Assembly: GCF_001936335.1 (NCBI RefSeq) | Contig: NZ_CP018888.1 | Span: forward strand, 434,001-498,000 | DNA: 64,000 bases | Direction: 5' to 3' | Source of the DNA: Amylolactobacillus amylophilus DSM 20533 = JCM 1125 | GTDB taxonomy: Bacteria > Bacillota > Bacilli > Lactobacillales > Lactobacillaceae | Shown here: piece after piece, positions 1-64,000 of the stretch | Numbering within the stretch: the first letter of the stretch is position 1 | Layout: the number at the start of each line of letters is the position of its first letter | Made by a program: the position numbers and the translations under genes | Notes under the pieces: generated by a model | Told to the model about the DNA's origin: nothing | Database searches by the model: none | Seen by the model: only the letters and a program-made list of their open reading frames with translations

Positions 1-171
1 TTGTTCCATCCAGTCCATTTGTGAAGCACCATCATGGGTTTCACCAATCTTGTGGATTTTACCAGTATAGTACAAAATACGTTCAGTAGTAGTGGTTTTA
101 CCGGCATCGATGTGGGCCATGATACCGATATTACGTGTTTTATCTAACGGAAATTCACGTTTATTTGCCAT
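1..171 (-). CDS. fusA: Elongation factor G, N-terminal 57 residues (runs off the left edge)
   Basis: EF-G is the ribosomal translocase, a GTPase that moves tRNA and mRNA after peptide transfer. Only the start of the gene is in the window. The visible protein begins [20 protein letters not shown] and holds the G1 P-loop AHIDAGKTT at residues 19-27, typical of EF-G. The ATG is preceded by AAAGGAG at a spacing of about 8 bases. The gene follows rpsG by 30 bases on the same strand and is the third member of the str operon (rpsL-rpsG-fusA). The rest of the G domain and domains II-V lie outside the window. Confidence 0.97.
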
Positions 172-201
172 GTACTTATTCTCCTTTCAAAAGAAATTAT
201 C

Positions 202-672
202 TTACCAGCGGTAATGAGCGAATGCACGGTTAGCTTCAGCCATCCGATGTACATCTTCACGTTTCTTGACTGCTGCACCAGTATTATTAGCAGCATCCAT
301 AATCTCGTTAGCAAGACGAACATCCATTGTGTGCTCGTTACGAAGTCTTGCATAACTAACAAGCCATCTGAGACCTAATGTAGTTCTTCTTTCTGGACGA
401 ACTTCGATCGGAATTTGGTAGTTAGAACCACCAATACGGCGAGCCTTAACTTCAAGTACTGGCATGATGTTATTCATTGCTTCTTCGAAAACATCAACAG
501 GATTCTTACCTGTCTTTTCTTCGATGATTTTGAATGCGTCATACAGAATATAAGAAGCTTTTGCTTTCTTACCATCGTACATCAAGTGGTTTACAAGCTT
601 TGAAACTAATTTTGAGTTGTAAATTGGATCTGGTAAAATATCTCTCTTTTGAACGTTACCTTTTCTTGGCAT
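202..672 (-). CDS. rpsG: 30S ribosomal protein S7
   Basis: S7 is a primary binder of the 3' major domain of 16S rRNA and forms part of the exit site. The protein is 156 residues, the usual bacterial length, starts [20 protein letters not shown] and ends in the conserved [13 protein letters not shown]. An AAGGAG ribosome binding site lies 8 bases before the ATG. It sits between rpsL (21-base gap) and fusA (30-base gap) and should be co-transcribed from the promoter upstream of rpsL. In other bacteria S7 can repress its own operon; I see no distinctive operator in the short rpsL-rpsG gap. Confidence 0.98.
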
Positions 673-693
673 TGTCTGATCTCCTTTCTGCTA

Positions 694-1101
694 TTAAGCT
701 TTCTTTGCACCGTACTTAGAACGACCTTGTTTACGACCATCAACACCAGCAGTATCAAGAGCACCACGGATGATATGGTAACGTACACCAGGTAAATCCT
801 TTACACGTCCACCACGGATTAAGACAACACTATGTTCTTGGAGGTTATGACCGATACCAGGAATATAAGCGGTAACTTCAATCAGATTTGACAAGCGCAC
901 ACGAGCATACTTACGCAAAGCTGAGTTAGGCTTCTTAGGTGTCATAGTACCGACACGAGTTGCAACACCACGCTTTTGTGGTGCTGGGTTATCTGTTAAT
1001 GTTTTCTTCTTACTGTTGTATCCAAAGTTCAAGGCAGGTGAGTCAGACTTTGAAGTTCTTGACTTACGGCCTTTTCTAACCAATTGATTAATTGTTGGCA
1101 T
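694..1101 (-). CDS. rpsL: 30S ribosomal protein S12
   Basis: S12 lies at the decoding centre and helps control translational accuracy. The 135-residue protein starts [20 protein letters not shown]. An in-frame extension 24 codons upstream exists, but the ATG at 1101 has a strong AGGAGG site and matches the family start. The decoding loops read [11 protein letters not shown] (54-64) and [13 protein letters not shown] (97-109). The lysines at 56 and 101, equivalent to the positions that mutate to streptomycin resistance in E. coli, are wild type. First gene of the str operon, with a promoter about 90 bases upstream. Confidence 0.97.
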
Positions 1102-1188
1102 GAAAGTGATTCCTCCTATTTTTTGTTCACACATCCAGGAGTTTCTTTTTGAGCTCAAGGATGTCCATTGCAATTAAGCACGTCCACT

Positions 1189-1217
1189 AATTTACCACGA
1201 TTTCCACCAATCGTCAA
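1189..1217 (-). promoter_or_regulatory. Sigma-A type promoter of the rpsL-rpsG-fusA operon
   Basis: Minus strand: -35 TTGACG (1212-1217), 17-base spacer, -10 TAAATT (1189-1194). It lies about 90 bases upstream of rpsL, leaving a leader of roughly 80 bases. No competing promoter is evident nearby. Confidence 0.7.
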
Positions 1218-1272
1218 TATTGAAAAATGAAAAAGACCAGTTTTGACGTATTTATTAAGTGGAGGTTGAAAT

Positions 1273-1986
1273 ATGATTTATATTTACGCATTTATTGGCT
1301 GTTGCATCTCATCGCACGCCGCCGTCGTCTTTGAACGGTTGGAGCGCGCGGAGGACTTCGTTAGCCTGCCATCACGTTGCCAGAACTGCCAGCAGCCTAT
1401 CTCCTGGTTCGACCTAATTCCCATCATCAGCTTCGTTTTATTACGCGGTCGCTGTAGCAATTGTCATGCACAGATTCCAGGCGCGCTTTTTATGACAGAG
1501 CTCTGTGGTGGTTTAATTGGTACTTTATTCTATATCCTTGAACTGCCAATTACAACTCAACTAGGCTATGGCACGCTCCTCTTCTTTGTCGGCATCGCAG
1601 CACTGCAGGACCGGCGTCAGCAAGAGTTTGACTTAAACCTGTTGCTAGCGCCATTAGCAGTTGGGATGGTCCGATTGTTCACTAATCCACCGGACCAGAT
1701 AATCCTATTGTTTGGGACCGTCACCGCACTTGCTCTAGGCTGGCTTGTTTTCAAAAAGCAACTGGGCGTTGGTGACCTACTGGTTTATTTCATCATGGGA
1801 TTGGTTACAGATTTCCCGGTCGCAAATCGGGTGCTTTTGCTGGCATCAGTCATCGTCATCGCGACCAACATCCCATTACTAGTCAAGCCAACTACTAAAC
1901 GAGCTCAGCGTGTTGCTTTCATCCCGGCACTCTTTCATGGCTTAGTCCTTCATCTCATCATTCGGGCAATTATCATCTCTGTCTGA
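1273..1986 (+). CDS. comC: Type IV prepilin peptidase (A24 family, ComC/PilD-like)
   Basis: Membrane aspartyl protease that cleaves, and in two-domain members N-methylates, type IV pilin-like prepilins such as the Com pseudopilins of the DNA-uptake machine. The 237-residue protein has the N-terminal zinc-type double CxxC (C36/C39 and C61/C64), the PISWFDLIPIISF segment between them, several hydrophobic helices, and both catalytic aspartates: D113 in ALQDRR and D168 in GVGD. It therefore looks complete. The ATG has a GGAGG site 7 bases upstream. It stands alone on the plus strand between the divergent rpsL operon and convergent rpoC, with no pilin genes beside it; its substrates must be encoded elsewhere. 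The symbol comC is by homology of function. Confidence 0.88.
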   Translation: MIYIYAFIGCCISSHAAVVFERLERAEDFVSLPSRCQNCQQPISWFDLIPIISFVLLRGRCSNCHAQIPGALFMTELCGGLIGTLFYILELPITTQLGYGTLLFFVGIAALQDRRQQEFDLNLLLAPLAVGMVRLFTNPPDQIILLFGTVTALALGWLVFKKQLGVGDLLVYFIMGLVTDFPVANRVLLLASVIVIATNIPLLVKPTTKRAQRVAFIPALFHGLVLHLIIRAIIISV

Positions 1987-2011
1987 GTAAATAATTACCA
2001 GCAAATCAAAA

Positions 2012-2043
2012 AAGTCAAAACCACATCTCTGCGATTTTGACTT
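2012..2043 (-). terminator. Intrinsic terminator of rpoB-rpoC
   Basis: Inverted repeat AAGTCAAAA (2012-2020) / TTTTGACTT (2035-2043). On the minus strand the stem is followed by a T run (complement of 2006-2013), fitting termination of rpoC. It may also serve the convergent prepilin peptidase gene, though its T run on that side is weaker. Confidence 0.75.
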
Positions 2044-2060
2044 AATTTAGCTATTAACTT

Positions 2061-5000
2061 TTACTCTTGTTCGTTCTTAGCCATTTCTTTCTCGATATCA
2101 GCGATTGAGTACACTGATTCTGGCTTATTAGTTTTAACCTTTGGCTCCATCTCACGGTAGACAGGCATACCTGTACCAGCTGGGATGATCTTACCAATGA
2201 TGACATTCTCCTTCAAGCCAATCAGTGGATCATTCTTACCACGAATTGATGCGTCTGTTAGGACACGTGTCGTTTCTTGGAATGATGCGGCAGACAAGAA
2301 ACTGTTAGTTTCAAGTGAAGCCTTAGTGATACCAAGCAGTACTGATTGACCAGTAGCTGGAATGCCACCACTAATGATAGTTTCTCGGTTACGGTCAGTG
2401 AACTCACGGATATCCATGAGAGTACCTGGCAAGATATCGGTCTCACCTGGATCAAGAATCCGTACTTTTCTAAGCATTTGACGTGCCATTACCTCAACGT
2501 GCTTATCTGAGATTTCAACACCTTGCATTCTGTAGGCCTTTTGAATTTCGTCGAGTAAGTAGTTTTCAGTTGAGAGGACGTCTCTGACACGAATCAGTTC
2601 CTTTGGATCAATCGAACCAATAGTCAACTTCTCACCACGGTGAATCGTGTCACCCTCAGCGACAGCCACGCTGGCTGTGTAAGGAACGCTGTAGGTTCTT
2701 GTATCGGTTTTACCCTCAACGGTAATCTCACGGGTATGCTCTGCTGGGTTCTCCTCAATGGCAGAAATTACACCGGTAACTTCTGTAATCGTTGCGCGAC
2801 CCTTAGGGTTACGTGCTTCAAAAATTTCTTGAACACGAGGAAGACCTTGAGTAATATCTTCACCGCCAGCAACACCACCGGTATGGAAGTTTCTCATAGT
2901 CAATTGAGTACCTGGCTCACCGATTGATTGTGCAGCAACAGTACCAACTGCCTCACCAACTTCAACTTCTTCACCAGTAGCAAGGTTTCTACCATAACAT
3001 TTCTGGCAGACACCGTGCTTAGTGTTACAAGTGAAGACGGAGCGAATTGTAACCATCTGCACACCAGCATCAACGATTTGTTGTGCTAAGTCTTCGTCAA
3101 GTAGAACATTTCTACCCACGATTTCTTCGTGTGTTTCTGGGTTAAAGACAGTCTTCTGTGTGTAACGACCAACCAGGCGATCGAACAATGGTTCAATCAT
3201 TTCGTTACCTTCAGTGATTGAGCTGACATTCAAACCACGGTCAGTGCCACAGTCTGCTTCACGCACAATGACATCTTGGGCAACGTCAACCAAACGACGG
3301 GTCAGGTAACCTGAGTTGGCAGTCTTAAGTGCCGTATCGGTCATTCCCTTTCTTGCTCCGTGGGTTGACATGAACATTTCGAGAACTGACAGACCTTCAC
3401 GGAAGTTCGAGGTAACGGGAACTTCCATCATTCCGCCATTAGGTGCGGCCATCAGACCACGCATACCAGCAAGTTGCGTAAAGTTAGATACGTTACCACG
3501 GGCACCAGAATCACTCATCATCGAGATTGGGTTGTTTGAATCGAAACTATCAACCAATTTCTGTTGAATAGTATCCTTTGCGTCAGACCAGATACTGATT
3601 ACTCTATCATGGCGCTCCTCATCGGTGATTAATCCCCGCCGGAATTGCTTAGATACAGTGGCAACCTTCTTATGTGCCTCATTAACGATATCTTTTTTTT
3701 CATTCAATGTTGGCACGTCGGCCACACCAACGGTGATTCCGGAAATAGTAGAAATCTCATAACCTAATTGCTTCATATCATCAAGTAACTCAGAAGTACG
3801 TTGTACCTTGTAAATCTTAAACACTTGGGCAATGATATCGCTCAAGAAGCCCTTCTTGAAGGTACCTACAAGTTCCATCTCAGCGAGTTTATCATGGATA
3901 TCCTCACCTTCATTCAAGAAATACTTAGCAGGCGTACCATTAACAAGATTATCTGTAGTCGGTTCGTTTAAGTAAGGGAAGTCAGCAGGGAGAATTTGGT
4001 TAAAGATGGCCTTACCATAGGTAGTAACCATTACTTCGTTCTCTTTACCCGCTGGGAATGGTTTCTCCGGCATTGAAGCAGCCGAGATACCAATTCTTGA
4101 ATGATAGTGAATTTGACCATTTTGGTAAGCAATTGTTGCCTCATCAGTCGAATTGAAAATCATTCCTTCGCCTTCACGATTCTTCTGCTCTTGTGTCAAG
4201 AAGTAGTTACCTAACACAACGTCTTGAGATGGTGTAACGATTGGTCGACCATCTTTAGGGGCTAGGATGTGGTGCGCAGCAAGCATTAGCATTCTTGCTT
4301 CAGCTTGTGCCTCATCTGACAACGGAACATGGATGGCCATTTGGTCACCATCGAAATCGGCATTATAAGCTTCTGTTGCGAGTGGGTGCAATCTAATTGC
4401 CTTACCACTAACTAGCACAGGCTCAAATGCTTGGATACCAAGTCTATGCAACGTAGGTGCGCGGTTCAAAAGAACCGGTCTTTCCTTAATTACATCTTCC
4501 AAGACATCCCAAACTTCATTATCCTGACGATCAATCTTACGCTTAGCATTTTTGATGTTTGAAGCAATTTCTCTAGCGACAAGTTCATGCATCACGAAAG
4601 GCTTGAACAACTCGAGCGCCATTTCACGAGGAAGACCGCATTGATAGAACTTTAAAGTTGGGCCAACATCGATAACCGAACGACCGGAGTAATCAACACG
4701 CTTACCAAGTAGGTTCTGACGGAAACGTCCCTGCTTACCTTTTAGCATGTGGGACAATGACTTCAATGGGCGGTTACCAGGACCGGCAACTGGACGTCCA
4801 CGACGACCATTATCAATCAAGGCATCTACAGCCTCTTGGAGCATTCTCTTCTCGTTTTGGACGATAATACTTGGTGCATTTAAGTCAAGCAACCTCTTCA
4901 AACGGTTGTTCCGGTTAATAACACGACGGTACAGGTCGTTCAGGTCACTTGTGGCAAAACGGCCACCTTCAAGTTGGACCATTGGCCGAAGATCTGGTGG

Positions 5001-5702
5001 GATTACTGGAACGGCATCCATGACCATCCACTCTGGCTTGTTGCCAGAACTTCTGAAGGCCTCAAGAATATCCAGTCTTCTAATTGCACGAGTCCGTTTC
5101 TGTCCCTGTGCACTCTTTAAATCTTCTTTTAAATCTTTAACTTCTGTTTCTAGATCAACATTATGGAGTAACTCTTTAATTGCTTCAGCACCCATCTTAG
5201 CGTTGAACGCATTACCAAATTGTTGACGTTTCTCACGGTATTCTGCCTCAGTAAGCAGCTGCTTATCCTCAAGGTCAGTATCACCAGCGTCGATTACGAC
5301 GTATGCTGCAAAATAGATAACCTCTTCAAGTAAGCGTGGGCTCATATCAAGTACAAGTCCCATTCTGCTAGGGATACCCTTGAAGTACCAGATGTGTGTT
5401 ACTGGTGCAGCAAGCTCGATGTGACCCATCCGCTCGCGCCGAACTTTAGAGCTCGTAACCTCAACACCACAGCGATCACAAACAATTCCTTTATAACGGA
5501 TACGTTTGTATTTACCACAGGCACATTCCCAGTCTTTGGTTGGTCCGAAGATTCTTTCATCAAACAGACCGTCTTTTTCAGGTTTTAAAGTACGATAGTT
5601 GATGGTCTCAGGCTTCTTAACCTCACCATAAGACCAACTTCTAACCTTGTTGGGCGAGGCTAGACCTATTTGCATACTTTCAAACTTATTTACGTCGATC
5701 AA
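2061..5702 (-). CDS. rpoC: DNA-directed RNA polymerase subunit beta'
   Basis: Largest subunit of RNA polymerase, carrying the catalytic magnesium site. The 1213-residue protein starts [20 protein letters not shown]. The N-terminal zinc site is C60, C62, C75, C78, and the metal-binding loop [14 protein letters not shown] lies at 447-460, with D449, D451 and D453. A second zinc cluster ([11 protein letters not shown]) occurs in the C-terminal third. Length matches Lactobacillaceae orthologues. Only 15 bases separate it from rpoB, and that gap holds an AGGAGG site, so the two are co-transcribed and probably translationally linked. No unusual insertions were seen. Confidence 0.99.
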
Positions 5703-5717
5703 AAGCGTAACCTCCTA

Positions 5718-8700
5718 TTATTTTGAAACCTCATCATTGAGCTTGTCTTCTGCTTTCTTGGCTTCTTCTGCAAGCTTCTTAGCCTCTTGTTCCTCAGCCA
5801 TCTTGGATAGTGCGTCAACGTTTACGCTGTCTTGATTCTCATCGTCCATATCACGGAGCTCAATTTCTTTCTCATTAATATCGAGCACCTTCATGTCTAA
5901 TCCGAGTGCTTGTAATTCCTTCACAAGAACACGGAATGATTCGGGAACACCAGGTTTTGGAATCTTATCACCTTTGACAATTGCTTCGTAAGTCTTTACA
6001 CGACCAACAACGTCATCTGATTTGTATGTCAAAATTTCTTGAAGTGTATATGCGGCACCATAAGCTTCAAGTGCCCAAACTTCCATTTCACCAAATCTTT
6101 GACCACCAAATTGTGCTTTACCACCTAGAGGTTGTTGTGTAACGAGTGAGTAAGGTCCGATTGAACGAGCATGGATCTTGTCGTCAACCATGTGTGAGAG
6201 CTTCATATAGTACATGACACCAACGGAAACACGGTTGTGGAATGGCTCACCGGTACGTCCGTCATAAAGCACGGTCTTACCATCTTTAGGCATATCAGCT
6301 TCTTTAACAGTTTCCCACATGTCTTTCTCGGATGCACCATCGAAGACGGGAGTGGCAACGTGGATGCCTAATTTTCTAGCAGCCATCCCTAAGTGCAATT
6401 CCAGTACTTGACCAATGTTCATCCGTGATGGAACACCCATTGGGTTCAAGCAGATATCAACTGGTGTGCCATCTGGAAGGAATGGCATATCCTCTTCAGG
6501 TACCACGATTGATACAGTACCCTTGTTACCATGACGGCCAGCCATCTTGTCACCGACCTGAATCTTTCTCTTTTGCGTGATGTAAACACGAACCATCATG
6601 TTCACGCCTGGTGCTAACTCATCGCCGGCTTCTCGGGTGAATACCTTGACGTCTTGAATAATTCCGCCGCCACCATGAGGTACACGGAGTGAAGTATCAC
6701 GCACTTCGCGGGCCTTTTCACCAAAAATAGCGTGTAACAAGCGCTCTTCAGCAGATAGTTCTGTCACACCCTTCGGTGTAACTTTACCCACCAGAATATC
6801 ACCATCATGTACTTCGGCACCAACACGGATAATTCCCTGTTCGTCGAGGTCCCGTAGTGATTCCTCACCAACGTTTGGAATCTCCCGGGTGATTTCCTCA
6901 GGTCCAAGTTTAGTATCACGAGCCTCTGATTCGTATTCTTCAATATGAATTGAGGTATATTTATCTTCTTTAACAAGCTTTTCAGACAGAACGATGGCAT
7001 CCTCAAAGTTATACATGTTCCAAGTCATGAAGGCGATAATTGGGTTTTGACCCAATGCTAATTCACCCTTTTCCATGGCTGGACCATCTGCGATGATGTC
7101 ACCCTTCTTAATTTCCTCACCCTTAGTGACGATTGGTCTTTGGTTATAAGACTTACCAGCATTAGAACGACGGAATTTTTGAATAGCATACTTATCGAGT
7201 GTTTGATCTGCACGACGAATTCTAATCTCTCTTGCGTCAACGTACTCGACCACACCGTCGGCTCCTGCCAAAACAGCAGTACCTGAGTCATGGGCCGCAC
7301 GGTATTCGATACCAGTACCAACAAGTGGTGCCTTTGGATCAATCAAAGGTACAGCTTGTCTTTGCATGTTCGCACCCATTAGGGCCCGGTTCGAGTCATC
7401 GTTTTCCAAGAAAGGAATACATGCAGTGGCAACTGAGACCACTTGCTTTGGAATAACATCCATGTAGTCAACCTTATCGTGACTGATTTCGAGGTTCTCA
7501 TCACGGTGTCTTGCAAGAACAACATCGTCAACGAATGAACCATCTTCGTTCAGAAGTGAGTTGGCTTGTGCCACGATAAAGTTATCTTCCTCATCAGCTG
7601 TAAGGTAGTCAATTCTGTCGGTAACCTTGTGTGTGTTCCAGTCAACACGACGGTATGGTGTCTCAATGAAACCATACTTATTAACCACGGCATACGTCGC
7701 AAGTGAGTTGATCAGTCCGATATTTGGACCTTCTGGTGTCTCAATTGGACACATACGGCCATAGTGGGTGTAGTGAACGTCACGCACCTCATATCCGGCA
7801 CGATCACGAGTCAAACCACCAGGTCCAAGCGCTGAGAGACGCCGTTTATGGGTCAATTCACCAAGTGGGTTAGTTTGATCCATGAATTGTGAAAGTTGTG
7901 ATGAACCAAAGAATTCTTTGATTGAGGCCACCACAGGACGAATATTGATCAGTTGTTGTGGCGTAACAGTGTTAATGTCTTGGATTGACATTCTTTCCTT
8001 CACGACACGTTCCATCCGTGACAGACCAATTCTGAATTGGTTCTGCAAAAGTTCACCAACTGAACGAATACGCCGGTTACCCAAGTGATCGATATCATCG
8101 GTTGTACCGATTCCTTCTTGAAGATTCAAGAAATAGTTAATTGAGGCGATGATGTCGGCAGGAATAACGTGCTTAACCTTCTTGTCAACGTGTCCATTAC
8201 CGATTAACTTGACTTCTCTTTCTGGATCAACTTGTGAGAAGACTTTGATTACTTGCACGGTCATCGGTTCAGCCACAACACCCTCGTCAGATGGGGTATA
8301 TGTGACTGTCTTAAAGTCCTCGCGGTCAAGGTAAGGTGCGAGACGATCCATCACTTCGTGCGTGATAATTTCGCCCTTTTGCACAATAACTTCACCAGTA
8401 TCTGGGTCTGCCAATGTCTCAGCTAAAGTCTGTTTCAACAAACGAGTCTTCAATGAGAGCTTCTTGTTGATTTTGTAACGACCAACTGGTGCTAAGTCGT
8501 AACGCTTTGGGTCGAAGAAACGAGCATACAGCAGTGAACGTGATGAATCAGCGGTCTTAGGTTCACCCGGACGAAGACGCTCATAAATATCCTTCAAGCC
8601 TTCGGCAACACGCGAATCAGCCGGATTCTTGTGAATATCCTTCTCAATTGTGTATGATAATGAATCACTCATCCCCAAGATGTCCGTAATCTCGCTATCT

Positions 8701-9308
8701 GAGCCGAAACCGAGTGCCCGAACTAGGACAGTAATTGGCAACTTACGGGTCCGGTCAATCCGCACGTAAGCAAGTTCCTTAGCATCTGTTTCGAATTCAA
8801 GCCAAGCACCACGGTTAGGAATCACCGTTGTACCATATTGAGTCCGACCGTTCTTATCGATATCTGAGTGGAAGTACACACCAGGTGAGCGAACAAGTTG
8901 TGAGACAATAACACGTTCTGCACCGTTAATGATGAATGTACCTTGCTCTGTCATCAATGGGAAATCGCCAAAGAAGACATCTTGTGTCTTAATTTCACCA
9001 GATTCATGGTTCGTCAACTTTAAAGTTACGTGCAGCGGTGCAGAGTAGTTTGCATCGTGGTCACGTGCTTCGTCGACGGTATATTTAGGTTCAAGTAACT
9101 TGTAGTCTACGAACTCTAAAGAAAGATTGCCTGCAAAATCGTCAATGGGCATGATGTCGGCAAACATGTCGCTTAAGCCTTCATCTAAAAACCATTTATA
9201 CGAATCCGTTTGGATATCAACTAAATTGGGTAGTTCAAGTACTTCTTTGATTCTGGAAAAACTTCTTCTTGTACGGCGTTTACCGTAGTTTACGTTGGTC
9301 CCTACCAA
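5718..9308 (-). CDS. rpoB: DNA-directed RNA polymerase subunit beta
   Basis: Second large subunit of RNA polymerase and target of rifampicin. I chose the TTG at 9308 as start: it has an AAAGGA site 8-9 bases upstream and gives a start ([16 protein letters not shown]) that aligns with the usual lactobacillar N-terminus, which also uses TTG. The ATG at 9317 would place the Shine-Dalgarno directly against the codon. The predicted protein is 1196 residues. Rifampicin cluster I ([20 protein letters not shown], about 470-490, followed by LSALGPGG) is wild type. The C-terminus is an acidic and lysine-rich tail ([17 protein letters not shown]), longer than in E. coli. Leads the rpoB-rpoC operon behind a consensus promoter and a structured leader. 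Confidence 0.98.
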
Positions 9309-9474
9309 ATCAAACATCCTTTCTCATTCAAACAAATATTACATTTGCGTTACATTTTCAAAAAAAGACTTTTTGAGCAATAAAAAAACAAAAACAATAC
9401 AAAAATATCGTTTTTGTTCTTATCATTCCACCGGACAATAGATCGGGGAATACTGTACTAGACAGCCTTTTAAC
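9309..9474 (-). promoter_or_regulatory. Structured 5' leader of rpoB (Lacto-rpoB-like)
   Basis: About 165 transcribed but untranslated bases separate the promoter from rpoB. Read on the minus strand, they contain a small CTGT/ACAG hairpin, a stable stem ATTCC-CCG / CGG-GGAAT (9425-9451, one bulge), then the A/U-rich hairpin annotated separately, and a second A/U-rich stem close to the gene. A conserved RNA called Lacto-rpoB is known from rpoB leaders of lactic acid bacteria; position and host fit it, but I could not run the covariance model. Confidence 0.55.
9381..9418 (-). terminator. Terminator-like hairpin inside the rpoB leader
   Basis: Minus strand: AACAAAAAC (9410-9418), 14-base loop, GTTTTTGTT (9387-9395), then a run of seven U. 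It lies downstream of the rpoB promoter and upstream of the gene. It could end clpC read-through or attenuate rpoBC transcription. The stem is only A/U-rich apart from two G-C pairs, so its strength is uncertain. Confidence 0.5.
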
Positions 9475-9480
9475 AGATTG

Positions 9481-9509
9481 ATTATACTCGTTAATTTCAA
9501 CTTTGTCAA
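9481..9509 (-). promoter_or_regulatory. Perfect consensus sigma-A promoter for rpoB-rpoC
   Basis: TTGACA (9504-9509), exactly 17 bases, TATAAT (9481-9486) on the minus strand. Both hexamers match consensus. The -35 lies only 17 bases downstream of the clpC stop codon, so clpC has no room for a terminator before it. Confidence 0.88.
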
Positions 9510-9525
9510 AAAAGAGTCTTGACAT

Positions 9526-12012
9526 TTAAACAGTTTGCGGTTCCATTGTTTTAATCGTTAAGGTACCGTTCTTCGAACCAACCTTGATGGTTGAACCGGC
9601 GGTGACGGACCCATCAATCAGCAGTTCACTGAGCCGATTCTCAAGGTCCCGTTGCAGTGCCCTCCTGATTGGCCGGGCACCGTTCTCTGGGTCGAATCCG
9701 TTCTTTGCTATCACATCGAGTGCAGCGGTAGAGAGATTTAGTGTAATGCCCTTTTCTGCGAGCCTATCTTTGATCTTTCTCGTCAACAATGTCACAATCT
9801 GCCGTAGCTCTGGCGCTGTCAATGAATCGAAGATGACGGTCTCGTCAATTCTATTAAGAAACTCGGGACGGAAGAACTCTTTAGTCGCCTCTCTGACCTT
9901 CTCCTGATTAATCTTATCCTCAGCAACAGCACTAATGCCGAATCCCACTGTTTTGTCATCGCGCAGAGCTCTCGAACCCAGATTAGAAGTCATAATGATG
10001 ATTGTGTTTCTAAAATCAACTTTTCTCCCCTTAGAATCCGTTAGGAAACCATCATCGAGTACCTGCAACAATAGATTAAAGACGTCAGGGTGCGCCTTCT
10101 CGACCTCATCCAGTAAGACAACGGAGTAAGGATTATTCCGCACCTGTTCACTCAATTGGCCCCCCTCTTCGTAGCCCACGTAACCCGGAGCTGACCCAAT
10201 CAGCTTAGAGCTACTATAAGATTCCATAAATTCGGACATATCTACCCTAATCAAGTTGCTCTCGGCACCAAAGACTGCTTCCGCGAGGCTTTTTGCAAGC
10301 TCTGTTTTACCAACACCGGTTGGCCCAAGGAAGAGAAACGAACCAATCGGACGGTTCGGATCCTTCAGTCCTGCACGCGAACGGCGAATCGCCTTCGCCA
10401 CAGCCTTAATTGCCTTATCCTGGCCAATAACCCGTTGGTGGAGCGTTTTCTCCAGGTTAAGCAGTTGCTTAGTTTCACTCTTCTTCATCTTGGTTACCGG
10501 CACGCCGGTCCAATCGGAAATAACCTGTGCAATATCTGCCCCACTAACAATCGCTGTCTTGCGTCGCTTCTCCGTCAGATTTGCCCGGAGCTGATCTTCT
10601 TTTTCGCGTTCTAGTGCCTCTTGCTCACGTAGCTCGGCAGCTTTCTCGAAGTCTTGCATGTAGATGGCATCTTCTTTATCTGCAATAATCTGCTTGATTT
10701 TGGCATCGTGTTGTCGCAATTCCTCGCTGCTAGAAATACCCGTGTTAATCTTGACCTTGGCCGCGGCCTCATCAATTAAGTCGATTGCCTTATCTGGCAA
10801 AAAGCGACCGGTAATGTAGCGCACACTGAGGTCCACGGCATCACTAATGGCTTCATCCGTAATCACCACGTCATGGAACGCTTCATACTCCGACTTCAAG
10901 CCAGTCAGAATTTGCTTAGTATCCTCTGGACTCGGTTCCTCCACCTTCACTTGGGCAAAACGGCGTTCGAGCGCAGCATCTTTCTCAATGTACTTCTGAT
11001 ATTCGTTGAAAGTCGTCGCACCAATCACCTGAACATCGCCCCGTGCCAAGGCTGGTTTTAGAATATTGGATGCATCAATCGCACCTTCTGCACCACCGGC
11101 ACCAATTAATGTATGCAATTCATCGATGAACAAAATGACGTTACGGTCTTCCTTAACCTCATCCATAATCTTCTTCAGGCGGTCTTCAAACTCCCCCCGG
11201 TACTTGGTTCCAGCCACTAGAGTACCCATATCAAGTAGCATGATGCGTTTCTTCAGTAAATCATCGGGCACTTGTTTATTCACTATTGCCTGTGCGATAG
11301 CCTCGGCTACAGCAGTCTTTCCGACACCAGGATCACCAACCAACACGGGATTCTTCTTCGTTCTCCGAGAAAGAATCTGGATTACACGCTTAATCTCGGT
11401 TGTGCGTCCAATAACTGGATCGATCTTACCATCGCGCACACTCTCGTTCATGTTCGTCGCCAGCGAATCAAGCGTTGGTGTAGTAGACTTATTGTTTTTA
11501 CCGCCAGCCTTAGCGTTGGCCTTTCTAAGACTCTGCGCCCAGGATGTCGGTGCATCACCTGCATCAAGGTTACTCTTGATACTTTTCTTCAGCTGAAATA
11601 GTTCTACACCTAGGTTTTGGAGAATTCTCGCGGCTAGAATCTCGTCTGAGCTAATTAGACCAAGCAAAAGATGAGCCGTACCAATCTGCTTGCTGCCAAA
11701 TTCACGTGCGTGATCCGCTGCGTATTCGATTACTTCATTGACCCGTGGTGAAAAAGGCAAATATTCATCCTCAACCGGTTTCCTCTGACCTTGATCAACC
11801 TTGCCGTAACCGGTATAGCGTTCGATTTCATCCCGCAGAATCATCGAATTGAGGCTTAAGTCACGCAGCATATTACCCGCCACGCCCTTCGATTCAATGG
11901 TTAATGCGAGCAACAAATGCTCCGTACCAATCACGTGATGGCGAAAGCTGAGCGCCTGTTCTTGTGCAATTTCTAACGCATTTCGTGCGTTATCTGTAAA
12001 ATTCTTATCCAT
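9526..12012 (-). CDS. clpC: ClpC-type AAA+ protease ATPase
   Basis: Hexameric unfoldase that feeds substrates to ClpP, used in heat-shock and general protein turnover. The 828-residue protein has a double Clp-N repeat (about 1-150), first Walker A GDPGVGKT at 226-233, a UVR-like linker (QDFEKAAELREQEALE) that marks ClpC rather than ClpA or ClpE, a second Walker A GPTGVGKTE and the C-terminal D2-small domain. Start ATG at 12012 has only a modest AGGCGG site. Unlike B. subtilis, no ctsR-mcsA-mcsB genes precede it; tRNA genes lie upstream. I found no CtsR heptad repeat in its upstream region, so its control is unclear. Confidence 0.97.
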   Translation of the reverse strand: MDKNFTDNARNALEIAQEQALSFRHHVIGTEHLLLALTIESKGVAGNMLRDLSLNSMILRDEIERYTGYGKVDQGQRKPVEDEYLPFSPRVNEVIEYAADHAREFGSKQIGTAHLLLGLISSDEILAARILQNLGVELFQLKKSIKSNLDAGDAPTSWAQSLRKANAKAGGKNNKSTTPTLDSLATNMNESVRDGKIDPVIGRTTEIKRVIQILSRRTKKNPVLVGDPGVGKTAVAEAIAQAIVNKQVPDDLLKKRIMLLDMGTLVAGTKYRGEFEDRLKKIMDEVKEDRNVILFIDELHTLIGAGGAEGAIDASNILKPALARGDVQVIGATTFNEYQKYIEKDAALERRFAQVKVEEPSPEDTKQILTGLKSEYEAFHDVVITDEAISDAVDLSVRYITGRFLPDKAIDLIDEAAAKVKINTGISSSEELRQHDAKIKQIIADKEDAIYMQDFEKAAELREQEALEREKEDQLRANLTEKRRKTAIVSGADIAQVISDWTGVPVTKMKKSETKQLLNLEKTLHQRVIGQDKAIKAVAKAIRRSRAGLKDPNRPIGSFLFLGPTGVGKTELAKSLAEAVFGAESNLIRVDMSEFMESYSSSKLIGSAPGYVGYEEGGQLSEQVRNNPYSVVLLDEVEKAHPDVFNLLLQVLDDGFLTDSKGRKVDFRNTIIIMTSNLGSRALRDDKTVGFGISAVAEDKINQEKVREATKEFFRPEFLNRIDETVIFDSLTAPELRQIVTLLTRKIKDRLAEKGITLNLSTAALDVIAKNGFDPENGARPIRRALQRDLENRLSELLIDGSVTAGSTIKVGSKNGTLTIKTMEPQTV

Positions 12013-12038
12013 GTAATCACCGCCTAACTTAGATTAAC

Positions 12039-12067
12039 AGTTTAAACCTCTTAGCACGTTTCGTAAA
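12039..12067 (-). promoter_or_regulatory. Candidate clpC promoter
   Basis: TTTACG (12062-12067), 17 bases, TAAACT (12039-12044) on the minus strand, about 27 bases before the clpC ATG. Each hexamer matches consensus at four of six positions. No GGTCAAA-type CtsR operator or CIRCE element is visible nearby. Confidence 0.4.
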
Positions 12068-12158
12068 ATTTTTTGATTGATTAATCGCTTAATTAGCTCT
12101 TTCTTTAACTTTCACATCCCTTATACGGACCACCAAAGAAAAAAAGAGCACAAAAAAA

Positions 12159-12232
<74 letters not shown>

Positions 12233-12241
12233 TTGAAATAT

Positions 12242-12265
12242 AAAAAACCCACCTAGGTGGGTTTT
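12242..12265 (-). terminator. Perfect palindrome between the two tRNA genes
   Basis: AAAACCCACC-TA-GGTGGGTTTT (12244-12265) with a T run on the minus strand. It looks like a terminator for tRNA-Gly, yet tRNA-Pro starts only about 10 bases downstream, so it may instead be a partial terminator or a processing hairpin. Confidence 0.65.
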
Positions 12266-12272
12266 AAATTAA

Positions 12273-12344
12273 AGCGGAAGACGGGATTCGAACCCGCGAC
12301 CCCCAGCATGGCAAGCTGATGTTCTACCACTGAACTACTTCCGC
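12273..12344 (-). tRNA. tRNA-Gly (anticodon GCC)
   Basis: Seventy-two bases from GCGGAAG to CTTCCGC plus discriminator T. The anticodon arm is CAGC/GCTG around TTGCCAT (anticodon GCC), and the T-arm contains GCGGGTTCGAATCCCGT. CCA is not encoded. Lies between lysS and tRNA-Pro on the same strand. A -10-like TAAAAT occurs about 15 bases upstream, without a good -35. Confidence 0.97.
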
Positions 12345-12416
12345 ATAACAAGAATTTTACCATTAAACCCTATTCATGAAAAGGTCTAAAATAAAATTTC
12401 TTGAATTTTTTTATTA

Positions 12417-13925
<1,509 letters not shown>

Positions 13926-14945
13926 TTACATTGCCTCCTGTGTCGTTGCTCGTTGAGCTCTTTGTTGTTCCTGTGCCTCGTATTTTTCAACGAATTGGTC
14001 CAAAAGATCGTAGACCTCTTTTTGTGTCCATATCTCATTTATTTTAGCACGAGTACGGGTCGAACGGGGAACACCTTTTAAATAATATGCTGCCTGCCGC
14101 CGAAATTCCGGTACAGCAATTTTCTCACCCTTCAACTCAACCAACGCCGTGAGCTGTTCCTTCGCCGTTGCCACCTTTTCCCGCGGTGTCTGTTCTGGCA
14201 AAAGCTCACCGGTCTCTAGGTAGTGTTCCATATCCTTAATAATCCACGGATTTCCCAGTGCTGCACGGCCAACCATGACCGCCGTACTACCGACCTCATC
14301 GAGCATTCTCTTCGCGTCCTGTGGTGTCACGACGTCGCCGTTACCGATGAATGGAATGGTTAGGGCATCGTTGACCTGTTTCAAAATATTCCAGTCAGCC
14401 TTACCGGTATACATCTGTTTTCTAGTACGACCATGCATTGCGAGTGCGCTTGCACCAGCACGCTCAGCAGCGAGTGCGTTTGAAACGGCATAGATGTGCT
14501 CTTCATCCCAACCGGTACGCATCTTCACGGTCACGGGCTTATTCACCACATCAACTACGGCCGAGACCATCTCGTAAATTTTATTCGGGTCAAGTAGCCA
14601 GCGGGCACCGGCATCCGTCTTAACTACCTTCGGTACAGGACAGCCCATGTTAATATCGATAATATCAGCTTGGGTATTCTGGTCGATAAATTTAGCGGCC
14701 TGAACAAGCGTCTCTTTTGACCCGCCGAAGACTTGAATACTCATTGGGTGTTCAACTGGATCGACGTACAACATGTCCAGTGTTTTAGCATTGTTATGTA
14801 TAATTCCACGATCGGAAATCATCTCACAGACAACCATGCCAGCGCCAAATTCCTTACAGATTACCCGAAAGGCAGAGTTACTAATTCCAGCCATTGGCGC
14901 AACTACAACCTGGTTTTTAATCTCTACATCCCTAATTTTCCACAT
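13926..14945 (-). CDS. dusB: tRNA-dihydrouridine synthase
   Basis: FMN enzyme that reduces uridines in the tRNA D-loop. The 339-residue protein starts MWKIRDVEIKNQVVVAPMAG, has the TIM-barrel flavin signature (APMAGISNSAFR), the catalytic cysteine in NMGCPVPKVVK and the phosphate-binding stretch GNGDVVTP. The dusB-lysS pairing with direct abutment is conserved in related Firmicutes. Start ATG has GAGGAG upstream. The last 20 residues are glutamine- and alanine-rich (EQQRAQRATTQEAM) and probably disordered. Confidence 0.95.
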   Translation of the reverse strand: MWKIRDVEIKNQVVVAPMAGISNSAFRVICKEFGAGMVVCEMISDRGIIHNNAKTLDMLYVDPVEHPMSIQVFGGSKETLVQAAKFIDQNTQADIIDINMGCPVPKVVKTDAGARWLLDPNKIYEMVSAVVDVVNKPVTVKMRTGWDEEHIYAVSNALAAERAGASALAMHGRTRKQMYTGKADWNILKQVNDALTIPFIGNGDVVTPQDAKRMLDEVGSTAVMVGRAALGNPWIIKDMEHYLETGELLPEQTPREKVATAKEQLTALVELKGEKIAVPEFRRQAAYYLKGVPRSTRTRAKINEIWTQKEVYDLLDQFVEKYEAQEQQRAQRATTQEAM

Positions 14946-14971
14946 ACTGTTCTCCTCAATTCACTCGCACT

Positions 14972-15000
14972 ATTCTAACAGTTTAGAAATATTCCTACAA
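14972..15000 (-). promoter_or_regulatory. Promoter of dusB-lysS
   Basis: TTGTAG (14995-15000), 17 bases, TAGAAT (14972-14977) with an extended TGT before the -10. It lies between the end of hslO and dusB. Confidence 0.6.
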
Positions 15001-15006
15001 GCCAGC

Positions 15007-15888
15007 CTATTTAGCTGAGAGCATTTGCTGTAGTTCGGCTTCACTAAACTCATAATGATTACCACAGAACTTGCAGCTAGCTTCCGCTCCATGATCCTCG
15101 TTAACCATTTCCAACAAATCCTTTCGAGCAAGCGTCGCGATTATTTTACCAAACTTTTCTTTGCTGCAATCACATTCAAAAGCAACAGGACTAGTCTCCA
15201 AAAGTTTGCAATCATCGCCGAGAATTTGTGCCAATAGCTGTTCTGGTGTTACACCAGCAAGAAATTGTTCTGATAGTGGGCGTAAATTTTTAATCCGTTG
15301 CTCCACCGTCGTAATCTGGGCTTCCGTGGCACCGGGCAAAGCCTGAAGAATAAAGCCACCCGCTGCACCAATCGACTCATTCGGATTAACAAACACAGCC
15401 AAGCCAACCGAGGAAGGTATCTGTTCAGATTGGGCAAGATAATAGGTTAGGTCCTCGGCAATCTCACCGGAAATTAAGGCAGATTGACCCGTAAAAGGTT
15501 CCTTTAATCCTAAATCTTTGGTGACTGCTAACAGTCCCTGACCAACAGCGCGGCCGACGTCAATTTTACCCGCCTTCGTGGTTGGCAAAGCAACATGCGC
15601 ATTCTGAATATAGCCCTTCACTGTGTAGTCGGCCTTGCCCGTGGCAACAATCCCACCAACCGGTCCGTCTCCTTGAATCCGCACGGTCAATTCTTCATCA
15701 TCCGTCAGTTCAGCCGCTGCAAGCAAAATCGTACCGGTCAACGTCCGGCCAAGCGCCGCGGAAGAAGCACTCCAGGTATCATGCCGTGAATGTGCATCCT
15801 CGACTAAGTTAGTCGTCCTAAGAGCAATCGCCCGGAAATTCTTCGTGCCATCAATCCCTTTAACTAGATAATCTGTCTTCTCGTCCAT
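15007..15888 (-). CDS. hslO: Redox-regulated chaperone Hsp33
   Basis: Cytoplasmic holdase activated by oxidation, which releases zinc and unfolds the C-terminal domain. The 293-residue protein starts MDEKTDYLVKGIDGTKNFRA and carries the C-terminal zinc cysteines as CDC (in FECDCSKEKF) and CKFC (in ASCKFCGNHYEF), the family's CxC...CxxC pattern. GGAGG lies 7 bases before the ATG. It sits between ftsH and dusB, the usual position. The ftsH terminator ends only about a dozen bases upstream of its ribosome binding site, so its promoter must overlap that terminator, or it relies on read-through. Confidence 0.95.
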   Translation of the reverse strand: MDEKTDYLVKGIDGTKNFRAIALRTTNLVEDAHSRHDTWSASSAALGRTLTGTILLAAAELTDDEELTVRIQGDGPVGGIVATGKADYTVKGYIQNAHVALPTTKAGKIDVGRAVGQGLLAVTKDLGLKEPFTGQSALISGEIAEDLTYYLAQSEQIPSSVGLAVFVNPNESIGAAGGFILQALPGATEAQITTVEQRIKNLRPLSEQFLAGVTPEQLLAQILGDDCKLLETSPVAFECDCSKEKFGKIIATLARKDLLEMVNEDHGAEASCKFCGNHYEFSEAELQQMLSAK

Positions 15889-15899
15889 TTATTCCTCCA

Positions 15900-15925
15900 C
15901 AAAAAATAGAGCCAACAGGCTCTAT
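15900..15925 (-). terminator. Intrinsic terminator of ftsH
   Basis: ATAGAGCC (15906-15913), loop of four, GGCTCTAT (15918-15925); on the minus strand six U follow. It lies just after the ftsH stop codon. Confidence 0.85.
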
Positions 15926-15939
15926 CTTGTTAACAATGA

Positions 15940-18075
15940 TTAATTGTCTTTATTTGCGTCATCTTTGTCAACTGTTTTATCTTCTTCACTTGACTCTGAA
16001 AAATCTCCGCCTGTATTTGCTACATTAGTTGGCGCGGTTTGCTCATTGATGGCGTTCGTGTCATCCTCAGCAACTTTAGCATGATCTTTCTTCTCGGCAG
16101 CCTTCTTAGCTTCCTCGTAAGTCGATGCTTTTTCGCTTGGATATTCTTCACTGCCATCATCAGGCATGGAACCGGTATTGAACAATGAAAGAATTTGATC
16201 TTCATTCAGAGTTTCATACTTCAACAATGCCTCAGCAATTACCTTATGTTGTTCACGATGAGCTTCAATAATCTGTCTTGCTTGTTCGTGTCCTTCGTTA
16301 ATAATTCGGCGAATTTCACTATCAATTGCAGCGGCGGTGGATTCACTGTAGGCAGGTGACTGACCATAGCCAGCTCCCACAAACGGTTGACCCTCTTGCT
16401 CCAATTGAACAGTACCGAGCTTCTCGGTCATCCCATATTGGGTCACCATGCCCCGGGCAATCTGTGTCGCCTGCTCGAAGTCATTTGAAGCACCGGTAGA
16501 AATCACGTTGAAGATAATCTCTTCAGCAGTGCGCCCACCCATCAAACCAACGATTTGTTCCATCAATTCCTTCTTAGTTAAGAGGAACTGGTCGTCCTTA
16601 GGTAATGTGATGGCATAACCACCTGCTCGTCCACGCGGAACGATAGTTACCTTCCGGACGGTACGGGAGTCGTTCAACACTAAACCGATAATGGCATGTC
16701 CAGCTTCGTGGAAGGCCACCATTTCGCGTTCTTTCTTAGAAATAACCCGGTCCTTCTTGGCTGGCCCGGCGATAACTCGGTCCTCCGCCTCATCAATATC
16801 CTCGGCATTAATCACATTTTTGTTGCGCCGTGCTGCGACAAGTGCAGCCTCATTCAACACATTCTCTAAATCGGCACCGACGAAACCTGGCGTTTGCCGC
16901 GCGATCATCTTCAAATCAACATCATCACCCAAAGGCTTGTTCTTAGAATGCACCTTCAAGATAGCCTCACGGCCCTTAACATCTGGCCGACCAACGAGAA
17001 TCTTCCGGTCGAAACGGCCCGGACGAAGCAGCGCTGGATCAAGCACGTCAGAACGGTTAGTAGCCGCCATCACGATCACGCCCTCGTTACCGGTAAATCC
17101 GTCCATCTCAACCAGCAATTGGTTCAATGTTTGCTCACGTTCATCGTGGCCACCACCCATGCCGGCACCACGTTGACGCCCTACGGCATCGATTTCATCA
17201 ATGAAGATGATTGCCGGCGCGTTTTTCTTCGCATTCTCAAATAAATCACGTACACGAGACGCACCAACACCGACAAACATCTCGACGAAGTCAGAACCGG
17301 AGATTGAGTAGAACGGTACACCAGCCTCACCGGCAACAGCTTTGGCCAGCAAAGTTTTACCAGTACCGGGAGGTCCCTCAAGCAGGACGCCAGCCGGAAT
17401 CCGTGCGCCTAGAGCTAAGAATCTTCTCGGATCCTTCAAAAACTCGACGACTTCAACCAATTCTTGCTTCTCTTCCTCTGCACCCGCAACGTCCGAGAAT
17501 CTTACCTTATTCTTCTTCGAATCTTGTGGCTTAGCTTTTGACTTGCCGAAGCTCATTACACCACGGCCGCCTCCACCGCCACCTTGACCACTCTGGCTCA
17601 TCATCATCCAGAGCATCACAATGAAGAGGACGGTTGGTACAAGCATCACGATGGTTGAGATCCATGCACCTGATTGAGATTCACCCTGACTATTAATCTC
17701 GGTGCCACTCTTTTGGGCAAGATCCGAAACCTCTTTAACGGTCGAATCGTTACTCAATATTGTGGTAGTGAATCCAGTTACCTTACCCGATTGGCTGCCA
17801 CCGAAGAAATCAAAGCTTGTGCTTGCTTTCTTCTTTGGTGTCTGCGCTTTTTTGTAATTACCAGAGACTGTATAAGCACCGTTTGACGGCTGAATATTAA
17901 ATTCGGCAATCTTCTTTGATTTTAAATCTTTTACAAATTCCGTATATTTGATTGTTTCACTTGAACCGCTCGAATTACCTGAGCCGAGTGCCCAGTTAAT
18001 ACCAGCAAGTAGAATTACAAACACCACAATATAGAACAGACCATTTCCTAACAGTCGATTCTTATTATTTTTCAT
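15940..18075 (-). CDS. ftsH: ATP-dependent zinc metalloprotease FtsH
   Basis: Membrane-anchored AAA+ protease that degrades membrane and short-lived regulatory proteins. The 711-residue protein has TM1 at about 12-30, an extracellular domain, TM2 at about 138-158, a glycine-rich linker (QGGGGGGRG), Walker A GPPGTGKT at 234-241, the second region of homology ([19 protein letters not shown]), and the zinc-binding HEAGH. The C-terminus is long and acidic ([20 protein letters not shown] onward), as in other lactobacilli. In B. subtilis hprT lies between tilS and ftsH; here the 71-base gap holds no gene. Confidence 0.98.
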
Positions 18076-18146
18076 AGATAACCTCCGGAAATCCTCTTCG
18101 AATTACTAAAAAATGATACCACAAATACTAATAATCCACTAATTAT

Positions 18147-19535
18147 TTATTTTTCTTTAGAGTTTTTTAATACCTGATAAATTGCATAGTGACAACTATT
18201 TTTTGGAATCACCTGATTGGTGTAGGCACAGTCTATCCATAAATAATCACGTGTCTCTTCATCGGTTAGCCCCCAGAAGTAATTGCGCACACTCGCTGGA
18301 ATGCCCTGCGGCGCAAAACGCTTTTTGACTAGCTGATGTGCACCGTCACTGAGCCGCACCTTATCGCCAGGCTGCACTTGCCTAATGCCAAAGGTCTTGG
18401 TCTCACCGGCATAAAACGTGCCCAGCAGGATATGGTTTGGCAAAGCGGCCTTGTTCTTTGTAACAACGAAGACGTCACCGCCCACAACAAACTGCTTGTC
18501 GACTGCAATGTGCTTCGGTAAAGTCTGCAATAGCAGCTCCAACTGAGCGGCATCAACAAGAAAATAATGCTGTCTTGTAACAACCAGTTTAACTTGTTGT
18601 TTCAGTTCTAATACTTGACCTCCGTCAATTTTTGCCAGACGGGCCAATCTTTTTGCATCAACCTTCACACTTTTCTGGAGGTAACGGGCAATTAGCTTCT
18701 CGTACACGAGTGCCTGTTGGGCAGTTTCAAGGTCAGATAGTGCATCCCTTGGACCGACAAATAGCCCACGATGCCACTTGCCAAGTAGTTCCGGCTGCGG
18801 AATCCGTTTGACCAGGCTACTAGCAAGACCATCTAGTTGCGCCACCTGCTCCTGCATGAACAGCGCATTCTGCAAAATCTGCGAATTTTCTCCTTTAAGT
18901 AACGGCACCAGGTGGTGTCTAACCCGATTACGCATTGTGAAGTCTCTCTGATTAGTTTCATCCACGATGAAGGGAATCCGATTTACCTGACAGTAATCGA
19001 GTAACTCCTTCTTAGAGAAACCCATGAGTGGTCTGACAACGATCCGTTCTTGTTGCCTAACTACCGCCCTCGGACTAGTCATCTCGCGCAAATCACCCGA
19101 GCGAATCAACTTCATCAGAATATTCTCTAGCAGATCATCGGCATGATGCGCAGTAGCGATGAAACTGGCATTATACTTACGCATAAGCTCGGTAAAAAAA
19201 GAATAGCGAAATTCTCGCGCAGAAGCCTCTAGTCCCTTTGGCGGATGTTCTGCAATCGGCCACTGCTTATTCAAAACAGTAATATCTCTTGCAACGCAGT
19301 ATTCTCGAAGCAACCGATATTCCGCCGCACTATCGGGCCGCAACTGGTGATCGACGTGCGCCACAATCAGTTTCATGTCATATTGGCGACTAAGCTGATA
19401 GAAGCCCGCCAGGAGTGACATTGAGTCTGGACCGGCAGAAACAGCTAAGATCACCGTCTGATTACTAAACGCTAGCTGTTGCTCTTTCAGAATTTTTTTG
19501 ATTGAATTGCTAATTTTATCCACAAGTTTGTCCAC
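18147..19535 (-). CDS. tilS: tRNA(Ile)-lysidine synthase
   Basis: Converts C34 of the CAU-anticodon tRNA-Ile to lysidine, so that it reads AUA instead of being charged with methionine; normally essential. The 462-residue protein has the N-type ATP pyrophosphatase loop at 33-38, written SAGPDS rather than the common SGGPDS, the HVDHQLRPDS stretch, an HHADD motif, and a C-terminal TilS substrate-recognition region with APQGIPASVRNYFWGL. The start codon is GTG, inside a TTATCCACA-containing segment. It lies 15 bases after the S1-domain gene and ahead of ftsH. Confidence 0.94.
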   Translation of the reverse strand: MDKLVDKISNSIKKILKEQQLAFSNQTVILAVSAGPDSMSLLAGFYQLSRQYDMKLIVAHVDHQLRPDSAAEYRLLREYCVARDITVLNKQWPIAEHPPKGLEASAREFRYSFFTELMRKYNASFIATAHHADDLLENILMKLIRSGDLREMTSPRAVVRQQERIVVRPLMGFSKKELLDYCQVNRIPFIVDETNQRDFTMRNRVRHHLVPLLKGENSQILQNALFMQEQVAQLDGLASSLVKRIPQPELLGKWHRGLFVGPRDALSDLETAQQALVYEKLIARYLQKSVKVDAKRLARLAKIDGGQVLELKQQVKLVVTRQHYFLVDAAQLELLLQTLPKHIAVDKQFVVGGDVFVVTKNKAALPNHILLGTFYAGETKTFGIRQVQPGDKVRLSDGAHQLVKKRFAPQGIPASVRNYFWGLTDEETRDYLWIDCAYTNQVIPKNSCHYAIYQVLKNSKEK

Positions 19536-19550
19536 TGATAAAAAAAAGGC

Positions 19551-19934
19551 CTAACGGCCATTGTTCTGTTCTTCTAACTGCTTAATCGTCTGATTTGCCT
19601 CGTCCAGCGTCTGACTTAGTATTGCTTCAAATTCTTCTGGCGCAGTCAAAGAGAAGATGTTAGTTGTATCCACTAACGCAGGATCATCTAAGCGAGATAG
19701 CGATAAACCAATTCGGTTGTTTTCATTACTCAATACAACCACGCGAACCTCGTCACCTATTTGATAACGTTCGTGGTCATTTGGCCAGTCGGTAAAGTCA
19801 CTTCGGTGAACAAGACCAGAGTGGCCACGATCAATGGTCACGAAGATACCTAATGCGGTTATGTTGTTAATCCGCCCATAAAAACGCGAGCCCACACTAA
19901 TATTAGCTAAATTAGCCACTGCTTTTTGCGCCAT
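19551..19934 (-). CDS. S1 RNA-binding domain protein (YabR-like)
   Basis: Small RNA-binding protein of unknown exact role, found between divIC and tilS across Bacilli. The predicted 127-residue protein has one S1 domain at about 10-85 (ISVGSRFYGRINNITALGIF, LVHRSDF, GDEVRVVVLS, GLSLSRL) and an acidic, glutamine-rich C-terminus. I chose the ATG at 19934, one base after the divIC stop; another ATG four codons upstream is possible and neither has a strong ribosome binding site, so coupled translation is likely. A short GGCC/GGCC hairpin with a T run overlaps its stop codon (19546-19560) and may attenuate read-through into tilS. Confidence 0.85.
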   Translation of the reverse strand: MAQKAVANLANISVGSRFYGRINNITALGIFVTIDRGHSGLVHRSDFTDWPNDHERYQIGDEVRVVVLSNENNRIGLSLSRLDDPALVDTTNIFSLTAPEEFEAILSQTLDEANQTIKQLEEQNNGR

Positions 19935-19935
19935 G

Positions 19936-20346
19936 TTACTCGCCATTCTGCGTTGAAAGTTCAAAGTCCCTTGTTGGCAAGTTATAGATTGTCTCACCGG
20001 GTTTTGAGTAATAATATTTGTAGCGAATCAGTTTCCCGACGTAAGTCTCATCCTTTAACTGCTTCACTTGGCCCTTTAGGACTTTGTTCGTCTGCTCAGC
20101 CTTTTGATATTGAACCTTGCTGGCACTGACCTGAGAATTAATCTTGCTGGTCCGCAGGCTCACCATTGCAATCTGAACAACGAACACCAAGATAAGCACG
20201 CTAAAGATGCCGATAATCCGGTTACGTCTTACACGGTGCACCTCACGCTCACGACGGGCCGCCTTCTTCTTTAAAATTTCATACTGTTGAGCCTCAGTTA
20301 CTTGGTTGAAGATCCGGGGCCCGCTTGGGTTCTGTTGTGTATTCAC
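19936..20346 (-). CDS. divIC: Septum formation initiator DivIC
   Basis: Bitopic division protein that works with FtsL and DivIB at the septum. The protein has a basic cytoplasmic N-terminus (LKKKAARREREVHRVRRNR), one TM segment of about 20 residues (IIGIFSVLILVFVVQIAMV) and an extracellular coiled coil (about 75-105) ending in a DivIC-type LIRYKYYYSKPGE. I chose the GTG at 20346, with AGGGG 8 bases upstream, giving 136 residues; the GTG three codons earlier would abut the ribosome binding site. A good promoter lies 75 bases upstream. Leads the divIC-yabR-tilS unit. Confidence 0.9.
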   Translation of the reverse strand: MNTQQNPSGPRIFNQVTEAQQYEILKKKAARREREVHRVRRNRIIGIFSVLILVFVVQIAMVSLRTSKINSQVSASKVQYQKAEQTNKVLKGQVKQLKDETYVGKLIRYKYYYSKPGETIYNLPTRDFELSTQNGE

Positions 20347-20420
20347 AATAAACACCCCTTCGTGTCTACTAATTCTGACCCTCTGAATTGCAATATTTCT
20401 AGTCAGATACTGTTATTTTG

Positions 20421-20449
20421 AGTATAGCAAGCGCTACCTCAATTGTCTA
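20421..20449 (-). promoter_or_regulatory. Promoter of the divIC operon
   Basis: TAGACA (20444-20449), 17 bases, TATACT (20421-20426) on the minus strand, in the gap between rqcP and divIC. Confidence 0.7.
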
Positions 20450-20457
20450 GCAGCGAT

Positions 20458-20700
20458 TTAGTCCATCACCTCGTATAAAGTGTTGGCCTCATCCTTCTTC
20501 GTCGTGTCCAGGATGTTAATGATCTTCACCTTCACATCCCTCGTGCCATAGTGAATCTCCAGCACATCGTTCACGGCAACGTTCGTCGAAGATTTTGCCA
20601 CTTTATCATTGACGGTGATGCGCCCTTGATCGGCCATTTCCTTGGCGATTGATCTGCGTTTGATCAGGCGCGATACCTTTAAAAATTTATCGATTCTCAT
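20458..20700 (-). CDS. rqcP: Ribosome quality-control protein RqcP (S4 domain)
   Basis: Small RNA-binding protein that works with RqcH in adding alanine tails to nascent chains on stalled 50S subunits (B. subtilis YabO). The 80-residue protein is essentially one S4 domain: MRIDKFLKVSRLIKRRSIAK, then GRITVNDKVAKSS and DVLEIHYGTRDVKVKI. Length and sequence fit the family. Its ATG overlaps the end of mfd by 14 bases, so it is translated from the pth-mfd transcript. A promoter for divIC starts immediately after its stop codon. Confidence 0.93.
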   Translation of the reverse strand: MRIDKFLKVSRLIKRRSIAKEMADQGRITVNDKVAKSSTNVAVNDVLEIHYGTRDVKVKIINILDTTKKDEANTLYEVMD

Positions 20701-23700
20701 TCTTTACTCCAATCACTTCTTCAGTTTGGTTGAGGAAGGTTTCTAACTCTGCAAAAATCTGGCGTTCTTTATTCTGATCTGTTATTAATAACACTTCTAG
20801 CTCACCACGTTCATTTAAGTGAACCTTCACTCTTAGCTTAACATCATTAAGAGCTTTGAAGATGTTCTCTCCTTGCAATTCTTTGCTAATCTTCTGCGTG
20901 AAAACCACGTTGATGCCGATTTTGTTCTGCCTAATATTATGTACTTGTGCAAAATCAGCAGCGAGCTTGATGCGGGCGACCAAGAGCAAATGCTCAACGG
21001 CACTTGGATAATCACCGAAACGATCGATTAGCTCATCTTCAATTTGCTCTAACTCTTCGTTCGTCGTTACTTGTTTAATCTTCTTGTAGAACTCAATCTT
21101 TTGTCTTTGGTCATCGATATAATTATCAGGAATATACGCCTCGAGGTCAAATTCTACCTCTGCATTCGTCTTTTTAGCAGTCTTCTTCCCTTGCCTATTC
21201 TTGATCGCCTCATCAAGCATCTGAGCGTATAAATCATAACCCACAGAATCGATGAATCCGTGCTGCTGTTTACCTAAAAGATTCCCAGCGCCCCGAATAG
21301 AAAGGTCACGCATCGCGATTTTGAAACCAGAGCCCAGCTCTGTGAAGTCCTTGATCGCCGTCAGCCGCTTCTCTCCCACCTCGGTCAGCACCTTATTCTG
21401 CTTGTATAGGAAGTACGCATAGGCAATACGGCTTGATCGTCCAACACGCCCGCGGAGCTGATAAAGCTGTGATAACCCATAATGATCCGCATCCTCGACA
21501 ATCAAGGTGTTGACGTTTCTCATGTCAACACCGGTCTCAATGATCGTTGTGGTCACAAGCACATCGAAGTCCTGATTCAAGAAGCGATACAGGATATCCT
21601 CCAATTGACGCTCGTTCATTCTCCCATGAATATACTCAATCCGCGCCTCTGGCACGAGCTGTTCTAGGTTAAAAACCACATTTTCGATATCATCGATTCT
21701 GTTGTGCAGGTAGAATACTTGGCCCTGACGCGCCATCTCCCGTAAGATAGTCTCCCGCACAATGCTTGGAATCTGTTCCGTCACGTATGTTTGAATTGGA
21801 TACCGGTTACTTGGTGGCGTCTCAATCACCGATAAATCGCGCACACCGACCATCGACATGTGCAAGGTTCTAGGAATTGGGGTCGCGGTCAGCGTCAAGA
21901 CGTCGACCTGTGCCTTAAGTTCTTTCAGCCGTTCCTTGTGTTTAACGCCGAAGCGCTGCTCCTCATCGACAATCAATAATCCTAAGTCCTTGAATTTAAC
22001 GTCCTTAGACAGGATTCGGTGGGTCCCGACAACGACGTCAATAAGTCCTCGCTCGAGCTTATAGATAGTCTCCTTCACCTGGGCCTTACTCTGAAAACGC
22101 GAAAGAATCGCGATATTAACCGGGAAATCCCTGAAGCGTTCCTGCATCGTCTCATAATGTTGTTGAGCCAAAATAGTTGTTGGCACCAGAAATGCCGTTT
22201 GTTTACCATCCTGTGCCGCCTTAAATGCTGCTCTCAGTGCCACTTCCGTTTTACCAAAACCCACATCACCGACTAACAGCCGGTCCATCGGTCTGGGTCG
22301 CTCCATATCGGCCTTAATTTCCGCTATACTACGCAACTGGTCCGGCGTCTCTGGGTAGGGGAAACTCTCCTCGAACTGACGCTGCATCTCATTATCCTGC
22401 GAGAAGGCAAAGCCCCGCTCGCTCTCCCGCTTAGCATACAAGTCAACCAAATCATCGGCAATATCCTCAATTTTAGTGGCTACACTGCGTTTGGTCTTTG
22501 CCCACTCGGAGCCCCCAAGTTTGTTAATCTTTGGGAGCTTCCCCTCACTTGCTGTATACTTTTGCACCAATGCGAGTTGTTCTGCGGGGACGAAAAGTTG
22601 ATCATGCTTCTGGTAGGTGATCGTGATATAGTCCCGCTTGTTCCCATCAACGGTCAGGGTCTTAATCCCCTCAAAGCGTCCGATACCGTGGTTGACGTGA
22701 ACGACGAAATCACCGGGCTTTAATTCCGTATAGTTCCGAATTCTTTGCGCATTTTCGAGCGTGGGCATCCGCTTCTGTTTCTTCTGGCGCTGGTTGAACA
22801 GCTCTCGTTCCGTCAGGTAAACCAGGTTGACATCCGGCAGGCTGAACCCGTTCATAAACGAACCTACAGCAATCTGTACTTCACCCGGTGTTACCTCGTT
22901 CTTCTTTTGTTGCTGGCGGACGTCCACACCAAACTCCACGAGCGTCTGATTAATTGCCAGCGCCCGTTTATTTGAATCTGCCTGCAACACAACAGTCTGT
23001 TTTTGCTTTTGGTACTTAGTAATCTCCGCCTTAATCAGTGGCATTTGTGAGAAAAATTGCTCTACCTGACGCGTTTCTAAATTAAGCATCTGATCAAGTT
23101 TCAGACTACCCATGCCCTTTTGAAACAACGAAAGGTAAATCTTCGACTGCTTACTTGCTTTCACCACCGCACCGAATTCAAATTGATTCTGTAACCGTGG
23201 CGCTAACCGCAAGCCCTTCACCTCATCATCGATGAACGTCTGGTTCTCCGTATCCGACTCCTTGACGTCTTTCAACAAATTGTTCCAGTCATCGAAAATC
23301 ACCAGGCCATCCTGGCTCAAATAATCAAGGATGCTGGCAGGTCTAGGTAACAGAAACTGGAGCAGTAATTGGGCGTGCTCCGGCAACTGCTTCTCCCTCA
23401 ACGCTGCAAGTGTTGGAGCATAGTTTTGCAATAATTCATCTAATTCACTGACGTCTAGCTTGCCCTGATTCTGCTTGATAGCACCCTCAATTTGGTCTGC
23501 TACTTCGGGCAGTCGTTGCCGATCGTAGACACGGTCAAGTGCTGGCAAAACAGTGAAGTTGTCTAGACTCTGGTCGCTTCTCTGGGTAGCTAAATCAAAC
23601 TCTTTAATAGAATCTAACTCATCGCCGAAGAACTCCAACCGCAGTGGTTTCTCTCTGTTTAGTGGATAAATATCAAGGATATCACCGCGGATTGCGAACT

Positions 23701-24211
23701 CGCCCGGCCGGGCCACCAACTTATCTTTCGTGAAACCGGCGTACACAAACCATTCGTTAAGTTGCTGGATATCATATTCCCGCCCCAATTGGAAGTCGAT
23801 TTTGTTGGTCAGAAAATCCTGTGGCTGACTAAGCTGATATTGCAGTGCCTGTGCCGTAGTCACGACTACACCGCTTCTCTTACTGCCCAGAAAATCTAAG
23901 GCGAGGATACGTTCTGCTAACTCATCTGGTGAAGAAAAGGCCCCTTGGGTCGCCAGCAATGGGTCAACCGGGAAGGTGTAACTTTCGTTATCCTGTAGTA
24001 TTCCAGCTAATTGCTCTGTCAGTTCCTGCGCTCTGGCCTCACTTTCAGCCACGTAGATAATTGGTTGTTTAATTTGGTACAACAACAATTCCAGCACCAA
24101 GGAAACAGCATTGGGATTTACGCCTGTCAGTAGTGAACGTCCTTTGGTCGGGACCGCCTCAATAAATTTCTTCAACTCACGATTCTGTAGGACTAAATCT
24201 AGCAGCTGCAT
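20687..24211 (-). CDS. mfd: Transcription-repair coupling factor Mfd
   Basis: Translocase that removes RNA polymerase stalled at DNA lesions and recruits UvrA. The 1174-residue protein has the UvrB-like N-terminal module (FVYAGFTKDKLVARPGEFAI), the RNA polymerase interaction domain (PGDFVVHVNHGIGRFEGI), the RecG-like helicase with Walker A GDVGFGKTEVA and box DEEQRFGVKHKE, helicase motif VI (QLRGRVGRSSRIAYAYFLY) and the C-terminal TRCF domain. Full length for the family. Sits between pth and rqcP as in Bacilli; 52 bases separate it from pth. Confidence 0.98.
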   Translation of the reverse strand: MQLLDLVLQNRELKKFIEAVPTKGRSLLTGVNPNAVSLVLELLLYQIKQPIIYVAESEARAQELTEQLAGILQDNESYTFPVDPLLATQGAFSSPDELAERILALDFLGSKRSGVVVTTAQALQYQLSQPQDFLTNKIDFQLGREYDIQQLNEWFVYAGFTKDKLVARPGEFAIRGDILDIYPLNREKPLRLEFFGDELDSIKEFDLATQRSDQSLDNFTVLPALDRVYDRQRLPEVADQIEGAIKQNQGKLDVSELDELLQNYAPTLAALREKQLPEHAQLLLQFLLPRPASILDYLSQDGLVIFDDWNNLLKDVKESDTENQTFIDDEVKGLRLAPRLQNQFEFGAVVKASKQSKIYLSLFQKGMGSLKLDQMLNLETRQVEQFFSQMPLIKAEITKYQKQKQTVVLQADSNKRALAINQTLVEFGVDVRQQQKKNEVTPGEVQIAVGSFMNGFSLPDVNLVYLTERELFNQRQKKQKRMPTLENAQRIRNYTELKPGDFVVHVNHGIGRFEGIKTLTVDGNKRDYITITYQKHDQLFVPAEQLALVQKYTASEGKLPKINKLGGSEWAKTKRSVATKIEDIADDLVDLYAKRESERGFAFSQDNEMQRQFEESFPYPETPDQLRSIAEIKADMERPRPMDRLLVGDVGFGKTEVALRAAFKAAQDGKQTAFLVPTTILAQQHYETMQERFRDFPVNIAILSRFQSKAQVKETIYKLERGLIDVVVGTHRILSKDVKFKDLGLLIVDEEQRFGVKHKERLKELKAQVDVLTLTATPIPRTLHMSMVGVRDLSVIETPPSNRYPIQTYVTEQIPSIVRETILREMARQGQVFYLHNRIDDIENVVFNLEQLVPEARIEYIHGRMNERQLEDILYRFLNQDFDVLVTTTIIETGVDMRNVNTLIVEDADHYGLSQLYQLRGRVGRSSRIAYAYFLYKQNKVLTEVGEKRLTAIKDFTELGSGFKIAMRDLSIRGAGNLLGKQQHGFIDSVGYDLYAQMLDEAIKNRQGKKTAKKTNAEVEFDLEAYIPDNYIDDQRQKIEFYKKIKQVTTNEELEQIEDELIDRFGDYPSAVEHLLLVARIKLAADFAQVHNIRQNKIGINVVFTQKISKELQGENIFKALNDVKLRVKVHLNERGELEVLLITDQNKERQIFAELETFLNQTEEVIGVKNENR

Positions 24212-24263
24212 CTGGTTTCTACCTCGTATTTCATCGTGGCGACTACCACGTCTATTGCCAAAA

Positions 24264-24821
24264 CTAATTATACTTGTTCATCAACTCCTGCACACTCACG
24301 CCGGCGATAAAGTCGTCCAGCGCACCCTGCGCAACCGAATATGAGTGCTGCATCAGAGCTGCATCATCCTTTTCAAAGGGCGTTAGTACCCAGTCGATTA
24401 CCTTCTCCCGCTTTGGGTGTTGAATCCCGATTTTTAAGCGCAAAAAGTCTTGGGTACCAAGGTGAGCAATCACGCTCTTGATACCATTATGGCCACCGGC
24501 AGAGCCGCTCTCACGAATACGCAGTTTGGCTAATGGCAAATCCATGTCGTCTTGAATAATCAGGATATCAGCTGGCGCAATCTTGAAGAAGCGCGCGTAC
24601 TCTCCCACTGCCTGTCCGGATTCATTCATATAAGTTAGGGGCTTTAATAAGATGACGTGCTCGCCGTTAATTCTGGTTTTCACATACAAACCATTAAATT
24701 TCTCGTTCAAGAGACTAACATTTTTCGCATCCGCATACTGATCAAGTGTCATGAAGCCGACATTGTGTTTCGTATTCGCATACTTAGCGCCTGGATTCCC
24801 CAGGCCAACAATTAATTTCAT
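24264..24821 (-). CDS. pth: Peptidyl-tRNA hydrolase
   Basis: Recycles peptidyl-tRNAs dropped from ribosomes. The 185-residue protein starts MKLIVGLGNPGAKYANTKHN and has the conserved N9, the catalytic H19 in KHNVGF, and the aspartate-rich IQDDMDLPLAK with the H-bonding Asp. GGAG lies about 10 bases before the ATG. First gene of pth-mfd-rqcP, with its own promoter 29 bases upstream, divergent from ldh. Confidence 0.97.
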   Translation of the reverse strand: MKLIVGLGNPGAKYANTKHNVGFMTLDQYADAKNVSLLNEKFNGLYVKTRINGEHVILLKPLTYMNESGQAVGEYARFFKIAPADILIIQDDMDLPLAKLRIRESGSAGGHNGIKSVIAHLGTQDFLRLKIGIQHPKREKVIDWVLTPFEKDDAALMQHSYSVAQGALDDFIAGVSVQELMNKYN

Positions 24822-24849
24822 TACTCTGCACTCCTTTTGTCGTTTGAAA

Positions 24850-24858
24850 ATTATAGCA
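24850..24858 (-). promoter_or_regulatory. Extended -10 promoter of pth-mfd-rqcP
   Basis: TGC-TATAAT on the minus strand (-10 at 24850-24855). A weak -35 TTAAAT lies 18 bases upstream. It is divergent from the ldh promoter, about 75 bases away. Confidence 0.6.
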
Positions 24859-24874
24859 CATTGGCAGCCATTGA

Positions 24875-25960
<1,086 letters not shown>

Positions 25961-25974
25961 TCTGCCTTTTAGAG

Positions 25975-25999
25975 AAGTGCCAAACGGCACTTTTTTTTT
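25975..25999 (+). terminator. Intrinsic terminator of ldh
   Basis: AAGTGCC (25975-25981), loop AAAC, GGCACTT (25986-25992), followed by T to 25999. Confidence 0.93.
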
Positions 26000-26050
26000 G
26001 CGCTAATTCAACTCCCGGTGTTCCGTGCCCTCTACTCAAAAAATATTTCA

Positions 26051-26082
26051 TACATTAATTTATTTTTAATGTAAAGTATGAT
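26051..26082 (+). promoter_or_regulatory. Putative operator and promoter of the CBS gene
   Basis: Perfect dyad TACATTAA (26051-26058), 7 bases, TTAATGTA (26066-26073), directly followed by a -10-like TATGAT (26077-26082). The dyad covers where the -35 should be, so a bound protein would block polymerase. Confidence 0.5.
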
Positions 26083-26118
26083 ATCATCTGAGAGTAAACA
26101 ACCTAATTGGAGGATAAC

Positions 26119-26790
26119 ATGTTAATAAAATCACTCGTTCAAAAAAAGGATTATTTAACGACAGTTTCTGAGAACGTAACTTTAGCTGAGGCGTTAAAAG
26201 TTCTGGAAGACTCTGGCTTCCGCTGTATTCCTATCCTGGATGACACAGGAAAGATTTTCCGCGGTAATATCTATAAGATGCATATTTACCGCCATAAGTC
26301 ACAAGGCGGCGACATGAACATCCCAGTGACCTATCTCCTAAAGAATGCCACGAAGACCATACAGGTTAACTCACCGTTCTTCCAGGTATTCTTCAACATC
26401 AAAGACTTACCTTATATTGCTGTACTTGATGATGAGAGCGGCTTCTACGGTATCCTGACGCATGCCCGACTGCTCGATATGCTGTCTGAAGCGTGGAATG
26501 TCAAGGTCGGTAGTTACGTGTTGACCACCCTTTCTGGAGACGGGCAAGGCGACCTCTCGAAGATGGCCAAGATTATCTCGAAGTACACGTCCATTGCAGG
26601 ATGTTTGACCTTGGATGCAAAGCGGGACGAGTTCGTGCGCCGAACGCTCTTCACTTTGCCGGCTGGCGTCTCACGTGAGCTCTTAGATACTGTCGTAACC
26701 AAGCTTGAGAAAAAAGGATTCATTGTCTCAGAGATTGAAGACCTCCAATCCGGCCAAGCAATTAGGTCAGACGATCAACCATATGCTTAA
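26119..26790 (+). CDS. CBS-pair protein with C-terminal ACT-like region (candidate c-di-AMP binder)
   Basis: The 223-residue protein has two CBS motifs (about 1-140: TVSENVTLAEALKVLEDSGF and the second around FFNIKDLPYIAVLDDESGFY) followed by a region (about 150-215) with the beta-alpha-beta look of an ACT domain. CBS proteins of this layout in Listeria and relatives (CbpA/CbpB, DarB) bind cyclic di-AMP and signal to metabolic partners or Rel; that role here is inference. Start is the ATG at 26119 with GGAGG upstream; the in-frame TTG at 26107 is part of that site. Monocistronic between ldh and an ABC transporter. Confidence 0.75.
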   Translation: MLIKSLVQKKDYLTTVSENVTLAEALKVLEDSGFRCIPILDDTGKIFRGNIYKMHIYRHKSQGGDMNIPVTYLLKNATKTIQVNSPFFQVFFNIKDLPYIAVLDDESGFYGILTHARLLDMLSEAWNVKVGSYVLTTLSGDGQGDLSKMAKIISKYTSIAGCLTLDAKRDEFVRRTLFTLPAGVSRELLDTVVTKLEKKGFIVSEIEDLQSGQAIRSDDQPYA

Positions 26791-26809
26791 TCAGTCTTTT
26801 TCCAGAATG

Positions 26810-26852
26810 AAAAATCTGTTCTCCGTAAAGTTGGAGAACAGATTTTTATTTT
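26810..26852. terminator. Bidirectional terminator
   Basis: Fifteen-base perfect stem AAAAATCTGTTCTCC (26810-26824) / GGAGAACAGATTTTT (26833-26847) with an 8-base loop. It lies between the CBS gene and the convergent ABC permease gene, with A/T runs on both sides. Confidence 0.92.
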
Positions 26853-26856
26853 TTTA

Positions 26857-27636
26857 TTAATAATGACCAAGGGTACCGAGTCGCTGTGCCCTATTAGATG
26901 CAACCTGATAGCAGATAATTCCACCAGTAAACCATACGAGGGCATTTACGACACTGAATAGTAGTTGCCACCTATTTGGATAGAACATTGATTGGCTGCG
27001 AGTAATGTTCGTCAACCAGACATAAATTGGCGTGATTGGCATGATGTTACCCACAATCTGGGACAAGATGTTTCCATCTGAAAATGGGTACATAATCAGG
27101 AATATAAAACCAAACTGAATAATCGTGAATAACTGTGTGACCTTTTTGAACAAAATTGCAAGACTCGCGACGAGTAGGCCAACACCCATTGCTACTATCA
27201 ATGCCAATACAATTGGCAGAATAATCAGTTCAAATCTAACATGCAAAGAGATGCCCATCACAAGCATTAATAAAGTCATAACAATCAAAATAAAAAGTAG
27301 TGAGAAAATTATATTGACAACGCTACGGATCAAGAATAGCTGTGTGGGATTGTATTTTGATAAGTAAAGTTGCTCTAACGTTCCAGCTTCGGATTCATCA
27401 ACAACACTAAAGCCACTATCACCAATTGAATTGAGAATCAACATCCACAAAATGTAACTGATAACCAGGTCGCTTAAGCGTGTTCCCATCAAAGGAATTC
27501 CACTCAGAAAACTGCCACCTTTTACTAAAGCGATGAAACCACCTGCTGCAATGAAAATCTGCGCAATTGCCTCAGTTGGGTATCTTTTGTACGAGAGAAG
27601 AATCCGACTAAATTCAGCAACAAAAATACGTCTCAT
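26857..27636 (-). CDS. ABC-2 type transporter permease
   Basis: Membrane component of a two-gene exporter. The 259-residue protein has about six hydrophobic segments, for example IFSLLFILIVMTLLMLVMGI and FTIIQFGFIFLIMYPF, and the ABC-2 layout with a cytoplasmic N-terminus (MRRIFVAEFSRILLSYKRYP). It overlaps the ATPase gene by 4 bases (ATGA), so the two are co-translated. The substrate cannot be told from sequence; related pairs export drugs, lipids, peptides or polysaccharide. The pair is visibly more AT-rich than the neighbours, hinting at later acquisition. Confidence 0.85.
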   Translation of the reverse strand: MRRIFVAEFSRILLSYKRYPTEAIAQIFIAAGGFIALVKGGSFLSGIPLMGTRLSDLVISYILWMLILNSIGDSGFSVVDESEAGTLEQLYLSKYNPTQLFLIRSVVNIIFSLLFILIVMTLLMLVMGISLHVRFELIILPIVLALIVAMGVGLLVASLAILFKKVTQLFTIIQFGFIFLIMYPFSDGNILSQIVGNIMPITPIYVWLTNITRSQSMFYPNRWQLLFSVVNALVWFTGGIICYQVASNRAQRLGTLGHY

Positions 27637-28556
27637 TCAGCCACCCCCTGCTGATTAATCAGCTTCCTAAATAGAACCTCAAGATCTATCGTCTGCTTAT
27701 TTACAGCGGTAATTGGTGAACTAGCTAATACCTGTAATAAATTCGGTAATTTTTGCGGTGCATTAAGCGCTACTTGATACTCCATTCGGCCAACCTTTTC
27801 CACTACACCTGTTTGAGAAATTAAATCTATCAGATTATCTGTAATCTCCTTGCTAAAACTAAGTGAGTAGATATCCTGATCAAAGCTAGAAATAACAGAT
27901 GGCGCAAGTTGGTCAAAAATAATTTGTCCTTGCCTGATCATAATGATTCTACTGGCAAGGTTTTGAGCGACAGACATTTGATGCGTAGTCAATAATACGC
28001 TCATATTTTCCGACTGTACTAGATTGCTAATGACTTCTTGTATTTTATCGCTCGCGTTGACATCCAAGCCAAGTGTTGGTTCATCCAAAAAAAGAATCTT
28101 TGGATGATGAAGCAAAGCACAACAAATTGAAACTATTTGTTGCATTCCTCGACTTAGCTCACGTACTGGTATATCTTTCTTATCACCAATACCAAACATA
28201 TCTAAATAGGAGAGACCGTTTAAAATAGCATCCTTATTGGAAATTCCACGAATACCTCCCCAGTAAATAAAATTTTCCTTCGGTGACATTCGCCAATAGA
28301 GATTGCGACTCCCTTCAAGAACAGCTCCAATGTTTTCAAGTAAGTAGTGGTGTCTATTATCAAGCTTTTCGCCAAAAACTTCTATCTCACCTGACGTTGG
28401 GATGATCAAATTAAGTATCATCTTAATAGTTGTAGTCTTACCAGCACCGTTAGGACCGAGAAATGCCAACACCTCACCAGGATTCAACTCAAATGAGATA
28501 TCGTGAACAGCTTCAAAGCCTTGATACATCTTTTTTAAATTAGTCACTTTGAGCAT
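27633..28556 (-). CDS. ABC transporter ATP-binding protein (ABC-2 type)
   Basis: ATPase partner of the permease that follows. It has Walker A GPNGAGKTTT (about 40-49), an ABC signature written LSRGMQQ rather than LSGGQ, Walker B ILFLDEP, the D-loop LGLD, and switch histidine in LLTTHQM. After the nucleotide domain (about 1-215) there is an 80-90 residue C-terminal extension seen in natA/drrA-type ATPases. I prefer the ATG at 28556; GTG codons up to 28568 are in frame. Promoter candidate about 45 bases upstream. Confidence 0.87.
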   Translation of the reverse strand: MLKVTNLKKMYQGFEAVHDISFELNPGEVLAFLGPNGAGKTTTIKMILNLIIPTSGEIEVFGEKLDNRHHYLLENIGAVLEGSRNLYWRMSPKENFIYWGGIRGISNKDAILNGLSYLDMFGIGDKKDIPVRELSRGMQQIVSICCALLHHPKILFLDEPTLGLDVNASDKIQEVISNLVQSENMSVLLTTHQMSVAQNLASRIIMIRQGQIIFDQLAPSVISSFDQDIYSLSFSKEITDNLIDLISQTGVVEKVGRMEYQVALNAPQKLPNLLQVLASSPITAVNKQTIDLEVLFRKLINQQGVAE

Positions 28557-28598
28557 AGCCACCACCACAGTTCAGTTCGTTGTTTAAATCTACTTATA

Positions 28599-28629
28599 GT
28601 CATATTAAGCTTTTAAAAGTAAATGTCAA
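28599..28629 (-). promoter_or_regulatory. Candidate promoter of the ABC-2 transporter operon
   Basis: Consensus -35 TTGACA (28624-28629), 19-base spacer, TATGAC (28599-28604). The spacer contains the palindrome CTTTTAAAAG. Spacing is longer than optimal, so basal activity may be low. Confidence 0.45.
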
Positions 28630-28666
28630 CGAGTTTAGAAAATTAAATTAATTTAAATTCACTGAT

Positions 28667-28731
28667 ACAAAAAAACTCCTAGTTTCAGTTTTATAGACGC
28701 TAATAGACGTCCATAAAACTGTTCTAAGAGT
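28667..28731 (-). terminator. Terminator of acpS-alr
   Basis: Long imperfect hairpin, outer arms ACTCCTAG (28675-28682) / CTAAGAGT (28724-28731) and inner arms CAGTTTTAT / ATAAAACTG, followed on the minus strand by a run of U. Confidence 0.8.
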
Positions 28732-28748
28732 ATTTTACTTTTCATCAA

Positions 28749-29897
28749 CTAATTCTCATAAATACGTGGTAATCGGTCTTGCAAGAGGCAAGCAATCTCG
28801 TAATGAATCGTCTCCGCATAATCCGCGACAGCTCGGAGCGAATTTGGTGCAGTAGAATCAGCCGCAATCAGTTCAACTTCAGTTCCCACCGGCATTTCGT
28901 ATGGTAACCTGACCATGAACTGGTCCATGCAGACCCGACCAACAATCTCACACCACTCATCTAGAACTCTGACTTTGAATCCCTGCATCCGGCGTTGCCA
29001 GCCGTCGGCATAGCCAAGCGGCAGTGTTCCAATCCATTCATCCTCTTGCGAATTGTAGGTTGAGCCGTAGCTGACACCCATTCCCGGGTGATTCTGCTTG
29101 ACGAACACGAGCTCACTCCGCAGACTGAGCGCCGGTTGTAATTCATATGGTAATGGTAAATCCGTCACACCCTTCGTGCTCGAAGGGTTTAGCCCGTACA
29201 TTCCGATACCAAAGCGAATTAGGTCGCTGTGACATGCTGCATGAAAGAGGCTCGTGGCCGAATTGGCAACGTGGGTATACTTTGGTCTCACTGTTAGTAA
29301 ATCATGCAGGTGATTGAAACGTTTGACTTGATAGTTGAAGTAAGTTTCATCTGCTGAATCAGCTGATGCGAAATGGGTGTAAATTCCCTCTACTTCAAAT
29401 AAATCCTGATTCTTTAACAGAAACTCGTTAGCTGCGCTGAACTCATCATCCTCAATGAAGCCAATACGCCCCATTCCGGAGTCAATTGCCAGGTGGATTC
29501 GCAACTTCTTATTCACCAAATTAGGTTCATTTGCAGCTAATAAGCCTTGCTTCGCTTCCTGTAACCACGAAAGGCTCCCGACTGTCAGCGAAATGTCGTT
29601 CACTAAAGCCTCTAGAGCCAAGCTTGATGCAGTGATTCCGAGCACCAGAATCGGTAGTTTAATATCATGCTTGCGTAACTCCAGAGCCTCATCTAGCACA
29701 GCCACACAGAAACCGGTTGCTCCATTGGCTGCTGCAACACGTGCAACGGGGACTGCGCCATGTCCATAACCATTAGCCTTCACCACCGCAAACATTTGCG
29801 TTCCCTTGGGTAGATGGTCAACCGTGCTGCGAACATTTGCGGCAATTGCGCCTAAGTTGACGTGCACCGCTGTCTTACGTTTCATTGCTTGTACCAA
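28749..29897 (-). CDS. alr: Alanine racemase
   Basis: PLP enzyme making D-alanine for peptidoglycan and teichoic acid. The 382-residue protein has the PLP lysine K40 in FAVVKANGYGHG, the fold type III barrel, and the second catalytic region around GMGVSYGSTY, with the C-terminal beta domain (VCMDQFMVRLPYEMPVGTEV). The start is probably the TTG at 29897: its GGAGG lies 10 bases upstream and overlaps the end of acpS. The ATG four codons later is 22 bases from that site. Operon acpS-alr, 5-base gap. Confidence 0.95.
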   Translation of the reverse strand: MVQAMKRKTAVHVNLGAIAANVRSTVDHLPKGTQMFAVVKANGYGHGAVPVARVAAANGATGFCVAVLDEALELRKHDIKLPILVLGITASSLALEALVNDISLTVGSLSWLQEAKQGLLAANEPNLVNKKLRIHLAIDSGMGRIGFIEDDEFSAANEFLLKNQDLFEVEGIYTHFASADSADETYFNYQVKRFNHLHDLLTVRPKYTHVANSATSLFHAACHSDLIRFGIGMYGLNPSSTKGVTDLPLPYELQPALSLRSELVFVKQNHPGMGVSYGSTYNSQEDEWIGTLPLGYADGWQRRMQGFKVRVLDEWCEIVGRVCMDQFMVRLPYEMPVGTEVELIAADSTAPNSLRAVADYAETIHYEIACLLQDRLPRIYEN

Positions 29898-29902
29898 ATT
29901 TT

Positions 29903-30256
29903 CTAATCCTCCAACAATACTATCGTGTATGCTTCAGTTCTACTGTGGGTAATCGTCGTCAAAATTCGGCCATGGAAAATTCTGGCACTGGTAATCGGCT
30001 TACCCTGCTGATTATTGATTGTCTGGATGTCTTGAAAGGCCACGCCCTTTCCGATGCCGGTACCTAAAGCCTTCGCAAATGACTCCTTCACCGAGAACCG
30101 CCCCGCTAGAAAGCGCACTTGTCCCGTCTCCTCTAGCGTCTCGTATACGGCTAGTTCGGCAGGTGTCAGTACTTTACGAGCAAAGCCATCATTCTGCAGC
30201 ACATGTTCCTTGAATCTGTCTAATTCAGCTACGTCATTACCAATTCCAATAATCAT
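29903..30256 (-). CDS. acpS: Holo-[acyl-carrier-protein] synthase
   Basis: Transfers 4'-phosphopantetheine from CoA to acyl carrier protein. The 117-residue protein starts MIIGIGNDVAELDRFKEHVL, with the metal-binding aspartate in GNDVAELDR and the glutamate in RFSVKESFAKALGTGIG, the two signature motifs. GAGGGTGA lies upstream of the ATG. It is followed by alr after 5 bases, a pairing conserved in lactobacilli. Confidence 0.95.
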   Translation of the reverse strand: MIIGIGNDVAELDRFKEHVLQNDGFARKVLTPAELAVYETLEETGQVRFLAGRFSVKESFAKALGTGIGKGVAFQDIQTINNQQGKPITSARIFHGRILTTITHSRTEAYTIVLLED

Positions 30257-30291
30257 CTCGTCACCCTCAATATTACTAACAATAGCATACC

Positions 30292-30316
30292 AAAAAAAGC
30301 CCCAAAATGGGCTTTT
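30292..30316 (-). terminator. Intrinsic terminator of cshA
   Basis: AAAAGCCC (30295-30302), loop of six, GGGCTTTT (30309-30316); on the minus strand a run of U follows. Confidence 0.85.
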
Positions 30317-30322
30317 GAATGT

Positions 30323-31855
30323 CTACTTCTTTTTAATGACGAATTCATGCCGCGCGCCACCCTTATTGTCTGAGCGACGACGGTCTGAAGAGTTACCGCG
30401 ACTGTTGTTGTCATTACGACCGCCATTGCGACGATCATTCTGAGTATTAGATTGGCGCCGACGACGGTCGTTACGGTCCCCGCCACGTTTAAAGTTCCGG
30501 TTGCCACGGTTACCACCGCCACCATTACCACGTCTGAATGGTAGTGGGCGTTCTGAGGTCAACTTAACCGGCACGCTAGAGCTATCCTTGGCAATTTCCT
30601 TCAGGAATGCTGAGACAAGATCAACGGCTTCGTATTGTTCAAGCAACTTCTCGGCCGCATCATTATACTTGTCGAGCTCACCGTCAGTAATCATCTTATC
30701 GATTTGGGTTGTAGCAGCGGTCAATTGACCCTTGAAGGCCTCTGAATCTGAAGGTGGACGTAAAGGAGTCATCTTCTTATTGGTTAGACTCTCAATAGTT
30801 GAGAGGTAGCCCATTTCGTTTGGTGTAACGAAAGTAACTGACATACCTGAGTTACCGGCCCGCCCAGTCCGACCAATCCGGTGAACGTAACTCTCGGGGT
30901 CCTGTGGAATATCAAAGTTATACACATGTGAGACGCCAGAAACGTCCAGACCACGTGCAGCCACATCGGTTGCCACCAGAATATCCAGCTTACCTGCTTT
31001 AAATTGCTTCAAGACGGACATTCTCTTCTGTTGGGAGAGATCACCGTGAATACCCTCGGCATTGTAGCCACGTGCTTGTAAACCGCGTGTGACTTCGTCG
31101 ACACGGCGCTTGGTCCGACCAAAGACAATGGCCAAATCAGGATCTTGCACATCGATTAATCTTGTCATGACATCGAACTTCTCAAATTCTTTGGCCCGCA
31201 CGAAGTATTGATCGATTAAGTCAGCAGTCAGTTCCTTTGTCTTAATCTTAACGACAACGGGATCCTGCATGAATTTCTCACCAATTCGCTGAATTGGCTT
31301 AGGCATCGTAGCCGAGAAGAGTAATGTTTGATGTTCGTTTGGCACGTTCTTTAAAATACTTTCAATGTCTTCGACGAAGCCCATGTCGAGCATTTCATCA
31401 GCCTCATCAAGTACCACTGTGTGGACCTCATTTAGCTTAACAGTGCCCCGCTTGATGTGGTCTAATAAACGGCCTGGTGTACCAACCAGGATAGCTGGAA
31501 CTTGTTTTAATGCACGTATTTGGCGCGAAATATCTGCACCACCATAGACGACCTGAACCTTTGCTTTCTCGTCACGGCCAAGTCTGAATAATTCTTCTTG
31601 TGTTTGAATTGCTAACTCTCTGGTTGGGGAGATAACAAGTGCTTGAACGGATCTTGCATTCTTATCAAGCTTTTGCAACATTGGTAGGCCAAATGCCGCT
31701 GTCTTACCAGTACCGGTTTGTGCCTGGCCAATCACGTCTTTACCCTCTAAGACCAGTGGAATGGTCTCGGACTGGATTGGAGTTGCTTCCTCAAATCCTG
31801 CGCGTTTAATTGCTTTTAAAATGGGCTCGCTTAAGCCTAGTTGGTCAAATTTCAA
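30323..31855 (-). CDS. cshA: DEAD-box RNA helicase CshA
   Basis: RNA helicase of the cold-shock/RNA degradosome type. The predicted 510-residue protein has the Q motif (GFEEATPIQSETIP), motif I AQTGTGKTA, motif II DEAD, motif III SAT, and motif VI HRIGRTGRAG, followed by a low-complexity RNA-binding tail from about residue 430 rich in Arg, Gly and Asn (RRGNGGGGNRGNRN), ending in basic residues. I place the start at the TTG at 31855 with AGGAGG 6 bases upstream; this gives the standard (M)KFDQLGLSEPIL start, while longer in-frame extensions run into the murF end. Follows murF by 10 bases. Confidence 0.96.
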   Translation of the reverse strand: MKFDQLGLSEPILKAIKRAGFEEATPIQSETIPLVLEGKDVIGQAQTGTGKTAAFGLPMLQKLDKNARSVQALVISPTRELAIQTQEELFRLGRDEKAKVQVVYGGADISRQIRALKQVPAILVGTPGRLLDHIKRGTVKLNEVHTVVLDEADEMLDMGFVEDIESILKNVPNEHQTLLFSATMPKPIQRIGEKFMQDPVVVKIKTKELTADLIDQYFVRAKEFEKFDVMTRLIDVQDPDLAIVFGRTKRRVDEVTRGLQARGYNAEGIHGDLSQQKRMSVLKQFKAGKLDILVATDVAARGLDVSGVSHVYNFDIPQDPESYVHRIGRTGRAGNSGMSVTFVTPNEMGYLSTIESLTNKKMTPLRPPSDSEAFKGQLTAATTQIDKMITDGELDKYNDAAEKLLEQYEAVDLVSAFLKEIAKDSSSVPVKLTSERPLPFRRGNGGGGNRGNRNFKRGGDRNDRRRRQSNTQNDRRNGGRNDNNSRGNSSDRRRSDNKGGARHEFVIKKK

Positions 31856-31865
31856 AAAAATCCTC

Positions 31866-33239
31866 CTATAATATCGCAGCAAGCACACGATCTAAATTCA
31901 TGCTGTGGCTGCCCTTTAACAATACAATATCATCCGTATGAATTGTATCTTTCAACTGATTGATCAGCTGTGCTTGCTGATCGATATGGAACAAATGCAA
32001 TTTCTCTGGCGCAAACTTCTCTTTGAGCTTGGCAGCCAGATTCTCCATTAATGTGCCGTACAGAAAGACTTCGTCTATCTCTGCCGGATTGATATCGGCA
32101 GCTAACTGCGCATGAAACGCCGGTCCCCGCTCACCGAGTTCTAGCATATCTGCTAAAACGATGATCCGCTGACCGTTTTTGCGCCGCGGCACAGCAGCAA
32201 AAGAGTTAAGAACTGCAGCGGCCGCGGTGGGGTTTGAGTTGTAGATATCATCGAGGATATCCTCACCCGCATCGCCCTTACGCCACTCCATTCGGTTCTC
32301 TGTCGCCTTAAACTTCTGTAGCGCACGATTAATGGTTGCCAATTGTACATGATAATGTTCACCGACTAGGATGGCCGCCAATGCGTTAGAGACGTTATGG
32401 CCGCCGATTAGCGGGATACTGAATTTATCATCTGAAGCGTTGGTTATAAATGACGCATGATATTTATATGAGTGAATATCGCTACCAACAATGTCGTTGT
32501 CTTCATTAAAGCCAAAAGTAAGTTTCTCTTGGCTCAGGGACGCTGCTAAATTTCGCAATAGCGGCTCATCGCCGTTATAGACCAGTAAGCCGTCCTCTTT
32601 CAAATGACTGGTAATCTCCATCTTAGCCTGCGCGATTCTGTCGCGGGTTCCAAAGAACTCGATATGTGCCTCACCAATCATCGTGATCACGGCCACATCA
32701 GGTTCAACCAGCTCACTCAAAAGCGCTAATTGGCCCGGCCGATCCATGCCCATCTCGACGACGAGCACTTCCGTGTTCATCTTCATCTGCAGAATGGTAA
32801 ACGGTACGCCAATTTCATTATTGAAATTACCTTGAGTTGCATGAACGTTGAACTCTTGTAGAAGCACAGCGGCGATCATATCTTTAGTAGTGGTCTTGCC
32901 GTTACTACCGGTAACAGCCACAACCTTCGGATTCACCTTATTCAGATAGTACTTTGCTAGCAACTGCATGGCGGATAGTGTATCATCAACCTCGAGCACC
33001 GGAAACTTCACCTGTGGTAACTCGTGGTCATTCTGCCACAAGGTTGCACAGGCACCACTTGCTCTAGCCGCATCCAGGAAATCATGCCCATCTCGTTCAC
33101 CAATTAAGGGAACGAATAGCGCATGCTCTGTTATCTGACGACTGTCGAATTGCACTTCCGTGATTTCAACATCTTTATACTTCTCGTTGTTGAACTTCGA
33201 ACCGATTGCGCGAGCAATCTCTGAAAGCATCATTTTCAT
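31866..33239 (-). CDS. murF: UDP-N-acetylmuramoyl-tripeptide-D-alanyl-D-alanine ligase
   Basis: Adds D-Ala-D-Ala to the UDP-MurNAc tripeptide, the last cytoplasmic step of peptidoglycan precursor synthesis. The 457-residue protein has the Mur ligase ATP loop GSNGKTTTKDM (about 111-121), the central domain with NFNNEIGVPFTILQM and EMGMDRPGQL, and the C-terminal domain with DDIYNSNP. AGGAG lies 7 bases before the ATG. It precedes cshA closely and lies near alr, so D-alanine production and use are encoded side by side. Confidence 0.97.
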   Translation of the reverse strand: MKMMLSEIARAIGSKFNNEKYKDVEITEVQFDSRQITEHALFVPLIGERDGHDFLDAARASGACATLWQNDHELPQVKFPVLEVDDTLSAMQLLAKYYLNKVNPKVVAVTGSNGKTTTKDMIAAVLLQEFNVHATQGNFNNEIGVPFTILQMKMNTEVLVVEMGMDRPGQLALLSELVEPDVAVITMIGEAHIEFFGTRDRIAQAKMEITSHLKEDGLLVYNGDEPLLRNLAASLSQEKLTFGFNEDNDIVGSDIHSYKYHASFITNASDDKFSIPLIGGHNVSNALAAILVGEHYHVQLATINRALQKFKATENRMEWRKGDAGEDILDDIYNSNPTAAAAVLNSFAAVPRRKNGQRIIVLADMLELGERGPAFHAQLAADINPAEIDEVFLYGTLMENLAAKLKEKFAPEKLHLFHIDQQAQLINQLKDTIHTDDIVLLKGSHSMNLDRVLAAIL

Positions 33240-33321
33240 TTCAAAACTCCTGCACTAAAAATTGCACATGTACCATTATACTTTTTTTAACAAAGAAATA
33301 AAAGCTTTGAAATCGGGCCAC

Positions 33322-33350
33322 TTGTAAAACAGCGCTGTCAAGCGTAAAAT
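33322..33350 (+). promoter_or_regulatory. Promoter of the MFS gene with a palindrome in the spacer
   Basis: TTGTAA (33322-33327), 17 bases, TAAAAT (33345-33350). The spacer holds the perfect 10-base palindrome ACAGCGCTGT (33329-33338), and a second dyad TTATC-N6-GATAA lies between the -10 and the ribosome binding site. Placement suggests repressor control, but this is inference. Confidence 0.55.
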
Positions 33351-33382
33351 ATTATCTTATCTGATAAAAAGGGGAGACAACA

Positions 33383-34615
33383 ATGAAACGTTTATCATTT
33401 AACATCGGCAACAAGAAATTACCCGTTTGGAAGCAAAACCTGCACGTGCTCTGGTTCGGGAACTTCGTCGCCGGTTTAGGCTTTAGCCTCATCACCCCTT
33501 TTATGAGTTTATTCATTGATACATTGGGAAAATTTTCAAGAACTGAACTAAATCTCTGGAGTGGGGTCACTTTCTCCTCCACTTTTTTAATTACTGCTAT
33601 TGTATCACCAATTTGGGGTAAATTGGCCGATCAGCACGGACGTAAGATCATGATGCTCCGGGCAAGCCTTGGGATGGCCATCATTATCGCCTTGATGAGC
33701 TTCGTCACAAATGTCTACCAGCTGATCGCCTTAAGGACCCTCCAGGGTGTCTTCTCCGGCTTCATTTCTAATTCAAATGCGTTGCTAGCCACGAGTGCAC
33801 CAAAGGAGAAGTCCGGCCAGGCCCTTGGAACCCTAACCACGGGAACTGTGACTGGAACGCTGCTTGGCCCACTGTTTGGTGGCGTGATTGCCGAGGCGTT
33901 CGGTTACCGCGTGCCCTTTCTCATCACCGGTTCACTCCTTTTTATCGCCTTTCTCCTCACCGTCTTCTTCGTACACGAGGAGTTTACGCCGGTGGCAAAG
34001 AAGGACATGGTCAATGCCAGCTCGCTCTACAAAAACCTCAAGTATCCACACCTGATTATGGGAATGTTCATTACCACACTCATCGTGCAAGCTTCCAATA
34101 ACTCGGTCAACCCGATTCTAAGCCTGTATGTGCGACAACTGATGAATAACGGTGACGGCGTGGCGCTCGTTAGTGGGATTGTCTCGTCACTACCGGGAAT
34201 TGCTACCCTCCTTGCGGCCCCACGATTTGGCGCCTGGGGCGACCGTATCGGCACACATAAAATCCTGTTGGGTGGCCTAATATTTGGGGTGATAGTCTTT
34301 ATCCCCCAAGCATTTGTGACCAATGTTTATCAGCTTGGCTTCCTCAGGCTCCTAGTGGGGATTTCGGATGCCGCCATGTTACCGCAGATTCAAACCCTGC
34401 TGGCCAAGTATTCTCCGTATGAGGCCACGGGTCGTATCTTCAGTTATAACCAGTCGTTCCAAGCGGCCGGCAACGTTGTCGGACCAATGCTTGGCTCTGG
34501 CGTCTCCGGTATATTCGGCTATAGCGCCGTATTCATCTCGACCAGTCTGCTGGTCGCCGCCAACTTTATCCTTGCATTCTTCAACACCCGCGAGATTCGG
34601 GATGAAGATAAATAG
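33383..34615 (+). CDS. Multidrug-type MFS efflux transporter
   Basis: Twelve-helix major facilitator of the DHA1 type (410 residues), resembling PmrA/NorA-like drug pumps. It has motif A GKLADQHGRKIMM after helix 2, the antiporter-type motif C region (GTLLGPLFGGVIAEAFGYR) in helix 5, and a second motif A-like GAWGDRIGTHK after helix 8. GGGGAG lies 9-10 bases before the ATG. Monocistronic with its own promoter and terminator. Substrates cannot be told from the sequence. GC-richer wobble positions than the ldh/ribosomal genes. Confidence 0.85.
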   Translation: MKRLSFNIGNKKLPVWKQNLHVLWFGNFVAGLGFSLITPFMSLFIDTLGKFSRTELNLWSGVTFSSTFLITAIVSPIWGKLADQHGRKIMMLRASLGMAIIIALMSFVTNVYQLIALRTLQGVFSGFISNSNALLATSAPKEKSGQALGTLTTGTVTGTLLGPLFGGVIAEAFGYRVPFLITGSLLFIAFLLTVFFVHEEFTPVAKKDMVNASSLYKNLKYPHLIMGMFITTLIVQASNNSVNPILSLYVRQLMNNGDGVALVSGIVSSLPGIATLLAAPRFGAWGDRIGTHKILLGGLIFGVIVFIPQAFVTNVYQLGFLRLLVGISDAAMLPQIQTLLAKYSPYEATGRIFSYNQSFQAAGNVVGPMLGSGVSGIFGYSAVFISTSLLVAANFILAFFNTREIRDEDK

Positions 34616-34635
34616 ACTAATCCAGCAGCCAAAAT

Positions 34636-34669
34636 AAAGAGCCGACCCACAATTGTGGGTCGGCTCTTT
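34636..34669. terminator. Bidirectional terminator
   Basis: Fifteen-base stem AAAGAGCCGACCCAC / GTGGGTCGGCTCTTT around AATT, with T runs. It separates the MFS gene from convergent rpmE2. Confidence 0.93.
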
Positions 34670-34686
34670 TTGAATACCAAACTTAA

Positions 34687-34947
34687 TTAGTTTTCTTTGT
34701 TTTCTTCCTTCATGCCATACTTCTTGTTGAAACGGTCGATTCGGCCGTCGGCTTGAGCAAACTTTTGCTTACCAGTATAGAATGGGTGTGAATCTGATGA
34801 GATTTCGACACGAATCAATGGGTATGTCTCGCCTTCGAATTCAACAGTTTCGTTAGAAGTCTTAGTTGAACCAGAAACAAACTTGAAGCCTGTTGATGAG
34901 TCCATGAAGACTACTTTATGATAATCTGGATGAATATTTTCTTTCAT
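34687..34947 (-). CDS. rpmE2: 50S ribosomal protein L31, type B
   Basis: Zinc-independent L31 paralogue. The 86-residue protein starts [20 protein letters not shown], ends in a charged tail, and has no CxxC pair, which marks it as the type B (zinc-free) form. AAGGAG lies about 9 bases before the ATG. Its leader contains a stable hairpin directly ahead of the ribosome binding site. In many Firmicutes type B L31 is induced by zinc limitation; no Zur box is obvious here. Confidence 0.96.
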
Positions 34948-34965
34948 AATTTTTCTCCTTTTGCC

Positions 34966-34986
34966 CTATTTCGTCTGCCGAAATAG
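34966..34986 (-). promoter_or_regulatory. Leader hairpin of rpmE2
   Basis: CTATTTCG (34979-34986) / CGAAATAG (34966-34973) with a 5-base loop, beginning a few bases after the expected transcript start and ending about 6 bases before the Shine-Dalgarno. L31 leaders with autoregulatory structure are known in Firmicutes; identity with them is inferred from position only. Confidence 0.5.
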
Positions 34987-34988
34987 AG

Positions 34989-35017
34989 ATTATATTACGA
35001 CTGATTTATGATAGCAA
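34989..35017 (-). promoter_or_regulatory. Promoter of rpmE2
   Basis: TTGCTA (35012-35017), 17 bases, TATAAT (34989-34994) on the minus strand. Confidence 0.78.
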
Positions 35018-35045
35018 ATTTAGCTCCCAATTGCAACGGCCTAAA

Positions 35046-35993
35046 TCACATACCCTTTTTGGCCAAGTAGTCGTGATAACCCTCCTGCTCAGCTTCATTC
35101 GCATAAATGAAGTGACCAGGCTTAATCTCCACAAACTTCGGCTTATCCGTCTCGTAGTGGTGCATTGCGGGATCATAAACGATCAGTTCCTTCTTCTTGG
35201 CTAAGACCGGATCAGGCACAGGGACTGCAGAGAGCAATGCCCTAGTGTACGGATGAAGCGGATTAAGGAATAATTCCTCCGTCTCAGCCACCTCGAGGAT
35301 TCGGCCCGCTCTGATCACGGCAATGCGGTCAGAAATGAAACGAACAACTGACAAGTCATGGGCGATGAAGAGGTAGGTCAGGTCTTCTTCTCTTTGGAAC
35401 TTCTTCAGCAAGTTTAAGACTTGCGCACGAATCGAAACGTCTAACGCAGAGATTGGCTCGTCGGCCACAATTAGATCTGGCTCCATCACTAATGCACGGG
35501 CAATCCCGATTCTTTGCCTTTGACCACCGGAGAATTCATGTGGGTAACGGTACAGATGCTCAGGCAGTAAACCAACTTCCTCGATCATCTTGGTGACCTT
35601 CTCTAACCGGTCCTCCTCGGAGTCGAAGAGGTGAAAGTTGTACAGTCCTTCTGAGATGATGTAATTGATTGTGGCACGTTCGTTTAGCGAGGCCTGCGGA
35701 TCTTGGAAAATCATCTGGATTCTGCGCGTCACGTCCTTGCGTTCGTTAGCTGACAGCTTCTTGTTGATTTTTTTATTCTCAAAAATAATGTCGCCATTAC
35801 TTGTTGGGTTAATCCCGAGAATGGCCCGGCCGATCGTCGTCTTACCAGAACCTGATTCACCAACCAGTGAGAATGTTTCTCCTTTGAAAATTTCTAGATT
35901 AACATCATCAACGGCCACAAATTTTGATTTGCCATCACCAAAGGTAATTTGTAAATCCTTCAGAGAGAGTAAAACTTCTTTATCTTGGTTCAA
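35046..35993 (-). CDS. oppF: Oligopeptide ABC transporter ATP-binding protein OppF
   Basis: One of two ATPases driving oligopeptide uptake. The 315-residue protein has Walker [10 protein letters not shown], signature [10 protein letters not shown], Walker [13 protein letters not shown], and the C-terminal oligopeptide/dipeptide ABC domain ([17 protein letters not shown]). It overlaps oppD by 14 bases and is the last gene of the five-gene oppABCDF operon. The C-terminus [10 protein letters not shown] runs to the end of the operon; no strong terminator was found between it and the rpmE2 promoter. Confidence 0.95.
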
Positions 35994-37077
35994 TGATATC
36001 TCCCCCTTCTGTAATCACCTTGTCACCAGAATTTTCACTGTACTCAAGCGCCAGCAGTTTCTCATGCAGATTATTAATAATCTCCGGTTTTTCGATTTTT
36101 GGTGCACGTTCGTCAAGCAACCAAGTCTTTGCATAATGCGTATCCGTAACCTTGAACATTGGCGGTTCTTTCTTGAAATCCACGGCCAAGGCCACAGGAT
36201 TACGCGGTGCAAAAGCATCACCCTCAATATCTTTGTATAGAGATGGTGGGGTGCCGGGGATGGAGAATAATTCTCCACCACGATGGGCCAATTGAGGTAG
36301 TGAGGACAGCAGGCTCCATGTATAAGGATGCTTTGGATCGTAGAAGATTTCTTCCGCGGTACCTACCTCAATAATCTCACCAGAATACATTACGGCAATT
36401 CGGTCGGCAATTGATGCCACAACACCCAAATCATGCGTGATGAAAATAGTGGTAAATTTGTATTCAGCCTGTAATTCCTTAATCAAATCCAATATTTGTG
36501 CTTGGATTGTTACATCAAGTGCCGTCGTCGGCTCATCACAGATCAGAATATCTGGCCGACAAGCAAGAGCGATGGCAATAACAATTCTTTGACGCATACC
36601 GCCAGAGTACTCGAAGGGGTACTCATTATAGCGCTTAGCGGCGTCCGGAATCCCGGTCCGAGCCATCAAATCGATGGCAATTTCTTTCGCCTCTTTTTTA
36701 CTCTTACCTTGATGCTTAATGACAACCTCGGCAATTTGTGAACCGATTGTTTTGATTGGGTCTAGTGATGTCATTGGGTCTTGGAAAATCGTGGTGATTT
36801 TGTTACCACGAATTCCCTCCCACTGCTTATCAGTCTTCAAACCACTGAGGATTTGTCCACGGTAGTCAATCGTACCACCAGTAATTCGTCCGTTTGATTC
36901 GAGCATACCGGTAAAAGTCTTTGTTAGTACAGACTTACCTGATCCCGATTCACCAACGATTGCTAGTGTTTCTTCTTCTTTTAATTCTAGTGATACATTT
37001 CTGATCGCCTTTAACTCACGTCCACGTACGCGAAAGCCAACAGAAAGATTGTCCACTGTTAAAACATTTTCAACCAT
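35980..37077 (-). CDS. oppD: Oligopeptide ABC transporter ATP-binding protein OppD
   Basis: Second ATPase of the importer. The 365-residue protein has Walker [10 protein letters not shown] (about 39-47), signature [10 protein letters not shown], Walker [13 protein letters not shown], the switch histidine in FITHDLG, and the oligopeptide C-terminal region ([18 protein letters not shown] with [20 protein letters not shown]). The family's C-terminal iron-sulphur cysteines (CxxxxP-type) are not evident. GGAGG precedes the ATG. Lies 11 bases after oppC and overlaps oppF. Confidence 0.95.
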
Positions 37078-37088
37078 CCGTTCTCCTC

Positions 37089-38030
37089 CTACATATGTGT
37101 CCTTGGGTCACTAGCGTCAGCCAGATTTTGCCCAACAAGATAAAGTGAAATTGTAATTAATGACAATACTATAACAGGAAGCCAGAAGAGATATGGGTAA
37201 CTAGACATGTATGGCGAGTAATCAGAGATTAGACGTCCAAGTGAAGGCACGTCTTGACCCAGACCAACACCTAGAAATGACAAGAATACTTCCGTTCCAA
37301 TAAATGCAGGCAAAAGCGATGAAACATTGGTCACAATGACTGACGTCAGGTACGGCAGAATATTTCTCGTGATCATTCTCCATGTCGACGTACCTAATGT
37401 TCTGGAAGCAATATTATACTCTTGATCTCGGCGAATCATTACTTGCACACGGATAAAGTACGCGGTGCCCAACCACGTCGTTAGTGTCATTGCGAGAATC
37501 AGGTTCCAAAAACCGGCACCTAAAGTGTATGAAAGTACCATGACGATTAAGAGCATTGGAATGTTTGAGAACACGTTGTAAATTTCCAACATGATGCGAT
37601 CCATTGCCTTCGAGCTACCCCAAAAGGAACCGATCACAACACCAATTACCGTCGTAATGATAGTTGAGATAACTGAAATAGAAATTGAGGTTTTCGCTCC
37701 AGCCCAGATGGCATCAAACAATGACTTACCATCTTGGTCGGTTCCGAACCAATACTTAGCATCTGGCCAGTTATAACGAGCATCCAAATTATTGATATTG
37801 TCAACGTTCATCAAATCGTAGCCACTAAACAGCGGTTGAATAAACGACATCAGCAAGATAACAACAATTAAGATAAGCATGGCTACGGTAATCTTATTAC
37901 TAAAGAAACTCCTAGCCACGGATTTCCAGTATGAATACTTGGGCGTATCAATTACTTCTGAGCTTTTGTCATCGAGTTTTACAAGGGTAAAATCATCAGC
38001 GGTAATCTCAGTATTTTCTTTTTCTGACAC
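37089..38030 (-). CDS. oppC: Oligopeptide ABC transporter permease OppC
   Basis: Inner-membrane pore subunit. The 313-residue protein has a roughly 40-residue cytoplasmic N-terminus, TM1 (ITVAMLILIVVILLMSFI), and five further helices, with the ATPase-contacting EAA-type loop in YFIRVQVMIRRDQEYNIASR-TLG. Size and layout match AmiD/OppC. Starts two bases after oppB ends, so translation is coupled. Confidence 0.94.
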   Translation of the reverse strand: MSEKENTEITADDFTLVKLDDKSSEVIDTPKYSYWKSVARSFFSNKITVAMLILIVVILLMSFIQPLFSGYDLMNVDNINNLDARYNWPDAKYWFGTDQDGKSLFDAIWAGAKTSISISVISTIITTVIGVVIGSFWGSSKAMDRIMLEIYNVFSNIPMLLIVMVLSYTLGAGFWNLILAMTLTTWLGTAYFIRVQVMIRRDQEYNIASRTLGTSTWRMITRNILPYLTSVIVTNVSSLLPAFIGTEVFLSFLGVGLGQDVPSLGRLISDYSPYMSSYPYLFWLPVIVLSLITISLYLVGQNLADASDPRTHM

Positions 38031-38032
38031 GA

Positions 38033-39523
38033 TTATTTACCTCCTGAACTTGAGAGTTTAATTCTTGGATCAACGATTGTCATCAAAATATCACCAAATA
38101 AGATTGAGAAAATAGAAATTGTAGTGAACACAAAGACCAAGGCGATGACAATAGTATTATTATTTGCGGTAATCGCATCAGGTAACATCTTACCCATACC
38201 TGGCATTGCGAAGATTGTCTCGGTCATCGTTGCCCCACCAATCAAACCAATAATTTGACCAGGTATACCTTGTACAATTGGAATTGATGCATTCTTAAAG
38301 ATATGCTTCTTATAAATTTCACTATCATTCAATCCCTTAGCCTTGGCAAACTTCACATAGTCAGAAGATTGTTGGTCAATCATATAACGTCTAAACCAAA
38401 CGACCAAACTAGGAACAGACATTAAACCGAGCACAACAATTGGGCCAATCCACGAACCGAGGGCGCTTGCACCAAGTGTTGGGAAAGTTTCTGGTATGCC
38501 GAACAAACTATTGACAACAAAGCGGACTGCGTAGATGAAGGCCAATCCGGGAATTGCAATTAGGACCGTCACAATACCTGTTCCTAATTTGTCAATCCAT
38601 TTACCTTTATAGCGCGCCATCCAAATTGCCATCGGAATGGCCACTACATATTGGATAATCAAGGCAAAGATTCCCGCTTTAAAGGAAGTTCCAATCATTG
38701 AAGGATCAGAATATGACTTATCCGTATATGTGTAGTTGTCACCGTAACGATCGGCGGCAACACCGTCCTGTTTATCTTTTGGTTGATACTGTCTTGAATA
38801 GATATCATCGGCCGTATTAAATGTTGTACCGTCATCTAACTTCAGTTGCTCACTCTGCGTTTGACCTTGTCTCTGACCAATAACCTCGGTTACTTTACGG
38901 CCTGAGAAAGTTGGGTAGGAGACACCAAGATTCAGGTGGAAGAAGTTCTGGTGGATGTAAGGGAAAGAGTCATTGAAGTAAATTTGATACTTGTACTTAG
39001 TTCCCGAACCAACCAGCGCCCAGCCAACCATTGGGTCTTTTTCAATCTTCAAGTAACGTTTCATATTCGGATTATTCTTGTCCTGCACATTCCATGGGTG
39101 ATCAAACTCGAACATGTGGCCATAGAATCTGCCCAGTCGTTCAAGCAATGGCAGGTCTCTAGTAGCATAGAAGTTTTTGCTTTGCTTATACGTTTTTATC
39201 TTAAAGCCTGCCTTCTTGGCCCACTGCTGAAGCTTTTGCTTATCACTTTTTGAATTTGCGCTATCAACCTTCACGCCATCTTTTTGTGCGCGAGAAACCA
39301 AATGCTTAGTATCAAGATATTCGAGATAGTTCATCTTCGCATAAGCGTTATTTTCGTAATCAGCTAATCTATCAGGTTCTGCCTTGAGTTTGGTAATCAT
39401 GACATCTTGCTTAAAAATCTTATCGCGGGGGATCATTTGAAAGATTACAACATACGTTAATGTCGTCACCAAGAAAATACTGACCAGAGACCGAATTACA
39501 CGAAAGAAGATATACTTTTTCAT
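38033..39523 (-). CDS. oppB: Oligopeptide ABC transporter permease OppB, long Ami-type form
   Basis: Pore subunit partnering OppC. At 496 residues it is much longer than E. coli OppB (about 306) and matches streptococcal AmiC. The extra length is an extracellular segment of about 230-250 residues between TM1 (about 8-30) and TM2 (about 285), rich in Lys, Asp and Tyr (PWNVQDKNNPNMKRYLKIEK). The C-terminal half has the usual helices and the EAA loop (DYVKFAKAKGLNDSEIYKKH). AAAGGAAT upstream of the ATG. The insert probably contacts the lipoprotein OppA or the peptide. Confidence 0.93.
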   Translation of the reverse strand: MKKYIFFRVIRSLVSIFLVTTLTYVVIFQMIPRDKIFKQDVMITKLKAEPDRLADYENNAYAKMNYLEYLDTKHLVSRAQKDGVKVDSANSKSDKQKLQQWAKKAGFKIKTYKQSKNFYATRDLPLLERLGRFYGHMFEFDHPWNVQDKNNPNMKRYLKIEKDPMVGWALVGSGTKYKYQIYFNDSFPYIHQNFFHLNLGVSYPTFSGRKVTEVIGQRQGQTQSEQLKLDDGTTFNTADDIYSRQYQPKDKQDGVAADRYGDNYTYTDKSYSDPSMIGTSFKAGIFALIIQYVVAIPMAIWMARYKGKWIDKLGTGIVTVLIAIPGLAFIYAVRFVVNSLFGIPETFPTLGASALGSWIGPIVVLGLMSVPSLVVWFRRYMIDQQSSDYVKFAKAKGLNDSEIYKKHIFKNASIPIVQGIPGQIIGLIGGATMTETIFAMPGMGKMLPDAITANNNTIVIALVFVFTTISIFSILFGDILMTIVDPRIKLSSSGGK

Positions 39524-39565
39524 ATTTTATATTCCTTTCAAAATGTTAAATATGTGCATCATCAA

Positions 39566-39595
39566 GAAAAAGGGGCCACTTAAAAAGCTAGCCCC
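39566..39595 (-). terminator. Intercistronic hairpin between oppA and oppB
   Basis: Minus strand GGGGC (39591-39595), 14 bases, GCCCC (39572-39576), then TTTTTCTT. Its place suggests partial termination, giving more oppA mRNA than permease and ATPase mRNA. Confidence 0.65.
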
Positions 39596-39621
39596 CTAAT
39601 CTCTATCTATTTAGACTTGCA

Positions 39622-41604
39622 CTATTTTGATTCTTCTTTTTTAGCAATTTCTTCACGTTTCTGCAGCCATGCTTTTCTTGACTTCACGAATTCCTTGTTC
39701 GTCACAGGCTTGTCTTGGAGTCTCAGGTTCTTATACGATCCAGAACTGTAACCACCTGAGTAAGCAAATGCACCTTGGTGAGGTACCAACTTAGTTACAC
39801 TTGGTGAACCACCAGTTGATTGAATTGGTAATTGTAGACCTGCATCGAGTAACCATGCTTCGGCCTTTGCATAGGCTTCGTAACGAGCATTGTTATCGTC
39901 AGTGATTGCATTTGCCTTCTTCAATAAGTCGGCATATTCGTCAAGACCAACTGCCTTCTTGGCTGCTGCAGAGATGTCTTGACCTTCACCAGTTGCTTCA
40001 AGACCAAGAGTAGTCAATTGTGAACCGTTTGCTGGGTTGTAGATTTCTAGGTATGATGAAGGATCGTCATAGTCAGGACCCCAGCCAGTAGCAGTACTGA
40101 TATCAAAGTCAGATGCTGAACCAGTAGTTGCATAGTACGTTACATTCTGGTATTCGTCATCGTTAGTTAACTGTAGGTCAACAACAACGTTGTCTTTACC
40201 AAGTACGCTCTCAACTGATTTCTTCAGTGACTTAGATTGATTTACAAGTGTTGCTGAAGTCTCAGATTGAGGAAGGTCTAGGTGAACTGGGAAAGCAACG
40301 CCATCGGCTTCCAATTCTTCTTTAGCTTTCTTGAATAATTCCTTGGCTTGTTGCTTGTTGTATGTCCCGTCTTGGGCATCAGCAAGGTTTACGTTACTGT
40401 ATAAATCTGAATTCAATTTCTTCAATTGATTCTCGACTTCAGTACCATAATCATGACCGTTAACGTTAACGAAGCTAGGTACAGTTAATGAGTTTCTGAG
40501 AATCTTGTTTGAACCGTCTTTACCAACAGATTGTGCTGCATAGGCATTCTTGTCAATTGACTTTTGAACAGCTAAACGGAAGTTCTTGTTCAGGATTGCC
40601 TTCTTAGTATCTTCCTTAGCTTTGTCAGTCTTCTTCGAAGTTAAGTTATAGGCGCCACGGTTCAAGTTGAATGTCATGTTAAATGTCATAGAAGTTTGCA
40701 TACTGTAGATGATGTTCTTGCCACTGTCTTTCTTGATCTTGTCGTAACCAGGTAGGTTAGGGAAGACACGGGCATTTGAGTATTCACCAGCTTCAAACTT
40801 CTTGTAAAGCTCATCTGGGTTCTTACCATCGTAGAATGTGAACTTAACATCCTTGATGTAAACGTGCTTCTTATCCCAGTAATTTGGGTTAGCAGTATAT
40901 TCAAGAACTGATTTAGCAGTGAAGTTCTTCAGCAAGTATGGACCACTGTAAAGGATGCTATCTGCAGTTGCCTTACCATAATCCTTACCCTTTTGCTTCA
41001 AGAACTTCTCGTTAACTGGGAAAAGAATTCCGTAAGTAGTCTTTGAGTTCCAGAATGATTCTGGTTGGTTCAAAGTATACTGAACTGTCTTCTTATCAAC
41101 AGCCTTAACACCAACGTCATCAAAGTTCTTGGTCTTACCAGAAACGTAGTCATCAAGACCCTTGATACTTCCTTGAACAACATACATCTGCTCTGACTTA
41201 GAGTCAGCAGCGTGCTTCAAGCCGGTAACGAAGTCTTGAGCGGTAATCTTGCCGTAGACGTTACCTTCACTGTCTGTCCAGTCTGCATCACGCAATTTGT
41301 ATGTGTAAGTGAGACCATCGTCACTTACCTTCCATGACTTAGCCAATGAACCAACTAATTCACCATACTTATCGTTTTCGAGCAAGCCATTTTCGAAGTT
41401 AATCGTGTGGTCATTGTTCGTTGCACGCATGGTTACATTGTAGTCAAATGAGTCTGGATCAGTTGAATACACGTAAGCATATTTGGTGCTTGCAGTTTTG
41501 CTAGAATCTGAACTGCTCTTATCAGAGCTGCTGTTTCCGCAGGCAGCTAGTAAAGCGACAGAAGCAAATGTGACAGCAAGTGCCGCAAATTTCTTATACT
41601 TCAT
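39622..41604 (-). CDS. oppA: Oligopeptide-binding lipoprotein OppA (AmiA-like)
   Basis: Extracellular peptide receptor of the importer. The 660-residue protein has a lipoprotein signal peptide: basic MKYKKF, hydrophobic core, lipobox LAAC with the lipidated cysteine at C22, then a serine/lysine linker (GNSSSDKSSSDSSK). The mature part has the SBP_bac_5 family features (YTYKLRDADWTDSEGNVYGK, YSGPYLLKNF, YNPANGS). Length fits AmiA. First gene of the operon, with a consensus -35 promoter and tandem repeats upstream. Imported peptides may also serve as signals, but nothing here identifies one. Confidence 0.95.
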   Translation of the reverse strand: MKYKKFAALAVTFASVALLAACGNSSSDKSSSDSSKTASTKYAYVYSTDPDSFDYNVTMRATNNDHTINFENGLLENDKYGELVGSLAKSWKVSDDGLTYTYKLRDADWTDSEGNVYGKITAQDFVTGLKHAADSKSEQMYVVQGSIKGLDDYVSGKTKNFDDVGVKAVDKKTVQYTLNQPESFWNSKTTYGILFPVNEKFLKQKGKDYGKATADSILYSGPYLLKNFTAKSVLEYTANPNYWDKKHVYIKDVKFTFYDGKNPDELYKKFEAGEYSNARVFPNLPGYDKIKKDSGKNIIYSMQTSMTFNMTFNLNRGAYNLTSKKTDKAKEDTKKAILNKNFRLAVQKSIDKNAYAAQSVGKDGSNKILRNSLTVPSFVNVNGHDYGTEVENQLKKLNSDLYSNVNLADAQDGTYNKQQAKELFKKAKEELEADGVAFPVHLDLPQSETSATLVNQSKSLKKSVESVLGKDNVVVDLQLTNDDEYQNVTYYATTGSASDFDISTATGWGPDYDDPSSYLEIYNPANGSQLTTLGLEATGEGQDISAAAKKAVGLDEYADLLKKANAITDDNNARYEAYAKAEAWLLDAGLQLPIQSTGGSPSVTKLVPHQGAFAYSGGYSSGSYKNLRLQDKPVTNKEFVKSRKAWLQKREEIAKKEESK

Positions 41605-41670
41605 ATTTTTAAATCCCCCAACTAAATTATTTCTCTCAGAAAACCAACTGTTAGATTTTTGAAATTATTC

Positions 41671-41691
41671 TTAGTTTAAGGTTAGTTTAAG
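41671..41691. repeat. Direct repeat overlapping the oppA -10
   Basis: Two exact copies of TTAGTTTAAG (41671-41680 and 41682-41691) at an 11-base period, one helical turn. Together they span most of the promoter spacer and the -10 of oppA. In-phase direct repeats of this kind are typical binding sites for response regulators or other tandem-binding regulators. Confidence 0.6.
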
Positions 41692-41701
41692 CTTGTGTCA
41701 A
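41673..41701 (-). promoter_or_regulatory. Promoter of the opp operon
   Basis: Consensus -35 TTGACA (41696-41701), 17 bases, TAAACT (41673-41678) on the minus strand, about 70 bases upstream of the oppA ATG. Confidence 0.75.
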
Positions 41702-41734
41702 TACTATTCTTAAAATAAATGGAATTGCGTTCAC

Positions 41735-41756
41735 AATACCGCTCTACCGCGGTATT
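41735..41756. terminator. GC-rich hairpin between murA and oppA
   Basis: AATACCGC (41735-41742), 6-base loop, GCGGTATT (41749-41756), with a T run on the plus side. No plus-strand gene ends here; it may insulate the opp promoter or act as an upstream operator. Confidence 0.45.
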
Positions 41757-41778
41757 TTTCGTCCAATATAAAAACAAA

Positions 41779-41802
41779 AAATCAAAAATCACTAGGATTT
41801 TT
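41779..41802 (-). terminator. Candidate terminator of murA
   Basis: AAAAATC (41784-41790), 5-base loop, GATTTTT (41796-41802) and a T-rich run on the minus strand. The stem is A/T-rich and of moderate strength. Confidence 0.6.
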
Positions 41803-41859
41803 GCTTTTCTTCTGGTAAAAATTAAATTTTGTTTCTCATATATCTTTGTCTACTGAATT

Positions 41860-43125
41860 CTAGGCGTCCACAATCTCTACATCAGCGCCTAATTGCCTTA
41901 GCTTCAACTCAACTCTGTCATAGCCACGGAGAATGTTATCGGCATTTTCAATCACTGTTTCACCTTCTGCCATAAGGCCAGTAATCATCAAAGCTGCCCC
42001 AGCTCTAATCTCATCTGCGGAAACTTTGGCTCCCTTTAGATGACTACTTGGGTGAATCAGAATAATATCATCTTCCACATGAAGATCTGCACCCATTCGC
42101 TGTAATTCCGGAATGTGCCGCACACGCTTCGGATAGATGGTGTCAATTATTACACCCTCACCTTGTTTGGCCGAGAGCAGCAATGGTGTAATCGGCTGTT
42201 GTAGATCAGTCGCAAAGCCCGGATAAGGCATCGTCTTAATCTGAATCATCTGAAGATCACCTGCCGGATAAACGTAAATCGAATCCTCATTGACCTCCAT
42301 TCCGACGCCCATTTCCTCAACTTTCGCCAAGAATGAATCCAAATGTTCTTCGATAATGTTACAGACACGGATTCCCTCACCTACACAGGCGGCAAGTGAG
42401 ATGTATGTCCCTGCCTCAATCCTATCTGGGATAATCGTATGCGCATTTCTAGCTTGCAATACGGGCACACCATCAATCCTGATGGTATCAGTGCCCGCGC
42501 CACGAATGCGCGCCCCCATATTATTTAAGAATGTGGACAGATCGATTATTTCCGGCTCCCTGGCAGCATTCTCAATTACCGTCCGACCGGAGGCAGTCAC
42601 AGCAGCTAAAATTATGTTAATTGTCGCTCCGACTGAGACCATCTCCAGATAAATATTAGCGCCGTGCAGTCCCTCCTCCGGTGCAGTAATGACGATTTCA
42701 TCATTTTCATTACGCACCTTCGCACCGAGCATTTGAAACCCCTTAATGTGCTGGTCAATGGGACGGGGGCCGATATCATCTCCGCCCGGAAATCCGACAA
42801 CAGCTCGGCCGAAACGACCGAGTAAAGCCCCCATGAAATAGTAGGAAGCACGTAAGCTTTTGATTTTACCGGCAGGAAGAGGATGCATTTCAATATTCGA
42901 GGGATCCACCTTCAGCGTAGTTTCGACAAACTCACTCGTGACGTTCATCTCAGCCAAGAGATCCATCAGGTTATCCACATCCTGAATTCTCGGCACAGAA
43001 TCAAGCGTGACAGGAGTACGAGAGAGTATTGACGCAGGAATGAGGGCAACGGTGCTATTCTTCGCACCGCCAATCCAAACGTCGCCCTTTAAGGGCTTTC
43101 CACCATGGATGATCATTTTTTTCAT
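41860..43125 (-). CDS. murA: UDP-N-acetylglucosamine 1-carboxyvinyltransferase (Asp-type MurA)
   Basis: Transfers enolpyruvate from PEP to UDP-GlcNAc, the first committed step of peptidoglycan synthesis. The predicted 421-residue protein starts [16 protein letters not shown] (ATG at 43125); a longer in-frame extension is not homologous. The conserved K22 and N23 are present in GGAKNS. In the active-site loop, the usual PGGC is PGGDD: D116 replaces the cysteine equivalent to E. coli C115, the fosfomycin target. The loop is otherwise intact ([13 protein letters not shown]). Enzymes with Asp here are active but fosfomycin-resistant. Follows pyrG, with its own promoter. Confidence 0.95.
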
Positions 43126-43183
43126 TGAGGGAAAGATCCTTTTCCAATTAAAAGTTGCATTGACTAGAATGCATATCAATAAC

Positions 43184-43212
43184 ATGTTAAAAGAATTGCA
43201 GTAAAAACACAA
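43184..43212 (-). promoter_or_regulatory. Promoter of murA
   Basis: TTGTGT (43207-43212), 17 bases, TAACAT (43184-43189) on the minus strand, about 20 bases beyond the pyrG terminator. Confidence 0.5.
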
Positions 43213-43232
43213 GCTGCAGACACAACTGTAAT

Positions 43233-43253
43233 AAAAAAGGACCGGTCAGGTCC
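43233..43253 (-). terminator. Intrinsic terminator of pyrG
   Basis: GGACC (43239-43243), 5-base loop, GGTCC (43249-43253), then six U on the minus strand. Confidence 0.8.
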
Positions 43254-43259
43254 CTCTTA

Positions 43260-44882
<1,623 letters not shown>

Positions 44883-44933
44883 TTACTCCTTTTTGATTAA
44901 TGGTAATTCTACTAAAGGAAGGCAAATCCCTTA

Positions 44934-44986
44934 AAACAAAAAAAGTTCCCTAATTACTTAGGGAACTACGCGCCTGTAAGGTGCCC
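44934..44986 (-). promoter_or_regulatory. pyrG leader attenuator (reiterative-transcription type)
   Basis: The predicted transcript starts at 44986 with GGGC, as in B. subtilis pyrG, where low CTP stalls polymerase and adds extra G residues. Eighteen bases on, a terminator stem AGTTCCCTAA (complement of 44958-44967) / TTAGGGAACT (complement of 44944-44953) is followed by seven U. The 5' arm contains UUCCCU, which a poly-G 5' end could pair with, preventing termination. It also ends rpoE transcripts. Confidence 0.75.
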
Positions 44987-44993
44987 AAAAAGT

Positions 44994-45022
44994 ATAATAC
45001 AGTCCTAGAACGAAATCGTCAA
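44994..45022 (-). promoter_or_regulatory. Promoter of pyrG
   Basis: TTGACG (45017-45022), 17 bases, TATTAT (44994-44999). Seven bases separate the -10 from the GGGC start. The promoter begins 4 bases after the rpoE stop codon. Confidence 0.78.
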
Positions 45023-45026
45023 GGAT

Positions 45027-45611
45027 TTATTCTTCATCTTCGTCATCGGTGTCTGAATCAATCCCCAAATCAGGATCGTCATCATCCTCGCCTAAATCAG
45101 CGAGCTGACCTTCGATACCATCAGGTAACTCGTCTTCGTCTTCATCGTCGTCGACATCATCTTTTGCAACTTTCTCGAAGTCGTCATCATCCTCTTCGTC
45201 ATCGTCATCAACTGTGAGGTCATCGTCTTCTGGATCGTCCGCATCATAGTCAATGATGTCATCATCAACGTCCGCCAAGAATGCATTAACCTTTTTATTC
45301 TTCTTGCGTGGTGTTTCTTCTTCATCCTCAGGATGATTAACTTCTTCATCAACGGATTCATATGAGTACCATGACCGCAGTCCCCAAACATTATCCCCTA
45401 GGGAAATGAAACTTCCATCGATATTTAAGTCAGTATAAAATTGTGGTAAACGGTCACGAATTTCTTCGTCTTTAGTGTTTAAGAAATTCTGAATTGCATT
45501 CACTAGGTCAACGAAGGCCATTCTTTCATGGCGTTCTTCCAAGATAGCATGAGCAACTTCAATTAATGATAGTTCTTCAATTTTTTGATTCTTAAATTCC
45601 TCTAATCCCAC
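45027..45611 (-). CDS. rpoE: RNA polymerase delta subunit
   Basis: Firmicute-specific polymerase subunit that speeds recycling and tunes promoter sensitivity to initiating NTPs. The 194-residue protein has an N-terminal HARE-HTH fold (about 1-90, with [20 protein letters not shown]) and a long, nearly pure Asp/Glu C-terminal tail (from about 100; for example [19 protein letters not shown]). The start is GTG at 45611 with AAGGGA 9 bases upstream. It lies between a YwiB-like gene and pyrG. Confidence 0.95.
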
Positions 45612-45653
45612 AAGTGCACATCCCTTCCACAGTCTGTCTCCAATAATACTATT

Positions 45654-46061
45654 TTATTTGGTAAAAATCAATTCAAAGAAATAGTTTCCCACCAAGTTTA
45701 CACCAGTGTATAAATCGTACTCAATGACAATCTTTTCCGACTGCACATCGGGCTGGCTTCTTTTGATAGACTTGGTCTGTGTAGCAATCTCCATTGTCTG
45801 ACCATCGACGACATACTCAGTACTTACCCTTTGGCCAACGGCAAAATGGAGCTTTGAATAGTTGGCCGGGGCGACACCACGTTTTAATTCAACCTTATTC
45901 CCCATCGTCTCGATGCGTACCGGAATCGTCCCCGACTCACGGTAGTTAAGGATAAATTTGCCATCTAGTTCCTCCAGTTGCCCGCGCTCCGAAAACTCAA
46001 AGCTTTCCGTTTCTGGTCCCTGTGTAATCGTCGTTTTCACTCTCACCTGAACTAATTGCAT
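45654..46061 (-). CDS. DUF1934 / YwiB-like beta-barrel protein
   Basis: The 135-residue protein starts MQLVQVRVKTTITQGPETES. Its pattern of alternating strands and its position ahead of rpoE-pyrG match the YwiB family (DUF1934), a lipocalin-like barrel whose ligand and function are not known. It has no signal peptide or membrane segment. AGAGG lies 7 bases before the ATG. The start codon overlaps the 5' region of the divergent octanoyltransferase gene; the two are transcribed away from each other from a gap of about 70 bases. Confidence 0.8.
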   Translation of the reverse strand: MQLVQVRVKTTITQGPETESFEFSERGQLEELDGKFILNYRESGTIPVRIETMGNKVELKRGVAPANYSKLHFAVGQRVSTEYVVDGQTMEIATQTKSIKRSQPDVQSEKIVIEYDLYTGVNLVGNYFFELIFTK

Positions 46062-46097
46062 TTAATTACCTCTCAATTAAGTATTTTCCGACTGGTT

Positions 46098-46106
46098 TGT
46101 TATAAT
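46098..46106 (+). promoter_or_regulatory. Extended -10 promoter of the lipL-HD operon
   Basis: TGT-TATAAT (-10 at 46101-46106), 28 bases upstream of the GTG start. No clear -35. Confidence 0.6.
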
Positions 46107-46133
46107 TTAAGCATATGGAAAAGGAGGTCGAAC

Positions 46134-46967
46134 GTGTTATTTGAAGATAGTAAAGACTTCCTGGTGCTCAACCAGTATTTTGCAAAGAACGAGGCGTTAG
46201 ATGCTATCGCGACCTCTAATGTCTTACTCTACCTGGCTGGGAGGCTCAAACGTCCCATCCTCCAATTCTGGACTCTTAATGATACAGTAATTTTAGGGCA
46301 TATGGATACAAAACTCAAATCACTTGGTCGCGGACTCGCCGTCATTGAGCAGAATCACTTCAATTATGTAGTGCGCAACGCCGGCGGCCTGGGCGTCGTT
46401 AGCGACGCCGGCATCCTAAACGCCTCATTATACTTTCCACAACAAACGGGCGTCTCCATCAACGCTGCCTATGAGGCGACAACGAAACTGACGGCGGGGG
46501 CGCTCAGTTCGTTTGATGTTCAGGTAGAGCAGAGAGAAGTCAGTACGTCCTACTGTCCTGGTACCTACGATCTGAGCATTGGCGGGCTCAAGTTCTCCGG
46601 CCAAGCGCAGCGGCGTGCAAAGGACAACATCGGCATCATGCTCTATTATAGCGTGGTTGGTAATCAACAAGCACGCGGGCAGATGATGCACGACTTCTAT
46701 GAACAAGCAAATAGACCTGCACACCCCAAGCTGATTTTTCCAAGCGTCGATCCTAACGCGATGACTAATCTAGCGGACTGCATTTCGTTAGCAAATCAAA
46801 CAGCAAACGAACAGCTCAAGCAACTGATTTTGGCCCAGCTTTTACGCCAAGGCAACAAATACTCAGAGGTCACGCTGGAATCAATCATCGATAATCAATT
46901 CATTTACGACTTCGAGCAGAATCTGGCTGACTTAGCCAAACGAATGGAGGCTCTTCCACATGCATAA
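46134..46967 (+). CDS. lipL: Octanoyl-[GcvH]:protein N-octanoyltransferase-like (LipL family)
   Basis: Member of the lipoate ligase/octanoyltransferase fold, which moves octanoyl or lipoyl groups onto E2 or GcvH domains. The 277-residue protein has the RNAGGLGVVSDAG loop (family RRSGG...), and CPGTYDLSIGGLKFSGQAQR with the cysteine typical of LipL. I chose the GTG at 46134 with AAGGAGG 6 bases upstream; the longer in-frame extension runs through the promoter. It overlaps the HD phosphohydrolase gene by 8 bases. Whether it acts as LipL or as a ligase cannot be settled here; the lipoylated targets lie outside the window. Confidence 0.82.
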   Translation: MLFEDSKDFLVLNQYFAKNEALDAIATSNVLLYLAGRLKRPILQFWTLNDTVILGHMDTKLKSLGRGLAVIEQNHFNYVVRNAGGLGVVSDAGILNASLYFPQQTGVSINAAYEATTKLTAGALSSFDVQVEQREVSTSYCPGTYDLSIGGLKFSGQAQRRAKDNIGIMLYYSVVGNQQARGQMMHDFYEQANRPAHPKLIFPSVDPNAMTNLADCISLANQTANEQLKQLILAQLLRQGNKYSEVTLESIIDNQFIYDFEQNLADLAKRMEALPHA

Positions 46968-48318
46968 TACGGCATACAACTTGGTCAAATTACCAAAAGA
47001 AAAGGTTTTTCGTGATCCAGTCCACAACTATATTCACGTTCAGTATCAGGTGATTCTTGACCTGATTGATACACACGAGTTCCAGCGACTGCGCCGCATC
47101 AAGCAGCTCGGAACGACCAGTTATACTTTCCACGGTGCAGAGCATTCTCGCTTTGAGCACTGCCTGGGCGTATATGAAATTACGCGCAAAATTTGCGATA
47201 AATTCGATCGTAATTTCAAAAAACAAACGCCAGGTGATGGTCTTTGGGACGAATCAGAACGCATCGTTGCCCTCTGTGCAGCCCTGTTGCACGACGTAGG
47301 TCATGGACCCTATTCCCACACTTTTGAGCGGCTCTTTAACACAAACCACGAGGCCATTACTCAGCAGATTATTACGGATGAGACCACAGAGATTAACCGG
47401 GTGCTCCGCACTGTCGCCCCAGACTTTCCTTTGAAGGTAGCCAGCGTGATTGGCAAAACTTACCCGAATCCCCAGGTCGTCCAGATGATTTCTAGTCAAG
47501 CAGATGCCGACCGCATGGATTATCTGTTGCGTGACGCGTACTTTACCGGTACACAATACGGTAGTTTCGATCTCACCAGAATTCTCCGCGTCATTCGCCC
47601 TTACGCAGGTGGCATCGCGTTTGACCGTGGCGGCATGCACGCAGTCGAAGACTACATCGTTTCCCGCTTTCAGATGTACCAGCAGATTTATTTCCATCCG
47701 GTGTCCCGCTCAATGGAAGTCATATTGGACCACCTCTTGAAGCGCGCCCAAGATATCTACCATGATGGTCAACTTGAGGTAGTCGATCAACTCGCCCCAT
47801 TTCTGGCACACAACTGGACCTTAGCCGACTACCTGAGCCTCGATGACGGTGTGTTAAACACCAACTTCGGTATCTGGCGGCACCATCCGGACCCAATCCT
47901 CAGCGATCTTGCGACCCGGTTCCTCGACCGCCGCCCGTTCAAGTCGGTTGAATTCAACGACGAGACCGTCACATTACTACCTAAAATGCGGGAATTAATT
48001 AGTCAGGTAGGCTTCGACCCGGAATACTACACCGCCATCAACGATAGTTTCGACCTACCATATGACTCATACGACCCCCACGCAGAAAATCCGAAGACGC
48101 AGATTGAGATCATGCAGGATGATGGCACGCTGGTTGAGTTATCAGAGTTTAGCCCGTTAGTTCGCTCAATCATGGGTGAACAAAGTGGTGATGCTCGTTT
48201 CTTCTTCCCAAAGACGATGCTTGTTAAACAACACCAGACCCAGATTTTCGAACCAATTTACCAAGAGTTTCAACAACATATCAAGAATAATCAACTAATT
48301 AAGTTGGCCAACGACTAA
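46960..48318 (+). CDS. HD-domain phosphohydrolase (YwfO/SAMHD1-like)
   Basis: Metal-dependent phosphohydrolase of the dNTPase type. The 452-residue protein has an N-terminal RDPVHNYIHV, H-x(n)-HD signature: RRIKQLGTTSYTFHGAEHSR with FEHCLGV, then LLHDVGHGPYSHTFE, and a later SSQADADRMDYLLRDA that completes the metal site. The enterococcal homologue hydrolyses dNTPs and is controlled by nucleotides; the B. subtilis one is YwfO. Co-translated with lipL through an 8-base overlap, and followed 41 bases later by mscL. Confidence 0.9.
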   Translation: MHNTAYNLVKLPKEKVFRDPVHNYIHVQYQVILDLIDTHEFQRLRRIKQLGTTSYTFHGAEHSRFEHCLGVYEITRKICDKFDRNFKKQTPGDGLWDESERIVALCAALLHDVGHGPYSHTFERLFNTNHEAITQQIITDETTEINRVLRTVAPDFPLKVASVIGKTYPNPQVVQMISSQADADRMDYLLRDAYFTGTQYGSFDLTRILRVIRPYAGGIAFDRGGMHAVEDYIVSRFQMYQQIYFHPVSRSMEVILDHLLKRAQDIYHDGQLEVVDQLAPFLAHNWTLADYLSLDDGVLNTNFGIWRHHPDPILSDLATRFLDRRPFKSVEFNDETVTLLPKMRELISQVGFDPEYYTAINDSFDLPYDSYDPHAENPKTQIEIMQDDGTLVELSEFSPLVRSIMGEQSGDARFFFPKTMLVKQHQTQIFEPIYQEFQQHIKNNQLIKLAND

Positions 48319-48359
48319 CAGACAGACACAAGAAGAAAGGTAGGAACAGAACAATCAAA

Positions 48360-48743
48360 ATGATACATGAATTTAAAGAGTTTATTAATCGAGGCAATGT
48401 GCTGGATATGGCCGTCGGTGTGCTGATTGGTGGTGCACTTTCAACGCTGGTTAAATCCCTCACCAGCAATCTTTTGAACCCACTAATCAGTATTTTCTTA
48501 GGATCAATCGACCTCTCCGCCATCAAATTTCGCATCGGCAGTGCGTTATTCACAGTTGGTAACTTTCTGAACGACGTGATTAGCTTCATCATTATCGCGT
48601 TCATCGTATTCTTAATCGTGAAGTTCTTCAATCACTTCAGGAAAGAAAAGAAGGATGCTGGCAGCATCTCACCAACTGAGCAGTACCTGAAGGAGATTCG
48701 GGATTTGTTGCAACAAAGTAAGACCGATACACCAGAAAAATAA
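48360..48743 (+). CDS. mscL: Large-conductance mechanosensitive channel
   Basis: Pressure-relief channel opened by membrane tension on osmotic downshock. The 127-residue protein has the cytoplasmic N-terminal helix (MIHEFKEFINRGNVLDMAVG), TM1 (VGVLIGGALSTLVKSL), the extracellular loop, TM2 (DVISFIIIAFIVFLIVKFF) and a basic cytoplasmic C-terminal helix. AGAAAGG lies upstream. Last gene of the plus-strand block, before a terminator. Confidence 0.96.
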   Translation: MIHEFKEFINRGNVLDMAVGVLIGGALSTLVKSLTSNLLNPLISIFLGSIDLSAIKFRIGSALFTVGNFLNDVISFIIIAFIVFLIVKFFNHFRKEKKDAGSISPTEQYLKEIRDLLQQSKTDTPEK

Positions 48744-48763
48744 GCATTCATTGCTCCAGACAA

Positions 48764-48817
48764 AAAAACCAGTTCTGCACGTCGTTTCACGAGACCCGAT
48801 GTGTCGAACTGGTTTTT
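48764..48817. terminator. Bidirectional terminator
   Basis: AAAAACCAGTTC (48764-48775) / GAACTGGTTTTT (48806-48817) with a structured 30-base loop. Lies between mscL and a convergent DUF3284-type gene. Confidence 0.85.
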
Positions 48818-48825
48818 ATTATTTA

Positions 48826-49269
48826 TTAGTTAGATTCCGTATTGGCAAGGGTCTGTTGGTAGAATTCCTCTATCTTCTTACCCATCTGTTTCAGGCGCTT
48901 ACGGCGCACCCAACCGAGAATGAAGCCAGTCAATTTGTTGTTCAAATCAACGGTAGCACTACTTCCACTAACGTGCTCCACGTAAGATAGCTCTGACTTC
49001 TTCTCACCCAGGGGCTTGATTCGATAACTAACCTTATGCGCATTCTTACCAGAGTGCATCTCATATGCGTAGAGTTCGTCATCCTTGAAGTCGGTCACCT
49101 CGAGCTTACCATACTGCCCGTTAGCAAATTTCTTGTCGAACGAGAAATCTTTTAATTGTGAACGCGAAAGTACAGTACCTGTCTGCTGCTTAATATCCTC
49201 AATCACCGATTCTGTAATTTTGTTAAAAAAGTACTTTGCAGGTACATTTGCTACAACTTTAGCCCTCAT
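48826..49269 (-). CDS. DUF3284-type (SRPBCC-like) protein
   Basis: The 147-residue protein starts MRAKVVANVPAKYFFNKITE and has the helix-grip look of SRPBCC/START-like folds. Proteins of this kind (DUF3284) often accompany beta-glucoside PTS and 6-phospho-beta-glucosidase genes in lactic acid bacteria, and it sits 12 bases downstream of a GH1 gene here. Function unknown. Start is the ATG at 49269 with GGAGAG 7 bases upstream. No signal peptide. The GH1 gene upstream has lost its 5' end, so this gene has probably lost its original promoter. Confidence 0.7.
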   Translation of the reverse strand: MRAKVVANVPAKYFFNKITESVIEDIKQQTGTVLSRSQLKDFSFDKKFANGQYGKLEVTDFKDDELYAYEMHSGKNAHKVSYRIKPLGEKKSELSYVEHVSGSSATVDLNNKLTGFILGWVRRKRLKQMGKKIEEFYQQTLANTESN

Positions 49270-49281
49270 CAATCAACTCTC

Positions 49282-50658
<1,377 letters not shown>

Positions 50659-50691
50659 TTACTAATTGAGAAAAAGATCTAGAATTTTTAA

Positions 50692-50718
50692 GGGAGTGTC
50701 AAAAATATTGTGTAAACG
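50692..50718. mobile_element. Possible IS256-family end (scar)
   Basis: The stretch GGGAGTGTCAAAAATATTG followed by TGTAAACG resembles the terminal inverted repeats of IS256/mutator-type elements, which share a TTGTGTAAA core; the outer end faces left. Only about 27 bases are left, and acyltransferase codons follow at once. No transposase sequence or partner repeat was found in the window. Confidence 0.4.
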
Positions 50719-51753
50719 CAAATTTATGAATATATTGATTTTCTGAGGATATTTTCTGCTATTCTCGTTGTGATGACTCACTCATTAGCGCCGTTTGCCG
50801 TTCAAAATATTTTCTACGCCAGGTTACTCAATAGGTTTGCTAGCGTTGCTGTTCCAATCTTTTTTATTCTCAGTGGTTATTCAGTAATTTACACAGTCAA
50901 GAGACATCCTAATATCAGTTTCCTTGATATAGTAAAACATGACCTAAAAAGACTTTTTCTACCTTATATCACTTGGAGCCTACTATACTTTGCTTATCTC
51001 GTATTGAGTCATTCAGCTCGAGATTATAATATCAGGTACTTAATTACCCATATATTATATGGTAATATGTGGTACCATACCTATTTTTTGTTGATTATGA
51101 TAATTCAATACCCAATTAGCATAATGTTTTACAAATTAATGCAAAAGTATAGTAAATTAATTTTCATGGTTCTCCTTATTTCACCAATCATCGTAAGCCT
51201 TGTTACAGGCATAATTCCTATTAACTTTATCAACCGTATATTGTGGTTAAGCCCATTACAATGGGGAATTTACTTTTATATTGGTATCTGGTTACATGAA
51301 CATAATTATCTTGAACATCTAAGCACACCTATTGTTTTAACCAGCTACATAATACTTGCAATTACATTAACTGTTGCACTATTCATTGAACGATTACAGA
51401 CCAATCAATTTGTAATATACCTTGAATACTATGATCCTTTACTTATGACTCTGGCCACATTGATTATCTTTTATAAACTAGGTACTTGGATCATAAAGAT
51501 ACTTCCACAGTTACATTCTCCAGTAAAATTTCTATCAAGCCTAACATATACTCTGTATCTTTCTCATCCAGTGATTCTAATTATTTTTAACAGAATACAT
51601 TTCGAGCCGTTTAATGCACGCGGTACATTCACATTATTCGTTTATTTTCCAATTGTACTTATTTCCGCAGTTGTTTTAGCAACTATACTTAACAAGTCGG
51701 AATCCGTACTGCTAAATTTTCAAACCAAATATGCAACAGCAAAAAAGCATTGA
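50716..51753 (+). pseudogene. Acyltransferase family 3 membrane protein, 5'-truncated
   Basis: Membrane acyltransferases of this family O-acetylate wall polymers, lipids or exopolysaccharide. The frame reads YEYIDFLRIFSAILVVMTHS, the expected family N-terminus with its histidine, but the codons before it end at a TAA (50713-50715) in the IS-like scar and no start codon precedes YEY. The longest startable frame is from the GTG at 50770 (327 residues), which would lose the first part of TM1. About ten hydrophobic helices follow (IFFILSGYSVIYTV, LSSLTYTLYLSHPVILIIF). Very AT-rich compared with both neighbours, so probably acquired before being broken. Confidence 0.75.
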
Positions 51754-51788
51754 ATGATAGTCCAAAAGGACTAACTTCAATGCTTTTT
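51742..51788. terminator. Bidirectional terminator
   Basis: AAAAAGCATTGAA (51742-51754) / TTCAATGCTTTTT (51776-51788), with an inner TAGTCC/GGACTA stem. It includes the acyltransferase stop codon and also serves convergent prs. Confidence 0.9.
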
Positions 51789-51800
51789 GAATCAACTCTT

Positions 51801-52772
51801 TTATCTGCTCTTAAATCTTGTTTCAAACAATGGACTAACAGGTTTATTCTCATAAATCCGTTTGATGGCATCCCCGATTAATTGACCAACCGATACGACG
51901 GTCATCTTATCAATCCGTTTTTCTTCTGGAATGTTAATTGAATCAGTAATAATTAACTTCTTAATTGCGGAATTCTCAATTCGTTCGATGGCCGGGCCAG
52001 ACAGAACCGGATGCGTACAACTTGCATAGACTTCTGTTGCACCCTCATCAATCAGCGCTTGTGCGGCTAAAGTAATTGTCCCCGCCGTGTCAATCATGTC
52101 ATCAATCAGGATGGCACGCTTACCTTTGACACTACCGATAATATTCATGACCTCGGCCACATTTGCCTTAGGCCTTCTCTTATCAACAATCGCAATTGGG
52201 GCCTTCAAGAACTCAGCCAACTTACGTGCTCTCGTCACACCACCGTGATCAGGTGAAACAACCACAGCATCCCCTTCTAAGTGATTAGATAAGAAGTAAT
52301 CAGCCAAAAGTGGGGCACCCATCAGATGATCAACCGGAATATCGAAGAAACCTTGAATTTGTGCTGCATGCAGATCAAGTGCAAGCACACGGGTTGCCCC
52401 AGCACGGCTAATCATATTCGCAACTAACTTCGCTGTAATTGGCTCTCTGGCACGAGATTTTCTGTCCTGTCTAGCGTAGCCATAATATGGGATCACCAAG
52501 TTGATTGTTTTAGCCGACGCGCGTTTCAATGCATCAATCATGATTAACATTTCCATCAGGTTGTCGTTTACAGGTGCGCTAGTAGACTGGACGATGAAGA
52601 CATCGGCCCCTCTAATCGACTCGTCAATATTGATCTGAATCTCGCCGTCACTAAATTTCTTGACACTCGATTTCCCAAGCTCAACACCAACTTCTTGGGC
52701 AATTTTTTTGGCCAAAGGTTCATTTGAGTTCAGTGAAAAAATCTTCAAATTTGGATCTGCGTATTGTGTCAT
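51801..52772 (-). CDS. prs: Ribose-phosphate pyrophosphokinase
   Basis: Makes PRPP from ribose 5-phosphate and ATP for nucleotide, NAD, His and Trp synthesis. The 323-residue protein starts [20 protein letters not shown] at the ATG at 52772 (GGAGG upstream). It has the flexible ATP loop [14 protein letters not shown] and the PRPP motif [15 protein letters not shown] longer in-frame extension overlaps the ribosome binding site. It follows glmU as in B. subtilis and sits downstream of purR, whose ligand is PRPP. Confidence 0.97.
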
Positions 52773-52854
52773 CTTTTCCTCCGCAATAAATACTTTTACC
52801 AAAGTAGTATTCTATCAAAAAAAAGGTCCGAAATAAACGCTCTCTAATCTTTTA

Positions 52855-54243
52855 CTAATTCCAATTTTTATCATGTCCTAATGGTAAACGCTTCCAGAAA
52901 TCAAGCTTGTTCTCTTGCCTACTGCGAGCAATCGCCATCGCGTGACGTGGCACGTCCTTCGTAATCGTTGAACCGGCTGCCACAAACGAATTCGGCTCCA
53001 TCACTACGGGTGAAATAATATTTGAGTTACTACCGATGAAGGACTTATCCCCAATTGTCGAATGGAATTTCTGCACACCGTCATAATTGACGAAGACCAC
53101 GCCACAACCGACGTTGACGTCCTTACCAATCGTGGCATCCCCCACGTAAGTCAGATGGCCAACCTTAGAACGCTCGCCAATCACTGCCTTTTTCACTTCA
53201 ACGAAGTTCCCAATATGAGCACCAGACTTAATTTCTGATTCAGGTCTGAGGTGTGAGTTTGGTCCAATATCGGTGTGATCGTGCATGATGGATTCCTCAA
53301 TGGTTGATGAAGTTACGACCACGTGATTACCAATCGTCGAATCAACAATTCGTGACCCGCTTTGGATCTGGCAATCTGAGCCAATCACAGTACGTCCTTT
53401 TAACACAACGCCACCCTCAATCACTGTATCGCTGCCAATTTGGACCGTACTATCAATGTACGTATTAGCTGGATCGACGAACGTCACACCGTTCATCATG
53501 TGTGCCCGATTAATTCGGGCCTGCATCAGTTGGTTGGCCCGCGCCAGTGCTACTCTGTCGTTGACTCCCATCGTTTCGTCGAAGTCAGCGGTTTGATATG
53601 CACCGATGCTCTCACCTTGGCCACGCAGAATTTCCATCACATCGGTCAAGTAGTACTCGCCCTGAGCATTATCATTCGTTACTTGGTGGAGGGCTTTGAA
53701 GAGTGCCTGATTATCGAATACGAACACGCCTGTGTTAATTTCCTGCACTGCCTGTTCTTGCTCGTCGGCATCTTTTTGCTCGACAATCTTCAATACATTA
53801 CCGGCAGCATCACGGATGACACGTCCGTAACCGGTAGGGTCTGGCGCAACGGCAGTCAGTACGGTTGCCTTAGCATCAGACGCATCGTGAGCGGCAAATA
53901 ATTGTTCAAACGTTGCTGCCGTCAGCAGTGGTGTATCACCATTGATGACTAGCGTGCTTCCCTGTTCCTGTTCAAGTAGCGCGCTTGCTTGTAAAACCGC
54001 GTGGCCAGTTCCTAGTTGTTCGGCCTGGCGAGCAAATGAAACTCGTTCGCCGAGCTTTTCTTCTACAGCCGCCGCCCCGTGACCAACAATGGCCACAATT
54101 TGCTTTGGCTCAACTGCTTCTGCCTGGTCGACTACGTGTTCAACCATGCTCTTCCCACATACTTCGTGGAGTACCTTATATAACTTTGATTTCATGCGAG
54201 TGCCTTTACCGGCCGCGAGAATGATGACATAACGATTATTCAT
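52855..54243 (-). CDS. glmU: Bifunctional UDP-GlcNAc pyrophosphorylase / GlcN-1-P acetyltransferase
   Basis: Makes UDP-GlcNAc in two steps. The 462-residue protein has the N-terminal uridylyltransferase domain (LAAGKGTRM at 9-17; [15 protein letters not shown]), then the left-handed beta-helix acetyltransferase domain with hexapeptide repeats ([20 protein letters not shown]) and the AcCoA site around [20 protein letters not shown]. Its product feeds MurA, also in this window. The ATG overlaps the end of a decayed VanZ-type gene by 8 bases, so translation may once have been coupled to it. Confidence 0.97.
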
Positions 54244-54898
54244 GTGTACGATCCTTTTTAACCGCTATTGTGCGGGTTTTAGAAATTTTTTCATAGATTA
54301 AACGTGGATTCCTGAAGAAAAGGCTGACAAACAGGTGCAGGAGGTAGACGGCAACGATGGCCACCGAAACCCCCACAACTAAGAGCGTTTGGGGCAAATC
54401 CTTCTCACTAACTGTGCCCGTGTATGCCAGCCAATCCGCCGTCCAGAAGAAGATGAACGGAATAATGATTAACCATAACTGGGTCTGGCGCCAATTTCGT
54501 TTGAAATAATACCTGAGATAAACGCCAAAGGGGAGCGTCAAAAGTAGGTTAAACGCAGTCTGGATAAACGAAGCCGAGATCAAAGCGCCCTTATACGTCC
54601 CCGGATCCGTCAACACAAATGGTGAATATTTCATAAATTACCGCACAAATTCAAACGGGTGTAGATTCATGGTTAGCGTTGTCAGCGCCGCCACACTGGA
54701 TTGACTCGGCAGTGGTAAGATTACCATGAAATAAACAGTCAATAGATAGAAGATAAAGGAATAAATCACTACTGCCCGCCAAGGAATGAACGACTAGTTT
54801 TTGCGGTACTGCACGGAGAAGATTGGGAGGAACAGCAAAAGTGCTACAAACGGGAAGGCAATTAAAGCTGACTTAACGACTGGCAGGTAGGTGCTCAC
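54236..54898 (-). pseudogene. VanZ-family membrane protein with two in-frame stops and altered C-terminus
   Basis: Starting at the GTG at 54898, directly after the purR stop and with GGAGG 8 bases upstream, one frame reads a VanZ-type N-terminus (TYLPVVKSALIAFPFVALLL), then TAG at codon 35 (54794-54796), then FIPWRAVVIYSFIFYLLTVY up to HPFEFVR, then TAA at codon 87 (54638-54640), then MKYSPFVLTDPGTYKGALI and LPFGVYLRYYFKRNWRQT. After that the VanZ core is missing and a C-terminus resembling RDD-type membrane proteins follows (VSLFFRNPRLIYEKISKTRT). VanZ proteins are linked to teicoplanin or lipoglycopeptide tolerance. The 132-residue remnant from 54634 could still be made. Confidence 0.78.
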
Positions 54899-55729
54899 CT
54901 AGAACACCTCCCAGTCCGTCTTCATTAAGAAATTGCCTGGATGGACCTTAATCATCTTCTGTTCCACGTTCACTTCCTCAATATCGATGAGTGACAGGTA
55001 ATCTTTGATCACCTTCTGCTCAGTAGAACGAGTCTCACAAAGTACGGCCATACCAGCCACCTCACAGTCAAATTCCTTAACTAACTCAGTCATCCCGGTT
55101 AAAGTTCCGCCGCCCTTCATGAAGTCATCCACGATGAGCACGCGTGAATTTGGTTGCAGGCTTCTCTTTGCCAGTTCCATTTTCTCAATTCTCTTGGACG
55201 AGCTAGCTACATAATTAACACTAATAGTAGAACCTTCTGTAATCTTCGCCTTTCGTCTGACAATCACGAACGGCACGTTCAAAAATTCGCTCACGGCCGC
55301 AGCAAGGGGGATTCCCTTGGTCTCGACGGTCATTACCGCGTCAATCTCTTCAAAGGCAAAACTAGTAGCAATTAATTCACCAATCTGCCTTAAAGTCTGG
55401 GGATTGCCCAGGATATCAGACAGGTAAACAAAGCCGCCAGGAAGTATCCGGTGGCTATCATCAATTTTTTTGCTTAAATTAACTAAAACATTATTGGCAA
55501 TCTTGCGGCCCACGAAAGGAATGTAGCGTACACCACCACTAGCACCAGCAACAGTTTCAAGGATTCCGTTCTTGTGCTTAGCGAGCGTGTGCTTCACGAT
55601 TGCGAGATCCTCACTTATTGAGGATTTTGCAACATCGTATCGTTCGGCAAAAAAAGGTAGAGCAATCAATGTGTGCGGCCGAGCCATGAGATAGCTTGTC
55701 ATATCGACCAATCTTTCAGAGCGTTTCAA
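54899..55729 (-). CDS. purR: Purine operon repressor PurR
   Basis: PRPP-responsive repressor of purine genes in Gram-positive bacteria. The 276-residue protein has an N-terminal winged helix (KRSERLVDMTSYLMARPHTL) and a phosphoribosyltransferase-like domain with PRPP loop VLIVDDFMKGGGT (about 196-208). The start is TTG at 55729 with GGAGG 7 bases upstream. It normally sits next to ispE and veg; here ispE is absent and veg precedes it after a terminator. I did not find a clear paired PurBox in its own upstream region. Confidence 0.96.
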   Translation of the reverse strand: MKRSERLVDMTSYLMARPHTLIALPFFAERYDVAKSSISEDLAIVKHTLAKHKNGILETVAGASGGVRYIPFVGRKIANNVLVNLSKKIDDSHRILPGGFVYLSDILGNPQTLRQIGELIATSFAFEEIDAVMTVETKGIPLAAAVSEFLNVPFVIVRRKAKITEGSTISVNYVASSSKRIEKMELAKRSLQPNSRVLIVDDFMKGGGTLTGMTELVKEFDCEVAGMAVLCETRSTEQKVIKDYLSLIDIEEVNVEQKMIKVHPGNFLMKTDWEVF

Positions 55730-55773
55730 GCGACTTCCTCCATTCGAATATTCATGTTTAAGAATACCGCAAA

Positions 55774-55816
55774 AAAAAGAAAATCACTAGTATTTTACGA
55801 AAAAATACTAGTGATT
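55774..55816 (-). terminator. Intrinsic terminator of veg
   Basis: Fifteen-base perfect stem AATCACTAGTATTTT (55782-55796) / AAAATACTAGTGATT (55802-55816), loop of five, with a T-rich run on the minus strand. Confidence 0.92.
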
Positions 55817-55833
55817 GTTCGTGATTTATTCAA

Positions 55834-56076
55834 TTAAATTACTTCCTCGAACTCGAGTTGGATGGTCTTGGTCAAAAGATCCGTGTAGCTGTAGCTTACG
55901 CGTTCGAAGTTGTTCTCGTCTTGATCTAGTTCAACAACGAAAACCGCAGGGAAAGTCTTTCGTAGTGTTCCTTTACGCCGGGTCACTTTCTTTCTTCCCG
56001 CTTGGGCGACGACAGTCAAGCTCTGACCAAGATGGTCGTCAAGTTGGTGCTTAATCGATGCTATTGTTATAGGCAT
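55834..56076 (-). CDS. veg: Veg protein
   Basis: Small conserved protein of Firmicutes; in B. subtilis Veg affects biofilm gene expression and spore outgrowth, and its promoter is one of the strongest known. The predicted 80-residue protein starts MPITIASIKHQLDDHLGQSL at the ATG at 56076 with AAGGAG 10 bases upstream. It has a basic centre (AGRKKVTRRKGTL) and an SH3-like strand pattern ending QLEFEEVI. Position next to rsmA and purR is conserved. Upstream lies a near-consensus promoter and a pair of DnaA boxes. Confidence 0.92.
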   Translation of the reverse strand: MPITIASIKHQLDDHLGQSLTVVAQAGRKKVTRRKGTLRKTFPAVFVVELDQDENNFERVSYSYTDLLTKTIQLEFEEVI

Positions 56077-56100
56077 TTGCTTCACACTCCTTGTGAAACA

Positions 56101-56129
56101 ATTATAACAGGTTTTCCACCGCAATGCAA
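56101..56129 (-). promoter_or_regulatory. Strong veg promoter
   Basis: TTGCAT (56124-56129), 17 bases, TATAAT (56101-56106) with an extended TGT. Two bases upstream of the -35 starts a DnaA-box dyad. Confidence 0.82.
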
Positions 56130-56130
56130 A

Positions 56131-56166
56131 TTATCCACAGGGAGTACTATCATTGCCTGTGGATAT
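56131..56166. promoter_or_regulatory. Inverted pair of DnaA boxes upstream of veg
   Basis: A perfect DnaA box TTATCCACA (56131-56139) and a near-perfect box in the opposite orientation, TGTGGATAT (56158-56166), 18 bases apart. Together they make the dyad ATCCACAGG / CCTGTGGAT. As RNA this would be a hairpin, but without a following U run, so a terminator for rsmA is less likely. DnaA binding is inference from the box match. Confidence 0.6.
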
Positions 56167-56202
56167 ATTTTACTCATTATTTGGTCAAAATTTAACCAAA
56201 AA

Positions 56203-57075
56203 TTATTTTGCGTCTACCAATTCTGTCAACTTCAAGTAGTCAGCTATACTTAACTGTTCTGCCCGCCGATTCTCAGCAATAGCGGCAGCTCGCAATAATT
56301 CGTGTAAATCATCAATCGTCTGCAGCTCCTGACCAACCAGATGTTTCAAATTGTTATAAATGGTTTTGCGTCTTTGAGCAAAACTCACCTTAACGATTTT
56401 GTTAAACAAATCCTTGTTCGGTAGCCTAATTGGCTGTGCCTTACGCACAATTTGCACCACAGCCGAATCAACTTTTGGTGCGGGAGTAAAGGAACTTGGC
56501 GGTACATTCAGTGCGATGTGCGATTCCATGTCCAGCTGGACTGCGATCGACAGCGGGCCGAAGTCCTTCTTCCCCGGCTGCGCCTCGATGCGGTCAGCTA
56601 CTTCTTTTTGCATCATGACTGTGAGTGATTCCAGCGGAATTCCACTCTCCAGAAAGCGGAAAATAATGGGTGTTGTGATGTAGTAGGGCAGGTTAGCCAC
56701 AACCTTGACCGGCTTAGTCGGATCGAAATAGCCCTCAAAGTCCTTATTAAAATCCGTTTGCAGAACATCTTGATGCAGAATTTTGATTTGAGCGTCTGCG
56801 GGTAACTCATTCGTTAGCACTTCAATCAACTTACCGTCGATCTCATAGGCCAGCAACTTTGCACCCTGCGCGAGAATTTGCTCCGTCAAGGCGCCAATTC
56901 CCGGGCCGACCTCAATTACCTGGTCCCCGGGCGCGATTTCAGCCGTGGTCACAATACTGTTAATCACAGCCGGATTGGTCAGAAAGTTCTGACCTAAACT
57001 TTTCTTGGCCTGCAAGTGATAGTGATGCAGAATCTCGCTCGTTCTGATTGGATCAGCAATCGGTAGTCTCTTCAT
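56203..57075 (-). CDS. rsmA: 16S rRNA (adenine1518/1519-N6) dimethyltransferase
   Basis: Methylates two adenines at the 3' end of 16S rRNA in late 30S assembly (KsgA); loss gives kasugamycin resistance. The predicted 290-residue protein has the SAM motif I VIEVGPGIGALT, the NLPYYITTPI catalytic motif, and SFAQRRKTIYNNL in the C-terminal domain. The ATG at 57075 overlaps the rnmV stop (ATGA), so the two are coupled. A short AT-rich dyad (56180-56200) follows the gene, without a clear U run. Confidence 0.96.
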   Translation of the reverse strand: MKRLPIADPIRTSEILHHYHLQAKKSLGQNFLTNPAVINSIVTTAEIAPGDQVIEVGPGIGALTEQILAQGAKLLAYEIDGKLIEVLTNELPADAQIKILHQDVLQTDFNKDFEGYFDPTKPVKVVANLPYYITTPIIFRFLESGIPLESLTVMMQKEVADRIEAQPGKKDFGPLSIAVQLDMESHIALNVPPSSFTPAPKVDSAVVQIVRKAQPIRLPNKDLFNKIVKVSFAQRRKTIYNNLKHLVGQELQTIDDLHELLRAAAIAENRRAEQLSIADYLKLTELVDAK

Positions 57076-57659
57076 CGTCTCTCCCATTTCTCTAGTACAG
57101 TCAGCAATTCAGCCTTAGTAATTCCAAAAGTCACCAGTCGCCGCTCAAATTGTTTCGCGTTCGCATAACCAATTTCCAACTGTTGACCCACAAAATCACG
57201 CTTCTGACGGGCAGTTGCACCCACAATTAGCCCTAGATCGAGTAGTAGATTGTGGTTAATTTGCTCTGTCGCCGCTAATTCACTTGTCGTCTGCTCGTGT
57301 AGATTGTTTAGCGCATGCGCCAAAGTCACCCCACTGGCGTGTTCTACTCCAAGACTACCGTGGCTCTTGCTGGGCACTGCATCGGCCCGCTTCAGGAAAG
57401 CCTGTTTAGCGGTAGGTACGACCGCTGTTACCTTGCGGCGAATTCGCTCACCATTGAAATCGGGATCCGTCAAGATCACCACAGGGCGTGTCTCCGCCAC
57501 CTTCTTGATTTGAAGCAAAGTCTCCGCAGAGATCTCTGAACCATTGGTTTCAATCGTCTCTATGCCAGGGAAAAACAGTTTGAGCCGCTTCGTGTCGTCA
57601 CGTCCCTCGACAATGACTACTTCAGCGAATTTATCTGAGTTAGTTTTCTTTGATTCCAT
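57072..57659 (-). CDS. rnmV: Ribonuclease M5
   Basis: Matures 5S rRNA by double cleavage of the precursor. The 195-residue protein has an N-terminal Toprim domain with the catalytic glutamate in VIVEGRDDTKR and the DPDFNGERIRR acidic motif, followed by the DUF4093-type C-terminus. It overlaps tatD by 20 bases and rsmA by 4 bases, the standard tatD-rnmV-rsmA cluster of Bacilli. Confidence 0.95.
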   Translation of the reverse strand: MESKKTNSDKFAEVVIVEGRDDTKRLKLFFPGIETIETNGSEISAETLLQIKKVAETRPVVILTDPDFNGERIRRKVTAVVPTAKQAFLKRADAVPSKSHGSLGVEHASGVTLAHALNNLHEQTTSELAATEQINHNLLLDLGLIVGATARQKRDFVGQQLEIGYANAKQFERRLVTFGITKAELLTVLEKWERR

Positions 57660-58415
57660 ACAGCTCCATCGTATTCCGATATGTCGCAGCAGCGACTTCT
57701 TCCACGCTCAATCCCTTTAAGGTAGCTATCTGCTCCACCACATAACGCGTATATGCTGGCTCGTTCTGCTTACCCCGGTAAGGTGTAGGAGTGAGGTAAG
57801 GCGCGTCGGTCTCGACCAAGACGCGATCTAGCGGTACAACGCGCGCAGACTCATGCACCTCATGAGCGTTCTTGAATGTTACCACACCACTGAAAGAGAC
57901 CTGTAATCCGAGATTCAAGAACTTTTCAAGCCACACTTTGTCGCCGTTAAAGTTATGAATCACGCCACCGTATTCCAACGCTTGACTATCCTTTAAGATG
58001 TCGTACGTGTCACTCATTGCATCCCTTGTATGAATATTTACGGGTAATTTCAGCTCATGCGCCAGCTCTATTTGTGCTTGAAAAACCGCACGTTGGGTTG
58101 GCCTAGGCGAATCATCCCAGTGGTAGTCCAGACCAATCTCACCCAGCGCCACCACTTTCTCTCGTTGCAGCTGACTCACCAGAATATCTTGTTCAGTTTC
58201 ATCAAATAATTTACTATCATCCGGATGAAAACCCACGATGGCGTACATGTTGGCGAATTGCTCGCTCAGGCGAATCGCACGTTCGTTTAACTCGCGGTTA
58301 GATCCCACATTGGCAATCTTTACTACACCAAGCTCTTGTGCATGATCAACGTAATCCTGTTCATGTGTCCGAAAAGGCACGTCATTTAGGTGCGTGTGTG
58401 CATCGAAAATTTTCA

Positions 58416-58416
<1 letters not shown>
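57640..58416 (-). CDS. tatD: TatD-family metal-dependent DNase
   Basis: TIM-barrel metallohydrolase, 3'-5' exonuclease on single-stranded DNA in characterised members. The 258-residue protein has the metal-binding FDAHTHLND at 4-12, the glutamate in LGEIGLDYHW, VNIHTRDA, and the C-terminal LVETDAPYLTP. The ATG overlaps the metS stop by one base (TAATG). The cluster metS-tatD-rnmV-rsmA is conserved near the origin in Bacilli. Confidence 0.95.
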
Positions 58417-60452
<2,036 letters not shown>

Positions 60453-60459
60453 CTAATCT

Positions 60460-60487
60460 AGTATATCATAGCATTTAACGTCTTCAA
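60460..60487 (-). promoter_or_regulatory. Promoter of metS-tatD-rnmV-rsmA
   Basis: TTGAAG (60482-60487), 16 bases, TATACT (60460-60465) on the minus strand. Confidence 0.65.
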
Positions 60488-60582
60488 TTTGACCAGCATT
60501 TTAAGAAAAATATTGTACTATTGCGTGCTGATTAAGCGTAAAATTAAAGGTATAGTAGCATCCGCTTTCAAAGGAGGTAGCA

Positions 60583-61092
60583 ATGGAAATTAGCACACCA
60601 TTAGAGAATGGCTATTTACCACCAGAGTATAGCAAGCAGGCTTCGGCCGAGAATTTATTGGCGCAAACACCGGTGCTCTCCCCACCCCTATCTATCAGTG
60701 GGGTACCACAAACAGCCAAAAGTCTGGCACTCATTATGCTGGATCATGACGCCATCCCCGTGAGTGGCTTCACTTGGATTCACTGGGTGACTTTAATCAC
60801 CGACCCTCAGCAAATTGAGTTAACGGCTGGCGTAAGCCAAGAGAATCCACCCTACCTAATTCAAGGCAAGAACAGTAACGCTGGCGGATTAGTCAACATG
60901 CAGAACAAGGCGGTCACGGAGCGTTACACGGGACCGCAACCGCCAAATGTGGACCATGAGTACCAATTCGAATTGGTTGCTCTAGACAACGTGCCGACCG
61001 TAAAGCCGGGATTTTGGCTCAACGAACTTTACCACCAGATGCATGGACACGAGTTAGCCCACAGTACGTTCAAGTTTCTTGGCAAGAAATAA
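60583..61092 (+). CDS. YbhB/YbcL (PEBP-like) family protein
   Basis: Phosphatidylethanolamine-binding-protein-like fold; bacterial members have no settled role, and some inhibit proteases. The 169-residue protein has SPPLSISGVPQTAKSLALIM (family SP.L.W...P..T.S.AL), a DHDA motif where the ligand site is expected (D-x-D-A-type), HWV, and GPQPPNVDHEYQFEL. AAAGGAGG lies 6 bases before the ATG. No signal peptide. Followed by an aldo/keto reductase 56 bases downstream on the same strand, possibly in one transcript. Confidence 0.88.
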   Translation: MEISTPLENGYLPPEYSKQASAENLLAQTPVLSPPLSISGVPQTAKSLALIMLDHDAIPVSGFTWIHWVTLITDPQQIELTAGVSQENPPYLIQGKNSNAGGLVNMQNKAVTERYTGPQPPNVDHEYQFELVALDNVPTVKPGFWLNELYHQMHGHELAHSTFKFLGKK

Positions 61093-61148
61093 CAGCCTGT
61101 CGGATAACAGAAACGACAGAAAAGCATAAGCGAAAAGAGGAAATGAAT

Positions 61149-62084
61149 ATGCGTTATACAGAATTAGGTACGAGTAATTTAAGAGTTTCGGAGATTGCAC
61201 TGGGATTGATGCGAATCTCGAACAAGACAACTGAAGAAGTAGTCGAACTACTAGAAACAGCCGTAGACCTGGGCATTAACTTCTTCGATCTGGCAGACAT
61301 TTATGCTGGCGGGGTCTCAGAGCAGAAATTTGGTGAGGCGCTGAAAGCTTCTAGCATCGACCGCGACAAGATTCTTGTTCAGACCAAGACCGGGATTGTC
61401 CAAAGAACTGATGGTCAAAATGGAATGTTTGACTTCTCTAAGGAACATATCCTGAAGACAGTTGATGAATCATTGCAAAGAATGCAACTTGATTATGTGG
61501 ACACACTATTATTACACAGGCCGGATGCGCTAATGGAGCCCGCAGAGATTGCGGAGACATTTAATCAGCTCCGTCAAGAAGGCAAGGTACGGTATTTCGG
61601 TATCAGCAACATGAATCGGTATCAGACCGAATACCTGCAAAGCTTTCTTAATACCTATTTGGTCACTAACCAACTCCAATTTGGCTTAGGTCACACAGGC
61701 ATGGTCGACTTTGGCCTCTTCACCAACATGGACGTCCCAGAGGGTCACGATCACGACTCAGGCCTGTACCCTTACATCCAACAAACTGGGATGACACTTC
61801 AGGCATGGTCACCATACCAGTTCGGCAACTTCTCGGGTGTCTTCATCGACAATCCGAAGTTTCCGGAACTGAATGCCGAGATGGAAAAAGTCGCCCAGAA
61901 TCACGGCGTAACGAAGAACGCGGTCGCCAGCGCATGGATCCTTCGGTTACCTGCCAGCACTCAGGTTATTGCGGGAACAACGAAGCCGAGCCGGTTGAAA
62001 GAAATCGCCGCAGGAACGGATTTCGAATTGAGCAAAGGTGAATGGTACAACCTCTACCAGGCAAGCGGACATAAATTACCATAG
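61149..62084 (+). CDS. Aldo/keto reductase
   Basis: NADPH-dependent reductase of the AKR barrel family, related to YdhF-type enzymes. The predicted 311-residue protein starts MRYTELGTSNLRVSEIALGL at the ATG at 61149 (GAGG upstream). Catalytic tetrad candidates are in FDLADIYAGG (Asp, Tyr), VQTKTGI (Lys) and LLLHRPD (His); the cofactor phosphate-binding region is VIAGTTKPSRLKEI. The physiological substrate cannot be told. Last gene before an AT-rich, rearranged segment. Confidence 0.88.
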   Translation: MRYTELGTSNLRVSEIALGLMRISNKTTEEVVELLETAVDLGINFFDLADIYAGGVSEQKFGEALKASSIDRDKILVQTKTGIVQRTDGQNGMFDFSKEHILKTVDESLQRMQLDYVDTLLLHRPDALMEPAEIAETFNQLRQEGKVRYFGISNMNRYQTEYLQSFLNTYLVTNQLQFGLGHTGMVDFGLFTNMDVPEGHDHDSGLYPYIQQTGMTLQAWSPYQFGNFSGVFIDNPKFPELNAEMEKVAQNHGVTKNAVASAWILRLPASTQVIAGTTKPSRLKEIAAGTDFELSKGEWYNLYQASGHKLP

Positions 62085-62286
62085 ACAATCAAAATCTGAT
62101 AACTAAAAAAGTCAAGTATATTAGGCTTTATCTACAATTTTAGTTTGTTTCAGCACAAAAAATATGTACACTCAAATAATCCTTGGGGCTTGTCAAAAAA
62201 AATACAAGATGCTAGGCTTAAAAGTGATTAATGACAACGTTTTGTGGAAATGTCATAATCGTATCTTTGATTGATTAAAACCAAAT

Positions 62287-62320
62287 GGTGTATTGTGGAC
62301 AAGAGGCGGTCCATTGCACC
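62287..62320 (+). repeat. Inverted repeat overlapping a -10-like box
   Basis: GGTGTATTGTGGAC (62287-62300), 8 bases, GTCCATTGCACC (62309-62320), about 12 pairs with one mismatch and a bulge. As DNA it covers a candidate promoter; as RNA it would fold into a hairpin just ahead of a terminator. Confidence 0.5.
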
Positions 62321-62325
62321 AATCG

Positions 62326-62365
62326 AGATCTTCTTCATTCCTTTGGATGTTGAAGATCTTTTTTT
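62326..62365 (+). terminator. Rho-independent terminator or attenuator upstream of the phosphorylase
   Basis: AGATCTTC (62326-62333) / GAAGATCT (62352-62359), with inner CAT-CC/GG-ATG pairing, followed by seven T. It stands about 60 bases before the phosphorylase start, so it either ends an upstream transcript or attenuates this gene. Confidence 0.75.
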
Positions 62366-62422
62366 ATTTAAGTACCAGTGGTGTAATATGGAACAATAAT
62401 TTAAATGAAAGAGGTATATGAG

Positions 62423-63196
62423 ATGATTTTAGAAGAATTTGACCCTAATCGACAGGCTATCATTAATCCACAAGACTTATACAAACCGATTGAAGGATTT
62501 CCCAAAGTAGTCATATCGTGCTTTTCAAGAGTAACTTTTGCGCGCCTACTTGAGAATTACGAACATGACGAAATTACAAGAACATCTATGGCTAACTTTG
62601 AAGTCATTGTCTATGGGATTACTATTGGAGACCAACAGATTGCTGTCTTTAATGCGCCAGTTGGGGCTGCTTCCTGTGTGGGAATTATAGAGGATTTGAT
62701 TCAATTTGGGATGGAAAAACTCGTTCTCTTTGGGACTTGTGGGGTTTTGAACCAAGATATTGAGGCGACCTCCATCATCATTCCAACATCCGCCCTTCGA
62801 GACGAGGGGACTAGTTATCACTATCTTCCAGCAAGTAATGAAGTGGAAGTGAACAAGGGAATCCTTCCTCTCTTCCAATCTTTTCTGGATAGTCACAAGA
62901 TTTCGTATCAAAAAGGAAAAGTTTGGACGACCGATGCTCCCTATCGGGAAACCATCGGCAAGATGAAGCGTCGAAAGGAATCAGGGGCTATCTGCGTCGA
63001 TATGGAGTGCTCTGCCGTGGCGGCATTAGCAGCCTTTAGGGGCTTTGAACTCTGCCATTTCTTCTACGCGGCGGACCACCTCTCGGAAGAAAAATGGGAT
63101 ATCAGAACCTTATCTAGTCATTCGGACTTAGATAGTAAGGACCGAATCGCAGACTTGGCAATCCAATTTGCACTCTTTTGGGAAAAGGCTGACTAA
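62423..63196 (+). CDS. Nucleoside phosphorylase family protein
   Basis: Phosphorolysis of a purine or uridine nucleoside is the likely reaction. The 257-residue protein has the PNP_UDP-type glycine/phosphate motif (LVLFGTCGVLNQDIEATSII), FNAPVGAASC, and the purine-side signature VDMECSAVAALAAFRG near the C-terminus. I chose the ATG at 62423 with AGAGG 8 bases upstream; the ATG at 62405 spans that site. The wording of the protein is closer to streptococcal than lactobacillar relatives as far as I can judge, and the gene is AT-richer and flanked by AT-rich spacers, suggesting transfer. Confidence 0.82.
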   Translation: MILEEFDPNRQAIINPQDLYKPIEGFPKVVISCFSRVTFARLLENYEHDEITRTSMANFEVIVYGITIGDQQIAVFNAPVGAASCVGIIEDLIQFGMEKLVLFGTCGVLNQDIEATSIIIPTSALRDEGTSYHYLPASNEVEVNKGILPLFQSFLDSHKISYQKGKVWTTDAPYRETIGKMKRRKESGAICVDMECSAVAALAAFRGFELCHFFYAADHLSEEKWDIRTLSSHSDLDSKDRIADLAIQFALFWEKAD

Positions 63197-63442
63197 ATAA
63201 ACCAAACTTTAATGTATTGATACCAATCGCCTCTAATAATATTAATACTTAATGTTATTATGCAGTTAAATCAACTATTTATATGAAACTTTTAGTGTTA
63301 TCAAAATCAAATTGAGATTTATCTTCAGTTACCAAAAAGTTACTAAAATTTGAAAAATGAGTCTATTTTGAAAGATTCAAAAGTCCTAAAACCCTATTAA
63401 ATCAAGGTTATAAGATTTAAAAAATGTATTCATAGAACTCAA
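63197..63442. other. AT-rich spacer next to a broken GH1 gene
   Basis: About 245 strongly AT-rich bases with no supported gene, promoter or recognisable insertion-sequence end. It ends exactly where homology to the GH1 gene on the minus strand begins, so it marks a recombination junction. Confidence 0.45.
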
Positions 63443-64000
63443 AATCCAGAGCGGCTTGTGATACCGATCCCACAATGTGTTCAGCGCAATCCGCAGGACG
63501 TCGGGGTCAGTTGCCCAGCCCCAATCGTTAGTCTTCAAATACGGATTCTTAACGCCGGACATGAAGTTGCCACCGCTCTTCCCGGTTTCATAGTGCGTTG
63601 TGACAACGTTTGAAGCGTAGCAAGAGAAACTCAGGAAGTCAGCAGAATAATTCTTAAGTAGCTCATAATCCTCTGGTGTATCGTCGAGCTTGATCCCTTC
63701 ACGTTCATAAAGCTTCAGGCGGTAATCAGGATACCGGCCGCCCGTCTGGACATCCGTGTAGAATAGGCTTCTCTGTGCTGATGTCATGGCCAAAAGTTGG
63801 TCTTTAGGATCGGGCGTAGAGTTGTGAATAGGCCAACATCTGACCGACCTTGTTTGCCGGATCGATTTCGTGAGCCAACTTAACATCCTTTGCACTCGCA
63901 ACAAACTGGTTGTGCGCAGCCTGTGCCTTGTTCTGAGGTGTGCCATCAATCAAACCGCCACCCATGTAGGGTGCAAATTCCATGATGTTAATTTCGTTGA
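63443..64000 (-). pseudogene. GH1 6-phospho-beta-glucosidase fragment, frameshifted and 3'-truncated
   Basis: Second, distinct GH1 gene, entering from the right edge. From 64000 the frame reads NEINIMEFAPYMGGGLIDGT and AKDVKLAHEIDPANKVGQML to YSQLYARS then a stop; homology resumes in another frame at TPDPKDQLLAMTSAQRSLFY, so a frameshift lies near 63815-63825. The homologous stretch continues through YSADFLSFSCYASN and DWGWATDPDVLRIALNTLWD to HKPLWI, where the conserved VENG nucleophile segment should follow. Instead unrelated AT-rich codons begin at about 63443. The gene therefore lacks its catalytic nucleophile and is dead. Confidence 0.85.

Follow-up and report, generated by a model that had tools for sequence, protein, structure and literature searches.

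The CTP synthase gene pyrG of Bacillus subtilis is reportedly regulated by attenuation through CTP-sensitive reiterative transcription, as described by Meng, Turnbough and Switzer in 2004. Its attenuator, which is represented by the RNA family RF02371, is located upstream of pyrG and combines a GGGC transcription start with an intrinsic terminator that carries a C/U-rich 5′ arm. The Escherichia coli pyrBI, codBA and upp controls also rely on slippage at the start site to sense a nucleotide, but the nucleotide sensed is UTP instead of CTP, and they are not known to make use of a G-tract antiterminator. When B. subtilis pyrG transcripts carried four additional Gs at their 5′ end, pyrG mRNA rose about 325-fold (PMC4403831), and dRNA-seq of Streptococcus agalactiae and Streptococcus pyogenes, which belong to the same bacterial order as the species described here, detected non-templated, slipped Gs at the start of pyrG (PMC4448216, PMC6431027).

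The leader described here precedes pyrG in Amylolactobacillus amylophilus DSM 20533 and was studied within a stretch of 64,000 nucleotides (the window), to which all coordinates refer. It shares with the B. subtilis attenuator the GGGC start and, ahead of pyrG, an intrinsic terminator whose 5′ arm is rich in C and U. Since slippage has been reported in streptococci as well as in B. subtilis, the lineage of the window is flanked by experimental cases, whereas the window leader is described here from its sequence. It is most probably a pyrG attenuator like that of B. subtilis (probability about 0.9), and for this species we infer where transcription starts, that it slips there and that this depends on CTP.

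Layout and folding of the pyrG leader

The pyrG gene (43260–44879, minus strand; TIGR00337, 807 bits; NF003792) is followed by murA and preceded by rpoE (45027–45611, minus strand; TIGR04567), which encodes the RNA polymerase delta subunit with a long acidic tail. Judged by PyrG, the closest named relatives are Lapidilactobacillus and Companilactobacillus. The sequence contains a −35 hexamer, TTGACG (45017–45022, minus strand), four nucleotides past the rpoE stop codon, and after a 17-nt spacer a −10 hexamer, TATTAT (44994–44999, minus strand). The predicted transcription start, GGGC (+1 to +4; 44983–44986, minus strand), is assigned from sequence together with leader conservation and forms a putative slippage site in which C is the first non-G base, the window reading GGGCA at this point. 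The original prediction had placed +1 at a GGGC seven bases after a good −10, and the arrangement TATTAT-7-GGGC is indeed found at 44999–44983 on the minus strand. It had also located a terminator with UUCCCU in its 5′ arm 18 bases downstream, which proved correct, as the first G and the stem are 18 bases apart.

Sequence and folding identify the attenuator as an intrinsic terminator stem-loop (44944–44967, minus strand) that is composed of the 5′ arm AGUUCCCUAA, the loop GUAA and the 3′ arm UUAGGGAACU, with a stem of 10 bp of which 4 are GC pairs. The C/U tract UUCCCU within the 5′ arm (44960–44965, minus strand), identified from sequence and folding, is the proposed partner of the added Gs and is short, at 6 nt with 3 C. 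The terminator U tract (44937–44943, minus strand) ends at 44937, and the pyrG ATG at 44879 lies 57 nt beyond it. The RNA from +1 to +51 has a folding energy of −19.0 kcal/mol (z = −3.8), to which the terminator contributes most. Compared with B. subtilis and the RF02371 consensus, the spacer between GGGC and the arm is 17 nt as opposed to about 36, the arm is UUCCCU as opposed to CUCCCUUUC, and the stem in the window has the 10 bp given above.

It is proposed that RNA polymerase initiates at GGGC and that, when CTP is ample, C would be added at +4, the polymerase would leave the start and the terminator would end the transcript at about +50. When CTP is scarce the polymerase would pause after GGG, the nascent RNA would slip and extra Gs would be added before escape. 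The resulting 5′ G tract would pair with UUCCCU once the arm leaves the polymerase, the terminator would come too late and pyrG would be transcribed.

Thermodynamic predictions were made for window transcripts cut before the 3′ arm, in which UUCCCU pairs with the G tract at the 5′ end at a mean of 0.24 without extra Gs, 0.86 with three and 0.95 with nine. The median arm capture of 137 leaders is 0.23, 0.98, 0.97 and 0.98 for zero, three, six and nine extra Gs, and the RF02371 consensus, which served as a positive control, gives 0.36, 0.72, 1.00 and 0.99 for the same series. Extra Gs thus favour capture of the 5′ arm before the 3′ arm exists. In the full-length window RNA at equilibrium the terminator always folds, even when as many as 12 Gs are added (P = 1.00). 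As the finished terminator is the more stable structure at equilibrium, the switch must be kinetic, with capture taking place before the 3′ arm emerges. As is characteristic of a CTP-sensitive reiterative-transcription attenuator, the leader has a predicted GGG start 7 nt after the −10, exactly GGG followed by C, a terminator with a C/U arm and predicted capture ahead of the 3′ arm.

Conservation across Lactobacillales

The pyrG upstream regions of 160 Lactobacillales sequences, drawn from named loci, genomes and sequence stretches, were compared, a sample in which not all members are independent and some species occur twice. The element is present in 157 of the 160, of which 154 were found by a leader scan and three (L141, L142 and L218) by inspection. 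One further region, L191, has a matching attenuator and its promoter falls beyond the fetched stretch (1/160), and on inspection the element is absent from two of the 160, L149 and L232, the latter with a divergent pyrG. In L149 (genome G013, family f4) rpoE still adjoins pyrG, and the attenuator has been lost jointly with the GGGC start of the promoter.

To be picked up by the scan, a leader needed a run of three or more Gs close to a −10, together with a −35-like hexamer and a terminator; neither the precise number of Gs nor the base after them was prescribed. It found 161 leaders, among which are two records from Sporosarcina, four that are Izemoplasma-like or from Tenericutes, and the window counted twice. 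In every one of the leaders (161/161) the start is exactly GGG followed by C, and in 150 it lies 7 nt after the −10. A YTCCCY arm is present in 124 of the 161 pyrG leaders, compared with 1 of 61 other terminators in the loci of 37 relatives, none of which has an upstream −10/GGGC start; this control is based on terminators from relatives, and within the window just four terminators passed. A comparison of the GGGC start and the C/U arm among relatives had been suggested together with the original prediction, whose central claim, that the arrangement is that of B. subtilis pyrG, is supported in that every needed sequence feature is present and conserved across the order.

A single strict pattern consisting of the promoter, GGGC and a YTCCCT arm was matched by 208 of 395 Lactobacillales genomes, with 5 matches for the reversed-pattern control, and 208 is a lower bound because the fixed spacer range and arm of the pattern miss many true leaders. 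The possibility of more than one copy per genome was rejected, since none of the 395 genomes matches the strict pattern twice. Judging from these sequences, the window leader appears to be a compact form of a design that nearly all lactic acid bacteria and related organisms share. This would extend a textbook case, in which a metabolite is sensed by the polymerase itself with neither a protein nor an aptamer, to nearly a whole bacterial order.

Within the 1,610,352-base genome the pattern TTGA-18..20-TA...T-7-GGGC-8..38-YYCCCY has a single match, the pyrG leader, and its reversed control has none. The same promoter and GGGC pattern without the YYCCCY arm has 3 matches in the genome versus 5 for the control, and therefore promoter plus GGGC is not unusual in itself and it is the arm that makes the combination unique. 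Elsewhere in the window (26809–26850, plus strand) an ordinary end-of-gene terminator with the C/U-rich arm GUUCUCC is located behind an ORF (26107–26790) and has no GGGC start upstream. Its arm could also pair with poly-G, and hence a C/U arm alone is not diagnostic.

Among the alternatives, the one that survives best, although very unlikely, holds that the hairpin is merely the rpoE terminator, that the pyrG promoter is constitutive and that GGGC is fortuitous. A constitutive promoter gives no reason for the occurrence of GGG+C and a C/U arm in nearly all Lactobacillales, and a terminator placed between a promoter and its own gene would be unaccounted for. In favour of this explanation, rpoE ends 4 nt ahead of the pyrG −35, which makes the pyrG attenuator the first terminator behind rpoE, and this second role may well exist. 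Readthrough RNA from rpoE would bring no free 5′ G tract to the attenuator and is expected to end there, and the hairpin probably doubles as the rpoE terminator.

It is even less probable that GGG constitutes a GTP-sensing start, subject to initiating-nucleotide control and acting with no antiterminator. G-initiating promoters do respond to GTP in Bacilli, but this would leave both the C at +4 in all leaders and the C/U arm of the terminator unexplained.

The spacer hairpin SL1

An attenuator of the B. subtilis type is already known, and what is of interest beyond the original prediction, which had not noticed it, is a hairpin in the spacer, here termed SL1, and its loss at short spacers. SL1 lies between GGGC and the C/U arm in most leaders, with its outermost pair at +5 (e.g. 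L144, L033 and L177). A stem scoring at least 12 at +4/+5 occurs in 68 of 141 distinct leaders, as against 6.6 expected from dinucleotide shuffles. Among leaders scoring at least 9 the +5 pair is A-U in 45, U-A in 26, G-C in 10 and C-G in 1, with 3 G-U wobbles; the pairs were located by seeking a stem at +5, so that the shuffle comparison is the test. In a structure-free MAFFT alignment of 17 Lactobacillaceae leaders, 6 of the 7 SL1 pairs change on both sides, and 97.4% of the cells pair, a value matched by 0 of 500 shuffles and falling to 32–47% when the partner is slid by one column; the 17 leaders were hand-picked for having an SL1 of this sort, and sequences that are related may score above shuffles, which makes this strong, not unbiased, support. 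Taken from sequence comparison, these results support SL1 as a real and covarying hairpin.

The frequency of SL1 (score of at least 9) by spacer length is 2/22 below 20 nt, 11/17 at 20–25 nt, 10/12 at 26–33 nt, 50/62 at 34–44 nt and 14/24 at 45 nt or more. In the window, with its 17-nt spacer, and in L003, the second species of the same genus, SL1 is nearly lost and reduced to a mismatched GC(A)CC/GG(C)GC remnant. In the window this is a weak hairpin predicted by folding, GC(A)CCU-UAC-AGG(C)GC with an A-C mismatch (44970–44984, minus strand). The spacer of L003 reads GGGCACC...GGCGC and is equal in length to that of the window, and its arm, GCUCCCUAG, contains CUCCCU where the window has UUCCCU. 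In contrast, the family f4 leaders of the panel, to which the streptococcal cases are compared, have a ACCUCUUUUGAGGU-type SL1. In its structure line RF02371 comprises the terminator stem alone, without SL1, although a weak UCUU/AAGA hairpin at +5 is possible in its consensus. A description of SL1 was not found in the literature searched, which excluded the main papers (Meng 2004; Turnbough and Switzer 2008), and no claim of a first report is made.

When the 3′ arm of SL1 is blocked in the folds, arm capture falls merely from 0.95 to 0.89, and SL1 was therefore rejected as a strict requirement. This small drop also means that thermodynamics alone fails to account for SL1. A tentative suggestion, held at somewhat less than even odds, is that SL1 is a second selected RNA element that compacts the spacer so that the slipped G tract meets the arm quickly, or that hides nearby pyrimidines from the Gs, and that it was lost or shortened as unneeded at spacers of 17–19 nt (the genus of the window, and Lactobacillus). 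These functions are guesses, and SL1 may instead be a 5′ hairpin that stabilises the RNA. Natural spacers with and without SL1 would allow a direct test of the kinetics of the co-transcriptional switch.

A relay has also been considered, in which the added Gs would invade the 5′ arm of SL1 and the freed 3′ arm (AGGGA) would pair with the terminator arm. By inspection, leaders of family f2 (e.g. L177) and some of family f3 have UCCC/AGGGA-like SL1 arms that could pair with UCCCU. The SL1 of many leaders, however, contains no CCC (GCUUUAC/GUAAAGC), the window has no stable SL1, and in every leader the Gs could pair directly with the arm of the terminator, which makes the relay as improbable as the GTP-sensing start.

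Rfam models, PyrR sites and outlying leaders

The RF02371 model (PyrG_leader) scores 20.9 bits on the window, below its gathering score of 65, and aligns its start to an upstream GG, thereby misplacing +1 by 19 nt in the upstream direction. Over the 395 Lactobacillales genomes 96 reach an E of 0.001 and one passes the cut-off, which the B. subtilis genome exceeds; the threshold therefore seems to be tuned to Bacillus, and this public RNA model misses almost all Lactobacillales pyrG leaders. The second RF02371 hit of genome G006 was rejected as a further copy, being recognised as an A-rich terminator without a GGGC start.

The top weak cmscan match on the leader is RF00515, with 22 bits (E 0.25–0.37). 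PyrR-type attenuation, in which PyrR and UMP would bind the pyrG leader, is nevertheless the least credible explanation, as this match overlaps the promoter and is far under the gathering score of 54, the true PyrR sites of the genome (56.7 and 51.9 bits against the cut-off of 54) are located elsewhere, ahead of the uracil permease gene and of pyrF-pyrE (L239/L242 and L240/L243), and a PyrR study in Streptococcus pneumoniae used a pyrG reporter as its PyrR-independent negative control, with the limit that uridine addition does not test CTP limitation. Given reiterative transcription at pyrG, pyrimidine control in this genome would be split, PyrR sites serving the UMP branch and slippage governing the CTP step.

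Among more distant records (Lachnospiraceae and others) nearly all lack the element by the leader scan. Four records from Izemoplasma, Anaeroplasma-like organisms and Tenericutes (L047, L053, L057 and L079) combine GGGCACUCU starts and short spacers with a UUCUCC or UUCUUCC arm ahead of pyrG, which suggests that the switch reaches past Lactobacillales and Bacillus. The Izemoplasma-type leaders among them (L057 and L079) resemble the window in their GGGCACUCU start and GUUCUCC arm with a short spacer that lacks SL1, but they start 6 nt after the −10 as opposed to 7 nt in the window, and do not belong to Lactobacillales. In family f7 (L191 of genome G155, L192, L193 and L171) the attenuator can be located far upstream of pyrG or the spacer can be very long, and in L191 approximately 330 bases extend from the attenuator to the start codon.
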